DNA of 64,000 nucleotides from Flavobacteriales bacterium (GTDB lineage Bacteria; Bacteroidota; Bacteroidia; CAIKAF01). The translations under genes and the position numbers were made by a program. The notes below the pieces were generated by a model. The model was given only the letters and a program-made list of their open reading frames with translations, ran no database searches and was not told where the DNA came from. The stretch lies in contig JAKRSD010000012.1 in assembly GCA_022402535.1 (NCBI GenBank), forward strand, positions 62,001 through 126,000. Reading direction: 5' to 3'. Positions 1 through 64,000 of this stretch are shown here, one piece after another (the stretch's first letter is position 1; each line of letters begins with the position of its first letter).

Positions 1-600
1 GGGTGATTTTCCTTTCAGAATTTCGATGGAAGCATCAATCAACTCATTGAAATTGTGGGGCATAATTTTGCAGGCAAGTCCTACGGCAATTCCTTCCACT
101 CCTTGAGCCAGCAAAAGCGGAAATTTCACCGGAAGGGTTACCGGTTCGCGGTTTCGTCCATCGTAGGAAGCCTGCCAGTTAGTCGTTTTGGGATTGAAAA
201 GAATGTCTTTGGCAAATTTCGTGAGACGGGCCTCAATGTAACGGGAGGCCGCTGCACTGTCACCCGTGGCTACGTTTCCCCAGTTTCCCTGGGTATCAAT
301 CAGTAAATCTTTCTGCCCTAACTGCACCATAGCATCCGCAATGGAAGCATCGCCGTGGGGGTGGTATTTCATAGTATTCCCCACCAGATTAGCCACCTTA
401 TTATACCGGCCGTCTTCCAGTTCCCACATGGAATGAAGGATACGGCGCTGAACGGGCTTTAATCCGTCATTAACTGCCGGTACGGCTCTTTCCAGGATAA
501 CATAGGAAGCATAATCAATAAAATATTCTTTATACATCCCGGCCAACGGAGCAATGTGCCCTTCTCCGTTTTCCGGCTGTGTGGAATGTTCTGAACTCAT
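1..600 (-). CDS. parC: DNA topoisomerase IV subunit A, 5' part (runs off the left edge)
   Basis: The 3' end of this minus-strand gene lies outside the window; the visible 200 residues start at the ATG at 600-598. They contain the winged-helix/tower start of a type IIA topoisomerase A subunit: an R-Y-I-E-A-R-L motif with the probable catalytic tyrosine at residue 121, preceded by the Y-H-P-H-G-D-A-S block near residue 79 and Q-G-N-W-G near 104. The H-G-D-A-S-I and D-L-L-I-D-T-Q-G-N-W-G wording is typical of Bacteroidota ParC rather than GyrA. The enzyme decatenates daughter chromosomes together with ParE, which is not visible here. The gene diverges from the methyltransferase at 725. Confidence 0.95.
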   Translation of the reverse strand, partial: MSSEHSTQPENGEGHIAPLAGMYKEYFIDYASYVILERAVPAVNDGLKPVQRRILHSMWELEDGRYNKVANLVGNTMKYHPHGDASIADAMVQLGQKDLLIDTQGNWGNVATGDSAAASRYIEARLTKFAKDILFNPKTTNWQASYDGRNREPVTLPVKFPLLLAQGVEGIAVGLACKIMPHNFNELIDASIEILKGKSP

Positions 601-671
601 GGTACAAAAATAACTTTCCATTTCAGAATTTCCCATTTAAATCCAAAAACAAAAGCAATCTGCATAAATGC

Positions 672-700
672 TTGTGTTTACGGGCGAAAGATTACATTTG
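672..700 (+). promoter_or_regulatory. Promoter, TTG-18-TACATTTG
   Basis: TTG at 672-674 and TACATTTG at 693-700 fit the Bacteroidota -33/-7 pattern. The box lies inside a longer reading frame that opens at 668, so it favours the ATG at 725 as the true start. Confidence 0.6.
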
Positions 701-724
701 CGCATTCAATTTTCAATAGAATCT

Positions 725-1576
725 ATGGCCTCATGTATTGTTTGTGAAAACGACTCACTTACACCCATTTACAACGAAACCCTATTACGTTGCCCCACAT
801 GCAGCCATGTTACGGCCAATATGGAAATTGATGCTGAAATTTTGAAAGAGGTCTATTCTGAAAATTATTTCAAGGGCGAAGAATATGCCGATTATCTGAA
901 TGATAAACCGATTCTTCAAACAAATTTTGAAAAAAGATTAGACAGTCTAAAGAAACTAAACACTCCTCCCGAGTTATCCAACGTGCTGGAAATAGGATGT
1001 GCGTATGGTTTTTTTGGAGAAGTTTTAAATAACAGAATATCAAATACTTCATACATCGGAATTGATGTAGTACATGAAGCAATTGAATATGGTCAAAAAG
1101 AACTCAAACAAAATTTGATTTGTGGCGACTACCTAACCCTTCCCGCTCCGGAAAAACCCTATACGGATGTTTTTATGTGGGATGTCATTGAGCATCTTCC
1201 TCACCCGGAATTATTCATTCAAAAAATAGCCGCAGAAACCGCATCAGGCTCCAGAATGTATATAACCACGGGAGACATCGGCGCTTTTTTGCCGAGAATG
1301 CAGAAAGCCAACTGGCGCATGATTCACCCTCCTTCGCATTTGCATTATTTCACGGCGCAATCAATCCGTACCTTATTGGCTAAATATGGTTTTAAAACCG
1401 AACGGATAACTTATCCGCCTGTTTCCAGATCCATCAAGGTTATTTTCTTTTCCTTGTTTTTGCTCAATAAAAAACCGGGCAGATTGACCCGTAAACTATA
1501 TGAAGCCATTCCCGAAAAGGCATCTGTTTCGCTGAATACCAGAGATATCATGTTTGTGGTGGCTCAAAAAGAATAA
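725..1576 (+). CDS. Class I SAM-dependent methyltransferase with N-terminal zinc ribbon
   Basis: A 283-residue protein. Cys4/Cys7 and Cys23/Cys26 form a small zinc-ribbon-like module, followed by a Methyltransf_23-type Rossmann domain: V-L-E-I-G-C near residue 87 (SAM motif I), Y-I-G-I-D-V (motif II) and F-M-W-D-V-I-E-H-L (post-motif II). Such proteins often sit in glycan and secondary-metabolite loci and methylate small molecules or sugars; the substrate cannot be read from sequence. The frame opens upstream at 668, but a promoter box at 693-700 and the position of the zinc ribbon support the ATG at 725. The gene is followed 61 nt later by the GT2 gene, which has its own promoter-like box inside the gap. 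Confidence 0.85.
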   Translation: MASCIVCENDSLTPIYNETLLRCPTCSHVTANMEIDAEILKEVYSENYFKGEEYADYLNDKPILQTNFEKRLDSLKKLNTPPELSNVLEIGCAYGFFGEVLNNRISNTSYIGIDVVHEAIEYGQKELKQNLICGDYLTLPAPEKPYTDVFMWDVIEHLPHPELFIQKIAAETASGSRMYITTGDIGAFLPRMQKANWRMIHPPSHLHYFTAQSIRTLLAKYGFKTERITYPPVSRSIKVIFFSLFLLNKKPGRLTRKLYEAIPEKASVSLNTRDIMFVVAQKE

Positions 1577-1625
1577 TTTCTTTTCTCAGATTTCTCTTCC
1601 TACTCTCGAATCGTGGCTTAAATAT

Positions 1626-1633
1626 TACATTTG
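1626..1633 (+). promoter_or_regulatory. -7 box TACATTTG, 4 nt before the start codon
   Basis: An exact TAnnTTTG box ends 4 nt before the ATG at 1638, so the transcript would begin at or next to the start codon. No clear -33 TTTG is seen. Confidence 0.5.
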
Positions 1634-1637
1634 TGCT

Positions 1638-2600
1638 ATGCATGCACCAGAACTAACGCCTGCCTACCAAAAAGATATAGAAATCTCCGTGGTGGTTCCC
1701 GTTTTTAACGAGGCACCCAATTTGGATGTCCTCACGGAAAGGCTTACGGGTGTTCTCAATTCATTTGGAAAAACCTATGAAATTGTTCTGGTAGATGATG
1801 GCAGCGCCGATGGCACGTTGAATAAAATCAAAAGCATTGCTGACAATCTGCCCGCCGTAAAAGGTTTGGCATTATCCCGAAATTTTGGTCATCAGATAGC
1901 CCTCACGGCTGGGCTTGAGCATGCAAATGGTAATGTAATTATCACGTTAGATGGCGATTTACAGCATCCGCCCGAGTTGATTCCACAGCTTTACCAAAAA
2001 TATCAGGAAGGCTTCGACATTGTGAACACACTGCGCTTGGAAACAGCCGATGCAGGATTTATGAAAAACGCCACTTCTGCCGGGTTTTATAAAATCATCA
2101 ATACCCTTTCGGATATAGAAATTGTTCCCGGTTCGGCAGATTATCGTTTAATGAGCCGCAAAGCGGCCGATGCCTTTCTAACCCTGCGCGAAAGAGACCG
2201 TTTTACCCGCGGATTAGTCAGCTGGATGGGCTTTAATCAGGCGTTTATTCCATACGAAGCGGAACGCCGTAACGCCGGAAAATCGAAATATACGGTGCGC
2301 AAAATGGTGCGCTTTGCATTAGATGGACTTACGTCCTTTTCTTCACGCCCGTTACGTATGCCTTTATATCTGGGTATTGTATTTGCCTTTTTCGGATTGG
2401 TATATACGGTGTATGCCGTGGTTAATTTTTCGTTGGGACACACCATGCCCGGTTGGACTTCCCTACTCATTGTTACCCTGTTGATCGGCGGAGTGCAAAT
2501 GATTTCACTGGGAATTATCGGGGAATATCTGGCCCGGGTTTATAACGAATCTAAAGCAAGACCCCTCTATTTTATCAAAGACAAAACTCCGAATATCTGA
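1638..2600 (+). CDS. GT2 polyprenyl-phosphate glycosyltransferase (DPM1/GtrB/ArnC type)
   Basis: 320 residues. The N-terminal GT-A domain has V-V-V-P-V-F-N-E near residue 19, V-D-D-G-S for nucleotide binding, and T-L-D-G-D-L-Q-H-P-P-E as the metal-binding DxD region. Two transmembrane helices near the C terminus are typical of GtrB-like enzymes, which move a sugar from a nucleotide donor to undecaprenyl phosphate on the cytoplasmic face. A GT-C-like membrane protein two genes downstream is a natural acceptor-side partner (inference). The open frame extends to 1554 and would overlap the previous gene; the ATG at 1638 is chosen because the catalytic domain begins there and a -7 box lies directly before it. 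Confidence 0.92.
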   Translation: MHAPELTPAYQKDIEISVVVPVFNEAPNLDVLTERLTGVLNSFGKTYEIVLVDDGSADGTLNKIKSIADNLPAVKGLALSRNFGHQIALTAGLEHANGNVIITLDGDLQHPPELIPQLYQKYQEGFDIVNTLRLETADAGFMKNATSAGFYKIINTLSDIEIVPGSADYRLMSRKAADAFLTLRERDRFTRGLVSWMGFNQAFIPYEAERRNAGKSKYTVRKMVRFALDGLTSFSSRPLRMPLYLGIVFAFFGLVYTVYAVVNFSLGHTMPGWTSLLIVTLLIGGVQMISLGIIGEYLARVYNESKARPLYFIKDKTPNI

Positions 2601-2601
2601 T

Positions 2602-3465
2602 ATGACCGACCGCATAAAATCGCTGTATCGCTTTATTTCAGACCGGTTTCAAACGGTTCACCTGGATTACAAAGTGCAAGCCAAACCCCGAACTTATGGC
2701 GGAAATGCGGCCCATCCGCTGATTACTGAAATCATTCAGAAAAACACTGCGGTTTATCAGTCGCTGCTTTCCGGTTTTTTGTCCCACACCGAAACGTTTT
2801 CGCAATTCAAAGAAGCTTCGGCAGAAACCGATGCCTATGCACCCGTATGGAACAACAATTTCCTTCCTGGATTAGACATTGTGAGTATTTACGGGATGAT
2901 TGCGCATTACAAACCTGAAAAATATATTGAAATCGGTTCCGGAAACTCAACCAAAGTAGCGCATAAAGCCATTCAAGATTTCAAGTTGAATACGCGCATT
3001 ACATCCATCGACCCCTATCCACGGGCCGAAATTGACCAATTGGCGCACCATGTAATCCGAAAACCGCTGGAAAATTTGGAAAATCTTGCGGAAATCACTG
3101 ATAACCTGAATGCTGGGGATATTCTCTTTATCGATAATTCGCACCGGAGTTTTCCTAATTCGGATGTAACGGTCTGTTTTTTAGAATTGCTGCCTTCTCT
3201 GAAAAAAGGGGTGATTGTACATGTACATGATATTTATCTTCCGTATGATTATCCGCAGGATATGTGCGACCGTTTTTACAATGAACAATACATGTTGGCC
3301 CCCTTCATTATCGCCAATCCCGAAAAATACAGTACCCTGCTCCCCTGCTATTATATCAGCAAAACAGAGGCATTGAATGCTATTCTTGATCCGCTTTGGG
3401 ATGCCATTCCCGTGAAAAATGTGGAACGACATGGTGGCGGATATTGGATTCAAATAGGCGAATAA
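2602..3465 (+). CDS. Class I SAM-dependent methyltransferase, Methyltransf_24-like
   Basis: 287 residues, beginning one base after the stop of the GT2 gene. The SAM-binding signature is E-I-G-S-G-N-S-T-K, followed by I-T-S-I-D-P-Y-P (acidic residue after beta 2) and D-I-L-F-I-D-N-S-H-R, where Methyltransf_24 enzymes carry their D-x-x-H motif. The C-terminal part contains V-H-V-H-D-I-Y-L-P. Such enzymes occur widely in exopolysaccharide and glycosylation clusters, for example as sugar O-methyltransferases. Tight coupling to the GT2 and GT-C-like genes suggests methylation of a lipid-linked or surface glycan; the substrate is unknown. Confidence 0.85.
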   Translation: MTDRIKSLYRFISDRFQTVHLDYKVQAKPRTYGGNAAHPLITEIIQKNTAVYQSLLSGFLSHTETFSQFKEASAETDAYAPVWNNNFLPGLDIVSIYGMIAHYKPEKYIEIGSGNSTKVAHKAIQDFKLNTRITSIDPYPRAEIDQLAHHVIRKPLENLENLAEITDNLNAGDILFIDNSHRSFPNSDVTVCFLELLPSLKKGVIVHVHDIYLPYDYPQDMCDRFYNEQYMLAPFIIANPEKYSTLLPCYYISKTEALNAILDPLWDAIPVKNVERHGGGYWIQIGE

Positions 3466-3467
3466 GC

Positions 3468-5753
3468 ATGACGATTTCTGTTAAAACTAAAGGAATTGCA
3501 GCTACGTTGCTGTTGTCTGTTTTGGTTTTATTTTTCTTTTTCGGAAAGTCTATTCTCAGCCTGAATCAAACCTTTTTTAACCCCGACGGGGACGGAATTC
3601 AGGCTTATTACACGGCGCTTTATCATGTAAATCATGATACTTCGTATTGGCGTATGAATGGCATGAATTACCCGAACGGCGAACAGGTTTTTTTTACGGG
3701 GTGTCAGCCTGTGGTTACCAACAGCATCAAAGCCATAAGCCATATCGTGGATATAAAACCATACACCATCGGCATTTTAAATGGAATCATGTTGCTGAGT
3801 GTGGTATTGTGTGCTTTGTTTCTCTACCTCATTTTCCATAAATTAGATATTCCCTTGTGGATTGCCATACCTGCAGCCATTCTGATGGCATTTGCCTCGC
3901 CGCAGATAAACCGGCTGAATGGTCATTATTCACTGACCTATCAGTTTGCCATTCCGGCATTCATCTATCTGATGATGTGTTTTCATCAGGTTAAAAACGT
4001 CCGCATTTCCTTATGGATCACGCTGTTTGTGCTGTTCATCACGGCTGTTCAATTTTATTTCTTTGGATTTATTCTGCTGATCGCTGTGCTGTGGTGGTTG
4101 TTCTACCTGCTTTTTAAACAGGATGATAACCGTTCTTTTTTGAAAAAAATGGGATTTGCTGCGGCGCATTTTACCCTTCAGATTATTATTCCCTTTTTAC
4201 TGATTCAACTGCTGGTAAAGGCTATTGACCCCGTTACGGATCGCACTTCTTCGCCTTGGGGATTTTTCGCATACATGTCATTACCCGAAACCATTTTATA
4301 TCCGTTCGGATTGTGGTACGAAACCCCGCAATTACGCCAATGGGTGAACCCTTCGCTGGATTTCGAATGGGAAGGCGTAGCGTATGTCGGAATAATCGGA
4401 CTTTTTGCGGCTTTCTCAGGAATTGTTTTCTTTTTCCGCTCGCTAATTCTAATAAAACAAAAGCGGTTTCTGCGGCCCTTTTCCGACAGCATGATGAATG
4501 TGCTTTTTTATGCCTCGGTAATTGGTTTTTTTGTGGCCATTGCCCTTCCTTTTTCAATATTCGACAATTACCTGTACAACCATATCGGCTATTTCAAACA
4601 ACTGCGCGGAATAGGCCGTTTTGCCTGGGTTACCTATTATGGATTGGGCATTATCGGAATCTATATCATGAACCGATGGATGAAAAAAAACAGCCTGTTC
4701 GCCATCATACCCATAGTATTGTTAAGCATAAATGCCACAGAAGCATACCGCATGAGCGGTTTGGTTTCCGAAGCCATCAACAATCAACCGGATTTTTGGA
4801 CACAAAAAAAAGAGCACCCCAATTATCGTTGGATTTACAACATTCAAACCGAAGAATATCAAGCCATTATTCCGCTTCCTTATTTCCATATCGGTTCCGA
4901 AAATATCTGGATTCAACCCGAAGGGAACATCTATCAGTATGCCTTTATGAGTTCGGTTTATTCGGGTTTGCCGCTTACTTCGGTATTGTTAAACCGAAAT
5001 TCACTGAGTGATACTTACGATCATCTTCGGATTATTCAGGAACCCTCGGGTGAGGCAGTAGAATTCATCAGCAGGATGAATCAAAAACCCTATTTGATTT
5101 TGTTGGATAAAGAAGCTCCGTTGAATTTATACGAAACGGAAATGATTCAATCGCCTAAAGCGATTAAGAAATTTGAAAATGAAACCCTTGAGGTTTTTGA
5201 AATTCCGGTAGCCTATTTTGAAGAAAGGCATCAAAACCTTCAGAAAAAAATGAACGAGCTGAAAGAAGAGGATTATTTTATCCTCGACGGTACTTTATAT
5301 CAAACTTCGCAATTCCAGTTTGTGTATTACAACCCGGAGAACAAAGAGGATGTATTAAAAAACAGATATATCAAATGCTTTGATGGAATCATTCCGATTC
5401 AGGAAGACAGCCTGGAAATGACTTTTTCTGCCCGGATATTAAATTTCTATACAGATTTGATTCCACGCACTATTTTTCAGCTGAATGCAGGAGAAGACGG
5501 CAAAGAAATGGAATCGTATTATTCATTCAATAAAAATCTGATAAACACCCGGAAACCAAGCGGGTTGGTTGAATTTTCATTTATGTATCATAAAAACAAA
5601 CGCATACAGATACATGCCGTGAATTATGAAGTTACCGACAAACGCCCGCTTAAATACAATTCTGTATTTCTTAAACCGGCAAAAGACACCGTCTGGTTCA
5701 GAACAAAGGAGCACATCTGGGTAAATAACCGTTTATTTGAAACGTTAAATTAA
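3468..5753 (+). CDS. Large polytopic membrane protein, GT-C glycosyltransferase-like
   Basis: 761 residues, starting 2 nt after the previous stop. A first hydrophobic helix is followed by an acidic loop (F-N-P-D-G-D-G-I-Q-A-Y-Y), then roughly ten further hydrophobic segments to about residue 430 and a long soluble C-terminal region. This layout, with an acidic motif in the first outer loop and a large C-terminal domain, matches GT-C glycosyltransferases that use polyprenyl-phosphate sugars. I do not recognise the exact family, and no single motif proves catalysis. Co-transcription with a polyprenyl-phosphate GT2 supports the assignment. The frame opens at 3396 inside the preceding gene; the ATG at 3468 gives a normal membrane N terminus. 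Confidence 0.7.
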   Translation: MTISVKTKGIAATLLLSVLVLFFFFGKSILSLNQTFFNPDGDGIQAYYTALYHVNHDTSYWRMNGMNYPNGEQVFFTGCQPVVTNSIKAISHIVDIKPYTIGILNGIMLLSVVLCALFLYLIFHKLDIPLWIAIPAAILMAFASPQINRLNGHYSLTYQFAIPAFIYLMMCFHQVKNVRISLWITLFVLFITAVQFYFFGFILLIAVLWWLFYLLFKQDDNRSFLKKMGFAAAHFTLQIIIPFLLIQLLVKAIDPVTDRTSSPWGFFAYMSLPETILYPFGLWYETPQLRQWVNPSLDFEWEGVAYVGIIGLFAAFSGIVFFFRSLILIKQKRFLRPFSDSMMNVLFYASVIGFFVAIALPFSIFDNYLYNHIGYFKQLRGIGRFAWVTYYGLGIIGIYIMNRWMKKNSLFAIIPIVLLSINATEAYRMSGLVSEAINNQPDFWTQKKEHPNYRWIYNIQTEEYQAIIPLPYFHIGSENIWIQPEGNIYQYAFMSSVYSGLPLTSVLLNRNSLSDTYDHLRIIQEPSGEAVEFISRMNQKPYLILLDKEAPLNLYETEMIQSPKAIKKFENETLEVFEIPVAYFEERHQNLQKKMNELKEEDYFILDGTLYQTSQFQFVYYNPENKEDVLKNRYIKCFDGIIPIQEDSLEMTFSARILNFYTDLIPRTIFQLNAGEDGKEMESYYSFNKNLINTRKPSGLVEFSFMYHKNKRIQIHAVNYEVTDKRPLKYNSVFLKPAKDTVWFRTKEHIWVNNRLFETLN

Positions 5754-5760
5754 TCCGGTT

Positions 5761-6465
5761 TTGAACTTTCATTCGCGCAAAGACATATTATTTCTGATTC
5801 TTGCAGGTTTCTTTATCACCAATGCGCTGGTGGCGGAAATGATTGGCGGAAAGCTGATTCAGATCGGTCCGTTTACCCAAAGCATCGGCATTCTGCCCTG
5901 GCCGATTGTTTTTTTGGCTACCGATATCGTGAATGAATATTTTGGGAAAAAAGGGGTTCGTACCATCACGTTTATAACCGTAGGATTAATTTCCTACACG
6001 TTTTTGCTGCTTTGGCTCGGTATGCAAATCCCTGCTGTTTCTTTTTCGCCCATCACCGATGAAGGGTTTAATATGGTTTTTGGTACGGGCATGTATATGA
6101 TTGTGGGTTCCGTGATCGCTTTTTTAGTTTCGCAGCTTACCGATGTGTTTGTGTTTTGGGTAATCCGCAACAAAACCGGAAAGGGATTTATATGGCTCAG
6201 GGCTACGGGTAGCACCGCTGTGGCCCAGCTTATTGATACATTTATTGTTCAGTTTATCGCTTTTGTGATTCCCGGGGTATGGACATTGAGCGAATTTTTC
6301 ACAAATGCCTCGTTCGGATATGTCTTTAAATTAGGAATCGCGCTGCTGATCATTCCGCTCATTTATTTATCCCATTTTCTGATAGACCGCTATCTGGGCT
6401 CCCAAGAAGCGGAAAAACTGAGCGTTCAGACCTCCGAAAAAGAATTAGGGGGCGGAAATCAATAA
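5761..6465 (+). CDS. yhhQ: Queuosine precursor transporter (YhhQ/VUT family)
   Basis: 234 residues with about six transmembrane segments. The sequence I-T-N-A-L-V-A-E-M-I-G-G-K in the first helix region and the conserved P-I-V-F-L-A-T-D-I-V-N-E-Y-F-G motif identify the ECF-S-like YhhQ family, which imports preQ0/preQ1 for tRNA queuosine. No ATG lies early enough to keep helix 1, so a TTG start at 5761 is used, 7 nt after the stop of the GT-C-like gene. The 3' end overlaps the convergent reductase gene by 7 nt. No preQ1 riboswitch is visible in the short upstream gap. Confidence 0.85.
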   Translation: MNFHSRKDILFLILAGFFITNALVAEMIGGKLIQIGPFTQSIGILPWPIVFLATDIVNEYFGKKGVRTITFITVGLISYTFLLLWLGMQIPAVSFSPITDEGFNMVFGTGMYMIVGSVIAFLVSQLTDVFVFWVIRNKTGKGFIWLRATGSTAVAQLIDTFIVQFIAFVIPGVWTLSEFFTNASFGYVFKLGIALLIIPLIYLSHFLIDRYLGSQEAEKLSVQTSEKELGGGNQ

Positions 6466-7208
6466 ATACCGGGAAATATACTTTTTCTGTTTTGCGGAAA
6501 ATCGGGGAAAGTTCTTTTATACCATTGCAAATGAGACCAGGCGCGTGGAACCAGATTGGCGATGGTCCATACCACAAAGAGCCATCCCGCGGCAGCTCCG
6601 AGCAAAATGGCAAACCCTGTCCATTGAATGATTTCGCCGAAGTAATTAGGTGAAGTAATAAAATTGAACAAAAATCCGGAAGGTATTTTATACCCGGTTT
6701 CGCCCGGTTTACGCAGATTAATCAATATGCGGTCTGATATAAAATGAATGGCAAAACCACAAAAAAACAATATGAACCCTAGGACTAATTCCCAATAGGT
6801 GATGGTTTCCCTTCCTTCCATAAAACCTAAGTAATACCCCAGAAAAAAGGTATTCATCAGGTTAAAAAACACGGCGGAAAACGTAATGGAAACGGGCATT
6901 TTTTTCCCGGAGGTGCGGGTTAAAAACGGAAAAATATAGCCTCTGTAAACATAGTGCCCTGCATATAATGCATATATGATATAATCCATGTCCGACTTAG
7001 GGGAAGGACCATACCAGAACCAAAACGAAATAAAAAGGGGCGAAAGTCCTTCCATGATCATCCAGCCCAGACGATTTGAAATCATTGGCCCCCAACCCGT
7101 TGCGGTATGGCGCCCGTATGGAGCCGTTTGTTTATATAGATAAAAAAAGGTGATGATTCCTACCAATGCCCATATGCCGACCGCTATATAATACCACTGA
7201 GGTTCCAT
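6459..7208 (-). CDS. Steroid 5-alpha-reductase (SRD5A/DET2)-like membrane enzyme
   Basis: 249 residues, close to the 250-260 typical of SRD5A1/DET2 proteins, with six or seven hydrophobic segments. The C-terminal half carries the 3-oxo-5-alpha-steroid 4-dehydrogenase signature: G-E-T-G-Y-K-I-P-S-G-F-L-F, S-P-N-Y-F-G-E-I-I-Q-W-T-G-F-A, then R-A-W-S-H-L-Q-W-Y and a final F-P-x-F-P-x-N-R-K. The last stretch corresponds to the family's H-x-W-Y / Y-P-x-x-R-x region for NADPH and substrate binding. The likely reaction is NADPH-dependent reduction of an activated C=C bond in a lipophilic ketone; bacterial substrates are mostly unknown. The start at 7208 is preferred over an upstream in-frame ATG at 7259 because it begins at the first membrane helix. 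Confidence 0.82.
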   Translation of the reverse strand: MEPQWYYIAVGIWALVGIITFFYLYKQTAPYGRHTATGWGPMISNRLGWMIMEGLSPLFISFWFWYGPSPKSDMDYIIYALYAGHYVYRGYIFPFLTRTSGKKMPVSITFSAVFFNLMNTFFLGYYLGFMEGRETITYWELVLGFILFFCGFAIHFISDRILINLRKPGETGYKIPSGFLFNFITSPNYFGEIIQWTGFAILLGAAAGWLFVVWTIANLVPRAWSHLQWYKRTFPDFPQNRKSIFPGIY

Positions 7209-7332
7209 AATCGAGTATTTTATCCAAAGAAAACAAAAACTAACCAATCCTAATTTCACGAATAACTTTATTTTTATGCCATCATACTAAAGCATCCGCC
7301 GCTCAGTTATTTACAAACAATAAAGTAAACCC

Positions 7333-8061
7333 ATGAAAAATGCATTTCCCTCCCTTTTTATAGCTATTGCTGTTATCGCAGCTGCCGTTCTATTAGGCAA
7401 AGCATACAATTACAAACATAAAAAGAACGAAACCGTTTCGGTTACCGGTTCATCTTTTTACGATTTTTCATCAGACCTGATTGTATGGAGTGCTTCCTTC
7501 GCCCGAAAAAGTATGGAAATTAAAGATGCATATGCCGCTTTAAAAGAGGATGAATCCACTATTAAAGCCTATCTGAAGGAAAAAGGAATCAAAGAAGATG
7601 AAATCATATTTTCGGCTGTAAATACTAATAAGGATATGGAATATTCTTATGACAACTTTGGAAATTCAAAAAGTACATTCACCGGGTATACCCTCTCGCA
7701 AACCTTAACAGTGGAGAGTCGTGATTTGACGGGCGTAGAAAAAGTTTCGAGAGAAATTACCGAACTGCTCGACCGTGGCATAATTCTAAGCAGTCAGAGT
7801 CCACGCTATTACTACACCAAACTGGATGAACTAAAAATTGACTTGTTGGCCCGGGCTTCCAAAGATGGAGAACTGAGAGCCAAAACCATTACCGAAAATT
7901 CAGGTTCAAAACTTGGTAAACTGCAAAAAGCCTCTATGGGTATTTTTCAGATAACCGGTCAAAACAGCGATGAAGATTACAGTTGGGGTGGCGCATTTAA
8001 TACATCCAGCAAGAAAAAAACGGCGTCCGTTACGCTTAAGATGGATTTTGAAATCCGTTAA
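7333..8061 (+). CDS. SIMPL (DUF541) domain protein, membrane-anchored
   Basis: 242 residues. One N-terminal hydrophobic helix (about residues 5-24) is followed by a SIMPL/DUF541 domain that starts with the typical V-S-V-T-G-S-S and has a repeated beta-alpha organisation ending in a strand-rich segment. Family members (BP26, YggE) form periplasmic or outer-membrane-associated oligomers and are linked to oxidative-stress tolerance; the molecular function is not established. The gene stands alone between the reductase and the TonB receptor, with a loose TAACTTTA box about 60 nt upstream. Confidence 0.85.
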   Translation: MKNAFPSLFIAIAVIAAAVLLGKAYNYKHKKNETVSVTGSSFYDFSSDLIVWSASFARKSMEIKDAYAALKEDESTIKAYLKEKGIKEDEIIFSAVNTNKDMEYSYDNFGNSKSTFTGYTLSQTLTVESRDLTGVEKVSREITELLDRGIILSSQSPRYYYTKLDELKIDLLARASKDGELRAKTITENSGSKLGKLQKASMGIFQITGQNSDEDYSWGGAFNTSSKKKTASVTLKMDFEIR

Positions 8062-8153
8062 TTACCAGAAAGATACTTTTTTTAAAAATTGGCTTTCTAC
8101 ATTTAAATCAAGCCGATTTCGCTTATCAACACAGATTAAAAGTTGTTAATTGC

Positions 8154-8173
8154 GACAAAGGTCCGAATTTGTC
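8154..8173 (+). promoter_or_regulatory. Inverted repeat GACAAA-N8-TTTGTC upstream of TonB receptor promoter
   Basis: Perfect 6-bp arms at 8154-8159 and 8168-8173 end 2 nt before the -33 TTTG of the next promoter, the usual place for an activator or repressor site. No known operator is recognised. Confidence 0.3.
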
Positions 8174-8175
8174 AT

Positions 8176-8205
8176 TTTGATATGCCATGTATAGGGATAT
8201 ATTTG
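8176..8205 (+). promoter_or_regulatory. Promoter TTTG-18-TATATTTG for the TonB receptor
   Basis: TTTG at 8176-8179 and TATATTTG at 8198-8205 give a full Bacteroidota consensus promoter 35 nt before the ATG at 8240. Confidence 0.7.
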
Positions 8206-8239
8206 TACCCAAATATTGATAGGACAGATTATTCGACTT

Positions 8240-10561
8240 ATGCAAATCAGGAAAACGCTACTCATTCTACTCCCCCTTTTCGCACTTTTCAGCGGCGCAG
8301 CAGCACAAAATAAAAACTTCGGAAGTATCAAAGGAACCATTTATAATGCTTCCAATGGAAACCCTGTTCCCTTTGTGAACGTGGTTCTTGAAGGAACCAC
8401 AAACGGATCAGCCACCGATATCAATGGATTTTTCAGCATTAATCAGCTAATTGCCGGCGAGTATTCGCTTAAAATTTCAGCGCTCGGATTTGAAACCTAT
8501 ACCGAAAAAATCACTTTGGAAGCCGGTAAATCGGTAAATCGAACCATTCAATTAAAACCTGCAGCCGTTCAAATTGGAACCACCGAAATTACAGGAACCA
8601 AACAGGACCAAAAAACAGAAGTACTGACATCGGTTACCACCATCACTCCAGAAGATATTAAAAGACTTCCTTCTGTGGGGGGAGCGCCCGACTTTGCACA
8701 ATATTTACAGGTTACTCCGGGGGTTATTTTTACGGGTGATCAGGGTGGACAGATTTATATCCGCGGGGGTTCTCCCGTTCAAAATAAGCTTTTGTTAGAT
8801 GGAGTTATTCTTTATAATCCGTTCCACAGCATCGGTTTATTTTCTGTACTCGAAACCGATGTAATCCGAAGTGCGGATGTATACACAGGCGGATTTGGAG
8901 CCCAATACGGAGGCCGTATTTCCAGCATCATGGATATTACCACACGTGATGGTAACACCAAACGATTTGCCGGAAAAATCAGTGCCAATACCTTTACAAG
9001 TAACGTTGTGCTGGAAGGCCCCATCAAAAAAATGAGTGAAGAATCCAAAACGTCTGCATCCATCTTAGTGGCTGGTAAATACGCTTATCTGCCCTATTCC
9101 TCAAAAGCATTATATTCTTACACAGAACGCGGAAAAGAAGGGCTACCCTTTGGTTTTGGGGATGGATTTGGAAAAATTACCATAAACGGAGCTAACGGAA
9201 ATCGTGCCAGTTTATTCGGATTCGCACATACAGACAGAGCTACATTTAATCAGGTTTCTGAAATTAAATGGAATCAGTTCGGAGGCGGCTTAAATTTCAC
9301 GGTAGTGCCCGGTGCGGCAAACGTAAAAATTGACGGAAATTTTGGTTACTCGTATTATAAAATCGGATTGGAAGAAGATAATAAAGACCCCAGAAGCAGC
9401 ACGGTTAACGGATTCAATTTCGGTTTGGATTTTACCAGTTATTACAAACGCGACAAACTTCAATACGGTATTGAAACCATCGGATTTACCACAGATTTTG
9501 AGTTTTTCAATGCGGCAAACCGTCAGATCAATCAAACCGAAAACACTACCGAATTTGCCGGCTATGTTCGCTATAGAATGAACAGAGGCCGTGTTGTATT
9601 GGATCCGAGTTTCCGACTGCATTATTACGCCTCATTGAATAATGTATCTCCAGAGCCGCGTTTAGCCATCAAAGTAAATGTGGTGGAGCGTTTCCGCCTT
9701 AAAGCTTCGGGCGGAATGTACTCTCAAAACCTGATTGCCGCCAACAATGATTACGATATTGTGAACCTGTTTTACGGCTTTTTGAGTGGTTCTTCCAATA
9801 TTCCCGAAAACTTCAAAGGCAAACCGGTTCGCAGTCAGCTTCAAAAAGCCGAACACGTGATTGTAGGTTTTGAATTGGATTTAATCAAAGGAATGAGCCT
9901 GAACGTGGAAGGCTATTACAAAAACTTCCGTCAATTGACCAACCTGAATCGTTTCAAAATTTATGATGATAATGCGGCAAACGCCGATGAAGAAGATCGT
10001 TTCAAAAAAGATTTTATTGTTGAAAAAGGCTATGCAGCAGGTATGGACGCCAGCTTAAGCTATATCAAAGACAGGTTGTATATCTGGGCCGTTTATTCAC
10101 TGACTTTCACCGAAAGATTTGATGAAATTGTAACTTATTTCCCTTCTTTTGACCGTCGTCATAACGTGAACTTAGTAGCATCATACACACTCGGCAAAAA
10201 GAAAAATTGGGAAATCACGGCCCGTTGGAATTTTGGTTCCGGATTTGCCTTTACCCAATCTGCCGGATATTATGAAAACTTAGATTTTCAGGATGGAATT
10301 ACAACCGATTATACTTCGGGCAGCGGTGATTTAGCCATATTGCTGGCTAACATAAACGGAGGCCGTCTTCCCACCTATCACCGATTAGATATCGGGGCGA
10401 AGTATACCAAAAAGTTTAATGACAATTTATCTCTGGAAGTTAATGCCGGAGCCACAAACGTGTACAACCGGAAAAATGTATTCTATGTAGACCGGGTAAC
10501 CTTTAACCGGGTGAACCAATTGCCTGTTCTTCCCTACGTCGGTTTCACGTTTGCATTCTGA
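8240..10561 (+). CDS. TonB-dependent receptor with carboxypeptidase-regulatory-like N-domain
   Basis: 773 residues. A signal peptide ends near F-S-G-A-A-A-Q (about residue 22). A CarboxypepD_reg-like beta-sandwich (G-S-I-K-G-T-I-Y-N to the end of a P-A-A-V segment, about residues 28-115) is followed by a plug domain (Q-I-Y-I-R-G-G-S-P and L-L-L-D-G-V) and a beta barrel ending in an aromatic residue (F-T-F-A-F), as expected for BAM recognition. There is no SusD-type partner next door, so it is not a canonical glycan SusCD system; the ligand is unknown. The in-frame start at 8216 is upstream of a better signal-peptide start at 8240. Confidence 0.9.
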   Translation: MQIRKTLLILLPLFALFSGAAAQNKNFGSIKGTIYNASNGNPVPFVNVVLEGTTNGSATDINGFFSINQLIAGEYSLKISALGFETYTEKITLEAGKSVNRTIQLKPAAVQIGTTEITGTKQDQKTEVLTSVTTITPEDIKRLPSVGGAPDFAQYLQVTPGVIFTGDQGGQIYIRGGSPVQNKLLLDGVILYNPFHSIGLFSVLETDVIRSADVYTGGFGAQYGGRISSIMDITTRDGNTKRFAGKISANTFTSNVVLEGPIKKMSEESKTSASILVAGKYAYLPYSSKALYSYTERGKEGLPFGFGDGFGKITINGANGNRASLFGFAHTDRATFNQVSEIKWNQFGGGLNFTVVPGAANVKIDGNFGYSYYKIGLEEDNKDPRSSTVNGFNFGLDFTSYYKRDKLQYGIETIGFTTDFEFFNAANRQINQTENTTEFAGYVRYRMNRGRVVLDPSFRLHYYASLNNVSPEPRLAIKVNVVERFRLKASGGMYSQNLIAANNDYDIVNLFYGFLSGSSNIPENFKGKPVRSQLQKAEHVIVGFELDLIKGMSLNVEGYYKNFRQLTNLNRFKIYDDNAANADEEDRFKKDFIVEKGYAAGMDASLSYIKDRLYIWAVYSLTFTERFDEIVTYFPSFDRRHNVNLVASYTLGKKKNWEITARWNFGSGFAFTQSAGYYENLDFQDGITTDYTSGSGDLAILLANINGGRLPTYHRLDIGAKYTKKFNDNLSLEVNAGATNVYNRKNVFYVDRVTFNRVNQLPVLPYVGFTFAF

Positions 10562-10580
10562 TAAAGGGTGATTTTTTAGG

Positions 10581-11288
10581 ATGAACGAACTGCCGATTGT
10601 CTATCAGGACGATTTTTTATGTGTTATCAATAAACCGCACGGACTGCTGGTTCATCGTTCTAAAATTGCGGCCGATGCAGTCGAATTTGCCATTCAGATT
10701 TTGCGTAACCAATTGGGGAAAAAGGTATATCCCGGTCATCGGATTGACCGCAAAACGGGAGGTCTTCTGGTTTTTGGCTTAGAAAAAGAACTGGACTCTG
10801 CGTTACAGAAAATGTTTATGGAACAGCAGGTACAAAAAACCTATCTGGCAATGGTGAGGGGTTTTACAGCCGAAGAAGGAATCATAAACTATCCGCTGAG
10901 AAAAGAAAACGGAACATTACAAGAAGCCATCACCCGGTACAAAACCCTTCAACAATTTGAAATAGAGTTATCAGACGGACGATTTCCTACTTCGCGATAT
11001 TCTTTGGTAGATGTAACCCCTGAAACAGGCAGAATGCATCAGATACGTAAACATTTTAAGCATATATTTCATCCCATCATTGGAGACCGGCCGCATGGCT
11101 GCAATAAACAAAACCGGATGTTTATAGAGCATTTCAATATGCAAACTATGTTGTTGCATGCTCATACTTTATCTTTCAAACACCCGGTTTCGGGAGAGCT
11201 TTTAAATCTGAAAGCCGATATTCAGTCAGAATTTCAAAGAACTTTAAAAGTCCTTGAAAACAAGGTAGTTTCACCAAATAATGATTAA
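10581..11288 (+). CDS. truC: tRNA pseudouridine(65) synthase TruC (RluA family)
   Basis: 235 residues. The catalytic RluA-family motif reads H-R-I-D-R-K-T-G-G with the active-site Asp in H-R-x-D, close to residue 55. The later motif P-E-T-G-R-M-H-Q-I-R-K-H-F-K-H-I-F-H-P-I-I-G-D is nearly diagnostic for TruC, which isomerises U65 in several tRNAs. There is no N-terminal S4 domain, as in TruC. It begins 20 nt after the TonB receptor stop, with no clear promoter or terminator between them, so it may be co-transcribed. Confidence 0.92.
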   Translation: MNELPIVYQDDFLCVINKPHGLLVHRSKIAADAVEFAIQILRNQLGKKVYPGHRIDRKTGGLLVFGLEKELDSALQKMFMEQQVQKTYLAMVRGFTAEEGIINYPLRKENGTLQEAITRYKTLQQFEIELSDGRFPTSRYSLVDVTPETGRMHQIRKHFKHIFHPIIGDRPHGCNKQNRMFIEHFNMQTMLLHAHTLSFKHPVSGELLNLKADIQSEFQRTLKVLENKVVSPNND

Positions 11289-11356
11289 GTTTATCCTACC
11301 TACAGATAAACAGTTCACAATAATTACTAAAACTTCCTTATGTGTATACTATTTGA

Positions 11357-11387
11357 TTGGATAAACCGTTAAGGAAACTTAAATTTG
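11357..11387 (+). promoter_or_regulatory. Promoter TTG-20-TAAATTTG for the desaturase
   Basis: TTG at 11357-11359 and TAAATTTG at 11380-11387 lie 92 nt before the ATG at 11479, leaving an unusually long leader compared with other genes here. No riboswitch fold is recognised in it. Confidence 0.55.
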
Positions 11388-11478
11388 GGAGATTTTCTTT
11401 TTGTAGTTGGTTAGCACCCCATGCATATCAGTTTTCGGAAAGAGATTCGTCAGTTATTAATTAAATTTCTTTTCGAAA

Positions 11479-12609
11479 ATGGCTCAATTTCAGCCACTGC
11501 GCTTTTCTTCGGGTAAACCCGACTTCGCTTCTACACTAAACCAACGAGTTAACGAGTATTTTACTTCAAACAAAATCAGCCGACATGCGAATCTGAACAT
11601 GAAATTAAAAACCGTGTTCATGCTTAGCTTGTACATTATTCCCTATCTAGTGATGATAAGCGGTATTATTACCAACGGCTGGGCCATGCTGGGTCTTTGT
11701 GTGTTAATGGGCTTCGGTCTTGCCGGTATCGGTCTTTCTGTCATGCATGATGCGTGTCACGGGGCTTATTCTTCCAATCCCAATGTGAATAAATGGTTAG
11801 GCTATACATTGAATATGATGGGTGCCACCTCCTTCAACTGGAAAGTACAACACAATGTACTGCATCACACATACACTAACGTTCACGAAGCTGATGAAGA
11901 CGTGAGTCAGCGTGGGTTGTTTCGTTTGAATCCTCACGCCGATTGGAAACCGATACACAGGTTCCAACATTTATATGCATGGCTTTTTTACGGTTTAATG
12001 ACCTTTGTTTGGGTATTTTTTAAAGATATAAGCCGTTTAAAAAAATATCAGGAAAACGGTCTGGTTGAAAGAGTTAAAGCTTCAGCCCGTGAAGAATGGA
12101 CCGTGCTTATTGTAACTAAATTGCTCTATTTCAGTTATGCGTTGGTTCTTCCTGCCTTAATTCTTCCTTACAATTTCGGACAGATTTTTTTAGGTTTTTT
12201 CATTGTGCATTATATAGCCGGGTTCATTCTTGCCATTATCTTTCAGCCCGCCCACGTTACTTCAGATTCGGCTTTTCCTATGCCCGATTCCGATAACAAA
12301 CTGGAAAACAATTTTTATATACACCAGATGCTCACCACCAAAAATTTTGCCCGCAAAAACAAACTGTTTTCATGGTATGTAGGCGGATTAAATTACCAAG
12401 TGGAGCATCACCTGTATCCCACCATCTGCCACGTGCATTATGAAAAGCTGGCTCATATCGTAAAAGCAACAGCCGAAGAATATGGCATTCCCTATCTGGA
12501 AGAAGAAACATTCGGAAAAGCCATTTTAGAACATGCCAAATCGTTATACGAGTTTGGTAAAAAGCCGGTTACTGAAACGAAATCGGTGATTAAACCCGCT
12601 CTTGCATAA
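11479..12609 (+). CDS. Membrane fatty-acid (acyl-CoA/acyl-lipid) desaturase
   Basis: 376 residues with four to six transmembrane segments. The three histidine boxes that hold the di-iron centre are present: H-D-A-C-H at 90-94, H-N-V-L-H-H at 125-130, and Q-V-E-H-H at 307-311. The Gln in the third box is a mark of front-end (delta-5/delta-6 type) desaturases and of bacterial relatives annotated as linoleoyl-CoA desaturase-like. There is no fused cytochrome b5 domain. The enzyme probably introduces a double bond into membrane acyl chains to adjust fluidity. It has its own promoter and a roughly 85-nt leader; regiospecificity cannot be assigned. Confidence 0.9.
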   Translation: MAQFQPLRFSSGKPDFASTLNQRVNEYFTSNKISRHANLNMKLKTVFMLSLYIIPYLVMISGIITNGWAMLGLCVLMGFGLAGIGLSVMHDACHGAYSSNPNVNKWLGYTLNMMGATSFNWKVQHNVLHHTYTNVHEADEDVSQRGLFRLNPHADWKPIHRFQHLYAWLFYGLMTFVWVFFKDISRLKKYQENGLVERVKASAREEWTVLIVTKLLYFSYALVLPALILPYNFGQIFLGFFIVHYIAGFILAIIFQPAHVTSDSAFPMPDSDNKLENNFYIHQMLTTKNFARKNKLFSWYVGGLNYQVEHHLYPTICHVHYEKLAHIVKATAEEYGIPYLEEETFGKAILEHAKSLYEFGKKPVTETKSVIKPALA

Positions 12610-12625
12610 GCGCTAAAAGCTTGCA

Positions 12626-12633
12626 TACCTTTA
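12626..12633 (+). promoter_or_regulatory. -7-like box TACCTTTA, 4 nt before a GTG start
   Basis: One mismatch from TAnnTTTG. It ends 4 nt before the GTG at 12638, the same spacing seen at 1638, 50212 and 60650. Confidence 0.35.
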
Positions 12634-12637
12634 GCAG

Positions 12638-13648
12638 GTGAAAAAGAACCCTGCCGTTTCGGTTATACTTCCTGTCTGCAATGCAGAAAAAACGATTGAG
12701 CGTTCGGTATTATCCATTATCAATCAATCATTTCAAAACTGGGAACTGCTTCTGTTAGAAAACGGTTCTACGGATTCTACATCCGAAAAATGTCTGAAGT
12801 TATCGAAATCCGATGAACGGATTAGTTATTATTCCCTGGAACCCAAAGGACTTGTTCACGCATTAAACCAAGGAATTTTACTGTCAAAAGCGCCACTGAT
12901 TGCCCGTATGGATGCGGATGATTTTTCTTTGCCCGAAAGACTGGAAAAACAATATCAATTTCTTCAAAATCATCCTGAAACAGGACTGATATCGGGTTTG
13001 GTTTTATTTGATTCAGAAATAAAGGATGCTGAAGGGTATCATCTCTATGTGCACCAAATCAACCGCTGGAAAACAGCGAATCAAATCCGCAAGTATCGCT
13101 TAATCGAATCGCCCTTCGCCCACCCCAGCGTGATGTTCAGAAAATCGTTGATTGATCTTTATGGATTATATTCAACCGATCCGATTCCGGAAGATTATGA
13201 ACTTTGGCTGCGTTGGATGAATGAAGGCGTTATTATGAACAAATTGGATGAACCCATACTCATCTGGAACGATTCTCCATCCAGACTTTCCCGAAACCAC
13301 AACCATTATTCGCAGGAAGCCTTTGACCACATCAGATATTATTATGTGGCAGAATGGCTAAAAAAAAATAGAACTCCTTCGTTAGAACTGTATGTTTGGG
13401 GCGGCGGAAAAAAAGCGAATCAAAAACTAAAAATGCTTTCGCGTTATATTTCCCTCGAGATTTCGGGAATTATCGATGTAAAGCCTACCCATAAAGAAAC
13501 CAAGCGCATTCATTATTCTGAAATTCCTCCTCCGGGAAAAATATTTATCCTCAGCATGGTAAGTAACCGCGGTAAATACGCAGAAATTGAATCCTTTCTG
13601 GAAAGCAGAGGCTATGAAGTTGAAAAAGATTTCATTTTGGCAGGATAA
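12638..13648 (+). CDS. GT2 glycosyltransferase with C-terminal Rossmann-like extension
   Basis: 336 residues from a GTG start. The GT-A domain shows V-S-V-I-L-P-V-C-N-A near the N terminus, L-L-E-N-G-S-T-D-S-T, and R-M-D-A-D-D as the DxD metal site; P-E-D-Y-E-L-W-L-R near residue 185 is the usual acceptor-side acidic motif. After about residue 240 comes an unrelated stretch, L-Y-V-W-G-G-G-K-K-A-N followed by I-S-G-I-I-D-V, which resembles the first strand, glycine loop and second strand of a small Rossmann domain such as those in sugar acetyltransferase PglD-type N-domains. The donor and acceptor are unknown. No other glycan genes flank it directly. Confidence 0.85.
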   Translation: MKKNPAVSVILPVCNAEKTIERSVLSIINQSFQNWELLLLENGSTDSTSEKCLKLSKSDERISYYSLEPKGLVHALNQGILLSKAPLIARMDADDFSLPERLEKQYQFLQNHPETGLISGLVLFDSEIKDAEGYHLYVHQINRWKTANQIRKYRLIESPFAHPSVMFRKSLIDLYGLYSTDPIPEDYELWLRWMNEGVIMNKLDEPILIWNDSPSRLSRNHNHYSQEAFDHIRYYYVAEWLKKNRTPSLELYVWGGGKKANQKLKMLSRYISLEISGIIDVKPTHKETKRIHYSEIPPPGKIFILSMVSNRGKYAEIESFLESRGYEVEKDFILAG

Positions 13649-13699
13649 GAATTTGCTTTTCCGCGTTCACTTTGGTTATTTCGGGCTAATCAAAACCAT

Positions 13700-15025
13700 A
13701 TGAGTAAACACGAAACCCCATCCCTTTCAAGAACCCTCGGTCCGCTTATGTTGTGGGGATTGGGAGTGGGATACGTCATATCAGGAAATTATTTCGGCTG
13801 GAATTTGGGGCTTGCGGCAGGAGGCTCCTGGGGGATGTTGCTCGCCTTGATTCCGGTAATCATCATGTACGGTTGTTTTACCTTTTGTTATACTGAAATG
13901 GCCTGCGCAATTCCTAAAGCAGGTGGGGCTTTCGACTATGGAACCCGTGCCTATGGAAGCACTTTCGGACTTTTTTGTGGTACCTCCCAGCTGGTGGAGT
14001 TTGTATTTGCTCCCCCTGCCATAGCATTGGGTCTGGGAGCATACATGGCCGGTTTTTTCCCGGGCATTTCGCCCATTTTTACGGCTGTGGCAGCCTATAT
14101 TTTATTCACGCTGGTGAATATTTCAGGAGTGAAAACGGCAGCTTCGGTTGAGTTGTTGGTTACGGCAGTGGCGGTTATCGGACTTTTGATTTTTGCCGGA
14201 AACACACTCCCCCACTTCGATCTAAACAATCTCGAACTTGGTTCCCTCCCTTTCGGATGGACAGGTGTAGCCGCTGCCATTCCTTTTGCCATCTGGTTTT
14301 TTCTGGCTATTGAAGGGGTGGCGAATGTGGCTGAAGAAACCATCAATCCACAGAAAAATATACTTCACGGATTCGGCGCGGCCATCACCACTTTGGTTAT
14401 TCTTTGTGCGCTCACCTTTTTCAGCTCAGTGGGTGCATCGGGCTGGCAAAGTGCAGTTTATCCTGTAGGAAGTATCGAACCCAGTGATTCCCCGCTGCCC
14501 TTGGTTTTTCAAAAGATTGGCATATCCTCCTCTTGGCAAAATGCCATTCTGGTTTTTGGATTGTTTGGCATTGTGGCTTCCCTCAACGGAATAATTCTGG
14601 CAGCGGGCAGAGCGCTTTACGAAATGGCTAAAAGCGGCTTTGCTCCTAAACCACTGGCGGCTATCCATTCACGATTTAACAGTCCGCACGGAGCTTTAGT
14701 GGCAAATCTGATAATAGGCATATTGGCATTGCTCACAGGCCGCACGGGCGATTTGATTACCATTGCCTGTTTTGGGGCTTTGGCGTTGTATTTTTTATCC
14801 ATGTTATCGTATTTAAAACTCAAAAAAAGCGAGCCCGATATGGAAAGGCCCTTCAAAGCGCCTTTGTATCCTATTGCTCCATATGCTGCACTTATAATTT
14901 CATCAGGATGTTTTATTGCCATGGCCTGGTTTACCCCTTGGCATGCATTGATTTTCTTGGCTTTTTTACTCACTTTTACGCTCCTGACTAAACTCATTAA
15001 CAAACACCGGAATGAAAAAATTTGA
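13700..15025 (+). CDS. eat: APC-superfamily permease, ethanolamine permease type
   Basis: 441 residues, about twelve transmembrane helices. The N terminus G-L-G-V-G-Y-V-I-S-G-N-Y-F-G-W-N-L-G-L and the later F-L-A-I-E-G-V-A-N-V-A-E-E-T-I-N-P are characteristic of the ethanolamine permease subfamily of amino acid/polyamine/organocation carriers. It likely imports ethanolamine or a related small amine. The stop overlaps the start of the glutamine-synthetase-like gene by 14 nt, implying translational coupling. No ethanolamine ammonia-lyase or microcompartment genes are in view, so a glutamylation route is more likely than the eut route (inference). Confidence 0.85.
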   Translation: MSKHETPSLSRTLGPLMLWGLGVGYVISGNYFGWNLGLAAGGSWGMLLALIPVIIMYGCFTFCYTEMACAIPKAGGAFDYGTRAYGSTFGLFCGTSQLVEFVFAPPAIALGLGAYMAGFFPGISPIFTAVAAYILFTLVNISGVKTAASVELLVTAVAVIGLLIFAGNTLPHFDLNNLELGSLPFGWTGVAAAIPFAIWFFLAIEGVANVAEETINPQKNILHGFGAAITTLVILCALTFFSSVGASGWQSAVYPVGSIEPSDSPLPLVFQKIGISSSWQNAILVFGLFGIVASLNGIILAAGRALYEMAKSGFAPKPLAAIHSRFNSPHGALVANLIIGILALLTGRTGDLITIACFGALALYFLSMLSYLKLKKSEPDMERPFKAPLYPIAPYAALIISSGCFIAMAWFTPWHALIFLAFLLTFTLLTKLINKHRNEKI

Positions 15026-16376
15026 TATTCAGTCTTTTCTTGATTATGTGGAAGAAAATGGAATTTCCAGAGTAAGGGTATCCGTCTGCGATATTGACGG
15101 CGTTCTAAGAGGGAAATTCATATCTGTCGATAAATTTTTGGGCGCGGCCGAGAAAGGATTTGGTTTCTGCGATGTGGTTTTTGGATGGGACAGTTCCGAC
15201 ATTGCTTATGATAATTCAAAAGTAACGGGCTGGCATACAGGATATCCTGATTCTAAAGCCGTGATTGATTTAAGCACTTACCGGAATATTCCCTGGTTGG
15301 ACGGAACTCCGTTTTTTATTGCAGATTTTGATACGGATGGAAGCACCATGAAATCGGTTTGTCCCCGAACGCTTTTAAAAAATATCGAAATCCGGGCAGA
15401 AAACATGGGATTTATCCCCTATTTCTCACAGGAATTTGAATGGTTTAATTTTAAAGAAAACCCTGATTCTATTGTGGAGAAGGGATATAAAAACCTTACA
15501 CCGTTCACCCCCGGCATGTTTGGTTATTCCATTGTCAGGGCTTCGCAAAATGACGAATTCTTCAGAGCCCTTTTCGACGATTTATCTGATTTTAATATTC
15601 CAGTGGAAGGACTTCATACCGAAACCGGTCCTGGAGTTCTGGAAGCCGCCATCACTTACGACAGAGTGCTTGTATCGGCAGACAGAGCCGCATTATTCAA
15701 AACCTCGGTGAAAGAAATTGCGGCCCAATTCGGCGTGATGCCCACTTTTATGGCCAAAATAAGCGAGAACCTGCCCGGGTGCAGCGGTCACGTACACCAA
15801 AGCCTTTGGGACGAATACAATAAAACCAACTTATTCTGGGATAAAAATGCTTCAGATGGAATCAGTAACCTGATGAAAAATTACATGGCCGGGCAATTGT
15901 ATTGCCTACCCCATATTTTACCTATGTTGGCTCCTACAATTAACAGCTACAAACGCTTGGTGGAAGGCGCCTGGGCCCCCACAACACTCACCTGGGGATT
16001 GGATAACCGCACCACGGCATTGCGGGCTTTACCGGTGGATTCAAAAGCCTGCCGGTTGGAAACCCGTGTTCCCGGCTCGGATGTAAATTCTTATCTGGCC
16101 ATGGCGGCTTGTCTGGCTGCCGGATTGTATGGTATCAAAAACAATCTGCCCCTTCAGCCGGCCACTACCGGAAACGGATATAAAGAACTTGCTTACGGAA
16201 AACTTCCTGCCGATTTATGGGAAGCCACACAAAACATGAAAAACTCCGAAATTGCCCATGAACTCTTCGGTTCAGAGTTCGTCAATCACTTTACGGGAAC
16301 CCGGGAATGGGAATGGAACCAGTACACCAAAGTGGTTACCGACTGGGAATACAAACGTTATTTTGAAATCATATAA
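15012..16376 (+). CDS. Glutamine-synthetase-family ligase (gamma-glutamyl-amine synthetase-like)
   Basis: 454 residues with the GSI-type beta-grasp N-domain (R-V-R-V-S-V-C-D-I-D-G-V-L-R-G-K) and catalytic barrel. Glutamate/ammonium-site and metal motifs are retained: H-T-E-T-G-P-G-V-L-E, S-G-H-V-H-Q-S-L-W, N-R-T-T-A-L-R and E-T-R-V-P-G-S-D-V-N-S-Y-L. The D-I-D-G-V-L-R-G-K form of the N-domain is typical of GS paralogues such as PuuA, GlnA3 and GlnA4 rather than of housekeeping GlnA. Streptomyces GlnA4 glutamylates ethanolamine, and here the gene overlaps an ethanolamine-type permease by 14 nt, so ATP-dependent gamma-glutamylation of an imported amine is the best guess. The substrate is unproved. 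Confidence 0.8.
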   Translation: MKKFDIQSFLDYVEENGISRVRVSVCDIDGVLRGKFISVDKFLGAAEKGFGFCDVVFGWDSSDIAYDNSKVTGWHTGYPDSKAVIDLSTYRNIPWLDGTPFFIADFDTDGSTMKSVCPRTLLKNIEIRAENMGFIPYFSQEFEWFNFKENPDSIVEKGYKNLTPFTPGMFGYSIVRASQNDEFFRALFDDLSDFNIPVEGLHTETGPGVLEAAITYDRVLVSADRAALFKTSVKEIAAQFGVMPTFMAKISENLPGCSGHVHQSLWDEYNKTNLFWDKNASDGISNLMKNYMAGQLYCLPHILPMLAPTINSYKRLVEGAWAPTTLTWGLDNRTTALRALPVDSKACRLETRVPGSDVNSYLAMAACLAAGLYGIKNNLPLQPATTGNGYKELAYGKLPADLWEATQNMKNSEIAHELFGSEFVNHFTGTREWEWNQYTKVVTDWEYKRYFEII

Positions 16377-16385
16377 CGGTTCCGT

Positions 16386-17957
16386 ATGTCAAACTACCTG
16401 CTTACTGTAGATTTAGGCACTTCGGGACCTAAAGTGGGTTTATTTACCGAAAAAGGTAAATACATAGCGCACGAAATAGAACCCAATGAAGTGATTCTGC
16501 TGCCCGACGGAGGAGCCGAGCAAGATCCAGAACACTGGTTTTCTACCATAAAAACAGCACTTCAGAGACTGCTTCAGAAAACGGGAGTGGATAAAGATTC
16601 CATTAAGGCAGTATGTTGCACTTCACAATGGTCGGGTACGGTTCCCGTTAACCGGGACGGAAAACACATTGCCAACGCCATCAACTGGATGGATTCCCGC
16701 GGAGCCGATCATGTAAAAAAAATGATGTATCAGCCCATTCAAACGCAGGGTTATGGATTATTCAAAGCGTTGAAATGGCTTAGAATTACAGGCGGAGCAC
16801 CCGGTTTGGCCGGAAAAGATCCGATTGCCCATATACTTTACATCAAACACGAAAACCCCGAATTATACGCCAAAACCTATAAGTTTTTGGAACCGGTAGA
16901 TTATCTGACCGCCAGACTGACCGGTAAAATTCAGGCCACTTACGATTCCATTTGTGTGCACTGGGTTACGGATAACCGGGATATCAACAACATCACCTAT
17001 CACAATGGCTTGTTGAAAACTGCTGGTATTGACCGCGATAAACTGCCTGATTTAGTGCCTTCAAATTCCATTGCCGGGAAAATCACATCCGAAGCCGCAG
17101 AATATTTGGGTTTAAGTACTGAAACCACAGTAGTTTCAGGTTGTGGCGATATTCATTCGGCAGCCGTTGGTTCCGGAGCCGTGTCTGATTTTCAGCCGCA
17201 TTTTTATATCGGCACCTCGTCTTGGCTGGTTTGTCATCTCCCCTTTCGTAAGATTGACCTGCCGCACAACATGACCACCATACCCTCGGCCATACCGGGT
17301 AAATATCTGCTGGCCAATGAGCAGGAAACCTCCGGGGCCTGCATCCACTTCCTGCGCGATAACATGTTTTTCCATAAAGATGATTTTACGCCCGATGGTC
17401 CCCCCGATGATTTTTACGAAAAACTCAATACACTGGCATCCGAAGTGCCCGCCGGAAGCGAAAATCTGTTATTCATTCCCAAACTTTACGGAGAACGTTC
17501 CCCGGTAGAAGACCATCATACCCGGGCCGCATTTTTCAATCTTTCCTTAACACACGACCGCAGGCATATGATTCGGGCCGTGATGGAAGGTGTGGCGCTG
17601 AATGCCCGCTGGCTCATTAAATATGTAGAGAAGAATGCGGGTAAAAAATTTGACTCTATTAACTTGATCGGTGGCGGCGCCAATAGTGATTTGTGGTGCC
17701 AGATTACCGCCGATGTGTTTAATCTGAACGTGCGGAAAATAAAAAATCCGGTGATGGCAAATTCTCAGGGAGCAGCTTATTTGGCAGCACTGGCTATGGG
17801 AAACATCACCTTGAAAGAAATTGAAGAAATTCACGAAATAGACAAAGAATTTGTGCCTAATCTGAAGAATAAAGCCGTGTATGACAAACTGTTCGATGAA
17901 TTTTTACACTTTTACAAAGCCAATAAAAAAGCATTTATCCGACTCAATAAACACTAA
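16386..17957 (+). CDS. FGGY-family carbohydrate kinase (xylulokinase-like)
   Basis: 523 residues, the usual FGGY length. The N-domain begins L-L-T-V-D-L-G-T-S-G-P-K-V (phosphate 1 loop), contains C-T-S-Q-W-S-G-T and N-W-M-D-S-R-G, and has D-Y-L-T-A-R-L-T-G. The C-domain shows G-C-G-D-I-H-S-A-A-V-G as the catalytic-base region and I-G-G-G-A-N-S-D-L-W-C-Q as the adenosine motif. These enzymes phosphorylate sugars or polyols. It begins 9 nt after the ligase gene, so it is almost certainly in the same transcript; why a sugar kinase travels with an amine permease and ligase is unclear. The substrate is unknown. Confidence 0.87.
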   Translation: MSNYLLTVDLGTSGPKVGLFTEKGKYIAHEIEPNEVILLPDGGAEQDPEHWFSTIKTALQRLLQKTGVDKDSIKAVCCTSQWSGTVPVNRDGKHIANAINWMDSRGADHVKKMMYQPIQTQGYGLFKALKWLRITGGAPGLAGKDPIAHILYIKHENPELYAKTYKFLEPVDYLTARLTGKIQATYDSICVHWVTDNRDINNITYHNGLLKTAGIDRDKLPDLVPSNSIAGKITSEAAEYLGLSTETTVVSGCGDIHSAAVGSGAVSDFQPHFYIGTSSWLVCHLPFRKIDLPHNMTTIPSAIPGKYLLANEQETSGACIHFLRDNMFFHKDDFTPDGPPDDFYEKLNTLASEVPAGSENLLFIPKLYGERSPVEDHHTRAAFFNLSLTHDRRHMIRAVMEGVALNARWLIKYVEKNAGKKFDSINLIGGGANSDLWCQITADVFNLNVRKIKNPVMANSQGAAYLAALAMGNITLKEIEEIHEIDKEFVPNLKNKAVYDKLFDEFLHFYKANKKAFIRLNKH

Positions 17958-17966
17958 ATACAGATT

Positions 17967-18620
17967 ATGAGTTCTCCCGTTTTTAAAATTGCCGTAGTGG
18001 ACGACCATCCCCTTTTCCGTAAAGGAACCATGGGTTTAGTCGATTCTTTTGCCCCTGAATGTAAAGTCATCATGGAAGCCGGAAACGGCAGGGAATTATT
18101 GGATCAGATTGAAAACGGCCTTGTGCCCGATTTAATCATCAGCGACCTTACCATGCCTGTGATGGACGGTTTTGAACTGGCTGCCGAAATCAAAAAAAAA
18201 CATCCGCAAATAAAAATTCTGGTTCTATCCATGATTAACCGCGAAGAAACGGTGATTAAAATGCTCCGCTATGGCGTAAAAGGCTATTTATCGAAAGACA
18301 TTCAGGCGGATGAACTGCGGGTGGCCATACGGGCCATCATGGATCAGGGGTTTTACTATACAGATTATCTGACCGGCAGATTACTGAACGAAATTAAAAA
18401 CGCTGACAATAACCCGGCTGTTGAAATCAGCGAACGCGAACATCAATTCCTTAAGCTGGTATGTTCCGATGATTCCTACCAACAGATAGCGGACAAAATG
18501 TTTTTGAGTATAAAAACGGTGGACGGTTACCGGGCTTCTTTATTTGAAAAACTGAAAGTTAAATCCCGCACGGGACTTGCTCTTTATGCCGTAAAAACAG
18601 GCATTGTAAGTTTAGATTAA
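17967..18620 (+). CDS. NarL/FixJ-type response regulator
   Basis: 217 residues. The receiver domain is complete: Asp12-Asp13 acidic pair, phospho-acceptor Asp60 in I-I-S-D-L-T-M-P, Ser88 and Lys110 in G-Y-L-S-K-D. A LuxR-type HTH (E-I-S-E-R-E-H-Q-F-L-K-L-V, then S-I-K-T-V-D-G-Y-R) ends the protein. It lies 9 nt after the kinase gene. No histidine kinase is present in the window, so the sensor is encoded elsewhere. Its position suggests it controls the permease-ligase-kinase unit, but in Bacteroidota such regulators often act on unlinked targets. The stop overlaps the convergent methyltransferase by 4 nt. Confidence 0.92.
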   Translation: MSSPVFKIAVVDDHPLFRKGTMGLVDSFAPECKVIMEAGNGRELLDQIENGLVPDLIISDLTMPVMDGFELAAEIKKKHPQIKILVLSMINREETVIKMLRYGVKGYLSKDIQADELRVAIRAIMDQGFYYTDYLTGRLLNEIKNADNNPAVEISEREHQFLKLVCSDDSYQQIADKMFLSIKTVDGYRASLFEKLKVKSRTGLALYAVKTGIVSLD

Positions 18621-19873
18621 GCCTCCCTGCGTAAACGGGCCATATAAAATCCATCGAATCCGGTTTGGGATGGATAATGATATGCCTGTTCCAGTAACTC
18701 GTATTGCGGATGATTGGCTAAAAAAGCCTGCACCTGATTTTCGTTTTCCGAAGCAAATAGACTGCATGTGGCATACACCATAATGCCGCCAGGTTTAAGC
18801 ATTTTGCTGTAGTTTTCCAGAATTTCCTGCTGGGTTTTAACCACCCGGATAAAAAATGTGCGGTCTATTTTATACTTGGCATCCGGATTTCGGCGAAGTA
18901 CGCCGCTGCCCGTACACGGAACATCCAACAAAAGCCGGTCGGCTGAGTTTTCCATTCTTTTGATAGTTTTCATTCCTTCTATCAGCCGGGTTTCTATAAT
19001 GGAAACCCCGTTTCGTACCGCTCTATTTTTCAGTTCATTGAGTTTGTAATGCTCCACATCCATGGCAATTATTTTGCCCTTATTCTGCATAAGTGATGCC
19101 AGATGAAGCGTTTTACCACCCGCCCCGGCACAGGCATCAATTACGCGCATACCTGATTCTGCCTGCAGAAATGGCGCAATGGTTTGGGAACCGGCATCCT
19201 GCACTTCAAAATAGCCGGCTGAAAATAACGGATGACGGAATAGATTTACCTTTCCGTTCAGGCGCAATGCATCCGGATATCCGGGAATTTCTTCCACATC
19301 CAATCCTTCTCCGGCCAAAACATCCATCACATGATTAACCGTCGTTTTCAGTGTGTTAACTCTCAAAATCACAGGCGCTTTTTCGTTCATGGCCAGTAAT
19401 TCTCTTTCCCATAATTCTTCGCCGATTTCTTCCAGGGCCAGTTCATCCAGCTCTTGCGATACAGATTGTAAAATCGTTCTGGGCAGTTTGCTTCTTTTGG
19501 CTCTTTCTTCCGCCGCTTTCCGATTGAATTTGGAAAACTCATTCCATTCGGGAAGAATGTATCCTTTCAGAAAAAGAAGATTTCCGGCCAAAGCCCATAG
19601 GCCTTCCCGTTTAAATGAAAAGGAATCGCCCGTAAACCAAACCAGATAATTCCAATGGCGTACGGCATCATACACCATTTCGGCTATAAAAGCCCTGTCG
19701 TCGGCACCGGCTTTTTTATTGGCTTTGAAATAGCGTTCCAGGGCTTTATCTGCGTATTCTTTTTTGCCCATCACCTCATCCAGAATCCGGACAACTGCTT
19801 CCACACGGGCGGGATATATTTTTTGCTTGATTCCGGCCTGTAAGGTAATTGCCGGATGCGTATTTTCATTCAT
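18617..19873 (-). CDS. RsmB/NOP-family RNA (cytosine-5) methyltransferase
   Basis: 418 residues. An N-terminal helical region is followed by the NOP2/Sun fold: A-C-A-G-A-G-G-K-T-L-H (SAM motif I), A-M-D-V-E (motif II), L-L-L-D-V-P-C-T-G-S-G-V-L-R-R-N-P-D with the motif IV Pro-Cys, and Y-A-T-C-S-L-F-A-S-E-N-E with the catalytic motif VI Thr-Cys. It methylates C5 of a cytosine in RNA, probably 16S rRNA as RsmB does; the target position cannot be read. Its ATG at 19873 shares one base with the stop of the upstream response regulator. Confidence 0.9.
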   Translation of the reverse strand: MNENTHPAITLQAGIKQKIYPARVEAVVRILDEVMGKKEYADKALERYFKANKKAGADDRAFIAEMVYDAVRHWNYLVWFTGDSFSFKREGLWALAGNLLFLKGYILPEWNEFSKFNRKAAEERAKRSKLPRTILQSVSQELDELALEEIGEELWERELLAMNEKAPVILRVNTLKTTVNHVMDVLAGEGLDVEEIPGYPDALRLNGKVNLFRHPLFSAGYFEVQDAGSQTIAPFLQAESGMRVIDACAGAGGKTLHLASLMQNKGKIIAMDVEHYKLNELKNRAVRNGVSIIETRLIEGMKTIKRMENSADRLLLDVPCTGSGVLRRNPDAKYKIDRTFFIRVVKTQQEILENYSKMLKPGGIMVYATCSLFASENENQVQAFLANHPQYELLEQAYHYPSQTGFDGFYMARLRREA

Positions 19874-20583
19874 TATTGAAGAGACTCCTGTTTCATAAAT
19901 CCTTTACTCATGGCGTAGTTGAGCAGTTCTGTGGCATTTTTACAGGATAACTTTTTAAGTATATTTTTTCGATGGGTATAGATGGTATGAATGCTCAGAA
20001 AAAGTTCATCGGCCATTTCCTGGGCGGTTTTACCTTTCACTACCAGTTTCAGAATTTCTTTTTCTCTTTCGGAAAGGTTTCCAAAATGATCTTTAACCTC
20101 CTGCGCCGTGGGCATTCCTCGTTGAGGCATTCCCTGCCCTCCTTCTCGGTTACCGTATGTCATGGCAATCAGCGCTTCCACAATTTTCGGACTGAAAAAC
20201 TTGGTTCCGTCGGCCGTTTTTCTGATGGCATCGGTGATTTCCTGCTTTTCACTTTCAATGGTTATAAAACCCGTGATATTGAGTTTGTGGATGCGGTAAA
20301 TGGTTTCTTTATCGCTATCGGAAATTACCAGCACTTTGCATTTTGAGAATAATTCCGAGGTACGTTCCATATTTTCTTCCAGAAAATAATCGCCGAAGTT
20401 TTTATCCACAATGAGTACATCAAAATGTTTCATGGACGATAATGCAGCCAGTTCATCTATGCTGTGAATTGTACCTGCAGGCTCAAAGTCAGGATTCTCA
20501 CGTATTAGATTCAGTAATCCCTGCTTTACGAGATACTGCGTTTCCGAGAGCATGATTCGAATATTTTTCTTGGGTAGAACCAT
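19873..20583 (-). CDS. LuxR-type regulator with degenerate receiver domain
   Basis: 236 residues. The N-terminal domain has the receiver fold length and the acceptor-like Asp60 in V-L-I-V-D-K-N-F, but the acidic pair is replaced by Ser13-Glu14 (I-M-L-S-E-T-Q) and the conserved Lys is missing (G-F-I-T-I-E near 105-110). Phosphorylation-dependent switching is therefore doubtful. The C-terminal HTH is intact (N-L-S-E-R-E-K-E-I-L-K-L-V and S-I-H-T-I-Y-T-H-R-K-N-I-L). A TACTTTTG box at 20592-20599 gives it its own promoter 8 nt before the ATG. It shares one base with the RNA methyltransferase gene, suggesting coupled translation. Confidence 0.88.
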   Translation of the reverse strand: MVLPKKNIRIMLSETQYLVKQGLLNLIRENPDFEPAGTIHSIDELAALSSMKHFDVLIVDKNFGDYFLEENMERTSELFSKCKVLVISDSDKETIYRIHKLNITGFITIESEKQEITDAIRKTADGTKFFSPKIVEALIAMTYGNREGGQGMPQRGMPTAQEVKDHFGNLSEREKEILKLVVKGKTAQEMADELFLSIHTIYTHRKNILKKLSCKNATELLNYAMSKGFMKQESLQ

Positions 20584-20591
20584 TTGAACGG

Positions 20592-20599
20592 CAAAAGTA
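20592..20599 (-). promoter_or_regulatory. -7 box TACTTTTG for the degenerate regulator
   Basis: Exact TAnnTTTG on the minus strand, 8 nt before the ATG at 20583. It separates this unit from the epimerase gene upstream. Confidence 0.5.
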
Positions 20600-20683
20600 T
20601 AACATTAAAACCTTCTTCTGTAAAAAAGTTTTACGAATGAATGAACGACAAATGAGATGAATTGTTGAAGATTTTCAGGATTA

Positions 20684-21088
20684 TCATCTGATTTCCTGAC
20701 AAAGTTCGATGAGCACACCGCCGGAGGATTTGGGATGAACAAAGCAGATAAGTTTGTTGTCGGCTCCTTTTTTAGGCTGTTCGGACAACAGCACAAAACC
20801 TTCTTTTTTCAAGCGCTCCATTTCAGCATGAATGTCTTCAACATCAAAGGCCACATGGTGGATTCCTTCACCTTTTTTTTCGATGAATTTGGCAATGGTG
20901 CCCGATTCATCCAGGGAGCATAATAATTCAATTTTGTTTTCTCCCGATTTGAAAAATGACGTAATCACCCCTTCAGATTCCACCATTTCGCGTTTATAGG
21001 GAGCAGAACCTAACAAACGGGTATAAAGCGGTTCCGCTTCATCCATATTTTTTACCGCGATTCCCAGATGCTCTATTTTACCAAACAT
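20684..21088 (-). CDS. mce: Methylmalonyl-CoA epimerase
   Basis: 134 residues, the usual length for this vicinal-oxygen-chelate enzyme. It begins with K-I-E-H-L-G-I-A-V, continues with N-K-I-E-L-L and H-H-V-A-F-D-V, and ends V-L-I-E-L-C-Q: the histidine and glutamate metal ligands of the two VOC modules are in place. It interconverts (R)- and (S)-methylmalonyl-CoA in propionate metabolism; methylmalonyl-CoA mutase is not in the window. It starts 7 nt after the stop of a secreted protease gene, so the two probably share a transcript despite unrelated roles. Confidence 0.93.
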   Translation of the reverse strand: MFGKIEHLGIAVKNMDEAEPLYTRLLGSAPYKREMVESEGVITSFFKSGENKIELLCSLDESGTIAKFIEKKGEGIHHVAFDVEDIHAEMERLKKEGFVLLSEQPKKGADNKLICFVHPKSSGGVLIELCQEIR

Positions 21089-21095
21089 AACTCCG

Positions 21096-23192
21096 TTATT
21101 CGGTTATTACAATCTTGAAGGTTTTACGGGCATTTCCGTACTCAATTACCGATTGATACACCCCCGAACTGAGACCGGATGAATGAACTGGTACCGTATG
21201 AATATTTCCTCCCGTAAAAATGTTCTGATATACCCTTCTACCGCTTATATCATACAGTGAAATATTCACTGACTCTGCCGTTATGGAGGTTAAATCGAAA
21301 TTCAATACGTCTGAAACCGGATTAGGATAAACCCGCACGGTAGAGAGTTCTTCCGTTTCGGTAATGGATGAAAGTCCCATGATGTTTATATCATCCAGAT
21401 AAAAATCATTTCCGCCTCCTGTTGTATAAACAAATTTCACCCGGAAATTTTCAGATTGGGCAAACAGTTCCGGTACACTCAATTCCCATTCCTGCCACAT
21501 GGATTCATAAATCGGATTAATGGGTATGGATGTGGGGGCAATGGATGCGAGTGCTTCGCCGGTTTTGGAATAGCGAAGAATCCACGTATTGCCGCAGTTA
21601 GGAGAAAAATACACTTTTAAATTATCAGAAGATGAGCCAATTTTAGTGGCAAAAGCAGTTTTAAAACGGAAACGGGGTGTGGCAATTTGTGTTAAATCAT
21701 ATACAGGACTAATCAACTCATGTTTCAATAAGTCGGGAGAGTTTTGACTGTTGGCGATAAATAAGCTGTTGTTTCCTGATGACAATGTTTTTTCTTCCCA
21801 GGCGAACCCATAATTCAGGTTTACGGCAGTCCAACGACCGGCTAACGGATTCTGATCCATGTTATCATAAAACATCCAACTGGAAAAATCGGGTAACGAA
21901 GAAACCCTGATGTAGCTGTTCTTTTGAGCCGTTACATTACCGGCTGCATTGGTCACCACAAGCGAAACCGAATAAATACCCGGCGTCGTAAACGTGAATC
22001 TGGGATTGGGCTCATTTGAAAGAAGTGTTTCCGGCCCTGTAATTTCCCATGTATACACATCGGGAGTACCGTTTTCGGTCATATCAAAAAATCGGATACT
22101 GTCTCCGGCACAGATAGCCGTTTTATCTGAAGTGAAATTAGGCTGAAGCACACAGGCCTGCGCCTGAAAACCATTGGAAGTACCTGTGGCCAGATTATTT
22201 TGGGAAGTAACCAATTGCCCCACAAACGTATTTTGAAACACGGCATCACTACGGCTCTTTTGTCCTTTGGTGAACATATTCTGGCAGAAATTCTGGTTGT
22301 AACTCATGTAGTTTTCTACCATATCCGGTGCATCATTCGAATAAACAGAAGGTCCTGAATTATCATTATTACAGCTGTTTAAAGCAAAACTACAGGCATA
22401 GGTTGCCGATGCCGTAGGCGGAGTATCACACACACGATCTCCTGTATTGGCGCAACTTCCGCCGCAACCGCTTTGAAATGTGTGGTAAAGTTCAAGACAA
22501 TGCCCTACTTCATGGGTCAGTGTTCGGCCATCTTTACCTTGTGCCGTGCCGATGCTTCCCATGTATTTATTATCCATCACTACTCCGTAGTTATTACTCA
22601 TTCCCCAGGAAGGAAAATAGGCATATCCGATTACTCCGCTCACATCATCTAATGAAATTCGGCCCACAACCCAGATATTGAAATATTTATTCACGGGCCA
22701 AGGTGTAATTCCACCGGTAGAATTATCTTTCACCATATCATCCGCATTGTATGAAATGGGAGAAAACGTGCGGGTGATACCATCTGTGCAATTTCCCTGC
22801 GGATCTATTTTAGCCAGTCTGAATTCTACATTAAAATCGGCGGCATACGGCTTAAAAACAGGCCGGATATTGGATGTATCGGAATTGATAAGTCTTAAAT
22901 CCTCATTTAGAATCCGCAGAGCATCTTCTATCTGTGCGGTTGAAATATTTTCGGGTCCACCTTTATGAATCACATGAACGACGGTAGGTATTATCAACGT
23001 GTTTCTTTCAGTACCCGGTTCAAAAGAAGCCACCCGAATCATTTCGGCCATTTGCTCTCTGAAGGCAAGCCTTTCAGGATGCTGTTCGCCAAAACGTTGA
23101 TTTATATAATCCGTTCCGCAACCATCGGTTTGAGCTATACTAAACAATGGAAAACAAATGGGCAATACAATGGCAATGACTCTTTTGAACAT
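21096..23192 (-). CDS. Secreted M43 (pappalysin) metalloprotease with PKD domain and T9SS signal
   Basis: 698 residues. Signal peptide about residues 1-20 (ending F-S-I-A-Q). The catalytic zinc motif is H-E-V-G-H at 227-231 with the third ligand His237, followed by a Cys-rich segment and a Met-turn-like N-Y-M-S-Y typical of M43B. A PKD-like domain (Y-T-W-E-I-T-G and T-F-T-T-P-G-I-Y-S-V) lies near residues 350-430, then a jelly-roll-like region and a C-terminal T9SS sorting domain (Y-P-N-P-V-S-D-V-L). It is expected on the cell surface or in the medium. A paralogue of identical length lies 10 nt upstream. Confidence 0.92.
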   Translation of the reverse strand: MFKRVIAIVLPICFPLFSIAQTDGCGTDYINQRFGEQHPERLAFREQMAEMIRVASFEPGTERNTLIIPTVVHVIHKGGPENISTAQIEDALRILNEDLRLINSDTSNIRPVFKPYAADFNVEFRLAKIDPQGNCTDGITRTFSPISYNADDMVKDNSTGGITPWPVNKYFNIWVVGRISLDDVSGVIGYAYFPSWGMSNNYGVVMDNKYMGSIGTAQGKDGRTLTHEVGHCLELYHTFQSGCGGSCANTGDRVCDTPPTASATYACSFALNSCNNDNSGPSVYSNDAPDMVENYMSYNQNFCQNMFTKGQKSRSDAVFQNTFVGQLVTSQNNLATGTSNGFQAQACVLQPNFTSDKTAICAGDSIRFFDMTENGTPDVYTWEITGPETLLSNEPNPRFTFTTPGIYSVSLVVTNAAGNVTAQKNSYIRVSSLPDFSSWMFYDNMDQNPLAGRWTAVNLNYGFAWEEKTLSSGNNSLFIANSQNSPDLLKHELISPVYDLTQIATPRFRFKTAFATKIGSSSDNLKVYFSPNCGNTWILRYSKTGEALASIAPTSIPINPIYESMWQEWELSVPELFAQSENFRVKFVYTTGGGNDFYLDDINIMGLSSITETEELSTVRVYPNPVSDVLNFDLTSITAESVNISLYDISGRRVYQNIFTGGNIHTVPVHSSGLSSGVYQSVIEYGNARKTFKIVITE

Positions 23193-23202
23193 CTGAATAA
23201 TC

Positions 23203-25299
23203 TTAGCGTACGATTAATTTACGGGTACCGGCAAACGTACCTTTCTCGCTGCGGATGAAATAAATACCCGAACCTAAAGTTGACACATCAGCGCGGATTG
23301 TATTTACGGTTCCTTGTAAAGAAAGCGACTGAACCACTCTTCCCGCTGCATCATAAATCAATAGGTTATCATCAAATGAAATGGAATTTTCTGAAGCAAA
23401 AGTGATATCCACATAGTCATCAGCGGGATTTGGGAAAATTTCCCAAGTGGCCGATTGGGCATCCCAATTTTCAACAGAGCTGACACCGGCAATATTTACA
23501 TCATCCAAATAAAAATTGTTCCCTCCGCCTGTGGTGAACTCAAATTTGAACATGGCTCTGGTTGATGAAGCAAATGTTGACGATAAACTAAATTCTTTTT
23601 CAACCCACTGTGAAGCGTTCGGTACAAACGAAGCATTGGTTACTGGAGCGGTAACCATATTCGCATTGGTAATAAATGGTGTCAGCTGAAGCCAAGAAGT
23701 GCCACAATTGGTAGAGATATATACCCGCAGACGGTCCGTGTTATCTGTTGCGCGGTTGGTGTAAGCATATTTAAAACGCAGTTTGGGTGAGTTGATTTGG
23801 GATAAATCATAAGTAGGACTTATTAAATCGTACACTTCATAACCGGTTTTGCTTAAGAAATTACGAACAGAATATGATTTCGTGCCGCTGCTTCCGGCTA
23901 AAGAACTGGGCTGCCATCCCGAAGCATCATCATCATTTACGGTAAACCACCCGTTTGTGTTTACGTTTCCTTCAAAATCTTCGAAGAAACCATTAGAAAA
24001 ACTCATGGCCTCGGTTGGATTCACGCGAACATAGCCTATTTTGTTTTTGAAATTAGAACCTTCCGTATTAGCCACATTTAAAGAAACATTATACAATCCG
24101 GGAGTATCAAAAGTAACAGAAGGGTTTTGATCATTGGAAGTCACTGTGGTAACACCATCGGTTGTATTGGCAAAAGTCCATGTCCAAGTGTCAGGTACTC
24201 CATTGTAAGAAAGGTCTTGAAAAACAATTGGACTTCCCACGCAAGCTACCCTAACAGCCCCGTTGAAATCGGCAACTGGAGCACAAAGCGTGTCTGAGAA
24301 ACCATCATTCACCCCGGTAAAATTCAGATTATTGGTTGTCCACAAATTATTACGCTGTGCCGTACTTGAGTTCGATGCATTAATCATACGATTAGCCTGA
24401 CCCACGGTAAACATGATAGGACAGGCTGAATAATCCATAATATTCTGAATGTTATCTAACGAAGAACAGGTGTTTTGGGCAGTGTTACAACTTTGATTTC
24501 CCACCCCGATGGTATTGGGCGTATCACTTACCCCATCGTCGCCATTACAGTTGTTTGCCAAACCGGGGGTATTACTTGATCCCCAGGTATGCTGTAGGTT
24601 AAACCAATGCCCCACTTCGTGCGATAAAGTTCTGCGGGCCAAAGCGCCTCCGGTTGAAGTTCCTATGCCCCCAAACTGACGATTAACTAAAATAATACCA
24701 TCCGTAGCAGTAAGCCAATTAGCAGTTCCTGGTGTGTAGGTGTACCCCCCTGCTCCATTTTCCAGTTTTTGCACCACCCAAACATTTAAATAGCGGTTAC
24801 GAGGCCAAATATTCCTATATACTGTTTTGGCATCTTCATTGGCGTTAAATGTATGAGTAGTTACTGTGCGGGTTATTCCATTAGTACAATTTCCATTGGG
24901 GTCTTTTCTGGCTAAACGAAATTCAAACTGTACATCGCCCTGAATGGGTTTAAATGCCGATGCAATATTAGCCGTATCGGGTTGTCTTTTTTGAAAATCT
25001 TCATTCAAAATACGGATAGCATCGTGTACCTGTGCATCACTGATATTTTCATTTCCGTAATTATGCAAAATATGAACAACCACCGGAATAACTTTAACCG
25101 CACGCTCATTTCCTGAGCTTTCCGATTCTTCTTCTCCTGCTTCCGTTGCGGCCAGTTGAAGTTCCAGTTCATAGAGTCCCGGATATTTAGCCCGGGCCGC
25201 TTCCGTGGCCTGAATCAATCCACAGGGCAATGCCTGTTCTTGTGCGTTTAATGTGATTGTTGCCAAAAAAGTGGCAAGTGCAAGGACAATCTTCTTCAT
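23203..25299 (-). CDS. Secreted M43 (pappalysin) metalloprotease with PKD domain and T9SS signal, paralogue
   Basis: 698 residues with the same architecture as its downstream neighbour: signal peptide to about residue 20 (T-L-N-A-Q), zinc motif H-E-V-G-H at exactly 227-231 plus His237, Met-turn N-I-M-D-Y-S, PKD-like segment (T-W-T-W-T-F and T-F-D-T-P-G-L-Y-N-V), a conserved T-G-G-G-N-N-F-Y-L-D-D-V-N-I-A-G stretch, and a T9SS C-terminal domain (F-P-N-P-A-D-D-Y-V). Identical total length and identical motif positions point to an old tandem duplication. An acidic propeptide stretch rich in Glu lies near residues 52-62. It begins 23 nt after the TrkA-type gene. Confidence 0.92.
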   Translation of the reverse strand: MKKIVLALATFLATITLNAQEQALPCGLIQATEAARAKYPGLYELELQLAATEAGEEESESSGNERAVKVIPVVVHILHNYGNENISDAQVHDAIRILNEDFQKRQPDTANIASAFKPIQGDVQFEFRLARKDPNGNCTNGITRTVTTHTFNANEDAKTVYRNIWPRNRYLNVWVVQKLENGAGGYTYTPGTANWLTATDGIILVNRQFGGIGTSTGGALARRTLSHEVGHWFNLQHTWGSSNTPGLANNCNGDDGVSDTPNTIGVGNQSCNTAQNTCSSLDNIQNIMDYSACPIMFTVGQANRMINASNSSTAQRNNLWTTNNLNFTGVNDGFSDTLCAPVADFNGAVRVACVGSPIVFQDLSYNGVPDTWTWTFANTTDGVTTVTSNDQNPSVTFDTPGLYNVSLNVANTEGSNFKNKIGYVRVNPTEAMSFSNGFFEDFEGNVNTNGWFTVNDDDASGWQPSSLAGSSGTKSYSVRNFLSKTGYEVYDLISPTYDLSQINSPKLRFKYAYTNRATDNTDRLRVYISTNCGTSWLQLTPFITNANMVTAPVTNASFVPNASQWVEKEFSLSSTFASSTRAMFKFEFTTGGGNNFYLDDVNIAGVSSVENWDAQSATWEIFPNPADDYVDITFASENSISFDDNLLIYDAAGRVVQSLSLQGTVNTIRADVSTLGSGIYFIRSEKGTFAGTRKLIVR

Positions 25300-25322
25300 C
25301 TTTCTTTTTGTATTTCAGTCTT

Positions 25323-26018
25323 TTATTGATTTATTTCTATAAAGCGCTCTATGTCTTTTACGGTACCGAATACAATAATGGTATCCGTAGGCAGAATCAC
25401 CGTATCTGAGGCGGGTACACCCAGAATATGAATTTCTTTCACGGTTTGTCCGCTTATGGTTTTCTCAAATTCTCTTTTAAGTGTAATGAGATTCAGTTTA
25501 TAACGATTGCGAAGGTCTATATCCGTAAGTGTACGGTTGGCTATTGCCGGTGGCGTTTTGAGTTCGGCAATTTCGTACCCGTCGGGCAATTCAATAAAAG
25601 AAACCAGACTTGGATTTAATAAACGCTCTGCGACGATGCGCCCAACCTCCAACTCAGGAGAGAGAACTTCATGAATACCCATTTTTTCCAAAATCAGTCG
25701 CTGTTGCGGATTATTGGCACGGGCAATCACTTTTTTCACACCTAATTCCATACATTTTACAGAAGTAAGCAGAAGGGCTTCAAAATTCTCTCCGATGGCC
25801 ACAATGGCTACATCTACATCGCTGATGTTTTGAACCTGCAGGGCTTTTTTATCCGTAGAATCCATGGTAACGGCAAAAGCCACTTCATCTTTAATGGCTT
25901 CAATATGACTTTCGTCATTATCAATGGCTAACACTTCCGCTCCACGCTCAGCTAATGCCCGGGCGATTGAGCTTCCAAATGTACCTAAACCGATTACAGC
26001 AAATTTCCCCTCTATCAC
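25323..26018 (-). CDS. TrkA/KtrA-type potassium channel regulatory (RCK) protein
   Basis: 231 residues: an RCK_N Rossmann domain with V-I-G-L-G-T-F-G-S and the acidic A-I-D-N-D at the end of strand 2, then an RCK_C domain (about 145-231). This is the KtrA layout, a cytosolic ring that gates KtrB-type K+ transporters in response to nucleotides. No KtrB/TrkH gene is within the window, so the partner is elsewhere. The only start that keeps the first strand is GTG at 26018. A loose TAACTTTA box lies about 20 nt upstream. It heads the run trkA-M43-M43-mce. Confidence 0.88.
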   Translation of the reverse strand: MIEGKFAVIGLGTFGSSIARALAERGAEVLAIDNDESHIEAIKDEVAFAVTMDSTDKKALQVQNISDVDVAIVAIGENFEALLLTSVKCMELGVKKVIARANNPQQRLILEKMGIHEVLSPELEVGRIVAERLLNPSLVSFIELPDGYEIAELKTPPAIANRTLTDIDLRNRYKLNLITLKREFEKTISGQTVKEIHILGVPASDTVILPTDTIIVFGTVKDIERFIEINQ

Positions 26019-26051
26019 AATATGAACCTCTTATAAAGTAAAGTTACGAAT

Positions 26052-27197
26052 TTAAATTTTGTTCAGCGCCTTATTCAAATCGTCTATCAGGTCTTCCGCA
26101 TCTTCAATACCTACCGATAATCGGATAAGAGAATCTACCACTCCCGTTTTTTCACGCTCCTCTTTCGGTATGGAAGCATGGGTCATTGTGGCCGGATGAC
26201 CGATCAGCGACTCCACTCCCCCCAAAGATTCGGCCAATGTAAACAGATGTGTATTGGACAACATTTTTACCGCGGCCTCTGTCGTATTGTTTTTAAGCGT
26301 GAAGGAAATCATGCCGCCGAAAGCTTTCATTTGTTTTTTAGCCACTTCGTGCCCTGGATGAGAAGGTATTCCGGGGTAATATATTTTATCAATGGCAGGA
26401 TGACTTTGAAGAAACGCAACCACTTTCTCTGCATTTTCACAATGCCGTTCCATGCGCAGGTGAAGGGTTTTAATCCCTCTGAGTACCAGAAAACAATCCT
26501 GAGGACCCGGTACGGCACCCGTGGCATTCTGATTAAATGCAATCTGTTCGGCCAGGGTATCATCATTCACAATTAATCCACCCATGACCGTATCGCTGTG
26601 ACCGCCAAGGTATTTGGTGATGGAATGCATCACCAGATCAGCGCCCAAATTAAGAGGATTTTGCAGGTAAGGCGAAGCGAATGTATTGTCCACCGCTACT
26701 TTAACACCATGTTTATGCGCAAGTCGGCAAATTGCCTCAATGTCTGTAATATTCAACGTGGGATTTGTAGGGGTTTCTACCCAAATCCATTTTGTTTTTT
26801 CGTTGATTAGCGATTCCACGGCTCCAAAATCGGCCAGATTCACAAAATGAAAACCGACTCCGAAGCGGGCATACGTTTTAGTAAACAGACGATATGTACC
26901 TCCATACAAATCATTGGTTGAAATCACTTCGTCGCCCGGTTGAAGCATTTTCAACACGGTGTCAATGGCTCCCATACCGCTGCTGAAAACAAAAGCATGT
27001 TTTCCATTTTCTAAAGCGGAAAGCGCTTCATGAAGTTTAGTTCGGGTGGGATTATGTGTTCTGGAGTATTCGTATCCTTTATGATCTCCGGGAGAAGCCT
27101 GTGCGTAAGTGGAAGTCTGATAAATCGGGGTCATCACTGCGCCGGTCTGTGCATCGGGTTCTGCCCCCGCATGAACCGCTTTGGTAGCAAATTTCAT
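26052..27197 (-). CDS. metB: Cystathionine gamma-synthase (Cys/Met metabolism PLP enzyme)
   Basis: 381 residues, typical for the family. A-V-H-A-G-A-E-P-D opens the protein; Y-E-Y-S-R-T-H-N-P-T-R and S-S-G-M-G-A-I contribute to the cofactor and substrate site; the PLP lysine lies in S-I-T-K-Y-L-G-G-H-S-D. The C-terminal S-L-G-G-V-E-S-L-I-G-H-P is shared by cystathionine gamma-synthases and gamma-lyases, so metC/lyase activity cannot be excluded. It has its own consensus promoter at 27218-27251 and is 33 nt from the downstream TrkA gene. Confidence 0.9.
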   Translation of the reverse strand: MKFATKAVHAGAEPDAQTGAVMTPIYQTSTYAQASPGDHKGYEYSRTHNPTRTKLHEALSALENGKHAFVFSSGMGAIDTVLKMLQPGDEVISTNDLYGGTYRLFTKTYARFGVGFHFVNLADFGAVESLINEKTKWIWVETPTNPTLNITDIEAICRLAHKHGVKVAVDNTFASPYLQNPLNLGADLVMHSITKYLGGHSDTVMGGLIVNDDTLAEQIAFNQNATGAVPGPQDCFLVLRGIKTLHLRMERHCENAEKVVAFLQSHPAIDKIYYPGIPSHPGHEVAKKQMKAFGGMISFTLKNNTTEAAVKMLSNTHLFTLAESLGGVESLIGHPATMTHASIPKEEREKTGVVDSLIRLSVGIEDAEDLIDDLNKALNKI

Positions 27198-27217
27198 TTT
27201 AATTACTCAAATTTTCT

Positions 27218-27251
27218 CAAATGTAAAAAATGCCCTCAGCATACCGCCAAA
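27218..27251 (-). promoter_or_regulatory. Promoter TTTG-22-TACATTTG for metB
   Basis: Minus-strand TACATTTG at 27225-27218 and TTTG at 27251-27248. The box ends 20 nt before the metB ATG. No SAM riboswitch is visible in the short leader. Confidence 0.6.
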
Positions 27252-27313
27252 GATTATGATATTTTTATTTTTTTAGGATTTGTAAAGCCCTGAAAAGAAT
27301 TTTGTTAAAACAA

Positions 27314-27339
27314 AAAAGGCTTGCGAATGCAAACCTTTT
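27314..27339 (-). terminator. Rho-independent terminator after the tRNA gene
   Basis: An 11-bp stem (27314-27324 with 27329-27339, loop of 4) is perfect on the minus strand if one G-U pair is allowed, and has a C-A mismatch on the plus strand. It is followed by a minus-strand T run, so it is oriented to end tRNA transcription. Confidence 0.75.
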
Positions 27340-27345
27340 TATAAG

Positions 27346-27419
27346 TGGGCCCACCTGGGCTCGAACCAGGGACCACCTGATTATGAGTCAGGTGCTCTAA
27401 CCGACTGAGCTATAGGCCC
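27346..27419 (-). tRNA. tRNA with CAU anticodon (Ile2 or elongator Met)
   Basis: A 74-nt cloverleaf on the minus strand: acceptor stem GGGCCTA/TGGGCCC with one G-U pair, D-arm AGCTCAG-TCGGTTA-GAGC, anticodon stem CCTGA/TCAGG around CTCATAA (anticodon at 27385-27383), and T-loop GGTTCGAGCCC. The 3' CCA is not encoded. The 5' GGGCCTATAGCTCAG is what I associate with Bacteroidota tRNA-Ile(GAU), which hints at the lysidine-modified tRNA-Ile2, but elongator Met cannot be excluded. It has its own promoter and terminator. Confidence 0.95.
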
Positions 27420-27437
27420 AATTCCCTTTCGGGGGTG

Positions 27438-27467
27438 CAAAAATACAGAAATCTGTATTCAATACAA
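27438..27467 (-). promoter_or_regulatory. tRNA promoter TTG-19-TATTTTTG with palindrome in the spacer
   Basis: Minus-strand TTG at 27467-27465 and TATTTTTG at 27445-27438 lie 18 nt before the tRNA. The spacer holds ATACAGA-AA-TCTGTAT (27443-27458), a perfect 7-bp-arm inverted repeat overlapping the -7 box. Confidence 0.6.
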
Positions 27468-27534
27468 CCTCTGATCAAAAATTGTAAGAAAGGTTTTAAG
27501 CATTCCTGCTAAATCTTTCTGATTCACAGCTCTT

Positions 27535-29406
27535 TTATAATTTTATAAATCGTGAACTGCCGAAATACACCCCTATCTCATTTTTCAGGTTGAGTGCATA
27601 CACACCAGGAGGAAGCGCCATCACCGGGATTATTTTTCCTGATTCAGAAATACCCGATAAAAGAACCCTGCCCTGCATGTCGGATATTTCATAAATAAAG
27701 TCCGTTTCTGCTGTTTCAATAATAATATGATGAGTAGCAGGGTTAGGATAGATCACAAACTCTTGCACCATAGACTCTGAAACAGACACAGGAAGAGTGA
27801 TATTTACCAATACTTCGTCTGTAACCACACAACCCTGATTATCGGCAATACAGGTAACATTGTACAATCCGGGAGCGGCCCAACTGGCTGTAATCTGAGA
27901 AGTTCCCTGTCCGCTGAGTATAGTTCCGTCCTGGACAGTCCACAAATACGTTATTCCCGGCTGATCAGTTACAGAAAACGGTTGGGATGTTCCAATTAAC
28001 AAAGAACCCTGCGGGGCATTAATTTGTATAGGCTGAGGAAAAGCGTTTAACACGGTTTGCAGTGTATCCGTTTGGGCACCACAGCCCGGATTGCCTACAA
28101 AAGCAGAAAACTCTCCTGATTGATTAACCGTAATATTGGGTGTAGTGGCTCCGTTACTCCACAACACCGGAAAACCCGAAGGAGAAGCCGTGAGTACGAC
28201 CTGTCCGCCTGTGCAAAAACTTAATGCGCCCGAGGCAGAAACGGAAGCACTTTGCACGGAAGGAATTTCTGAAATACTGAACGATGGGGAATTAATGGAA
28301 CAGATTCCATTACTAACCTGAACCGTGAGCGTCTGCGGCTGTGATACTTCGATTTGTCCGGTGGTTTCTCCGGTGCTCCACAAATATGAAAATCCGGTAG
28401 GATTGGCTTCTAATTGAGCCATATCGCCCTGGCAATAAGAAGCGGGACCATTGATAGTGGCTGCTACAGGAATATTCTGCGTGCAAACCTGTTGTTTGGT
28501 AAGCCAATTAGCCGAATTGGTAAGGGTTTCAAATTGGGTCCATGCGGCACATTCTCCTTTCAAAAAATAGGTCAAGTATGGAATTATGATGGAACGCACT
28601 TTATTGAGTTGATCGGCACGGGTTAATCCTCCTGAAGGGGAGCAGGTTCCCTCACCGAAGGTACAGTTGAAATTATCACTATTGAAATGGCAATGATAAC
28701 CGCCCGTGATACTTATATACGTCTTACACGCTGAACCGATTGCGTTATATATAGGCACCTGATTGCTTGCCGGAGGAGCCACACAGTCAATACTACCCGC
28801 AATAACCAGATTGGGAGCGGTCATACTCGCCGCAGCGGTAATGGCGGATGGATTTGTTTCTGCTGCCGCAAAAGTGAAATAACAGTTTACGCCACTTGTG
28901 TTCTGATTGGCCAGATAAGTGGCCCCGCCGCCCATAGAATGCCCTCCTATGGCTCTTCGTCCGTTCAATTTTTGATAAAAAATTGAAGTCGGAGTCGTAT
29001 TCAGGGCAACCATTTTTTCGGAAACGAGTGCAAGATCTTTCCCGAAATCTCCGTGAGACGGAGCAGGCAACAAACTCCCTTCCGTTCGGGGAAGTGCAAC
29101 GATAAAGCCACGCCCTGCCAAAGAATCATATATGGGTTCATACGCATCCCAAGCCATGGCAAAACCATGACCAAAAACCACTACAGGCAAATTGTTACCC
29201 GCTACAGGCTGATTGGTTCCTGCATTGGTGGCCGGATAATAAATTTTGGTTTCAATCTGGCGGCCCGGCCCTCCCCCGCTTCCAAAACCACCCGTTCGTG
29301 TTGGGTCATTAAAGGTAATGGTCGTTTCACTTACCGGATAAAAGGTTTGAGCATACAAACAACTTACTGATAACAAGAAAGAAACACAAATAAGAACGAG
29401 TCTCAT
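27535..29406 (-). CDS. Secreted alpha/beta hydrolase (polyesterase/chlorophyllase-like) with T9SS signal
   Basis: 623 residues. Signal peptide about 1-20. The hydrolase domain (about 25-300) has the nucleophile in G-G-H-S-M-G-G-G (Ser157), the acid in S-I-D-C-V-A-P-P (Asp207) and the base in G-G-Y-H-C-H (His238). The order and wording S-M-G-G-G ... D-x-x-A-P ... P-I-Y ... G-G-x-H resemble cutinase-like polyesterases (PET hydrolase family) and chlorophyllase-like esterases, as known from memory. Three Ig/PKD-like segments (about 310-540) follow, two beginning P-x-S/A-Y-C-Q-G or L-S-F-C-T-G-G, and a T9SS sorting domain (Y-P-N-P-A-T-H-H). The natural ester substrate is unknown. Confidence 0.85.
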   Translation of the reverse strand: MRLVLICVSFLLSVSCLYAQTFYPVSETTITFNDPTRTGGFGSGGGPGRQIETKIYYPATNAGTNQPVAGNNLPVVVFGHGFAMAWDAYEPIYDSLAGRGFIVALPRTEGSLLPAPSHGDFGKDLALVSEKMVALNTTPTSIFYQKLNGRRAIGGHSMGGGATYLANQNTSGVNCYFTFAAAETNPSAITAAASMTAPNLVIAGSIDCVAPPASNQVPIYNAIGSACKTYISITGGYHCHFNSDNFNCTFGEGTCSPSGGLTRADQLNKVRSIIIPYLTYFLKGECAAWTQFETLTNSANWLTKQQVCTQNIPVAATINGPASYCQGDMAQLEANPTGFSYLWSTGETTGQIEVSQPQTLTVQVSNGICSINSPSFSISEIPSVQSASVSASGALSFCTGGQVVLTASPSGFPVLWSNGATTPNITVNQSGEFSAFVGNPGCGAQTDTLQTVLNAFPQPIQINAPQGSLLIGTSQPFSVTDQPGITYLWTVQDGTILSGQGTSQITASWAAPGLYNVTCIADNQGCVVTDEVLVNITLPVSVSESMVQEFVIYPNPATHHIIIETAETDFIYEISDMQGRVLLSGISESGKIIPVMALPPGVYALNLKNEIGVYFGSSRFIKL

Positions 29407-29527
29407 AAATTCAACAATTAGTAATTTTGTTCTAAAATTAGGACATTTATTAATATTGAAATACTAATTCTGGAGATATTTTTTCAACAAATTTGTAAAT
29501 TAAACTTATTGACTGATAAAAGTCATT

Positions 29528-29556
29528 TTTGGTTCTTTTCTTCATTCTTAAATTTG
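29528..29556 (+). promoter_or_regulatory. Promoter TTTG-17-TAAATTTG
   Basis: TTTG at 29528-29531 and TAAATTTG at 29549-29556, 28 nt before the ATG at 29585. Confidence 0.65.
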
Positions 29557-29584
29557 CGTTGTAAATAATCAAACTTAATTAATA

Positions 29585-30187
29585 ATGAAAAAAGGAGTGT
29601 TAGTCGTATTGATAAGCTTGGCTATATCGAGTGTTTATGCACAAACCTCAATCCGTGACCGGGAAGCTACATTTTACGGATTGGACTTTTCTAAAAGTAA
29701 AATGATAGGTTCTGAAGGCTTTACTAACCCTACTGACATTGTAGATCGCTTTTTCTTTGAGTGGAATAATATGATGCTTGATGAAAAAAGCAAATACAAC
29801 GTAAAAAAAGCGTTTAATAAAGACATTGTAGACTATGATTTTGGACCGGTTTCTACAAACAATAAAAAAGTGAAAGCTTCCGAATTGGTAATCAACAGAA
29901 GTTATTCAATAGAAGAAAAAGATGTAGCAAGCATTGTGAGGGGTTATGCTATCAAAGGCAAAGGCTTGGGGATAGTGATGATTGTGGAAAAATTTGATAA
30001 AACAGAAGAAAAAGCAAGTGTTTACGTAACATATTTTGATAAAGCCAATAAAAAAATCCTTCTCACCCGCAAAGTTGCCGGAAAACCTTCCGGTTTTGGG
30101 CTTAAAGCCTATTGGGCAAATGCGATTGGAAGAATTATGGCCAGTTGCAGTACCTATGTGAAAGCTTGGGAAGCCGGTTCTAAATAA
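29585..30187 (+). CDS. Exported protein of unknown function
   Basis: 200 residues. A clean signal peptide (cleavage probably after S-S-V-Y-A-Q, residue 20) is followed by a mixed alpha/beta globular protein with no cysteine until near the C terminus. The phrase F-Y-G-L-D-F-S-K-S-K and a helix-rich end (G-L-K-A-Y-W-A-N-A-I-G-R) suggest a conserved family restricted to Bacteroidota, but I cannot name it. It has its own promoter and a strong terminator, so it is a single-gene unit. It is probably periplasmic, as there is no lipobox or T9SS signal. Confidence 0.8.
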   Translation: MKKGVLVVLISLAISSVYAQTSIRDREATFYGLDFSKSKMIGSEGFTNPTDIVDRFFFEWNNMMLDEKSKYNVKKAFNKDIVDYDFGPVSTNNKKVKASELVINRSYSIEEKDVASIVRGYAIKGKGLGIVMIVEKFDKTEEKASVYVTYFDKANKKILLTRKVAGKPSGFGLKAYWANAIGRIMASCSTYVKAWEAGSK

Positions 30188-30208
30188 GTGTTGATTTTAC
30201 ATAACATG

Positions 30209-30240
30209 CAGCCGTCCGTATAATTATAGGCGGCTGTTTT
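30209..30240 (+). terminator. Rho-independent terminator
   Basis: Stem CAGCCGTC (30209-30216) with GGCGGCTG (30229-30236), including one G-U pair, followed by TTTT. It ends the exported-protein gene. Confidence 0.8.
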
Positions 30241-30301
30241 CATTTCAGCTATTTCCAGGTCTACAGGAAATCTGGAAATATTAATTTCTTAACAAAAACA
30301 T

Positions 30302-30309
30302 TACTTTCG
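30302..30309 (+). promoter_or_regulatory. -7-like box TACTTTCG
   Basis: One mismatch from TAnnTTTG, ending 7 nt before the lipid kinase ATG at 30317. Confidence 0.35.
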
Positions 30310-30316
30310 TGCCTAA

Positions 30317-31258
30317 ATGCACACGAAGCGAGATTCCTTTTATGTGATTTTCAATCCCCGTTCAGGAGGCGTAAAAAGTCCTTCTGACAGAGAAGGGGTT
30401 TTTGACGTTTTTCGCAAACAGCAGGTTGATTTCACCTTCGAAGAACAGGATGATACGGACGCCTTCGGAAAAACCCGCAGAGCCATAGAAAAAGGGTTCC
30501 GCAAATTTATTGTGATGGGCGGCGACGGCACTCTAAACCAAACCGTGAATGCATTATTTCAACAATCTGAAGTGCACACGGAAGAATTTACAATCTGCAT
30601 GATTCCCTTTGGTTCGGGTAATGACTGGATTCGCACGCTCGGCATTCCCAGAAAACCCACCGAAGCGGCAGACATTATATCTACCGGTAAAATATTTACA
30701 CAGGATATCGGCAAAGTGGAATACAGCGGAAAACAAGGCCGCGAATCAGTGTATTTTGCAAATATTGCCGGGTTTGCTTACGATGCTTTCGTGAACCGAA
30801 AAACCCTTGAAGACCCTTTAAAAAAATGGCTGGGCGGTCTCTCCTATCAGCTTACCATGTTCAAATGTCTTTTGTCTTTCCAACATGTACAGGCCAAAAT
30901 CACGGTAGATGACACGGTGATTGAAACACCTTTATTTTCGGGCTGTGTAGCCAAATGCAAATACAACGGAAACGGGATGATGCAGGCCCCGCATGCCATT
31001 CCTGACGACGGATTATTAGCGGTTACGCTGATTAAAGACATTTCAAAACCAGGAATTGTGCTCGAAACCAAAAATCTGGGTAAAGGCACGTTCACCAAAA
31101 ACAAACATATCCAGATATTGAAAGGGAAACGGGTATCCGTGGAAACCACGCCCGAAATTGAATTGGAATGCGAAGGCGAACAATACGGAAAAAGCCCGTT
31201 TGTGTTTGAAGTGCTTCCCAAAGCACTCAAGGTTATTGTGCCGAGTGGGATTGGTTAA
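30317..31258 (+). CDS. Diacylglycerol/lipid kinase (DagK-YegS family)
   Basis: 313 residues. The DAGK catalytic domain shows V-I-F-N-P-R-S-G-G at the start, the nucleotide-binding I-V-M-G-G-D-G-T-L-N-Q near residue 70, and P-F-G-S-G-N-D-W-I-R-T-L-G, all standard for this family. The C-terminal domain contains E-L-E-C-E-G-E near the end, matching the family's D-G-E region. It phosphorylates a membrane lipid such as diacylglycerol or a sphingoid-type lipid; specificity is not readable. It has no membrane segment and probably acts at the inner face of the membrane. No operon partner is visible. Confidence 0.9.
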   Translation: MHTKRDSFYVIFNPRSGGVKSPSDREGVFDVFRKQQVDFTFEEQDDTDAFGKTRRAIEKGFRKFIVMGGDGTLNQTVNALFQQSEVHTEEFTICMIPFGSGNDWIRTLGIPRKPTEAADIISTGKIFTQDIGKVEYSGKQGRESVYFANIAGFAYDAFVNRKTLEDPLKKWLGGLSYQLTMFKCLLSFQHVQAKITVDDTVIETPLFSGCVAKCKYNGNGMMQAPHAIPDDGLLAVTLIKDISKPGIVLETKNLGKGTFTKNKHIQILKGKRVSVETTPEIELECEGEQYGKSPFVFEVLPKALKVIVPSGIG

Positions 31259-31363
31259 CTGTTATCAGACAGAAGGCAGAAAGCATAAGTTCTGTCGAAT
31301 AAACATAAGACCAAACGCCCTTCTCTACAATATTCTTTTACCAATATGGGTACAGGTAAAAAT

Positions 31364-31391
31364 CTAAATACTCAATACCTAATATTCAATA
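31364..31391 (+). repeat. Four tandem 7-bp degenerate repeats
   Basis: CTAAATA, CTCAATA, CCTAATA and TTCAATA lie end to end and abut the stop codon of the minus-strand glycosyltransferase. No function is evident. Confidence 0.6.
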
Positions 31392-32354
31392 CTATTTCCC
31401 CCTCTTCAGGAGGATATAATTCTTAAACTCGCCCACAGGCGTACCCAACAGGATATACTTTTCCAGAAAACTCACCAAGCGGTATTTGGGCAGTTCATGT
31501 TTATGTGGCACCCGTTCCGGGTTGGGTTTTCCGCTCATCTGCAGTTCATCGGCCCAGTTAAACCGGGATATCATCTCGCGCATCACTTCCGGATGCGTTT
31601 CTTTAAAGACTTCAAGCCGATCCAGCGGTCCATAGTCGAAATGAGAATAGGTGCGGGTGGTTTTATCTAATTCCGCTACTTTTTCGGAGCCTTTGTGATT
31701 GGTGTCAATCGCTTTCATTTTGGCTTTCATCATGCGGGGAGGCCTTACCCAGCCGTAATGATATATATAGGCATCCACGGAGGCCACTTTCAGTTTGAAG
31801 GTGCCCTCCTGCTGCCGGTAGTCTTTTCCGTCAAAATGGGGAATGCGCCTGAACGACTGGGCCGATTCCCAGGAATGAATATCGGGCCGGTTACGGATAA
31901 TCCGGATTTCGTTCCGGTACCATCCGTGTCCTCCGTGGTAGTGGTTATAATCGCCCCAGAAATGCCTGTATTTAAACAGCAGTCCTTCCACTTCGGTATC
32001 GTGCAGCAATTCCTCGCAACGGGCTTTGATTACGGGTAAATACTTTTCGTGTACCACTTCATCGCTCTGCAGATAAAAGAGCCAGTCGCCCGTGCAATGT
32101 TCCTTGGCAATATCGGTCTGATGGGCATGTTCCGTTCCCCGGGGATATTTTTCTAAATCCCACACGGTATCTATGATTCTGATTTTGGGACTACCGATAC
32201 TTTCAATCAGTTCGCGGGTATTATCGTCTTCGTCGCCTTTGCCCAGCGCCACCACAAATTCATCTACCAGAGGCAGTATGGAAAGTATGGACTCCTTTAC
32301 CGGATAGTAAAGTTTGCTTACGTTTCGTCCCATGGTAAACCCGCTGATTTTCAT
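31392..32354 (-). CDS. GT2-like glycosyltransferase
   Basis: 320 residues. It has a GT-A-like N-domain starting M-K-I-S-G-F-T-M-G-R-N, with V-D-E-F-V-V-A-L-G-K-G-D-E-D-D-N-T in place of the usual nucleotide strand and L-Q-S-D-E-V as the DxD-like metal site near residue 107. The C-terminal part is rich in Tyr, Trp and His (H-Y-H-G-G-H-G-W-Y and Y-H-Y-G-W-V-R-P). This form is common in Bacteroidota envelope operons. The start at 32354 is 1 nt after the stop of the ABC transporter, and the longer frame to 32390 would overlap it. It is the last gene of the envelope operon, and the sugar is unknown. Confidence 0.82.
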   Translation of the reverse strand: MKISGFTMGRNVSKLYYPVKESILSILPLVDEFVVALGKGDEDDNTRELIESIGSPKIRIIDTVWDLEKYPRGTEHAHQTDIAKEHCTGDWLFYLQSDEVVHEKYLPVIKARCEELLHDTEVEGLLFKYRHFWGDYNHYHGGHGWYRNEIRIIRNRPDIHSWESAQSFRRIPHFDGKDYRQQEGTFKLKVASVDAYIYHYGWVRPPRMMKAKMKAIDTNHKGSEKVAELDKTTRTYSHFDYGPLDRLEVFKETHPEVMREMISRFNWADELQMSGKPNPERVPHKHELPKYRLVSFLEKYILLGTPVGEFKNYILLKRGK

Positions 32355-32355
32355 A

Positions 32356-34182
32356 CTAACTGAAAGATTGCATTTCACATAATTTGGCATACATGCCTCC
32401 GGCCGCTATCAGGGTGGAGTGTGTACCCCGCTCCACGATTTCGCCGCGTTGCAACACCAAAATTTCATCGGCGTGGCGAACGGTAGAAAGGCGGTGGGCA
32501 ATCACCAGCGATGTGCGGTTGGCCATCAGATTGTTCAGTGCTTCCTGCACAATTTTTTCGCTCTCGCTGTCTAAGGCCGAAGTGGCTTCATCCAAAATAA
32601 GAATAGGCGGATTTTTATACAATGCCCGGGCAATGGCTATGCGTTGTTTCTGTCCGCCCGAAAGTTTGTTACCTCCCTCGCCAAGATTGGTGTCGTAGCC
32701 ATTTTCCAACTCCATGATAAACGCGTGGGCATTGGCATTTTTTGCGGCTTCAATGGCTTTTTCTCTATCCGGATTTTCCGCTCCGAAAGTGATATTACCC
32801 AACACCGTTTCATTGAAGAGAATACTCTGCTGGGGCACAATGCCCAACAGATTCCGGAGCGATTTTACGCTCATCTGCCGGATATCGGTACCATCCAAAG
32901 TGATGGAGCCGTTTTCCACATCGTAAAAACGGGGCAACAAATCAGCCAGGGTACTTTTTCCGGAACCGGATTGTCCCACCAGCGCTACCAGTTTGCCTTT
33001 GGGCAGGGTGAGATTAACTGACTTCAGCACGGTTTCTTTTTCATAGCGGAAGCTGACATCGGTATATTTTATTTCGTATTGAAAATCGGTTTTAACCACG
33101 GGCACTGCCGGTTCTTTCACATCCACTTCTTTGTGCAAAAGCTCTTCAATCCTCTCCAACGAAGCCATGCCTTTCTGCACATTGTAAAAGGTGGTGGTGA
33201 TGGCTTTCGCCGGCGAAATCAACTGCGAAAAGGTGAGAATATAGGTAATGAAGGTTTCGGCATTCAGCGAGCTACCGGGCCCGCTGCCCAATACAAGGGT
33301 TCCGCCTATATACATTACAATGGCAATCACAATAGAACCTAAAAACTCCCCCGTGGGCGAAGATAATTCTCTGCGGTTTACCATTTTTTTGTTTTGCGCA
33401 CGAAATTCTTCGTTCAGTGTATCAAACTTGGCATGCAGAAATCCCTCGGCATTAAACGCCCTCACGATGCGTGCACCTGTTAAGGTTTCTTCGGCCAGCG
33501 ACATCAGTCTGGATACCGTGGCCTGACCCGAATGGGATGTTTTTTTAAGGCTTTTGCCAATTTTTCCTATTGCATACCCGCTCAGGGGCAGAATCAGAAA
33601 AATAATCAAGGTAAGTTTTACACTGATGAGAATCATAAACACCAGCGTGACCAAAATCATCAAGGGTTCTTTGATGATAGTGGTGAGTGAATTCATAATG
33701 GTCCATTCCACCTCACTTACATCGGAAGACATGCGGGTGAGCACATCGCCCTTTTTTTGTTCGGTGAAAAAGCCCATGGACAGGGAATTGATTTTTTGAT
33801 AAATGCTTTTTCGCAGATTGAAGATTACGCCCGTACGCACCGGAGTAAGCACTTTTACGGCCAGATAACGGGTAAGATTTTTGAGAAAAAACAGAAAAAC
33901 CAGACACAGACTTACGTAGAGCAAAGCCGTCTGCGGACCTTGCTCTGCTTTTAGTTCCTGCACCAACAGCGTAAACTTCTGAAAGAGATTTTCCGCATCT
34001 CCCGAATATTCGCCTATGGCCTGATTTTGCTCTCCGCGGTCAAAAATGATATTCAGAAACGGAATGGCCATAGTGATGCTCACCACACTGAATACCGAAC
34101 TCAATACGATAAGCACGGTATATCCGATAATGCGTGTACGGTAAGATTTTACCAGAGAAAGTATGCGGATCAGGCTTTTCAT
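32356..34182 (-). CDS. ABC exporter, fused permease-ATPase (MsbA-like)
   Basis: 608 residues, the length of a half-transporter. Six transmembrane helices span about residues 15-310. The ATPase domain has G-Q-S-G-S-G-K-S-T (Walker A near 385), the Q-loop I-V-P-Q-Q-S, the signature K-L-S-G-G-Q-K-Q-R, Walker B I-L-I-L-D-E-A-T-S-A-L-D and the H-loop I-A-H-R-L-S. It resembles MsbA and related lipid-linked glycan or lipid A flippases. Within an operon holding a WbpM-like enzyme and a glycosyltransferase, export of a lipid or lipid-linked sugar is plausible. Its ATG overlaps the thioesterase stop by 4 nt (ATGA). Confidence 0.92.
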   Translation of the reverse strand: MKSLIRILSLVKSYRTRIIGYTVLIVLSSVFSVVSITMAIPFLNIIFDRGEQNQAIGEYSGDAENLFQKFTLLVQELKAEQGPQTALLYVSLCLVFLFFLKNLTRYLAVKVLTPVRTGVIFNLRKSIYQKINSLSMGFFTEQKKGDVLTRMSSDVSEVEWTIMNSLTTIIKEPLMILVTLVFMILISVKLTLIIFLILPLSGYAIGKIGKSLKKTSHSGQATVSRLMSLAEETLTGARIVRAFNAEGFLHAKFDTLNEEFRAQNKKMVNRRELSSPTGEFLGSIVIAIVMYIGGTLVLGSGPGSSLNAETFITYILTFSQLISPAKAITTTFYNVQKGMASLERIEELLHKEVDVKEPAVPVVKTDFQYEIKYTDVSFRYEKETVLKSVNLTLPKGKLVALVGQSGSGKSTLADLLPRFYDVENGSITLDGTDIRQMSVKSLRNLLGIVPQQSILFNETVLGNITFGAENPDREKAIEAAKNANAHAFIMELENGYDTNLGEGGNKLSGGQKQRIAIARALYKNPPILILDEATSALDSESEKIVQEALNNLMANRTSLVIAHRLSTVRHADEILVLQRGEIVERGTHSTLIAAGGMYAKLCEMQSFS

Positions 34183-34598
34183 GCATTCTGCCCCAGGCCT
34201 TCAAAGGCTTCAATTTTATTTTTCCATTCTTCGGGCATGGCAAAGGGTAGGTTGTTTATGAAATCAAAACAAACCATTACCGTGTTGCCTTCGGCATACA
34301 CTTTTTCACCTTCCTCTATGCGGTAACTCATCACAAAACTTTTATTGCCGATTTTAGAGCAACGCACTTTTACGATGGGTTTATCTTCCAAAAACAAAGG
34401 AATCCGGTAATCCACTTCGCTGCGGGCCAAAATAATGCCCCGTTCTTTCCAATCTATCACATTGCCCATAACTTCAGCAAAGTAAGCCACACGGGCCATT
34501 TCGAAATAACTCAGAAAATTGGCATTGTTCACATGCCCCAGCGCATCGGTGTCAGCAAAACGCAGTTGGATGGGTACTCCTATTCTATAATCGCTCAT
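34179..34598 (-). CDS. Acyl-CoA thioesterase, 4HBT (YbgC-like) family
   Basis: 139 residues in a hot-dog fold. The active-site region is R-F-A-D-T-D-A-L-G-H-V-N-N-A-N-F, with the catalytic Asp near residue 17-19, then Y-F-E-M-A-R-V-A-Y-F. Members hydrolyse short or medium acyl-CoA or 4-hydroxybenzoyl-CoA. It is linked by 4-nt overlaps to the gene before (34595-34598) and after (34179-34182), so translation is probably coupled through the operon. Its role with envelope genes is not known. Confidence 0.88.
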   Translation of the reverse strand: MSDYRIGVPIQLRFADTDALGHVNNANFLSYFEMARVAYFAEVMGNVIDWKERGIILARSEVDYRIPLFLEDKPIVKVRCSKIGNKSFVMSYRIEEGEKVYAEGNTVMVCFDFINNLPFAMPEEWKNKIEAFEGLGQNA

Positions 34599-35005
34599 GA
34601 TATGGGATTTAAGGTAATACTGAAAATTACGGTGCTATTGATATCTCTGCCGTAACTGAATTTTTTCAGCGCATCCATCAGGTTTCCTGCCCTAAAATAA
34701 GAGGTGTGAAGTTCTTCATTCCCTTTGATAGACCATTGGATGGTATAGGAATTATCAATTTCCTTGTAATTTTTCACATACTTCAGCATTTCATAAAGGG
34801 CATCCACTTTGCTGAAACCCTGAGTAGAATGAAACAGAAACGACTGCCTATGTGCAGGATTTACGGTAATCAGATCCAACACTTTTATATCGCCGTTATC
34901 GCTGAATTCCCATATCAGATTTTCTGAGGGCATGGTGAGCCGTTCCGCGATTTCTTTCTGAAGCCGGGCAATTTCCACGTTCATATTTACCGAACCTTCT
35001 GTCAT
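34595..35005 (-). CDS. Conserved hypothetical protein in envelope operon
   Basis: 136 residues, no signal peptide or membrane helix, predicted alpha/beta. An N-terminal helix (residues 8-25) with alternating charge is followed by E-N-L-I-W-E-F-S-D-N-G and a basic G-N-L-M-D-A-L-K-K-F-S-Y-G-R-D-I-N-S stretch. I do not recognise the family. It overlaps both neighbours by 4 nt (ATGA), so it is a genuine translated gene of the operon and likely cytosolic. It could be an accessory subunit for the dehydratase or thioesterase on either side; that is only positional inference. Confidence 0.8.
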   Translation of the reverse strand: MTEGSVNMNVEIARLQKEIAERLTMPSENLIWEFSDNGDIKVLDLITVNPAHRQSFLFHSTQGFSKVDALYEMLKYVKNYKEIDNSYTIQWSIKGNEELHTSYFRAGNLMDALKKFSYGRDINSTVIFSITLNPIS

Positions 35006-36885
35006 ATTGATTGTATTTTAATATCAAGTTTTTCAAATTCCGAATTGGCGCTTTTATATTCCGGAACCAGATTTTTCAGGCTTTTCACAATTTCAAAATT
35101 GTCATTTTCTTCCAGGGTTTTATCCATTTCTTTTAAGCTGCGGTCCAGTTCCAGTTTGTCGTATTCAATCACTTTGCTGATTAATATTTTCGGATGATGT
35201 GTAGGTTGCACATTTTCACCGTCATTCAGCAATTCTTCATACAGTTTTTCGCCGGGTCTCAATCCCGTAAACTGAATATCTACTTCTTTGTATGGAACAA
35301 ACCCGGCCAAGCGGATCATTTTTTCGGCCATTTTGCAGATTTGAACCGGTTTGCCCATATCAAAGATGAATATCTCTCCACCCGTACCCATCGAACCCGC
35401 TTCCAACACAAGGCTGCAAGCTTCGGGAATGGTCATAAAATAACGGGTAATATCGGGATGGGTAACCGTAACGGGACCTCCGTTTTCAATCTGCGCTCTG
35501 AACCGGGGCACCACAGAACCGTTGGAGCCCAACACATTACCAAACCTAGTGGTGATAAATCGGGTATCCGAAACGCCATCAAACGCCTGCACATACATCT
35601 CTCCCAGCCTTTTGGATGCACCCATCACATTGGTTGGGTTTACGGCTTTATCCGTGGAAATAAAGACAAAACGTTCTGCCTTATTACGGTGGGAAAGATC
35701 GGCCAATATTTTAGTACCGAATGTATTCACCTTCAGCGCTTCTGCCGGATTTTTTTCCATCAAAGGCACATGTTTATATGCAGCGGCATGAAACACAATC
35801 TGAGGTTTATGTTTTTCAAAAACAGATTCCATTTTTATCCTGTCGGTGATATCGGAAATTTTCAGTTTTATTAGAGTTTCCGTTTGAACAGCCGATAATT
35901 TCAGGTCTATCTCGTGCATAGGCGTTTCTGCCTGATCAACAAGTATTAATTTTTTAGGTTTGTACCGCAAGAGTTGCATGACCAGTTCACTGCCGATTGA
36001 CCCTGCGGCACCGGTGACCAAAATGATTTTATTGCCATACACGGTACTTAACCTTTCATCGTCCAGTTGAATGGGTTCTCGTTCCAGCAGCTCTTCAATC
36101 TTTAAATTTTTGAGTTGTTTGGCATTCAACTGACCGTTTATCCATTGTTTGATGGAAGGCACATTGAGTATTTTTATCTCGTGGGCCAATGCTTTTTCCA
36201 CAATGGCTTCGCGGCTTTCGGCCGGTAGTTTTCTTTTGGAAATGATAAGTTCAGATTTGGGATATAATCCAAATAATTTTTCAGCTTGCGAAAATGGCCA
36301 AATCTTCACATTTTCCAGTTTTTTATTCACTTTCGAAGCGTCATCATCCAAAAAAGCCACCACTTTAAAGTTGTTTTCCAAATCGGTTTCCAGGGTGCGC
36401 TTGGTGATTAAACCCGTTTGCCCTGAACCATAAATAATTATCGGCTTTGAACCTAAACCCGACGTGGTAATCTGTTTAAAAATCAATTTAATGAACAACC
36501 TGAAGCTGACCAGAATAAAAATGGTAACCAAAAACTCTATAATGATTACCGAAAAGGGAAGGAAATAGGCTCCGTTTACCATTCTGTAAACCGGATTGGC
36601 TACGGCCAAAATCAAACTCCCTGAAAATACAGTAGCCAGCATTCGGAAAACATCATCCGTGGCGGTGTAACGAAGTTGTACACGATAAGTGCCGGCAATT
36701 AAAAAACCTACCAATCTTACACCCAGCAATACAGGAAAAATTCGCCAGAAAGTAAGAATCTCACTATCGGGCACACGAAAGTTGAACCGCAACTGATAAG
36801 CCAGCAACAGCGAAATAAACGATACGACCATATCTGTAATCAATATAGCCGCCGCCGGAGCATGAATATTTTTAAGGCTTTTCAA
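35002..36885 (-). CDS. Membrane-anchored nucleotide-sugar epimerase/4,6-dehydratase (WbpM/CapD type)
   Basis: 627 residues from the preferred TTG start. Four to five N-terminal membrane helices are followed by a first Rossmann-like domain (I-I-Y-G-S-G-Q-T-G) and the catalytic SDR domain: V-T-G-A-A-G-S-I-G-S-E for NAD(P), F-H-A-A-A-Y-K-H-V-P-L-M-E, and S-T-D-K-A-V-N-P-T-N-V-M-G-A-S-K-R. The enzyme converts UDP-GlcNAc-type sugars to 4-keto-6-deoxy intermediates for capsule, O-antigen or glycoprotein sugars. There is no in-frame ATG before helix 1. A GTG at 36933 would add 16 residues, but a consensus promoter lies between the two, so the TTG at 36885 is favoured. Confidence 0.9.
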   Translation of the reverse strand: MKSLKNIHAPAAAILITDMVVSFISLLLAYQLRFNFRVPDSEILTFWRIFPVLLGVRLVGFLIAGTYRVQLRYTATDDVFRMLATVFSGSLILAVANPVYRMVNGAYFLPFSVIIIEFLVTIFILVSFRLFIKLIFKQITTSGLGSKPIIIYGSGQTGLITKRTLETDLENNFKVVAFLDDDASKVNKKLENVKIWPFSQAEKLFGLYPKSELIISKRKLPAESREAIVEKALAHEIKILNVPSIKQWINGQLNAKQLKNLKIEELLEREPIQLDDERLSTVYGNKIILVTGAAGSIGSELVMQLLRYKPKKLILVDQAETPMHEIDLKLSAVQTETLIKLKISDITDRIKMESVFEKHKPQIVFHAAAYKHVPLMEKNPAEALKVNTFGTKILADLSHRNKAERFVFISTDKAVNPTNVMGASKRLGEMYVQAFDGVSDTRFITTRFGNVLGSNGSVVPRFRAQIENGGPVTVTHPDITRYFMTIPEACSLVLEAGSMGTGGEIFIFDMGKPVQICKMAEKMIRLAGFVPYKEVDIQFTGLRPGEKLYEELLNDGENVQPTHHPKILISKVIEYDKLELDRSLKEMDKTLEENDNFEIVKSLKNLVPEYKSANSEFEKLDIKIQSI

Positions 36886-36890
36886 CCCTA

Positions 36891-36921
36891 CAAAAGTATA
36901 AGAATACAAAAGGATTCCCAA
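36891..36921 (-). promoter_or_regulatory. Promoter TTG-20-TACTTTTG of the envelope operon
   Basis: Minus-strand TTG at 36921-36919 and TACTTTTG at 36898-36891, ending 5 nt before the TTG start codon at 36885. This implies a leaderless or almost leaderless operon mRNA. Confidence 0.6.
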
Positions 36922-36965
36922 TAAAAAGAACACTTTGGGGAATTTACTTTTTGAAAAAAAGGGGC

Positions 36966-36996
36966 AAAAAAAAACCTTCCCCGGAGGGAAGGTTTT
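36966..36996 (-). terminator. Rho-independent terminator of the thioredoxin-fold gene
   Basis: An 11-bp perfect stem (36971-36981 with 36986-36996), loop of 4, followed on the minus strand by a long T run. It separates the T9SS thioredoxin gene from the envelope operon. Confidence 0.9.
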
Positions 36997-37014
36997 GAAA
37001 TAAAAAGATTCAAA

Positions 37015-38466
37015 TTATTGTTTGATAAACACTTTAGAAGTAACCACGCCATTTGCAGTAATCTGCATGGTGTAGATTCCGGCTGCAAAAGAAGAAATAT
37101 CAAAAGAATGGGTTGAAGTTCCTTCATTCAAGGCTACCAGTTGGTTCATTACCACCTGACCTTGTGCATTCACCATTCTGAAGTTTACTTTTTCAGCTGC
37201 AGTAAGTGTAACCGAAGTATTTAACACATCGTTGGCCGGATTTGGATACACCATAAAAGCAGCATCGTTATCAATTGCCTCTTCAACTGATGCCCATCCT
37301 GCTGTTTCAGCGCGTGGTGTAAATCCATAGTTTTTCTCAGAATAAGAGCCGTTAGCCGTAAAAATATGAGTTCCTGCCTGATTAGTCAATCTAACGTATC
37401 CTCCGCTTAATAAACCGTCTCCATAGCTATCTGTAACTTTAAAGTAATAACACTGATCAACATCTAAATCTACTTTATAGTTGTAAGTGTCATTGTTATC
37501 AGAAGATGTGTATTGCTTTTGCCAAACGGTTGTTCCTGAACTTGTGTAAAGTCTAACAAACACTTCATTTGCGTATGCATCTAATTTTACGTTAATGTCA
37601 AACTTATCGTCGTTTTGATCTTCAGCACCAACAATAGCCTGATTAAGGGAGTTGTTGCCGGCAGCTGCATCACCAGATGTAGTAGTTTCGATGGTAATTG
37701 TACCGTTTGCAATTCCAAAATTCAATGGACCAAAATCAACATCTGCAACGGCGTAGGTAGCCAAATTACCCGTCCAGTTTTCTGTACCTAATACAGTAGC
37801 TCCCTTTTTGGCCGTAACAGTAGCAGAAGTTAGGTTTGTCGTTCCCAAATTCTGGATAGTTACTTTGGTATTTAAATCACCGCAGGAGATTTTATCTCCT
37901 TTGTAAGCAAAGTTGGTTACGTCTACTGATTGAGTAGCCACCGGACAAGCTTGGGCTTTTTGATAAATTTGAGCTACGGTTAATGATTGAGAGAATTTCT
38001 CTACCTTTCTGTTCGGACAAATTAAAAATAAGGTAGGAAATGCCGCAACACCATAGGGATTATTCACTGCCGAAGGGTTTGACGGATTTGCCATAGGATA
38101 TGGAGTTCCGGCTAACCAGTCTCCCTGTGTATTACCGCCCAATCCGCTCATTTGTTGGTCACCTGTTTGGCCGTCTCCTTCATAATAAATCACTCGAAGT
38201 TCATCGGTTCCGTTTGGGCCATATTGATTGTAAAGATTTTTTAATGGACCGTTATTGTGATAATTCCAACAAGGACCACACCATGTGGCACTTACATCCA
38301 AAATTACAGGTTTTCCCGCATTTAACTCGGTATACAAGTTAAAAGGAACCTGTCCATTATTTAATGGAGTAACGGTGAAATCTGTCGCATAAAAGCCTTC
38401 TACCACCTGAGCTCCCGCCAAGCCAGCTGTGGCCAAAAATGACAAGAATAATAAAGATTTTTTCAT
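37015..38466 (-). CDS. T9SS-exported thioredoxin-fold protein
   Basis: 483 residues. Signal peptide about 1-20 (L-A-G-A-Q). A thioredoxin-like domain (about 25-170) carries W-C-G-P-C at 62-66, the classical redox CxxC, and a cis-Pro-like A-A-F-P-T-L. A beta-sandwich CARDB-like repeat (about 180-265), a G-D-G-L-L-rich beta domain (about 275-390) and a T9SS sorting domain (Y-P-N-P-A-N-D-V-L) follow. It should therefore act outside the outer membrane, which is unusual for a CxxC oxidoreductase. It has a full promoter and a strong terminator. Confidence 0.9.
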   Translation of the reverse strand: MKKSLLFLSFLATAGLAGAQVVEGFYATDFTVTPLNNGQVPFNLYTELNAGKPVILDVSATWCGPCWNYHNNGPLKNLYNQYGPNGTDELRVIYYEGDGQTGDQQMSGLGGNTQGDWLAGTPYPMANPSNPSAVNNPYGVAAFPTLFLICPNRKVEKFSQSLTVAQIYQKAQACPVATQSVDVTNFAYKGDKISCGDLNTKVTIQNLGTTNLTSATVTAKKGATVLGTENWTGNLATYAVADVDFGPLNFGIANGTITIETTTSGDAAAGNNSLNQAIVGAEDQNDDKFDINVKLDAYANEVFVRLYTSSGTTVWQKQYTSSDNNDTYNYKVDLDVDQCYYFKVTDSYGDGLLSGGYVRLTNQAGTHIFTANGSYSEKNYGFTPRAETAGWASVEEAIDNDAAFMVYPNPANDVLNTSVTLTAAEKVNFRMVNAQGQVVMNQLVALNEGTSTHSFDISSFAAGIYTMQITANGVVTSKVFIKQ

Positions 38467-38488
38467 GTTTATTTATAATTACTTAGTT

Positions 38489-38518
38489 CAAATGTATAAA
38501 AGATTTACTATTGGCAAA
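38489..38518 (-). promoter_or_regulatory. Promoter TTTG-18-TACATTTG
   Basis: Minus-strand TTTG at 38518-38515 and TACATTTG at 38496-38489, 22 nt before the ATG at 38466. It drives the T9SS thioredoxin-fold gene. Confidence 0.7.
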
Positions 38519-38543
38519 ATCAATTTTCAAATTTGAAAATCAA

Positions 38544-39491
38544 CTATTTCAACATATTTAATATAGCTGTTTGGATATTTTCTACACTCAGTCCATATTT
38601 TTCTAGCAACTGGTCTGGGGTTCCGCTTTCCCCAAATGTGTCATTTACACCAATCATTTTGAGCGGAGTCGGAATATTTTCAGATAAAACGGCGGCAATA
38701 CTTTCTCCAAGCCCGCCTAATACATTGTGCTCTTCACAAGTAATTGCTTTACCGGTTTTAGTGACCGATTTTACCACGGCTTCTCTGTCTAAAGGTTTTA
38801 TGGTATGAATATTAATCACTTCCACGGAAACACCTTGATTTGCCAATGATTCAGCGGCCTGTAGCGCTAACCATACCATATGTCCGGTAGCAAAAACGGA
38901 AATATCCTTTCCTTCTTTCAACACTTGGGCTTTACCAATTTCAAAAAGCATGTTTTCGGGTATAAAAATGGGCCATTTAGGTCGTCCGAAGCGAAGATAC
39001 ACCGGACCTTCATAATCCGCAATGGCAAGCGTGGCCTGTTTGGTCTGGTTGTAATCAGCCGGACAAATCACGGTCATACCCGGAAGCATTTTCATGAGTC
39101 CGATATCCTCTAAAATCTGATGTGTGGCTCCGTCTTCGCCCAAGGTTAACCCCGCGTGCGAAGCACATATTTTTACATTTTTCCCTGAATAGGCAATGGA
39201 CTGTCGAATCTGATCGTAAACACGCCCCGTAGAAAAGTTGGCAAATGTACCGGTGAAAGGAATTTTACCTCCGATAGTCAGTCCTGCGGCCAATCCCATC
39301 ATATTGGCTTCTGCTATTCCCACCTGAAAATACCTCTCCGGGTTTTCTTTGATGAACTGATCCATCTTTAATGACCCGGCTAAATCGGCACAGAGGGCCA
39401 CTACGTTGGGGTTAGTTCTTCCGAGTTCTGTTAGTCCGTCTCCGAATCCGGATCGGGTATCTTTTTCGCCTAATTTTGGATATGTTGACAT
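38544..39491 (-). CDS. Transketolase, C-terminal subunit
   Basis: 315 residues covering the pyrimidine-binding and C-terminal domains. [17 protein letters not shown] holds the catalytic Glu for thiamine diphosphate activation; [17 protein letters not shown] and P-A-D-Y-N-Q-T follow as in other transketolases. The open frame extends to a TTG at 39503, but the ATG at 39491 gives the usual N terminus (M-S-T-Y-P). It follows the N-terminal subunit gene by 18 nt. Together they form a split transketolase for the pentose phosphate pathway, a normal arrangement in many bacteria and not a broken gene. Confidence 0.93.
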
Positions 39492-39509
39492 CGTTTTATT
39501 CAATTTAGA

Positions 39510-40349
39510 TTAATAATCGCCAAATGAAGTTTCGGGAAGTTGTGCAAGTGCGTTGGCCAACTGCTCATCGTTTGGAGCCACACCATGCCATTTGTGGGTG
39601 CCCATCATAAAATCTACCCCGGCCCCCATTTCCGTTTTCATAAGAATAACCACAGGTTTGCCTTTTCCGGTGCGGGTTTTGGCTAACTCCAGCGAACGAA
39701 CCACTTCTTCCAGATTGTTTCCCTGCTCTAACACCAGAACATCCCACCCGAAGGCTGAAAATTTTTCGCTCAGATTTCCCATAGGCAATACCTCATCCGT
39801 GGAACCGTCAATCTGTTTACCGTTTACATCTACCGTGGCAATAATATTATCCACTTTGTTTCCGGCAGCATACATGGCCGCCTCCCAAATTTGCCCTTCC
39901 TGAAGTTCACCGTCACCATGCAAACAATACACAAGACTTTCGTCTTGATTTAACTTTTTAGCCAATGCGGCTCCGATAGCAACCGATAATCCCTGTCCTA
40001 AAGAACCTGATGCCACACGGACTCCCGGAAGCCCTTCATGAGTAGTGGGATGGCCCTGCAAACGGGTATTTAACTTGCGGAAAGTGGCCAACTCCGACAC
40101 CGGAAAATGGCCGGTACGGGCCAAAACACTATACCAAACCGGCGAAATATGTCCATTAGAAAGAAAAAACAGATCCTCTCCTTTTCCATCCATGGTAAAT
40201 GTGGAATTTCTTTTCAAAACTACCCGATACAACGCCGTAAAGTATTCTGTACATCCTAATGAACCGCCCGGGTGGCCGGATTGAACGGCATGAACCATCC
40301 GTAATATATCCCGACGTACCTGACGGGCAAATTCCTTGTGAGTATCCAT
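39510..40349 (-). CDS. Transketolase, N-terminal subunit
   Basis: 279 residues forming the pyrophosphate-binding domain. Q-S-G-H-P-G-G-S-L-G is the conserved substrate/ThDP histidine region, and C-L-H-G-D-G-E-L-Q-E-G-Q-I-W-E-A is the GDG...N-type motif that binds ThDP through Mg2+. It pairs with the C-terminal subunit just downstream. A TAGTTTTG box at 40375-40382 on the minus strand lies 25 nt before the ATG and serves the pair. The gene is divergent from the phosphoribosyltransferase at 40492. Confidence 0.94.
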   Translation of the reverse strand: MDTHKEFARQVRRDILRMVHAVQSGHPGGSLGCTEYFTALYRVVLKRNSTFTMDGKGEDLFFLSNGHISPVWYSVLARTGHFPVSELATFRKLNTRLQGHPTTHEGLPGVRVASGSLGQGLSVAIGAALAKKLNQDESLVYCLHGDGELQEGQIWEAAMYAAGNKVDNIIATVDVNGKQIDGSTDEVLPMGNLSEKFSAFGWDVLVLEQGNNLEEVVRSLELAKTRTGKGKPVVILMKTEMGAGVDFMMGTHKWHGVAPNDEQLANALAQLPETSFGDY

Positions 40350-40374
40350 TGACTGCTTGTATTGATTTACTTCG

Positions 40375-40382
40375 CAAAACTA
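40375..40382 (-). promoter_or_regulatory. -7 box TAGTTTTG for the split transketolase
   Basis: Exact TAnnTTTG on the minus strand, 25 nt before the ATG at 40349. Confidence 0.5.
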
Positions 40383-40466
40383 TCGCTTTCAGCCCTACCC
40401 CGAAGGAACGTGTTAATAACTTTTGACATTTAAAGACGTGCTGTTTTCTGATTTTTTTGATAAGGT

Positions 40467-40474
40467 TACCTTTG
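40467..40474 (+). promoter_or_regulatory. -7 box TACCTTTG for the phosphoribosyltransferase
   Basis: Exact TAnnTTTG, 17 nt before the ATG at 40492; no convincing -33 element. Confidence 0.5.
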
Positions 40475-40491
40475 TTCCCTAATCGTTCGAA

Positions 40492-40989
40492 ATGGAAAAA
40501 AATGTAATTCTTACCCACGATAAAATCAACCGCTCCATAGCCCGTTTGGCTCATCAGATTATGGAGGAAATAAACGTACAGGAAGAAGCGGTGATTGTTG
40601 GCGTATATCCCAATGGAACTACGCTGGCCAAAAGACTGAAAACACTGGTTGAAAACCGGATTTCAAGTAAAATACAGCTGGTTGAAATACAACTGAATAA
40701 AAACAATCCGCTACAGGAACCTGTACATATTTCCCCGGACGGCGAAATTTTGAATAATAAAACGGTGATTCTGGCCGATGATGTAATGAATTCCGGAAAA
40801 ACAACTGCCTTTGCCATTTCAAAGCTCTTGGAATTTTCGCCCTCGCAAATTAAAACTGTAGTGCTTGTGGAGCGAAATCACAAAGATTTTCCGATAAAAG
40901 CCGATTTTGTGGGGTATTCATTATCCACCAATCTGAGAGATCATGTAACCGTAGAATTAGGCGAACAGGATACGGCCTATCTGGTGTAA
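40492..40989 (+). CDS. Phosphoribosyltransferase, PyrR-like
   Basis: 165 residues, close to PyrR length. The PRPP-binding loop reads V-I-L-A-D-D-V-M-N-S-G-K-T, and an earlier V-G-V-Y-P-N-G-T-T-L-A matches the flexible-loop start of type I PRTases. PyrR proteins combine uracil phosphoribosyltransferase activity with control of pyr mRNA in some phyla; no pyr genes or PyrR-binding loops are near, so a simple salvage role is as likely. The C terminus D-T-A-Y-L-V is unusual but intact. It ends 1 nt from the convergent GH3/beta-lactamase gene. Confidence 0.85.
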   Translation: MEKNVILTHDKINRSIARLAHQIMEEINVQEEAVIVGVYPNGTTLAKRLKTLVENRISSKIQLVEIQLNKNNPLQEPVHISPDGEILNNKTVILADDVMNSGKTTAFAISKLLEFSPSQIKTVVLVERNHKDFPIKADFVGYSLSTNLRDHVTVELGEQDTAYLV

Positions 40990-40990
40990 T

Positions 40991-43900
40991 TTATTTTGGC
41001 AACGCATCATAAAATACACTCTGAATTCTTCCCCGGATATCTTTATTCATAAGGAGTTTGTTTTCCGCATTGGGGTGAACCCTATTGGATAAAAAGATGT
41101 ACAGTAATCCATTTTCCGGGTCGGCCCAGGCCATGGTTCCCGTAAAACCCGTGTGGCCATAACTTAAATAGGAGACGCAATCACAGGGTGTTCCTTTTCC
41201 GCTGATATCAGGACGGTCAAAACCCAATCCCCGGCGATTTCCGTTGTAACAAAAACGGCATTTCACAAATTCATCCACCGTTTTCTCAGACAAAAACCGT
41301 TCACCGCCATAAGTTCCTTTGTTTAAATACATCTGCATGATTTTGGCCAAGTCATTGGCATTGGCAAAAACGCCGGCATGTCCTGCCACTCCCCCCATCA
41401 TGGCGGCCCCCTGATCATGTACAAAGCCATGCACCAGTTGTTTTCTCCACAGGCTGTCCATTTCAGTGGGGACTACCCTTTCTTTTGGAAAACGGGTAAG
41501 CGGATTATACCCAGCCGTAGTTGCACCAAGTGGCTCAAAGATGAACTGTGAGGCAAATTTATCTAAAGATAAACCGCTCCAACGTTCAACCATAGCCTGC
41601 ATAAAATAAAAGCTCAAGTCACTGTACACATATTTGCCGGGAGTTTCAATGGTGGAAGCAAACATTTTAATAAACATGGAATCTCTGTACGTATCTAGAA
41701 TGTACATACTGTCTGCCACCTGAAGTGTTTTGCCGGGTACCGGTTTTCTGGAATAAATAGTGCTGAGCCATTTTTTCTGGGCATCCAGGGTTTTGGTGTA
41801 AAAGGGTATCCAAGCTTTTAACCCGGCCTGATGAGTAAGAATATCTTCAATTTTAATATTCTCTTTATTGGTTCCGTTTACAACAGGTACATAATCACCG
41901 TATTTCCCTTTCAGATTTAAATCGCCCACGTCATACATTCGCATCACTCCGGCCAGCGTGGATACAATTTTAGAAATGGAAGCTAAATCATATATGTCTG
42001 TTTTTTGTACAGGCTTACCCCCTTTATACATCTGGTTTCCGAATACTTCATGATAAAAAACCTGACCATCCTTGGCTGCAAAAACCTGACAGCCCGGATA
42101 GGCTCCCAGTTTTATCCCTTCTTCAGCAATTTCTTTTACTTTATTCAGTTTGGTCCGATTTATTCCCAATTCTTCAGGCATAGTGTATTTAAAGCGAATA
42201 TTTCCGGCCGTCTGAATTCCCATTCCGGCAGGCAACATACCGGATACACTTACCGGCAATACCCCGGAAGCACCAACTCCGCCAAAAATCATCTGGGCCG
42301 ACATTTCAGTAAAATAGGCATTATTCTGATAGCTCATCACTATGGCTGACAAACCGTTAATTCGGGGTAAACCTGAAAGAGAATACGGAGATGCAAACAC
42401 ATCCAGTATAATGGCATGTTCTGCGCCTGCTTTTTGTATAAAATCTCTTTCGCCCGCCGTAATTTTCTGATTCTTCCATGGATTTTTATCCGATTTATGA
42501 ATACTCATAATCACCGGATCGTAGCCCTTCAGAGCTGACAATGTTTTGGCGGCATCCGCCTCCGTAAAATCAGATTTTAGTGTAAATACGTCCACCTGAG
42601 AATATAAATTCAGGGTATTGGCAAATACATCGTTGGTATCGGTTCCCATCCGAACCAGGGCTAACTTCTTTTTATGGATCTGCTTTAGGGGTAGAATATC
42701 ATTTTCATTCAGAAGTACGGTAATGGATTTTTCGGCAATTTTACGATTCATCAATTCCGATTCGGTTGTAAACAAATCCGAATAGATATTCTTCATCGAA
42801 ACAGGTTTATATTTATGCAAACCCACCCGATACTTTGCCCGCAGTACTCTTTTGCATTTCTCATCCAAATCAGCCTGATTTAATTCACCGGAAATTAAAG
42901 CCTCTTTTATCATCTGAATACCCAAAGCCATATCACCGGGCATCAACAAAATATCCACACCGGCTTTGAGCGCTTTTACATCGGCTACCCCCTTAGGGTA
43001 ATTGGCAGATAAGCCCTTCATGTTCATCGCATCCGTAAAAATAAGCCCTTCAAAGGCAAACTCTTTCCGCAAAATATCAGTGATAATTTTTGAAGATAAT
43101 GAAGAAGGCAGATTGGGCGTATTATCCAACTCAGGCACAAACAGATGCCCAACCATCATACTTCCGATACCGGCTTTACTCAGCGCTTTGAAAGGGAATA
43201 ACTCCAACGAATCTAAACGGCTTCTGGAAAAGGGAATGACCGGCAACGCTTTGTGAGAATCCTTATCCGTATCACCATGTCCCGGAAAATGTTTTCCACA
43301 GGCCAATACCCCATTATCCTGCAAACCTTTCGTGAATGCCATGCCAAACCGCACAACGGCTTCGCGCGTATCGCCAAAAGAACGTAATCCGATTATGGGA
43401 TTTTTAGGGTTGTTGTTGATGTCCAAAACGGGCGAAAAACTCACGTTTACCCCTATTCTTTTAAACTCTTTCGCCATTAGGGCCGCCAGTTCGGTTACAG
43501 TTTTTTCATCACGGAGCGCTCCCAACGTCATCTGCCAGGGATATTTAGGCACACTGTCCAGACGCATGGCCAACCCCCACTCAAAATCTCCGGCAATCAA
43601 CATAGGCGTTTTTGAAGCCTTCTGATACATATTGGTCAGTGAAGCCTGTTTTCCGGGTGTACCCTGAAAGAAAATCAACCCGCCGGGCTGCAACGTCTTC
43701 ACGGTATTCAGCAATTCCGTTTCTTGTTTAATCCCTTTATTGGAATACGCCGGCATCATATAGAGTTGGGCAATACGCTCATCGGGAGTGAGCGCATTAA
43801 ATACCGAGTCCACCCAACGATTTTCGGCTGGAGTCGGTTTTATCTGACCAAAAGAAACAAATGGAAAAACAAACAGGAAGATATATGGAATGATTTTCAT
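40991..43900 (-). CDS. Exported GH3 glycosidase fused to a serine beta-lactamase-like domain
   Basis: 969 residues. Signal peptide about 1-18. The N-terminal GH3 domain (about 25-380) has the NagZ-type K-H-F-P-G-H-G-D-T-D-K-D-S-H loop with the Asp-His acid/base dyad and nucleophile Asp in F-T-D-A-M-N-M-K-G. A GH3 C-terminal sandwich follows. The last 370 residues form a class C beta-lactamase/DD-peptidase-like domain with S-I-S-K (S-x-x-K), Y-S-D and a late H-T-G. The combination suggests turnover of peptidoglycan sugar and peptide parts in the periplasm. The start at 43900 is preferred over 43942 because a -7 box (43920-43927) lies between them. Confidence 0.92.
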   Translation of the reverse strand: MKIIPYIFLFVFPFVSFGQIKPTPAENRWVDSVFNALTPDERIAQLYMMPAYSNKGIKQETELLNTVKTLQPGGLIFFQGTPGKQASLTNMYQKASKTPMLIAGDFEWGLAMRLDSVPKYPWQMTLGALRDEKTVTELAALMAKEFKRIGVNVSFSPVLDINNNPKNPIIGLRSFGDTREAVVRFGMAFTKGLQDNGVLACGKHFPGHGDTDKDSHKALPVIPFSRSRLDSLELFPFKALSKAGIGSMMVGHLFVPELDNTPNLPSSLSSKIITDILRKEFAFEGLIFTDAMNMKGLSANYPKGVADVKALKAGVDILLMPGDMALGIQMIKEALISGELNQADLDEKCKRVLRAKYRVGLHKYKPVSMKNIYSDLFTTESELMNRKIAEKSITVLLNENDILPLKQIHKKKLALVRMGTDTNDVFANTLNLYSQVDVFTLKSDFTEADAAKTLSALKGYDPVIMSIHKSDKNPWKNQKITAGERDFIQKAGAEHAIILDVFASPYSLSGLPRINGLSAIVMSYQNNAYFTEMSAQMIFGGVGASGVLPVSVSGMLPAGMGIQTAGNIRFKYTMPEELGINRTKLNKVKEIAEEGIKLGAYPGCQVFAAKDGQVFYHEVFGNQMYKGGKPVQKTDIYDLASISKIVSTLAGVMRMYDVGDLNLKGKYGDYVPVVNGTNKENIKIEDILTHQAGLKAWIPFYTKTLDAQKKWLSTIYSRKPVPGKTLQVADSMYILDTYRDSMFIKMFASTIETPGKYVYSDLSFYFMQAMVERWSGLSLDKFASQFIFEPLGATTAGYNPLTRFPKERVVPTEMDSLWRKQLVHGFVHDQGAAMMGGVAGHAGVFANANDLAKIMQMYLNKGTYGGERFLSEKTVDEFVKCRFCYNGNRRGLGFDRPDISGKGTPCDCVSYLSYGHTGFTGTMAWADPENGLLYIFLSNRVHPNAENKLLMNKDIRGRIQSVFYDALPK

Positions 43901-43919
43901 GAAATAAAAATTGTGTTTA

Positions 43920-43927
43920 CAAAAGTA
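43920..43927 (-). promoter_or_regulatory. -7 box TACTTTTG for the GH3/beta-lactamase gene
   Basis: Exact TAnnTTTG on the minus strand, 19 nt before the ATG at 43900; it supports that start over the upstream one. Confidence 0.5.
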
Positions 43928-44070
43928 CTCAGCATCAAACAAGCACTGAGTTCTCTCAGATAAAAGAAATCAAGGCTTACATGTTGAAAGCTTACTGAAC
44001 GGAAAAATCCATACTATTGCATACCGGTTAACGCATAATTTTCGTTAATTCTTACAAAAGTATCTGAACC

Positions 44071-44361
44071 ATGTTTTTAGCCAGATTTTCCATATTCAAA
44101 TCCAAGAAACCCAAGCCATTCAGCTATATCCCCCGCTATTATAACGAAGAGGAGGAAATTGAAAAAGGTATGCAGACGCCCGAGGAGAGAATCCGTCAGG
44201 CGTATGGCACCATCAGTTCCCCCGAAATCAAAACTTACAAAGAACGCATGGAAGAACGCCGCCTTTTGGCTTCATACGATGGTTCTGCGGCACGGCGAAA
44301 AATCATCTTCCTGATTGCACTGTTGGCGTCAATCGCCTTTTTGTTTTTTTGGTTGGGATAA
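44071..44361 (+). CDS. Small membrane protein, C-terminal tail anchor
   Basis: 96 residues. A basic, charged N-terminal part (K-S-K-K-P-K-P, then E-E-E-E-I-E-K-G) is followed by a single hydrophobic helix at about 76-94 that ends in L-F-F-W-L-G, giving a tail-anchored layout with the soluble part in the cytoplasm. I do not recognise the family. It lies 90 nt before mutL, which has its own promoter-like box, so the two may be separate. It is a genuine-looking gene by length and placement but has no assigned role. Confidence 0.7.
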   Translation: MFLARFSIFKSKKPKPFSYIPRYYNEEEEIEKGMQTPEERIRQAYGTISSPEIKTYKERMEERRLLASYDGSAARRKIIFLIALLASIAFLFFWLG

Positions 44362-44431
44362 AAGACTAATCATTACCATCTGTTTCATTATCAGGTGTTT
44401 TATCAGGTTATTATAAACCTTAAGCTTTGTT

Positions 44432-44439
44432 TACCTTTG
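44432..44439 (+). promoter_or_regulatory. -7 box TACCTTTG for mutL
   Basis: Exact TAnnTTTG, 13 nt before the ATG at 44453. Confidence 0.5.
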
Positions 44440-44452
44440 GGCCATTACAACT

Positions 44453-46327
44453 ATGGCAGATATCATTCAAATATTACCCGATGCAGTCGCTAACCGAATT
44501 GCAGCCGGAGAAGTGGTCTCAAGACCTGCAGCAGCGGTTAAAGAACTGCTTGAAAACGCTATAGATGCCGGTGCCACGCAAATTCATCTCATTATTAAAG
44601 ACGGCGGAAAAAATCTGATACAGGTAATCGATAATGGGAAAGGCATGAGTGAAAATGATGCACGGATGTGTTTTGAACGGCATGCAACCAGTAAAATAAA
44701 AGATTCTGAAGATTTATTCCGCATAAAAACAAAAGGATTCCGGGGTGAAGCGCTGGCTTCCATAGCAGCCATTGCCAAAGTGGAGCTGAAAACCCGTCAG
44801 GAAATCTCGCCTACAGGAACCAAAATACTGATTGAAGGAAGTGAATTTATCAGTGCTGAACCCTGTGCATTACCCACAGGAACAGTCATTTCCATTAAAA
44901 ACTTATTCTTCAACGTGCCGGCGCGCCGTAAGTTTTTAAAATCAGATCCGGTAGAAACCCGCCACATTATGGAAGAGTTTGTCAGGGTGGCACTGGCCCA
45001 TCCCGAAATCGGATTTGAAATGACCAACAACGGGCAAACCGTATATAAACTCGAAAAGGGAAATTTGCGTCAACGCATCGTGAGTATTCTGGGCAACAGC
45101 TTCAACGACAAATTGGTGCCGGTGGATGAAGTAACCGACGTAGTTACGGTTTCGGGCTTCATCTTAAAACCTGAATTTTCAAAGAAAACCCGGGGCGATC
45201 AGTATTTTTTTGCCAATAACCGTTTTATCAAAAGTCCTTATCTGCATCATGCCGTGGAAGCTGCGTTTACGGGACTTCTGCCCAAAGACTGCCACCCGGG
45301 TTATTTTCTGTTTTTAAGTTTAGATCCTGAAGAAATAGATATCAATATTCACCCGGCCAAAACAGAAGTAAAATTCACCGATGAACGCACGATTTATCAC
45401 ATTCTGAGCAGTGCGGTAAAACAGGGTTTGGGTAAGTTTAACATTGCACCCTCTCTTGATTTTGAGCGCGAAACTTCTTTTGATTTTAAACCTATCAAAG
45501 ACTTTTCAGAAGTAAAAGCCCCGAGTATTTCCGTAAACTCCGACTACAATCCGTTTACCGAAGAGAAAAAAGCAAAATTGCCCGCTGTTCCACGCGAAAA
45601 AACAGAGCAGGAAATCAATAATTTAAAAAACTGGAACACCGTTTATTCAGGTTTTGATCAATTTGATCAGGAATCTAAGTCTTTGTTTGCCATTGAAAAA
45701 GAACACAAAGGAAATGATGAGAACTTATTTGATTCTTTTTCAGAGCAGGATGATTTTTTGCGTTCTTCTTATTTTCAGATGGAAGGCAAATACCTTGTCA
45801 CATCGATTAAATCGGGCCTTGTAGTCATTGACCAACACCGGGCACACGAAAGAGTGCTGTATGAAAAACTCTTACATACCGTCCAAAACGGAAATCCCGC
45901 CGTTCAGCAATCGCTCTTTCCGGAAACCGTAACGTTTAACCCCATGGAGTTTGAAGTGTTAACCGAAATTTGGGATGAATTACGACAAGCGGGGTTCGAT
46001 TTAGAACATTTTGGCAAAAACAGCATTATTATACGTGGAATTCCGGCCAATTTGCCGGAAAAAAATCCGCAGCAACTTTTGGAAGAACTCATCGAAAAAT
46101 TCCTTCATAACGCCTCTGAATTAAAAACAGACAAGGCAAATGCCGTGCTTTCTGCATTAGCCGATAAAATGGCGGTGAAATATGGCACTAAACTCGCTAA
46201 GGCAGAAGCTGAAAGCCTGATCGCTGAATTGTTTTCCTGTGCCAATCCATACACTTCACCCTCCGGAAAACCGACCATACTCACGCTAAGTGTTTCTGAA
46301 TTAGAAGATAAATTTTTGCAACGATAA
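44453..46327 (+). CDS. mutL: DNA mismatch repair protein MutL
   Basis: 624 residues. The GHKL ATPase domain is complete: I-A-A-G-E-V, E-L-L-E-N-A-I-D-A-G, D-N-G-K-G-M, H-A-T-S-K-I and G-F-R-G-E-A-L-A-S-I. After a linker of about 100 residues, the C-terminal dimerisation domain carries D-Q-H-R-A-H-E-R from Asp460, a variant of the endonuclease motif D-Q-H-A-x-x-E-x-x-x-x-E with Ala replaced by Arg, and ends with S-P-S-G-K-P-T. Bacteroidota lack MutH, so this domain would be expected to nick DNA. The stop is 15 nt before the rhomboid gene. Confidence 0.97.
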   Translation: MADIIQILPDAVANRIAAGEVVSRPAAAVKELLENAIDAGATQIHLIIKDGGKNLIQVIDNGKGMSENDARMCFERHATSKIKDSEDLFRIKTKGFRGEALASIAAIAKVELKTRQEISPTGTKILIEGSEFISAEPCALPTGTVISIKNLFFNVPARRKFLKSDPVETRHIMEEFVRVALAHPEIGFEMTNNGQTVYKLEKGNLRQRIVSILGNSFNDKLVPVDEVTDVVTVSGFILKPEFSKKTRGDQYFFANNRFIKSPYLHHAVEAAFTGLLPKDCHPGYFLFLSLDPEEIDINIHPAKTEVKFTDERTIYHILSSAVKQGLGKFNIAPSLDFERETSFDFKPIKDFSEVKAPSISVNSDYNPFTEEKKAKLPAVPREKTEQEINNLKNWNTVYSGFDQFDQESKSLFAIEKEHKGNDENLFDSFSEQDDFLRSSYFQMEGKYLVTSIKSGLVVIDQHRAHERVLYEKLLHTVQNGNPAVQQSLFPETVTFNPMEFEVLTEIWDELRQAGFDLEHFGKNSIIIRGIPANLPEKNPQQLLEELIEKFLHNASELKTDKANAVLSALADKMAVKYGTKLAKAEAESLIAELFSCANPYTSPSGKPTILTLSVSELEDKFLQR

Positions 46328-46342
46328 TTTTAGTTTCAAACC

Positions 46343-46999
46343 ATGACAAATCAATATCACAGACCGGGTTCTTTTAATATCCTTCCACCTGTAATTAAAA
46401 ATCTACTTATCATCAATGGCTTAGTTTTTCTGGCTATGCTTACTCCTTATGTTTCAGATTTTGGAAACAGGTATTTACCCTTATTTTATTTTGAGCATCC
46501 TTATTTTATTCCTACCCAGCTCATAACATATCAGTTTGTGCATGCCGGTTTTGGACACCTGTTCTTTAACTTATTTGCCCTTTGGATGTTCGGAAGCTCT
46601 TTGGAAAACTTATGGGGATCAAAAAAAATGATTTTTTTCTATTTGATATCCGGTGTGGGTTCCGGGCTTTTCCACATGGTTTACACCTGGATTCAATTAA
46701 ATTATATTCCCGACAGCAGCCCCGGTTTTATTCTGGTGGGCGCATCAGGTGCTATATATGGTCTATTATTGGCTTATGCTTTCTTATTTCCAGACAATTA
46801 CATTTATCTTTACTTTTTTCTCCCGCTTAAAGCCAAATATTTTGTCATGATTTTGATTGCTTTAGACCTGTTTGGAGGAATTTTCACCCCCCAAAGCAGC
46901 AATATTGCCCACTTTGCCCATATAGGAGGCGCATTAACAGGCTTAATTATTTTGCTCATCTGGAAAAACAGGCGCAAATTATGGTCTGACAAACTGTGA
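46343..46999 (+). CDS. Rhomboid family intramembrane serine protease
   Basis: 218 residues with six membrane segments. The catalytic dyad is intact: Ser135 in V-G-A-S-G-A-I-Y-G and His193 in A-H-F-A-H-I-G-G. The conserved Q-F-V-H-A-G-F-G-H-L-F-F-N-L in the first loop contributes the oxyanion histidine and asparagine. It cleaves membrane-spanning substrates inside the bilayer; targets are unknown. Its stop overlaps the GTG of the next gene by 3-4 nt, so the two rhomboid-fold proteins are translated together. Confidence 0.94.
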   Translation: MTNQYHRPGSFNILPPVIKNLLIINGLVFLAMLTPYVSDFGNRYLPLFYFEHPYFIPTQLITYQFVHAGFGHLFFNLFALWMFGSSLENLWGSKKMIFFYLISGVGSGLFHMVYTWIQLNYIPDSSPGFILVGASGAIYGLLLAYAFLFPDNYIYLYFFLPLKAKYFVMILIALDLFGGIFTPQSSNIAHFAHIGGALTGLIILLIWKNRRKLWSDKL

Positions 47000-47946
47000 T
47001 TCTTCAAAAAATTGTAACTTGTGGCGTCTTAATATTTGTTGGATACAAGGTGAATCTTTTCAATAGAACCAAACAATTTTTATATACGGGGAATTCATTA
47101 CCCAAGCCATACATATCGCTTCATGTGATATACATCGCGATGCCCTTGGTATTATTTTTTGCCACATACAAAATATTGTCCCGAACGGATCAGGCAGTTT
47201 CGGATTGGATTCTACTGCATTTCAGAATGCCCACATCTCCCGAATTATTTCTTCAACGCCCCTATACCATCATATCTTCTATTTTACTGCACACTTCTAC
47301 CTGGGGTTTAATTTCAAATTTGATTGGTCTTATCATTTTCGGCAATTTCACCTCTATGCTGTTATCCAAAAGAGTGGTAGCTCCCCTATTTATTTTAGGA
47401 GGACTGCTTGGGAATATCTCTCTTTGGTTTTTTAAAGAAATCCCTTTATTGGCCCCTTATCTCGAACAAATTTTCGTATCCGGTTCTTCAGCCGGAATTA
47501 TGGCGTTGGCTGTTATTTCTACTTTTTATATGCCCGATCAGATTGTGAGGCTATACGGCGTATTCCCGTTAAAATTAAAAGTGCTGGGTAGAGCCATTCT
47601 GTTTCTCTGCTTTTTCATGATATTTTTCAAAGTGAATATAGGCACCCAGGTTATCAGCCTCGGGGGGGCATTAAGTGGTTACTTTTTTCTTTTACTCATG
47701 AAACGGGGTAACCCAAAATCTTTCAATTTTTCATTTGTCGGCAGCAGTAAAGTGAAAAAATCAGCGAAAATTGAAATGAAAATAATTCATAATAAACCGC
47801 TTACAGATGATGAATACAAAGAGGTTCAAGTGTCCCAGAAAGAATATTTGGATCACCTGTTGGATAAAATAGGCAGAAACGGAATCGACAGCCTTTCAAA
47901 AACCGAATTAGATTTTCTGAAAAAATTCGGTAACAGCGGATTATAA
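46996..47946 (+). CDS. Rhomboid-like protein lacking the catalytic histidine
   Basis: 316 residues with about six membrane segments. The serine position is kept (Ser165 in S-G-S-S-A-G-I-M-A-L), but the histidine that should stand before the G-G-A-L motif is serine (Ser221 in I-S-L-G-G-A-L-S-G), so proteolysis by the usual dyad is not expected. A C-terminal cytosolic tail (P-L-T-D-D-E-Y to L-D-F-L-K-K-F-G) resembles the DUF6576-type tail of Bacteroidota rhomboids. A GTG at 46996 overlaps the previous stop; another GTG at 47050 would give an N terminus closer to the family. Confidence 0.82.
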   Translation: MILQKIVTCGVLIFVGYKVNLFNRTKQFLYTGNSLPKPYISLHVIYIAMPLVLFFATYKILSRTDQAVSDWILLHFRMPTSPELFLQRPYTIISSILLHTSTWGLISNLIGLIIFGNFTSMLLSKRVVAPLFILGGLLGNISLWFFKEIPLLAPYLEQIFVSGSSAGIMALAVISTFYMPDQIVRLYGVFPLKLKVLGRAILFLCFFMIFFKVNIGTQVISLGGALSGYFFLLLMKRGNPKSFNFSFVGSSKVKKSAKIEMKIIHNKPLTDDEYKEVQVSQKEYLDHLLDKIGRNGIDSLSKTELDFLKKFGNSGL

Positions 47947-47974
47947 AAAAAGCGCATCCATTACTGAATGCGCT
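47945..47974 (-). terminator. Minus-strand rho-independent terminator downstream of small ORF
   Basis: A 9-bp stem on the minus strand (7 perfect pairs plus G-U and C-G) followed by a T run of six or more at 47950-47945. On the plus strand the stem is weaker and lacks the T run, so it ends a minus-strand transcript. It is the expected 3' end for the ORF at 47995-48168. Confidence 0.75.
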
Positions 47975-47994
47975 GATAAAAACTTCTTTCCTTT

Positions 47995-48168
47995 TTAATT
48001 CAGGATAAATTCGTAAGAAGGCAAAATGTTACCTTTTTGAACCGAAAGTGCAGCAGAATATCCCATAATAATGAGCATACTCCACTTGCCCGGATTCAGA
48101 TTTACGAAAGGATAATTTGAATGTAAAAAGGGAAAAGAACTAAAATGATTTGTAGAGATTGATACCAT
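47995..48168 (-). CDS. Unannotated 57-residue small ORF between two terminators
   Basis: A complete minus-strand frame from ATG at 48168 to TAA at 47997-47995. The peptide has an aromatic N-terminal half and a short hydrophobic centre (W-S-M-L-I-I-M-G-Y-S-A-A-L). AGGAG lies about 15 nt upstream of this ATG and only 7 nt upstream of a nearer ATG in another frame, which reads 24 codons. A terminator closes the ECF sigma gene upstream (48197-48232) and another closes this segment, so it behaves like its own transcription unit. I do not recognise the peptide. A small non-coding RNA is the main alternative. Confidence 0.4.
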   Translation of the reverse strand: MVSISTNHFSSFPFLHSNYPFVNLNPGKWSMLIIMGYSAALSVQKGNILPSYEFILN

Positions 48169-48196
48169 AAGCTCATTTAATTTCTCCTAAAACGAC

Positions 48197-48232
48197 AAAA
48201 AGAGGGTAATATTTTACACTACCCTCTTTTTT
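48197..48232 (-). terminator. Rho-independent terminator after the ECF sigma gene
   Basis: Arms 48202-48211 and 48217-48226, extended by A-T pairs on both sides. Ten pairs form on the minus strand (two G-U) with a 5-nt loop and a T run. Located just after the sigma gene stop at 48252. Confidence 0.8.
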
Positions 48233-48251
48233 GAAAAAATAATTGTTCGAT

Positions 48252-48845
48252 TTATCTCAACCCTTCAAAGGATGCGGATTGCGTTTCCATCATTTTGCGC
48301 ATGTTTATAAGCGCATAACGCATTCTGCCCAGGGCCGTGTTGATGCTTACATTGGTCTGTTCGGCAATTTCGTTAAAACTCAACTCTCCGAAGTGCCTCA
48401 TCAGCAATACTTCTTTCTGCTCCTTGGGAAGTTTGTTAATCAATTTTCTTACCTGAATATTAGCCTGCTCCTTAATTAGTTTATCCTCCACATTCTGATC
48501 CTCAATGCGGATAACCTTAAAGATATCAAACTCCTCTTTGCCGTTTCCGGCCATCGGCATTTTCTTTTCTTTTCTGAAATAATCAATGACCAAATTGTGA
48601 GAAATCCGCATAACCCAGGGCAAAAACTTACCCTCTTCATTATATTTTCCGGATTTTAAGGTATGAATCACCTTAATAAACACATCCTGAAATAAATCTT
48701 CAGCTTTGGCTCGGTCTTTTACCATCATGTAGATGTAGGAAAACACCTTTGACTTGTGTCTTTCCATTAAAACTGAAAAACATTTTTGGTCGCCTTTTAT
48801 ATACTCGCGCACCAGCTCCTTGTCGCACATCAACTTTGTATGCAT
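48252..48845 (-). CDS. ECF-type sigma-70 family RNA polymerase sigma factor
   Basis: 197 residues. Region 2 is clear: F-S-V-L-M-E-R-H-K-S-K-V-F-S-Y-I, then A-E-D-L-F-Q-D-V-F-I-K-V and L-P-W-V-M-R-I-S-H-N-L-V-I-D-Y-F-R-K. Region 4 follows with L-P-K-E-Q-K-E-V-L-L-M-R-H-F-G-E-L-S-F-N-E-I-A-E-Q-T and N-T-A-L-G-R-M-R-Y-A. There is no visible anti-sigma gene next to it; the only thing downstream is the small ORF at 47995. A second ATG at codon 6 is a possible start. A TATATTTG box at 48932-48939 on the minus strand gives a leader of about 80 nt. It diverges from the primary sigma gene. Confidence 0.93.
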   Translation of the reverse strand: MHTKLMCDKELVREYIKGDQKCFSVLMERHKSKVFSYIYMMVKDRAKAEDLFQDVFIKVIHTLKSGKYNEEGKFLPWVMRISHNLVIDYFRKEKKMPMAGNGKEEFDIFKVIRIEDQNVEDKLIKEQANIQVRKLINKLPKEQKEVLLMRHFGELSFNEIAEQTNVSINTALGRMRYALINMRKMMETQSASFEGLR

Positions 48846-48931
48846 AATCTCTAAGTGTTGATGACCTTTCGGTCGTTATTGACAAGTAGCTGTATATTCT
48901 ATAGGCGCAGTATTTTTTTAGATTAGAATGG

Positions 48932-48939
48932 CAAATATA
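48932..48939 (-). promoter_or_regulatory. -7 box TATATTTG for the ECF sigma gene
   Basis: Exact TAnnTTTG on the minus strand. The -33 element is not clear. Confidence 0.5.
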
Positions 48940-49076
48940 GTAAAACATTAAAACAGATGCAGCAATGAACGTTAAAAGAAACTTAAAGTTACAAAAGGCA
49001 CAGGAATCAAATATATATCCCTAATTGTCAATACTATAAAGTTTTACTAAACGCTGAATTTCTTATAAAACATTCA

Positions 49077-49090
49077 CAGGAAATTTCCTG
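49077..49090. promoter_or_regulatory. Perfect palindrome CAGGAAATTTCCTG
   Basis: A 14-bp fully self-complementary sequence about 145 nt before the primary sigma start and 138 nt behind the ECF -7 box. It could bind a dimeric regulator; no known operator is matched. Confidence 0.4.
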
Positions 49091-49234
49091 AATAGATACA
49101 ATATCATTTAATAATTGAGGTAAAATCTGCTGATTTGAGACAGTATTAAAGAATACACTCGAAGGCAAAAAGTTAAAAAAGTAACCTTGTCAATAATCAT
49201 TCGTATAAGGTAATCAAATTATTTAACCGTGTCA

Positions 49235-50098
49235 ATGAGGCAACTAAAAATCGTAAAGCAGGTTACTAACAGGGATACTCCCTCGTTGGACAAATACCTA
49301 CAAGAAATTGGCCGCATGCCGCTGATAACTGCCGAAGAAGAAGTTGAACTGGCAAGAAAAATTAAGGATGGCGATCAAGCCGCTCTTGAACGACTTGTCG
49401 GAGCCAACCTCCGATTCGTGGTTTCGGTTTCCAAACAATACCAAAATCAGGGACTGAGTTTACCCGATTTGATAAACGAAGGGAATGTGGGTCTGATAAA
49501 GGCCGCCCAACGCTTTGATGAAACGCGGGGATTTAAATTCATCTCTTATGCCGTGTGGTGGATTCGTCAATCCATACTTCAGGCTTTAGCTGAACAGGCT
49601 CGTATTGTGCGTCTCCCGCTCAACAAAATCGGGAACATCAACAAAATCAACCGGATGTTTTCGGAACTTGAGCAAGTGCACGAACGTGAACCCACTGCAG
49701 ATGAAATTGCCGAGGCATTAGGCATCGCGGAAGACGATGTAAAAGACGGTATGCACAATTCGTCCAGACATGTTTCGATGGATGCCCCTCTGCTTGAAGG
49801 CGAAGACGGAACCATGATTGATGTGATGAAAAGCGAAGGAACCCCCAACCCGGATGATGTGCTGCTTCATGAATCATTGAAGAAGGAGATTGAACGGACC
49901 TTGGCGACTCTCACGCCCAGAGAGTCTGACGTAGTTCGCCTGTTTTTCGGGTTAGATGGCAAACCTTCCATGACATTGGAAGAAATAGGCGAAAAATTTG
50001 ATCTTACCCGCGAAAGAGTCAGACAGATTAAGGAAAAAGCCCTGAGAAGATTGAAACAGCAATCACGCAGTAAACTGCTAAAAGCATACTTGGGTTAA
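49235..50098 (+). CDS. rpoD: Primary RNA polymerase sigma factor (SigA/RpoD, short form)
   Basis: 287 residues, lacking region 1.1 as in Bacteroidota primary sigmas. Region 1.2 ([10 protein letters not shown]), region 2 ([26 protein letters not shown], then [11 protein letters not shown]), region 3, and region 4.2 ([18 protein letters not shown]) are all present. It recognises the TTTG/TAnnTTTG promoters seen across this window. A GTG at 49229 is in frame, but the ATG at 49235 gives the conserved M-R-Q-L-K-I N terminus. A terminator follows. Confidence 0.96.
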
Positions 50099-50128
50099 GG
50101 AAATTGAGGATGTAAAAACTCAAATTTT

Positions 50129-50163
50129 AAAGAAGGCTTTTATAATGAAAGCCTTCTTTTTTT
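50129..50163 (+). terminator. Rho-independent terminator after the primary sigma gene
   Basis: A perfect 12-bp stem (50129-50140 with 50148-50159), loop of 7, then a T run to 50163. Confidence 0.9.
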
Positions 50164-50199
50164 GTAAGTTTAATCCAAAAGGATAGCCAATATCTTTTA

Positions 50200-50207
50200 T
50201 AAATTTG
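50200..50207 (+). promoter_or_regulatory. -7 box TAAATTTG, 4 nt before the rpe start
   Basis: Exact TAnnTTTG ending 4 nt before the ATG at 50212; implies a leaderless transcript. Confidence 0.5.
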
Positions 50208-50211
50208 TCCT

Positions 50212-50862
50212 ATGCAAAAAAAGATGACATCCCCTTCCCTGCTTTCTGCCGATTTCGGAAATCTGCAAAGAGACATTGAAATGATTAACCGCTCTGCGGC
50301 CGACTGGTTTCATGTAGATATCATGGATGGGGTGTTTGTTCCTAATATTTCATTTGGCTTTCCCATCATGGAAGTATTAAAAAAACATGCCGCCAAACCC
50401 CTGGATGTTCATCTTATGATTCAAAAACCGGCAGAATACATCAAAACGTTTGCCGATTCAGGTGCAGGAATCATTACCATACATATTGAAGCTGAAACCC
50501 ATTTACACAGAACCATACAACTGATAAAAGATTGCGGATGTAAAGCCGGGGTGGCGTTAAACCCACATACACCCGTCCATACATTAAATGACATCATTCA
50601 TGAACTGGACCTGGTGTTAATCATGTCGGTAAATCCCGGATTCGGCGGTCAGAAATTCATCCCTCATACCCTCAAAAAAGTAGAAGAAGTTCTCCATTTG
50701 AAATTGAAAACGGGTTCCAATGCCTTAATTGAAGTAGATGGAGGTGTAAATAATCAAAATGCTCCTTCGCTCTATGCTGCGGGAGCGGATGTGTTGGTTG
50801 CCGGAAACTATGTCTTCAAATCTGAAAACCCCGAAGAGGCTATTCTCAGTCTTACAATGTAA
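50212..50862 (+). CDS. rpe: Ribulose-phosphate 3-epimerase
   Basis: 216 residues, usual length. The TIM-barrel enzyme shows S-P-S-L-L-S-A-D-F at the N terminus, H-V-D-I-M-D-G-V-F-V-P-N with metal-binding His and Asp, V-H-L-M-I as the third ligand region, S-V-N-P-G-F-G-G-Q-K-F as the phosphate loop, and E-V-D-G-G-V for the catalytic Asp. It interconverts ribulose-5-phosphate and xylulose-5-phosphate in the pentose phosphate pathway, feeding the transketolase encoded at 38544-40349. Its own -7 box sits directly before the start codon. Confidence 0.96.
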   Translation: MQKKMTSPSLLSADFGNLQRDIEMINRSAADWFHVDIMDGVFVPNISFGFPIMEVLKKHAAKPLDVHLMIQKPAEYIKTFADSGAGIITIHIEAETHLHRTIQLIKDCGCKAGVALNPHTPVHTLNDIIHELDLVLIMSVNPGFGGQKFIPHTLKKVEEVLHLKLKTGSNALIEVDGGVNNQNAPSLYAAGADVLVAGNYVFKSENPEEAILSLTM

Positions 50863-50896
50863 GTTTTCAAAAATAGCCTGTTCAGAGAAGAACGAA

Positions 50897-53311
50897 TTAA
50901 AAATTTACTCTTACCGACAGGATAAAATTGCGCCCGGGAGCTGCAATACCTGAACTATAAGGTCGATAACGTATGTCTGTGATGTTTTCAATACCGGCAC
51001 CCAGATGAATAAAATCCAACACGGTATAAGACGCTTTGAAATTCAGCGTGTACCAAGCCGGTGAATATGGATTTCCTTCCGCATCTTTAGCATAAATTTC
51101 AGGTTTTCCTCTTTCTTCCTGGTTCAGGTTTTTATATAAAACTCTTCCCGAATATTGGGAATACAAAGTCAAAACAAGCTTTTTGTACGTATAAGAAAAC
51201 CTGGAAACCCCAAACCAGGGGGCTGCATGCCTGAGCGGACTCCGGGTTCCATCATCCATTTCTTCGACTCCTTTTTGCCAATTTATTTTGGTAGAAAGAC
51301 TGAATCCTTTAGGCAATTTCAACTGAACACCGGCCTGAATTCCAAAAACGTATGCATCAGCGGCATTCTGAATGGCCTGAATCTGGCTCATTTCTCCGTT
51401 GAATAACATGCTATCCATTCCGTTTAATTGGTAGTTCCGGCGCACCATCGCGTTTTGAAGATATGTGGCGTACCCTGTTAAATCCAATTTCAAAAAATCG
51501 CCGAATACTTTGGCTATTCCCACATCTACATTGTAAGCATATTCCGATTGAAGCTGAGTATTGGGCACGGTTACTTTTCCGGCTTCCGAGTCAAATACTT
51601 TGCCCAGATCGTCCACATTAGGTGCCCGAAACCCGGTTGCCAGATTTACACTCAATGCCCATTTATCCGAAGGAGTGTAAGCGATTCCCAAACTGCCATT
51701 GGCGGAGCCTCTGTTTATGGAAACTATTGAAACCGGTAATGGATAAAATGACAAATTGGAGGTAAAATCGGCATTCAACACAAAATGATTGTACCGTACC
51801 CCGGCCGATAAGGATACTTTGGGCGATATCTTAAATCTATAATTGAGATATGCCGCCCACGAAGACCATACCGCATCGGGATAACGCGATGGGCCCAATT
51901 CTTTCGTGTTGGTCAAAATATGTTCATCTTTTCCTGACGAAAGCACGTGATTCATAACCCCTTCAAGACCATAATACAGCGTGTGTTTTTCCGCCAGTTT
52001 TTTTATCCAGTCAGCATTCATGGATAAAGCCTGTACTTTTTCGTCCCGGAATCTTCGGATAGATGACCCAAAGTTCCGGTCTATCCGACTTTCGTTAAAA
52101 TACTGATGGGCAATACGCAAAACGAATGAATCATAGATCAGGTTCTTTTTGTTGTGTGAAATGGTCAACAGATTCATCATCCATTTTTGAGGACCATAAT
52201 TCCATTCTGCACTACGGGGAGTCCCGTCATTTTTATAACGGATATGCCGGTCGTATCTTCCATAAGCGGATGTTTCGGAATAGTGAAACCCGTATTCCAA
52301 GTGCCAGTTTGCATTAGGTTTGTATGCAATTTTCTGCATCAGATTAAATTGAGAATAAGCAGAAGGCCGCTGAATTAACGGATTTTCATTTTGTATAATT
52401 TTATCTTCATTATCAATCCGTTGCACATAAAACGGACGCAAATATTCATCCGGGCCATGCGTCCCCATTCTTAAATCGCCAAAGCGGCTGGCCGAAATAC
52501 TGGTAAGTAATGACCACTTTTTCCAACCCACATTAACATGAAAATGTCCGGTAAACTCATGATTAGCCGAAGAATACCGGGCTAATGAAGATCCCTTGAC
52601 ATACAGTTTATCATCAGAAGCAAAACGGGGTGTCAAAGTTTGAAAACTCATTACACCGCCGATGGCGTCGCTTCCATATAACACGGAACCCGGGCCGAAT
52701 AACACTTCTATATTTTCCATGGCAAGGGCATCTAATGAAATCACATTCTGGATATTTCCGGATCTAAATATGGCAGTGTTCATCCGTACCCCATCCACAG
52801 AATACAAAAGCCGGTTGGTGGCAAAACCCCTGATCATGGGGCTACCCCCGCCCTGCTGGCTTTTCTGCATAAATACTTCACCCGAAATGGCAAGGGCATC
52901 GGCTGTGGTTTGTGGATTCTCTATCATAATATCCATGGGTTTCACTTTGACTACCCTGGATGTTTTGCCCATACCCGATTCCTTCCAACGGGTTGTAGAA
53001 ATAACCACCTGATCCAGTGAAATATCCGATCGTTCAAGCCCTATTTTGAAAGACAACTTTTCCAATTCAGCAAACCGGAATTGTTCAGTTTTATAGCCGA
53101 ACAAACGGATGAATAATTCACTTTCTTTGGGAAATGAAGATATATCCGCTTTTCCGCTTGCATTTGTTGTAATGTTTTGAGCTGGTTTTTGCGTGTAAAT
53201 CACCACCCATTCCAAGGCCGCACCCGTTACCGAATCATATACATAAATCTCCTGTGCACGAGCATACAATGCACAATAGCACAGGAGCGAAAAAATTACT
53301 ATTCGCTTCAT
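50897..53311 (-). CDS. TonB-dependent receptor, haem/iron type
   Basis: 804 residues. Signal peptide about 1-19. A short carboxypeptidase-regulatory-like domain (about 20-95) precedes the plug (M-I-R-G-F-A-T-N-R-L-L-Y-S-V-D-G-V) and a 22-strand barrel ending in an aromatic residue (V-R-V-N-F). A-T-G-F-R-A-P-N-V-D-D-L-G in the barrel corresponds to the F-R-A-P box of HmuR/HemR-type haem and haemoglobin receptors. Ligand assignment rests on that one motif. The small protein at 53347-53931 lies just upstream and may be co-transcribed, as the gap is 35 nt. Confidence 0.88.
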   Translation of the reverse strand: MKRIVIFSLLCYCALYARAQEIYVYDSVTGAALEWVVIYTQKPAQNITTNASGKADISSFPKESELFIRLFGYKTEQFRFAELEKLSFKIGLERSDISLDQVVISTTRWKESGMGKTSRVVKVKPMDIMIENPQTTADALAISGEVFMQKSQQGGGSPMIRGFATNRLLYSVDGVRMNTAIFRSGNIQNVISLDALAMENIEVLFGPGSVLYGSDAIGGVMSFQTLTPRFASDDKLYVKGSSLARYSSANHEFTGHFHVNVGWKKWSLLTSISASRFGDLRMGTHGPDEYLRPFYVQRIDNEDKIIQNENPLIQRPSAYSQFNLMQKIAYKPNANWHLEYGFHYSETSAYGRYDRHIRYKNDGTPRSAEWNYGPQKWMMNLLTISHNKKNLIYDSFVLRIAHQYFNESRIDRNFGSSIRRFRDEKVQALSMNADWIKKLAEKHTLYYGLEGVMNHVLSSGKDEHILTNTKELGPSRYPDAVWSSWAAYLNYRFKISPKVSLSAGVRYNHFVLNADFTSNLSFYPLPVSIVSINRGSANGSLGIAYTPSDKWALSVNLATGFRAPNVDDLGKVFDSEAGKVTVPNTQLQSEYAYNVDVGIAKVFGDFLKLDLTGYATYLQNAMVRRNYQLNGMDSMLFNGEMSQIQAIQNAADAYVFGIQAGVQLKLPKGFSLSTKINWQKGVEEMDDGTRSPLRHAAPWFGVSRFSYTYKKLVLTLYSQYSGRVLYKNLNQEERGKPEIYAKDAEGNPYSPAWYTLNFKASYTVLDFIHLGAGIENITDIRYRPYSSGIAAPGRNFILSVRVNF

Positions 53312-53346
53312 AATTAAATTTTTAAACCAATAATTTAAGTCAGAAG

Positions 53347-53931
53347 CTACTTCTCGGGAGGAATAAAAAAAGAGGATGTATATTCCAAGAGTTTTGAATT
53401 GTACGATGTATGGAAAGGAGTCTTTCCGATGGGAAAGACATCTATACTCACTTGTTGCGGTTGTTGATATATCAATGTTAAAAACCGGACAACCAGTTCG
53501 TTTCTTGATTTTGACTCTGGTTTATTTTTGATGGCAAGAGTGACCAGCGTGTTCAACTTTTTATTGAGACGGGTTTCCGCATGATCCCACCAGCACACAT
53601 AGACGACAGAATCAGCAGTTTCCGTTTTTTTCACCACGTCATACATTTCTCCTCGGTACTCAAACTCTTTGGCATGTTCCCAACGCAATTGGGTAATAGC
53701 CTGAGATTTTGAAAATCGAAGTTCCGTGAGTTCAGTACTGTCTATTCCATCAATCATGCGGTGTTTTACTTCCCGTTTTACGATTTTCTTTTGCACTTTA
53801 AATGACCAAAAAGCCCATTGCAGTGGACTTACAATCAATAAAACGAGAAATATGCCTAGGGCTTTCTGCAAAACGGATGCTTTAATTTGTGAGCCAAATA
53901 TATCAAACAAAAATGCGGAAACCACAGCCAT
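53347..53931 (-). CDS. Membrane-anchored protein of unknown function
   Basis: 194 residues. One hydrophobic helix at about 24-44 anchors the protein after a short N-terminal segment, followed by a basic stretch (K-K-I-V-K-R-E-V-K-H-R) and a mixed alpha/beta soluble domain containing V-Y-V-C-W-W-D-H-A-E-T. No known motif is recognised. It sits 35 nt upstream of the haem-type TonB receptor in the same direction, so a link to iron uptake is possible but only by position. Confidence 0.7.
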   Translation of the reverse strand: MAVVSAFLFDIFGSQIKASVLQKALGIFLVLLIVSPLQWAFWSFKVQKKIVKREVKHRMIDGIDSTELTELRFSKSQAITQLRWEHAKEFEYRGEMYDVVKKTETADSVVYVCWWDHAETRLNKKLNTLVTLAIKNKPESKSRNELVVRFLTLIYQQPQQVSIDVFPIGKTPFHTSYNSKLLEYTSSFFIPPEK

Positions 53932-54068
53932 TATTTAGATAATATTAATCTCACTCTTCTTACTTAAAATACTCATTTTCTGTATAGTCAACAAGTTAAA
54001 ACACGGTCATTTACAGCAACGTCTGCTATTCAAAGCCACAAACTGAGAAAATTATGAGTAAATAGGAT

Positions 54069-54076
54069 TACCTTCG
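54069..54076 (+). promoter_or_regulatory. -7-like box TACCTTCG for ychF
   Basis: One mismatch from TAnnTTTG, 22 nt before the ATG at 54099. Confidence 0.35.
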
Positions 54077-54098
54077 CGCGGATTTTAAAACAGAACAC

Positions 54099-55199
54099 AT
54101 GTCACTTAAATGCGGTATAGTAGGTTTGCCCAATGTAGGTAAATCAACCCTTTTCAACTGTATGTCAAGCGCCCAGGCGCAGGCAGCCAATTTCCCATTC
54201 TGCACCATTGAGCCCAATGTAGGCACTGTTACTGTACCCGATGAGCGACTGACCCAGCTTGCCAACATTGTAAATCCCGAAAGAATTGTACCCGCTGTTA
54301 CCGAAATTGTGGATATCGCCGGTCTTGTAAAGGGAGCCAGCAAGGGCGAAGGGTTGGGAAATAAATTTTTGGCCAATATCCGTGAGTGTGATGCCGTAAT
54401 TCACGTGCTTCGCTGCTTTGAAAATGACAACATCGTACATGTGGACGGGAGTGTGAATCCCGTGCGGGATAAAGAAATCATCGACACGGAACTGCAGTTG
54501 AAAGACTGGGAAACAGTGGACATCCGCATAAAAAAGGTTGAAAAAATGGCCAAAACGGGCGGCGATCCCGATGCGCGGAAATTATACGATGTTCTTTTGA
54601 TTGTGAAAGAGCATCTGGAGAAAGGAAAATCAGTTCGTTCGGCACCCATTGAACCAGAACAAAGAGAACTGCTGCACGATTTGTTTTTACTGACCGACAA
54701 ACCGGTGCTTTATGTATGCAATGTGGACGAATCTTCGGCAAAAAAAGGAAATGCCCATGTGGAAAGTGTTCGTGAAGCGGTAAAAGACGAAAACGCTGAA
54801 ATTATTGTACTTGCCGTGGCCCTGGAATCGGATATTGCCCAATTGGAAACCTACGATGAAAAAATGATGTTTCTGGACGAAGTGGGACTAACTGAACCCG
54901 GTGTGAACCGTCTGATTAAAGCCGCATACCGACTTTTAAAACTACAAACCTATTTTACGGCCGGCGTGAAAGAAGTGCGTGCCTGGACTATCACCGAAGG
55001 AATGACGGCCCCTAAAGCCGCCGGTGTAATCCATACCGATTTTGAAAAAGGATTCATTCGGGCTGAAGTAATTAAATTTGAAGACTATATAAAATTTAAA
55101 TCAGAAGCCGCCTGCCGCGAAAACGGAAAACTTTCTATTGAAGGCAAAGAGTATGTGGTGCAGGACGGCGATATCATGCATTTTAGATTTAATGTATAA
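54099..55199 (+). CDS. ychF: YchF/OLA1 ribosome-associated ATPase
   Basis: 366 residues. The Obg-type G domain begins G-I-V-G-L-P-N-V-G-K-S-T (residues 6-17), continues D-I-A-G-L-V-K-G-A-S-K-G-E-G-L-G-N-K-F-L as G3, and has N-V-D-E in place of the usual N-K-x-D, which explains the ATP preference of this family. A coiled-coil insert and C-terminal TGS domain complete it. YchF acts at the ribosome in translation control and stress. It heads a run of three further genes in the same direction. Confidence 0.96.
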   Translation: MSLKCGIVGLPNVGKSTLFNCMSSAQAQAANFPFCTIEPNVGTVTVPDERLTQLANIVNPERIVPAVTEIVDIAGLVKGASKGEGLGNKFLANIRECDAVIHVLRCFENDNIVHVDGSVNPVRDKEIIDTELQLKDWETVDIRIKKVEKMAKTGGDPDARKLYDVLLIVKEHLEKGKSVRSAPIEPEQRELLHDLFLLTDKPVLYVCNVDESSAKKGNAHVESVREAVKDENAEIIVLAVALESDIAQLETYDEKMMFLDEVGLTEPGVNRLIKAAYRLLKLQTYFTAGVKEVRAWTITEGMTAPKAAGVIHTDFEKGFIRAEVIKFEDYIKFKSEAACRENGKLSIEGKEYVVQDGDIMHFRFNV

Positions 55200-55204
55200 A
55201 TTTT

Positions 55205-55567
55205 ATGAAGAGCCTATTTCTCACCATACTGATTTTACAATCTTTCAGCCTGTTTGCTCAGGTAAAATTTAAGGCAAAGGAACTGCAGGATCCTATCAAA
55301 TTCGGACGTCTGGTTGTACACACATCGCAAGAAGGAACGCTGAGCCAATGGGAAAATCTGCTACATAAAGATTTTGTGGAATTAGGTACCGAATTTACCA
55401 TGTTTCATTTTTCAGTTTGGAGAGATGCCTTTAAGCCCGTTTGGGACAAACACAACAAAAAGTCGGCAATTCCTGTTACTCTGACAAACGAAAAACTTTT
55501 AAAAATTGAGGGTATCAGCGTGATTATAATCAAAGAAAACGGACGGTATTACATCAATGAGCGTTAA
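55205..55567 (+). CDS. Exported small protein, possibly DUF4440/SnoaL-like
   Basis: 120 residues, starting 5 nt after ychF. Signal peptide about 1-18 (S-L-F-A-Q). The mature part opens with an alpha/beta stretch including W-E-N-L-L-H-K-D-F-V-E-L-G, which resembles the first helix and strand of SnoaL/NTF2-like proteins, and ends I-I-I-K-E-N-G-R-Y-Y-I. The fold assignment is tentative; no catalytic motif is visible. Proximity to ychF suggests co-transcription rather than shared function. Confidence 0.7.
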   Translation: MKSLFLTILILQSFSLFAQVKFKAKELQDPIKFGRLVVHTSQEGTLSQWENLLHKDFVELGTEFTMFHFSVWRDAFKPVWDKHNKKSAIPVTLTNEKLLKIEGISVIIIKENGRYYINER

Positions 55568-55586
55568 GCATTACTAAGTATATTTT

Positions 55587-55594
55587 TATATTTG
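55587..55594 (+). promoter_or_regulatory. -7 box TATATTTG
   Basis: Exact TAnnTTTG, 18 nt before the ATG at 55613, so the DUF6580-like gene can be transcribed separately. Confidence 0.5.
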
Positions 55595-55612
55595 CCCCAA
55601 CAGAATACTCAA

Positions 55613-56203
55613 ATGAATAAGAACATTTTAAGATATACCCTTTTGATGGCATTAGCCATGGTTATTGTTTCACTTGCCCGAATTATGCCTCATCCCTATA
55701 ATTTCACTCCCGTGGCAGCTTTGGCGCTATATGGGGGGGCAAGAGGAAAAAATACTGCCTTTTCTTTTCTTTTGCCTTTATCGGTAATGATTTTCAGCGA
55801 TTTATTGGTAATGCAGTTTCTGTATCCTGATCTGGGAAGCCCCATGGCATATTTTGGCACCCAAACTATGCTCAGTGTGTATGCCGCTTTTGCCGTAATC
55901 GTGGTTTTAGGATTTTTAATCCGTAATAAAACAAAAACCTCTGTTATCATTGGAGCTACATTGACTTCCTCTGCCCTATTTTACCTGATTACCAATTTTG
56001 TATCCTGGGCCGGAAACCCGTTCTATCCGCAAACTTTATCTGGTCTGATGGCCTGTTATGCGGCTGGAATCCCTTTTTACAACAATGAAATCACGGGTAG
56101 TTTCTTTTTGAATCAGTTTGCCGGTGATTTATTTTTCTCTGCACTTCTTTTTGGAGCGCACGCTCTGTTTACACGCAGAGTAAGCCAAACGGCGCATATT
56201 TAA
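55613..56203 (+). CDS. DUF6580-like membrane protein
   Basis: 196 residues with five or six hydrophobic segments. R-I-M-P-H-P-Y-N-F-T-P-V-A-A-L-A-L-Y-G-G-A near the N terminus is typical of a conserved Bacteroidota membrane family (DUF6580) whose function is unknown; the fold recalls ECF transporter S-components. A TTG at 55592 is in frame but lies within the -7 box, so the ATG at 55613 is chosen. It ends 4 nt before the FAD oxidoreductase gene, suggesting they are expressed together. Confidence 0.75.
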   Translation: MNKNILRYTLLMALAMVIVSLARIMPHPYNFTPVAALALYGGARGKNTAFSFLLPLSVMIFSDLLVMQFLYPDLGSPMAYFGTQTMLSVYAAFAVIVVLGFLIRNKTKTSVIIGATLTSSALFYLITNFVSWAGNPFYPQTLSGLMACYAAGIPFYNNEITGSFFLNQFAGDLFFSALLFGAHALFTRRVSQTAHI

Positions 56204-56207
56204 TTTC

Positions 56208-57341
56208 ATGTTCAGTTATTGGCAAAAGTCGGTTTGGTTTCAAAAAACAGACGTTGCCATTATAGGCAGTGGTATTGTAGGATTATCAGCAGCCATTCAT
56301 CTGAAAATTAAAAATCCGGCACTTAAGGTTACCCTTTTCGAAAAAGGATTTTTACCGGCCGGAGGTACTTCCAAAAATGCAGGCTTTGCCACCTTTGGAA
56401 GCATCAGCGAAATTTCTGACGATTTATCTCACCATAATTCTGAAGCCGTATTTTCGCTGGCAAACAACCGTATCCGGGGATTGTATGCGCTTAGAAATCT
56501 ATTATCAGATAATCTTATCCGCTATGAAGCTTCAGGTGGATATGAAATTTTTAAAACCGAAGAAGAATATTCATTCTACTCCGAAAAAATTGTTGAGATA
56601 AATACCCTTTTTGAAGAATACACCGGATTGAAAAACGTGTATTCCATTCCCGATGAAAATGCGGATTACTTTGGTTTTAATAACACCGCCGGACTTATCT
56701 TCAATCAATACGAAGGCCTGCTAAACTCAGGAAATTTAATAAAAGCCTTGTTAGAAAAAGCCCGTTCATTCGGAGTTGAAATCTTTAACGGATTTGAATT
56801 AAGCCGATTTGAATCAGACAGTAACGGGGTTGATTTATTTTTTAAAACGCCCGATGTGCAGATTCAAAGCAGTAAACTATTGCTCTGCACGAATGGTTTC
56901 ACGGGTCAAATCCTTTCCGGTTTAGATGTAAACCCTGCACGGGGATTGGTTTTGGTAACCTCTCCGATTGAAAATTTGAAGCTCAAAGGCGGATTTCATC
57001 ATAACAAAGGCTATGATTATTTCCGCGAAATTGACGGAAGAGTTTTGCTTGGAGGAGGAAGAAATCTGGATATCGAAGGAGAAACCACTACCGAAGAGTC
57101 CATTAATCCACAAATACATTCCTATTTAGTGTCCTTGTTGCGTGAAGTCATTTTGCCAGACAGCCCATTCACTATAGAATACGAATGGACCGGAGTAATG
57201 GGAGTGGGTAAAACCAAAAAGCCGATTGTAGAAAACATACAACCTCATGTATTCTGTGCCGTAAGAATGGGCGGAATGGGTGTGGCATTGGGTACACTTA
57301 CCGGGGCTGAAGCGGCAGATTTAATTTTAAGTCGGAATTAA
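56208..57341 (+). CDS. FAD-dependent oxidoreductase, DAO family
   Basis: 377 residues. The FAD-binding motif V-A-I-I-G-S-G-I-V-G-L-S is near residue 17, followed by G-G-T-S-K-N-A-G-F-A-T-F-G, the usual DAO region for flavin contact. The C-terminal T-G-V-M-G-V-G-K-T-K-K-P and G-G-M-G-V-A-L-G close the FAD site. It probably oxidises an amino acid or related amine. It starts 4 nt after the DUF6580-like membrane gene, which could supply a substrate (inference). Confidence 0.88.
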   Translation: MFSYWQKSVWFQKTDVAIIGSGIVGLSAAIHLKIKNPALKVTLFEKGFLPAGGTSKNAGFATFGSISEISDDLSHHNSEAVFSLANNRIRGLYALRNLLSDNLIRYEASGGYEIFKTEEEYSFYSEKIVEINTLFEEYTGLKNVYSIPDENADYFGFNNTAGLIFNQYEGLLNSGNLIKALLEKARSFGVEIFNGFELSRFESDSNGVDLFFKTPDVQIQSSKLLLCTNGFTGQILSGLDVNPARGLVLVTSPIENLKLKGGFHHNKGYDYFREIDGRVLLGGGRNLDIEGETTTEESINPQIHSYLVSLLREVILPDSPFTIEYEWTGVMGVGKTKKPIVENIQPHVFCAVRMGGMGVALGTLTGAEAADLILSRN

Positions 57342-57469
57342 ACGGGTATCGGCTACCATATATCCGGTTATACAAAATGATTTCCTGTTTTTATTGAATT
57401 AAATCCAGTGTTCATGAAATTCCCACTCTTGTAATTATATCTTTTTTATTCTTTTAGAAAAAATTAGTC

Positions 57470-57967
57470 ATGAAAAAAGCAATTATCGTACTTACTGTTA
57501 TTCTTGCTTATCAGCTTGGATATGGACAACTAAATATCAAAGTTGGCCTAAAAGAAATTAACATTACAGTACCCGCCAGCTGTAAGTACAAAAAAACGAT
57601 GGGAGGCATCGAAACGGGTACAAGTGTGGAATGCTATGTATGGAAAGATGCTGAATTCCTTTATTATACGCATGTAGAAATCAGCAATAAAGTGGCTAAT
57701 CTATGTATGGAATATAAAATTCCTCTAGAAATTATTGACAACTCTACATTTGAAATTTCTCAAAATACCAATAAAAATACAAGTCCTGATAATTTTTATT
57801 ACGCGTATTTTCAAACCATAGACTGGCAAAAATTTGAGCAGGTAAAATGGTTTGCAAACTTAGATAAAGAATCCCGCAGCGAATGGTCAAACCTGCATAT
57901 CGGATTCCAAACCAAAGAAGATGCCGAAAAATTCAAAGCAGGTTTTCCTTTCAAAGAAGAAGAATAA
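57470..57967 (+). CDS. Exported protein of unknown function
   Basis: 165 residues with a signal peptide of about 19 residues (Y-Q-L-G-Y-G-Q). The mature part contains two cysteines in the first half (C-K-Y-K-K-T and E-C-Y-V-W) plus one at V-A-N-L-C-M, and a W-x-K-F-E-Q-V-K-W segment. No family is recognised. It is a single gene with a terminator shared with the convergent MATE gene. It is likely periplasmic, since no lipobox or T9SS signal is present. Confidence 0.75.
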   Translation: MKKAIIVLTVILAYQLGYGQLNIKVGLKEINITVPASCKYKKTMGGIETGTSVECYVWKDAEFLYYTHVEISNKVANLCMEYKIPLEIIDNSTFEISQNTNKNTSPDNFYYAYFQTIDWQKFEQVKWFANLDKESRSEWSNLHIGFQTKEDAEKFKAGFPFKEEE

Positions 57968-57989
57968 TTGAAGTTTTAAGATAAAATTA

Positions 57990-58020
57990 TGGCCTGGAAT
58001 ATCTGTTTCAGGCCATTTTT
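57990..58020 (+). terminator. Rho-independent terminator between convergent genes
   Basis: A 10-bp stem with one G-U pair (57990-57999 with 58006-58015) followed by TTTTT on the plus strand. Confidence 0.75.
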
Positions 58021-59368
58021 ATTTTGGGAAAGAGAAAAAATTCTTTGGGAGCACTTTATCCCATTTCCAAAGATAAAATACCGAAAATAAGCCCCAAAAG
58101 AACATATACACAATTTCCGAAAACCAAATGCCTGTAATATCCTGCGGATAAAATACCGTTACCATAAAAGTATAACCTATGTAAATCACAAGCCCGGAGG
58201 CTTCCACCATCAGGGAGGCCATTGTTTTTCCCGTTCCGGAAATTACACTGAACATTACATAAGAAAACGCCATCATCACCAAAGCGGCAGCCAAAATCCA
58301 ATCGGTGCGAGAAGCTTCTTCTGCTAAAGAACTGTCTTCCGTAAACAGCATTAATCCGGGTTTTAAAAACAGATATAAAAACACAGAAAGAAACAGCAAC
58401 GTTCCCACAGACATTTTCAATATTTTCTTTACCAAACCATACACGTCTTCTTCGCGCCCCTGCCCTATCAGATTGCTTACCATGGAGCTGGTAGCCGAGC
58501 CATAAGCCAATATGGGCATAATTAATACAGAATATAACGAGCGAATAATAATAGACATCCCCAGATTACGTTCACCGGTGTTTTCTATCAACGTAAAAAA
58601 CAAAAACCAGCTGGTGATGGATATAAAATGTTGGATAACCAGAGGGCCTGATACTTTTACGATTTGAATGAATAAACTTAACTGAGGAAATGTAAATCGT
58701 CTCATTCCATATTTCTCTGGATTGAGAATAAAATAGGCAAACACAGCATACGAAATAAACGTAACACACTCGGCCAATGCCGTGGCATACGCTGCACCTT
58801 GTATACCCAATTCCGGAAAACCGCCCTTTCCAAAAATTAAAAAATAATCAAAAACTATATTTACAATACCTCCCAAAATAGCAGATACCGTAATCGGATA
58901 GGTATTTCCTAATCCTACGAAGTAAGAAATAAAACCGAACCCCATGATTGAAAACAGCATACCGGGGGTGCGGGCTTTCAGATATTCTACCACAAGAATC
59001 CTAAGCGAATCACTGGATAAAACCAGTCGAAAAAGTGGATCAGATAAAAAGAGAACAAAAGCAATGGTTAACAGCGCAAAAAAGGACAAAAAAATTAATC
59101 CATGCCGGAGAATCACCCCTGATTGCGAAAAATTTCCTTCTCCGTTTCTACGGGCAACCAATATTTGAATTCCTACGGAAAACCCCATACTGATCATGGC
59201 CGGAACCAAAAAAAACATGAAGGCATACCCTACCGCACTTTGTTCGGGTGTACCCACGCGCCCCATAAATGCAGTATCTACGATGGTTACCAACGTATTC
59301 GCCAACATTCCCAAAAAAATGGGTAATGCCATTTTTAAAATATCCAAATATGAATTCCCTGTTTTCAT
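58019..59368 (-). CDS. MATE family efflux transporter
   Basis: 449 residues with twelve hydrophobic helices in two similar halves, the standard MATE length. The N-terminal A-L-P-I-F-L-G-M-L-A-N-T-L-V-T-I-V-D-T-A-F-M-G-R-V-G is characteristic, and G-F-S-V-G-I-Q-I-L-V-A-R-R is the second-helix signature. It exports cationic or lipophilic compounds using a Na+ or H+ gradient; the substrate is unknown. The ATG at 59368 directly abuts the stop of the RlmI-like gene, so both come from one transcript. Confidence 0.92.
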   Translation of the reverse strand: MKTGNSYLDILKMALPIFLGMLANTLVTIVDTAFMGRVGTPEQSAVGYAFMFFLVPAMISMGFSVGIQILVARRNGEGNFSQSGVILRHGLIFLSFFALLTIAFVLFLSDPLFRLVLSSDSLRILVVEYLKARTPGMLFSIMGFGFISYFVGLGNTYPITVSAILGGIVNIVFDYFLIFGKGGFPELGIQGAAYATALAECVTFISYAVFAYFILNPEKYGMRRFTFPQLSLFIQIVKVSGPLVIQHFISITSWFLFFTLIENTGERNLGMSIIIRSLYSVLIMPILAYGSATSSMVSNLIGQGREEDVYGLVKKILKMSVGTLLFLSVFLYLFLKPGLMLFTEDSSLAEEASRTDWILAAALVMMAFSYVMFSVISGTGKTMASLMVEASGLVIYIGYTFMVTVFYPQDITGIWFSEIVYMFFWGLFSVFYLWKWDKVLPKNFFSFPK

Positions 59369-60541
59369 TTAATCGATATAAAGCACAAGGCCTTTCAAAT
59401 ACTCACCTTCGTTGTGAAATATCGAAGTAGGATGACAAGGCGACTGGGTAAGCCTATGCAATACCCTGACATTTCTTCCCGCTTCTATGGCCGCTGAATA
59501 CACTGTTCTTTCAAACATTTCACGGTTTACAACCTGTGAGCATGAAAATGTAAATATCAAACCGCCTTTTTTGATGACTTTCAGGGCAGAAACATTCAAT
59601 CTTTTGTAGGCCTGAATGGCATTATGTCTTTTAGATAAGGATTTAGCAAATGCAGGAGGATCCAACACAATAATGTCAAAATCAGGCCCCGCTTCATGCA
59701 TGTAGGGAATCACATCTGCACAAACTGATTCATGATTATTTGAAGAAAAACCATTGATTTTTAAATTTTTATCGACCTGTTCCATGGCATAAGCCGAAAT
59801 ATCTACCGATACCACTTTTTCTGCACCTCCCCTGAGCGCATACATACTGAAACCACCTGTATAACAGAATGTATTCAGCACTCTTTTACCTCGGGGATAG
59901 GTTTCTAACAAACTTCTGTTTTCACGCTGGTCTAAAAAGAAACCTGTTTTCTGCCCACCGAACGGGTCCACCAAAAACTGAATTCCATTCTCTTTTATAA
60001 CTACCGATTCTTTGTCTTTACCTCTATATAGTTCAGTTTCGCTATGTTTATCAAAAGTGTTTCTGACTACAATGCGAGAATCTGAAAAGGTTTGAATAGC
60101 GGTTAATCCATTAATGATTAATTCTTTGTTTTCGAACAAAAACGCATGGTGAAACTGAAGAACTACCGTATCGGCATATACATCCACAATCAAACCGGGA
60201 ATACCATCGCCTTCGCCATTGATGAGCCTGAAAGAGGTGCTGTTTTCAGCAGGATAAAACCCGATAGACTTTCTGAAATTTAAAGCGGACTCAAATTTAT
60301 TCTTCCAAAAAACCGCGTCCGGTGTTTCGTCTGAAAAATTGATTAATCTCACGGCAATTGATGAATCAGAAAAATAGCCTGTGCCCAACACCTGATTTTT
60401 AGCGTCTAATACTTTCACCCATCGAGAGGAATTATCTTCAAAGCTTTTGGAAAAAATAGCGCCAGAAAATACCCAAGGGTGATATCTTTTTATTGAATCT
60501 TCTTTTCCTTTTCTTAATACAACAAAATCCTGAATGGCCAT
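59369..60541 (-). CDS. RlmI-like 23S rRNA (cytosine-5) methyltransferase
   Basis: 390 residues: N-terminal PUA domain (about 1-75, R-Y-H-P-W-V-F-S-G-A-I), an RNA-binding EEHEE-like middle region, and a C-terminal SAM domain with V-L-N-T-F-C-Y-T-G-G-F-S (motif I), V-S-V-D-I-S, I-I-V-L-D-P-P-A-F-A-K-S (motif IV) and F-S-C-S-Q-V with the catalytic Cys. This is the RlmI/RlmK-N architecture; RlmI methylates C1962 of 23S rRNA. Its own TACCTTTG box lies 18 nt before the ATG at 60541. Confidence 0.92.
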   Translation of the reverse strand: MAIQDFVVLRKGKEDSIKRYHPWVFSGAIFSKSFEDNSSRWVKVLDAKNQVLGTGYFSDSSIAVRLINFSDETPDAVFWKNKFESALNFRKSIGFYPAENSTSFRLINGEGDGIPGLIVDVYADTVVLQFHHAFLFENKELIINGLTAIQTFSDSRIVVRNTFDKHSETELYRGKDKESVVIKENGIQFLVDPFGGQKTGFFLDQRENRSLLETYPRGKRVLNTFCYTGGFSMYALRGGAEKVVSVDISAYAMEQVDKNLKINGFSSNNHESVCADVIPYMHEAGPDFDIIVLDPPAFAKSLSKRHNAIQAYKRLNVSALKVIKKGGLIFTFSCSQVVNREMFERTVYSAAIEAGRNVRVLHRLTQSPCHPTSIFHNEGEYLKGLVLYID

Positions 60542-60558
60542 GATGATAAAATAGTGGG

Positions 60559-60566
60559 CAAAGGTA
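60559..60566 (-). promoter_or_regulatory. -7 box TACCTTTG for the RlmI-like/MATE unit
   Basis: Exact TAnnTTTG on the minus strand, 17 nt before the ATG at 60541. Confidence 0.5.
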
Positions 60567-60637
60567 AAGTTAATACTCCGTTATCCTGAAAAAACATTCT
60601 TTAATGTGGCTTGTTTGCATTGCTGGTTATTAACTCC

Positions 60638-60645
60638 CAACTTTG
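60638..60645 (+). promoter_or_regulatory. -7-like box CAACTTTG, 4 nt before the bshA start
   Basis: One mismatch from TAnnTTTG; the 4-nt gap to the ATG at 60650 is the same as at 1638, 12638 and 50212. Confidence 0.35.
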
Positions 60646-60649
60646 GTCC

Positions 60650-61774
60650 ATGAATATCGGAATCGTATTATATCCCACTTTTGGCGGCAGCGGCGTGGTT
60701 GCCACCGAGTTAGGTCTTGAACTTGCCCAAAGAGGGCATCATGTGCATTTTATTTCGTACAACCAACCGGCCCGTATCCATTATTTCAGTAAAACAGTCA
60801 CTTTTCATGAGGTTATTGTTCCTGATTATCCATTATTTGATTTTGCACCTTACGAAACGGCTCTTACAGGAAAAATTGTAGATGTGGCTCTTTACGAAAA
60901 CTTAGATGTGTTGCATGCGCATTATGCTATTCCGCATGCCACCTGTGCCTATCTTGCCAAACAAATATTAGCTTCAAAAGGAAAAAATCTTCCCTTTATA
61001 ACCACACTTCACGGTACGGACATCACATTGGTCGGAAAAGAACCTTCTTATGCCCCATCCGTGAAATTTGCCATTGAAAACTCAGATGCCATCACTGCTG
61101 TTTCAGACAGTCTCAGAAGAGAGACCATTGATAATTTAGGAATTACCAAGAATATTGAAGTAATCCATAACTTTATCAACCCGGAATTATACCAATATAA
61201 TCCTGAAAAATGCATACGGAGTTATGCAGCACCCAATGGAGAAAAAATAATGATGCATATTTCTAACTTCAGACCCGTAAAAAGGGTTCATGACGTAATT
61301 ACGGCATTTGCAGGTATTCAGAAAGAAATTCCGGTAAAACTGGTTATGGTGGGCGATGGACCCGAACGCAATGCCGCGGAAAGACAGGTAAGAGATTTAG
61401 GTCTTGAAAAACAGGTGTATTTTTTCGGAAAAATTAAACAGCCTTCCGATATACTTCCCTGTGCCGATTTGTTCATATTACCTTCTGAATCTGAAAGTTT
61501 CGGCCTTTCGGGGCTTGAAGCTTTAGCATCGGGTGTGCCGGTTATATCTACCCATACAGGTGGAACCCCCGAAGTGCAGATTCATGGAGAAACCGGGTAT
61601 TTAACTGCTCCGGGCGATACCGAAGCAATGATAAAATTTGGCATTGAAATACTTAAAGATGAAGAAAGACTAAACACTTTTAAAAAGAATGCAAAAGCCC
61701 GTTCGCTCGAATTTACGGCAGATAAAATTATCCCCAGGTATGAAGCGTTGTACGAAAAAGTGATTAGAAATTAA
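60650..61774 (+). CDS. bshA: N-acetyl-alpha-D-glucosaminyl L-malate synthase BshA
   Basis: 374 residues, GT4 fold. M-N-I-G-I-V-L-Y-P-T-F-G-G-S-G-V-V-A-T-E-L-G is nearly diagnostic for BshA, as are H-A-H-Y-A-I-P-H and the C-domain I-S-N-F-R-P-V-K-R and F-I-L-P-S-E-S-E-S-F-G-L. It joins GlcNAc to malate in the first step of bacillithiol synthesis, so the organism should make this thiol; bshB and bshC are not in the window. The in-frame TTG at 60611 is rejected. The 3' end overlaps the convergent DUF4294 gene by 4 nt. Confidence 0.95.
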   Translation: MNIGIVLYPTFGGSGVVATELGLELAQRGHHVHFISYNQPARIHYFSKTVTFHEVIVPDYPLFDFAPYETALTGKIVDVALYENLDVLHAHYAIPHATCAYLAKQILASKGKNLPFITTLHGTDITLVGKEPSYAPSVKFAIENSDAITAVSDSLRRETIDNLGITKNIEVIHNFINPELYQYNPEKCIRSYAAPNGEKIMMHISNFRPVKRVHDVITAFAGIQKEIPVKLVMVGDGPERNAAERQVRDLGLEKQVYFFGKIKQPSDILPCADLFILPSESESFGLSGLEALASGVPVISTHTGGTPEVQIHGETGYLTAPGDTEAMIKFGIEILKDEERLNTFKKNAKARSLEFTADKIIPRYEALYEKVIRN

Positions 61775-62403
61775 ATCGTTCCCGCTTCTATCATTTTTAC
61801 CACCTCATCGATATACTTATCTTCTATGTTATTTTGGGGGTCGAATTTTGTTTTCAGGTTATACCCAAACATCTTAGCCATTCCATTATAAAACCAGGCT
61901 CTGAATTCACCTCTGAATCCTTCTACCAAATCGTAAGAACTTTCTCCTGTTTGCCTGTCAATGAGTTTAAGCAGGATTCTTCCCTGTTCTTTACTTAACC
62001 GTTTTATTTCATTTCCATATTTAGTGTCCAGCTCATCTTCCACGTTTTTCATGTATTCTTTGCGCTCTTTTTTAGACATACCGAGGGTTTCTTTTTCCTT
62101 TTCAGCCATTAATACACCCGCCTTATGGGCATATGGGTAAACCCTTTTGATATTTGAAACCAGCTTATCATACTTTTTTTGTTCTTTGGGTTTAGCAAAT
62201 GTTCTGAGAGATAAAATTTCAACCGGTTTTAATCCACTGATTAATATTGTGTCTCCAAATTCATTTACCGTGTAACGCATCAAAGAAAATTCATCCGCAT
62301 GCTCTACTTTGTTGCGGTTCATTTTTGCCAATGCAGCCTCTTTTTGGGCATAAGATGCAGAGTAAATAAAAGAGAAAACTGAAAGAAAAAACAACCTATT
62401 CAT
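61771..62403 (-). CDS. DUF4294 family exported protein
   Basis: 210 residues. Signal peptide of about 19 residues (S-A-S-Y-A-Q). The mature protein is helical and charged, with V-Y-P-Y-A-H-K-A, then I-L-L-K-L-I-D-R-Q-T-G-E-S-S-Y-D-L-V and F-G-Y-N-L-K-T-K-F-D-P, which match the Bacteroidota-specific DUF4294 family. The function is unknown, and it is probably periplasmic. The frame opens at a TTG (62409), but the ATG at 62403 is the natural start. The 3' end overlaps bshA by 4 nt. Confidence 0.85.
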   Translation of the reverse strand: MNRLFFLSVFSFIYSASYAQKEAALAKMNRNKVEHADEFSLMRYTVNEFGDTILISGLKPVEILSLRTFAKPKEQKKYDKLVSNIKRVYPYAHKAGVLMAEKEKETLGMSKKERKEYMKNVEDELDTKYGNEIKRLSKEQGRILLKLIDRQTGESSYDLVEGFRGEFRAWFYNGMAKMFGYNLKTKFDPQNNIEDKYIDEVVKMIEAGTI

Positions 62404-62442
62404 ACTCAATCTTTCATTTGATTAGGCAATATATATGCCAAA

Positions 62443-62472
62443 AAAAAGCCGTCTCATACGAGACGGCTTTTT
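62443..62472 (-). terminator. Rho-independent terminator of the lipoprotein gene
   Basis: A 13-bp perfect stem (62443-62455 with 62460-62472), loop ATAC, with T runs on both strands; active for the minus-strand gene above it. Confidence 0.9.
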
Positions 62473-62491
62473 AAAATTTTATATTGTACAA

Positions 62492-62962
62492 TTATTGCTT
62501 GGTAGCAGTTAACGTACAAGTATCTGTATTACCAGATAAAGATAATGTATATGTTACAGTAAGTGTGTTACCGCTTAATGTACCAGCACCCGATACAGTT
62601 ACACCCGATACAGTTTGGTTAGCTACAGTAAACTCATTTTGAGAAACAGAAGCAGTCAAAACAAATGTAGAACCTGCATTGTACATGTTGGCAACTAAAA
62701 TAGTGTACTCATTAGCTGAAGCAGTAATTGTAATGGTGTAAGCATCGTTACCGCTGGTACAAGTTTCAGTACCTGCGAAAGAACCTACAAATGCGGCTAC
62801 TGTTCCATCAGGATCACAAGCCTCAGGATCTGATTCTGTTGCAGCAGCATCAAAATTGATGTCAGCTTCGTTCATACAACCTTTTTTACCACAACCGGTG
62901 TAAGCTACTGCACCTACTGCTACTACGGCAGCCAATGCAATGTTCATAAAGTTCTTTTTCAT
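62492..62962 (-). CDS. Small lipoprotein, Ser/Thr-rich beta protein
   Basis: 156 residues. A lipoprotein signal ends A-Y-T-G-C with the lipidated Cys24. The mature part is acidic at first (A-A-T-E-S-D-P-E-A-C-D-P-D-G), then almost entirely alternating Ser/Thr/Val beta strands such as T-Y-T-L-S-L-S-G-N-T, with three further cysteines that could form disulphides. It resembles a small lipocalin-like or Ig-like outer-membrane lipoprotein; no family is recognised. Full -7 box at 62984-62991 and a strong terminator make it a single-gene unit, possibly highly expressed. Confidence 0.82.
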   Translation of the reverse strand: MKKNFMNIALAAVVAVGAVAYTGCGKKGCMNEADINFDAAATESDPEACDPDGTVAAFVGSFAGTETCTSGNDAYTITITASANEYTILVANMYNAGSTFVLTASVSQNEFTVANQTVSGVTVSGAGTLSGNTLTVTYTLSLSGNTDTCTLTATKQ

Positions 62963-62983
62963 TTTTATTTTTGTTTAATGCCG

Positions 62984-62991
62984 CAAATATA
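62984..62991 (-). promoter_or_regulatory. -7 box TATATTTG for the small lipoprotein
   Basis: Exact TAnnTTTG on the minus strand, 21 nt before the ATG at 62962. Confidence 0.5.
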
Positions 62992-63059
62992 CTCAAATAC
63001 TTTAATTAACCACATTCTAACAGAATAATTATTAAAAAAGCACATTTTTGTTTCAAGCA

Positions 63060-63092
63060 TTTGTAAAAAACAAATAAGTACCTATACCTTTG
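63060..63092 (+). promoter_or_regulatory. Promoter TTTG-21-TACCTTTG for the fasciclin gene
   Basis: TTTG at 63060-63063 and TACCTTTG at 63085-63092, 23 nt before the ATG at 63116. Confidence 0.7.
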
Positions 63093-63115
63093 CACGGTTA
63101 AACAAAAAATAAACA

Positions 63116-63907
63116 ATGAAAAAAGTAATGTATTTGGCGGCTACAGCTGCCGTGATGGTGTTAGCCTCTTGTGGAGGTGGTGCCGATAAAGAAGCGGAAC
63201 GCAAAAAAAGAGAAGCTGACTCATTAGCTAAAATTGAGCAGGCTCGCAAAGACTCTATGGATGCTGCCATGGCGGTTCAAACTGTTAACGTTTACGAAAC
63301 GGCAAAAGCTAATCCAGACTTTTCTACTTTGGTAAGTTTATTGGATCAGGCCGGATTGTCTGCCACATTACAGGATGAGTCAGTTAATTTCACTGTATTC
63401 GCTCCTACTAATGCCGCTTTCGACAAATTGGGTGCTAAAACATTAGAAGATTTAAAAGCCCCAAAAAGTGCCGAAAAATTAAAAGACATCCTTTTATACC
63501 ACGTGGTAAGAGGCAAGTTAATGGCCGGAGATGTGGCCAACTCTGGAGAGTTACAAGGTATGGACGATAAAGTAATCGTGGTAAAACAATCTGAATCAGG
63601 AACTGTGATGGTGGGTAACGCTGCCGTAACTACAGCAGATGTAGATGCTTCTAACGGAGTAATCCATATTGTGGATGCCGTTTTAACTCCTCCTGCTAAA
63701 AAAGGAACGGCTAAAACAAATCCTCCCGCAACAGCTCCTGCTACTCCTGAAGATAAAAAACCAGGCACTACTACACAAGATAAAGTAGGCGATAAAATGA
63801 GCGGTGATCGTACTAACGAAACTACCAATAAAGTTGGTGACAAAATGAGTGGTGATCGCACTAACGAAACTACCAATAAAGTTGGTGACAAAATGAACAG
63901 AAAATAA
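63116..63907 (+). CDS. Fasciclin (FAS1) lipoprotein with repetitive C-terminal tail
   Basis: 263 residues. Lipobox V-L-A-S-C (Cys19). A charged helix (about 24-50) leads to one FAS1 domain (about 55-190): F-S-T-L-V-S-L-L-D-Q-A-G-L, F-A-P-T-N-A-A-F-D-K-L, I-L-L-Y-H-V-V and G-V-I-H-I-V-D-A-V-L. A Pro/Thr-rich linker and two copies of a 16-residue repeat (V-G-D-K-M-S-G-D-R-T-N-E-T-T-N-K) plus a partial third form the tail. FAS1 proteins mediate adhesion or matrix contacts at the cell surface. Confidence 0.9.
   Translation: MKKVMYLAATAAVMVLASCGGGADKEAERKKREADSLAKIEQARKDSMDAAMAVQTVNVYETAKANPDFSTLVSLLDQAGLSATLQDESVNFTVFAPTNAAFDKLGAKTLEDLKAPKSAEKLKDILLYHVVRGKLMAGDVANSGELQGMDDKVIVVKQSESGTVMVGNAAVTTADVDASNGVIHIVDAVLTPPAKKGTAKTNPPATAPATPEDKKPGTTTQDKVGDKMSGDRTNETTNKVGDKMSGDRTNETTNKVGDKMNRK
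63785..63897 (+). repeat. 48-bp direct tandem repeat, about 2.4 copies, in frame
   Basis: Units at 63785-63832 and 63833-63880, with a partial unit from 63881 coding V-G-D-K-M. The copies differ at only a few, mostly synonymous, positions, suggesting recent duplication under protein-level selection. Confidence 0.9.
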
Positions 63908-63925
63908 TATTCTGTTCTCCAAAAT

Positions 63926-63958
63926 AAAAAAAGGCCCGAATTATTCGGGCCTTTTTTT
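63926..63958. terminator. Bidirectional rho-independent terminator
   Basis: A 15-bp stem (63926-63940 with 63944-63958) with a GGCCCGAA core, loop TTA, A run before and T run after, so it can end the fasciclin gene and the convergent gene at the right edge. Confidence 0.9.
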
Positions 63959-64000
63959 ATACAACCGATTTTAAAAGATCCAACACGGGCAAAAATTCTT
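63957..64000 (-). CDS. 3' end of a minus-strand gene (runs off the right edge)
   Basis: Minus-strand frame ending TAA at 63959-63957 with the last residues E-F-L-P-V-L-D-L-L-K-S-V-V. Only about 14 codons are visible, so no function can be given. Its stop overlaps the bidirectional terminator, as is common for convergent genes. Confidence 0.4.
   Translation of the reverse strand, partial: EFLPVLDLLKSVV

Follow-up and report, generated by a model that had tools for sequence, protein, structure and literature searches.

In a Flavobacteriales genome, a gene for an FGGY-family kinase is located directly behind genes for an ethanolamine permease and a glutamine synthetase (GS)-like ligase, which raises the question of which compound this kinase phosphorylates and whether its function is metabolically connected to ethanolamine. 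The window, i.e. the whole stretch of 64,000 nucleotides that was analysed, corresponds to positions 62001-126000 of contig 4 of this genome (G000) and contains the following run of four genes:

13700-15025, plus strand: APC-family ethanolamine permease (TIGR00908), above the curated TIGR00908 cut-off
15012-16376, plus strand: GS-like gamma-glutamyl ligase with Gln-synt_C domain, probable gamma-glutamylethanolamide synthetase
16386-17957, plus strand: FGGY-family kinase of clade A with FGGY_N and FGGY_C domains, proposed sphingoid-base kinase
17967-18620, plus strand: NarL-type response regulator with Response_reg and GerE domains (Pfam/NCBIfam), sensor kinase gene not adjacent

The open reading frames of permease and ligase overlap by 14 nt, and gaps of 9 nt each separate ligase from kinase and kinase from regulator. 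This layout had been described in a previous sequence-only reading of the locus; all four reading frames were found as described there, and Pfam and NCBIfam bear out their family assignments. Because each gene has a strong family match and the spacing is tight and operon-like, the four-gene unit is not a product of chance, and permease, ligase, kinase, and regulator are presumably co-transcribed. Scans for promoters and terminators gave numbers of matches at the level of shuffled sequences and neither favour nor break the operon reading.

As judged from similarity and neighbourhood, the permease and the GS-like ligase represent a widespread ethanolamine module of the Bacteroidota, which uses the gamma-glutamylethanolamide route. 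The permease passes the test for the ethanolamine permease family TIGR00908 (399.9 bits, cut-off 381.75). The ligase scores 226, 201, and 179 bits against the profiles of type I GS, type III GS, and gamma-glutamylputrescine synthetase, for which the cut-offs are 429, 470, and 650, respectively, and by these profiles it is classified as none of the three, the last being the PuuA-type enzyme; its product is probably gamma-glutamylethanolamide. The second-best PDB match of the ligase is 5dm3, which we take to be a Chromohalobacter protein of the ethanolamine route. Neighbouring genes were clustered at 80 loci with orthologues of the ligase (61-68% identity) in named Bacteroidota genomes. A permease was present upstream at 58 of these loci, an iron-containing alcohol dehydrogenase (Fe-ADH) at 54, and a cluster of aldehyde dehydrogenase (ALDH) and class-I amidotransferase at 47, these counts being minima because several contigs stop near the ligase loci. 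The usual order in Bacteroidota is permease, ligase, Fe-ADH, class-I amidotransferase, ALDH. The pairing of an ethanolamine-type permease with a GlnA4-like gamma-glutamyl ligase, as proposed from the sequence alone, is thus borne out by the TIGR00908 match, the Gln-synt_C domain, and the occurrence of the orthologues in ethanolamine operons.

The ethanolamine half of the locus is a known pathway, described for the GlnA4 cluster of Streptomyces (PMC6529630) and for the ETAGA operon of Phaeobacter and Chromohalobacter (PMC10132767). Shared with these systems are a GS-like ligase, a dehydrogenase, an ALDH, a class-I amidotransferase, and an ethanolamine transporter. The Bacteroidota differ in having an APC permease and an Fe-ADH, and the genome of the window differs further in that the set is distributed over two contigs and that permease and ligase are followed by an FGGY kinase and a response regulator. 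The sequence-only reading had noted that the standard downstream enzymes are missing, which is true of the operon itself but does not extend to the rest of the genome: a contiguous ADH-amidotransferase-ALDH trio is located in the usual order on contig 10 (C10:5025-8281), its families are confirmed, and its products show 68%, 38%, and 60% identity, respectively, to those of relatives. A loss of the downstream enzymes was therefore rejected as an explanation. The ADH, ALDH, and class-I amidotransferase required by the gamma-glutamylethanolamide pathway are all present genome-wide, and with the trio on contig 10 the pathway is complete in the genome but divided in two.

The other two genes of the run are not part of this module. 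The conserved permease-ligase-FGGY triplet for which a neighbourhood search had been suggested, and whose lack was regarded from the outset as contrary to the idea, did not appear: FGGY genes are present at 0 of the 80 orthologous ligase loci, and within what was searched an FGGY gene adjoins permease and ligase only in the genome of the window. A close homologue of the response regulator was likewise found at 0 of the 80 ligase loci. Its closest relatives (52-54% identity, in two genera of the same family) are preceded by a small histidine-kinase-like gene rather than by an FGGY gene. Judged by these homologues, the regulator lies outside any conserved unit.

The kinase has both FGGY domains but scores below every FGGY equivalog cut-off. 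It failed the tests for xylulokinase (TIGR01312; 265.9 bits, cut-off 380.25) and for glycerol kinase GlpK (147.5 bits, cut-off 590); in the same search, the protein of genome G322 passed the xylulokinase cut-off with 400 bits. A separate GlpK is encoded on contig 7 of the window's genome. An AlphaFold model predicts a confident FGGY fold (mean pLDDT 88.8) with xylulose and glycerol kinases as structural matches. The kinase does not have the SphK/DAGK fold, since Pfam gives FGGY domains only and the structure matches FGGY kinases. It resembles xylulokinase and glycerol kinase in its fold and in the catalytic aspartate, Asp255, which is invariant, but it differs from them, apart from the low scores, in a putative substrate-contact motif and in an insert. 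The position of QMHG in XylB and QRE in GlpK, residues which contact the sugar and glycerol, respectively, is occupied by QWSG in clade A and by QYFTS or QYFSS in clade B, so that Arg-Glu of GlpK corresponds to Trp-Ser in the window kinase. The insert, at about residues 115-140, is shared by clades A and B and a Burkholderia relative; the xylulokinase-like G322 protein lacks it, and the GlpK sequence has a shorter version. On the basis of the sub-cut-off scores and the replaced motif, an ordinary xylulokinase or glycerol kinase was rejected.

Clade A comprises the window kinase and its closest relatives, which come from G028 (65% identity), G056 (55%), and G002 (47%). Clade B is more distant (30-33%) and includes a second FGGY copy on contig 17 of the window's own genome. 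In the tree, clades A and B group together (92/85) and are joined by proteins encoded on plasmids of Burkholderia ambifaria (40% identity; 100/99) and then Butyrivibrio (32%; 100/98); this group stands apart from the glycerol kinases and the xylulokinase-like row, with several long branches.

The gene context of the two clades points to a different type of substrate. A PLP enzyme adjoins the FGGY gene in G002 and at every clade-B locus examined. The G002 enzyme scores 556 bits against the sphingosine-1-phosphate lyase (SPL) of Symbiobacterium (3mad) and 442 bits against human SPL, compared to about 91 for the best decarboxylase, and the contig 17 enzyme matches Burkholderia SPL (5k1r) with 478 bits, compared to 65 for the best decarboxylase. 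The PLP-lysine motif HKYGY of SPL is kept, with a single conservative change in G081. By these matches, the PLP enzymes next to FGGY, including that of contig 17, are classified as SPL homologues. FGGY and SPL are direct neighbours for 16 of the 20 kinase genes of the two clades. The operons of G081 and G232 consist of a neutral ceramidase (PF04734), a PHP/HisJ-type phosphatase, FGGY-A, and SPL-A. The genome of the window contains a neutral ceramidase gene on contig 23, SPL-B together with FGGY-B on contig 17, and a second SPL-like gene on contig 16; its FGGY-A has no SPL-A partner there, the SPL-B of contig 17 being paired with FGGY-B. No replacement kinase was found beside the type-C SPL genes of genomes lacking FGGY, and no FGGY neighbour was found for an SPL homologue in the one region examined of a named plasmid. 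A regulator gene adjoining SPL-B in family f10 was considered as an orthologue of the window regulator and rejected (about 28% identity); it is closer to the other LuxR-type gene of the window at 19873-20583.

Co-occurrence was counted in a sample of 395 Bacteroidia genomes, identical for each gene. FGGY of clade A or B is present in 19 of them (18 full matches and a truncated gene copy in G247); the G322 match, which is a xylulokinase by its score and lies near deoC, was left out. SPL of type A or B occurs in all 19 FGGY genomes, and only two further genomes, G107 and G006, both fragmented, have SPL A/B with no detected FGGY (Fisher p 2e-30 at genome level, kinship ignored). Ceramidase is present in 18/18 FGGY genomes and the ethanolamine ligase in 17/18, compared to 52/395 overall, the exception being G271, which is 70% complete. 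The genome-level p-values (1e-15 to 2e-30) overstate the significance because related genomes were treated as independent. When genera are counted, each of the three genes is found in 7/7 FGGY genera, with p-values of 1e-7 for SPL, 2e-5 for ceramidase, and 3e-7 for the ligase; the seven genera are spread over six families. The ligase is also present in 22 genomes without SPL.

Gene order, the genome-wide completeness of the ethanolamine route, and the association of FGGY with SPL, ceramidase, and ligase at clade level, both in gene linkage and in shared occurrence, are direct observations, and from them we infer the substrate of the kinase. On balance, we consider it somewhat more likely than not that the FGGY kinases of clades A and B phosphorylate sphingoid bases, that SPL frees phosphoethanolamine, and that the ethanolamine module uses the ethanolamine derived from it. 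A bacterium that has an S1P lyase depends on some supply of phosphorylated sphingoid base. Cleavage activity is known for homologues of these SPLs. In the proposed route, ceramidase would free the sphingoid base from ceramide, the FGGY kinase would, as its linkage to SPL and ceramidase suggests, phosphorylate the terminal C1-OH, and SPL would split the phosphorylated base into phosphoethanolamine and a fatty aldehyde. A phosphatase, for which the PHP-type gene of the G081 and G232 operons is a candidate, would then yield ethanolamine. Ethanolamine would also be imported by the permease, the ligase would join it to glutamate, and the Fe-ADH, ALDH, and amidotransferase of contig 10 would oxidize the product and release glycine and glutamate. 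The window kinase may work with the contig 17 SPL, beside which its paralogue is located. In an extended version, the members of the FGGY clade are sphingoid-base kinases; ceramidase, these kinases, SPL, and the enzymes of the gamma-glutamylethanolamide pathway would make up a complete bacterial pathway that converts ceramide into fatty aldehyde, glycine, and glutamate, the kinase gene of the window having its place inside the ethanolamine operon. This version is plausible, but we hold it with slightly more doubt than conviction. A glutamylated and phosphorylated intermediate, as considered earlier, found no support.

Several observations argue against a sphingoid-base kinase, namely the missing SPL-A partner in the window's genome, the uniqueness of the link to permease and ligase, the gene neighbours of the outgroup FGGYs, the small polyols known as FGGY substrates, the sulfonolipid-type acyltransferase described below, and the presence of DAGK-type kinases. 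Ethanolamine module and kinase could have come onto one transcript by chance as two unrelated pathways, the kinase having a separate function with no metabolic link. We regard this as possible, though on the doubtful side; its probability overlaps with that of the preferred explanation, since it is compatible with a sphingoid-base kinase. The solitary FGGY gene beside permease and ligase, the count of 0/80, and the ligase genes of the 22 genomes without SPL fit such a coincidence, whereas the enrichment of the ligase in FGGY genomes and genera and the fact that phosphoethanolamine is the product of SPL do not. The earlier suggestion of two pathways sharing one regulator was nearer the truth with respect to the two pathways, but these appear to be metabolically linked via SPL and ceramidase, from phosphoethanolamine to ethanolamine.

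FGGY enzymes are known to act on small polyols, and the substrate of the clade may be such a polyol or a compound resembling a ketose, perhaps a ketose that is phytosphingosine-like and deaminated or one that derives from an aminosugar, with the SPL-like enzyme acting on a non-sphingoid phosphoamino alcohol. The neighbours of the Burkholderia ambifaria and Butyrivibrio genes are a class II aldolase and a class III aminotransferase, with SPL not among them. This layout corresponds to ketose-1-phosphate cleavage, which, like the fold matches to xylulose and glycerol kinases, keeps a ketose-like substrate among the candidates. We nevertheless judge it unlikely in view of the ceramidase genes in the G081 and G232 operons and in all FGGY-A/B genomes and of the partner SPL, which matches solved SPLs, the human and yeast enzymes included, far better than any decarboxylase. 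A kinase for ethanolamine or another amino alcohol, which would turn imported ethanolamine into phosphoethanolamine for use in lipid head groups, is very improbable: although the window kinase is encoded in the same gene run as the ethanolamine permease, most FGGY-A/B genes have no adjacent permease or ligase but an SPL, which itself yields phosphoethanolamine.

If the kinase acts on sphingoid bases, their origin has to be considered. The acyltransferase of the window's genome matches cysteate-C-fatty acyltransferase with 581 bits versus 227 bits for serine palmitoyltransferase, and homologues with 64-78% identity are present in the FGGY-carrying relatives examined. From these scores, the bacterium and its FGGY relatives probably make sulfonolipids rather than sphingolipids; endogenous sphingoid bases are therefore unlikely, and the cell would have to take up the proposed substrate from its surroundings. 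The genome also encodes two DAGK-type kinases. DAGK counts across genomes gave no clean pattern of exchange between FGGY and DAGK, except for G002, which has FGGY-SPL and ceramidase and no DAGK_cat match.

The pathway of sphingoid-base kinase and S1P lyase, known from eukaryotes and, for SPL, from Symbiobacterium, Legionella, and Burkholderia, resembles the present system in that ceramidase and SPL homologues are linked to a kinase gene, but the operon of the window lacks SPL. A characterized bacterial dihydrosphingosine kinase is PG1348 of Porphyromonas, a SphK1-like protein (PMC9045371), and it is the only one met in the literature searched. In contrast to eukaryotic SphK and PG1348, the kinase described here has an FGGY fold, and since the known bacterial enzyme is SphK1-like, an FGGY sphingoid-base kinase would be new. 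The literature searched, a scope excluding most subscription journals, contained no relevant paper linking FGGY to sphingolipids or S1P lyase, and within that limit the FGGY-SPL-ceramidase association appears to be undescribed. If the proposed function is correct, the FGGY family, so far associated with sugars and glycerol, would gain a lipid substrate, genes of Bacteroidota annotated as xylulokinase or FGGY kinase would gain a function, and sphingolipid breakdown would be tied to nitrogen recycling via ethanolamine.

Paired genes of the FGGY-B and SPL-B types, the latter encoding homologues of sphingosine-1-phosphate lyase (SPL), are accompanied in two families by a convergently oriented amidase gene, whose product may hydrolyse the amide bond of N-acyl sphingoid lipids:

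L134:7870-9288, amidase (PF01425, PRK07869 type); also in loci L133, L195, L196, L198, L200 and L201

In the single-contig assembly G071 (L186, L187), stops and frame changes interrupt the FGGY and SPL reading frames, and these breaks are probably sequencing errors. Outgroup FGGY relatives are located on plasmids in apparent operons, which in Burkholderia also include SDR and ALDH genes:

L225:11980-18724 (Burkholderia ambifaria) and L226:5998-10595 (Butyrivibrio fibrisolvens), FGGY relative, class II aldolase and class III aminotransferase

Could these sets constitute an undescribed route for an amino-polyol or phytosphingosine-like compound?

Further genes of the window are:

19873-20583, minus strand, LuxR-type regulator
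27535-29406, minus strand, large secreted PETase-like alpha/beta hydrolase (PF12740)
30317-31258, plus strand, YegS/DAGK-type lipid kinase (PF00781, PF19279)

The regulator shares about 31% identity with that adjoining SPL-B in family f10, and its receiver-like part was unmatched by any Pfam receiver model. The hydrolase also carries PKD and Por secretion-tail domains, and the kinase, 12 kb 3' of the permease-ligase-FGGY-regulator unit, is a further lipid kinase candidate. In the ethanolamine operon of Bacteroidota, amidotransferase and ALDH form a single protein of about 693 residues, an apparent fusion, in L047, L058, L061, L062 and L084, several of which are from Saprospiraceae.

A third SPL-like type, C, is frequent among Bacteroidia genomes that carry ceramidase, and the window's genome has both this type and an acyltransferase-like gene:

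L192:3346-4857 (contig C16), type C SPL-like gene; further loci L205-L224
L239:3674-4942 (contig C18), cysteate-C-fatty acyltransferase-like gene

No kinase gene adjoins the type C genes at L192 and L205-L224; as a guess, the enzyme might cleave capnine to yield taurine, the sulfonate of capnine standing in for phosphate. Because of the acyltransferase-like gene, synthesis of sulfonolipid rather than sphingolipid is suggested for this genome and its FGGY-carrying relatives.
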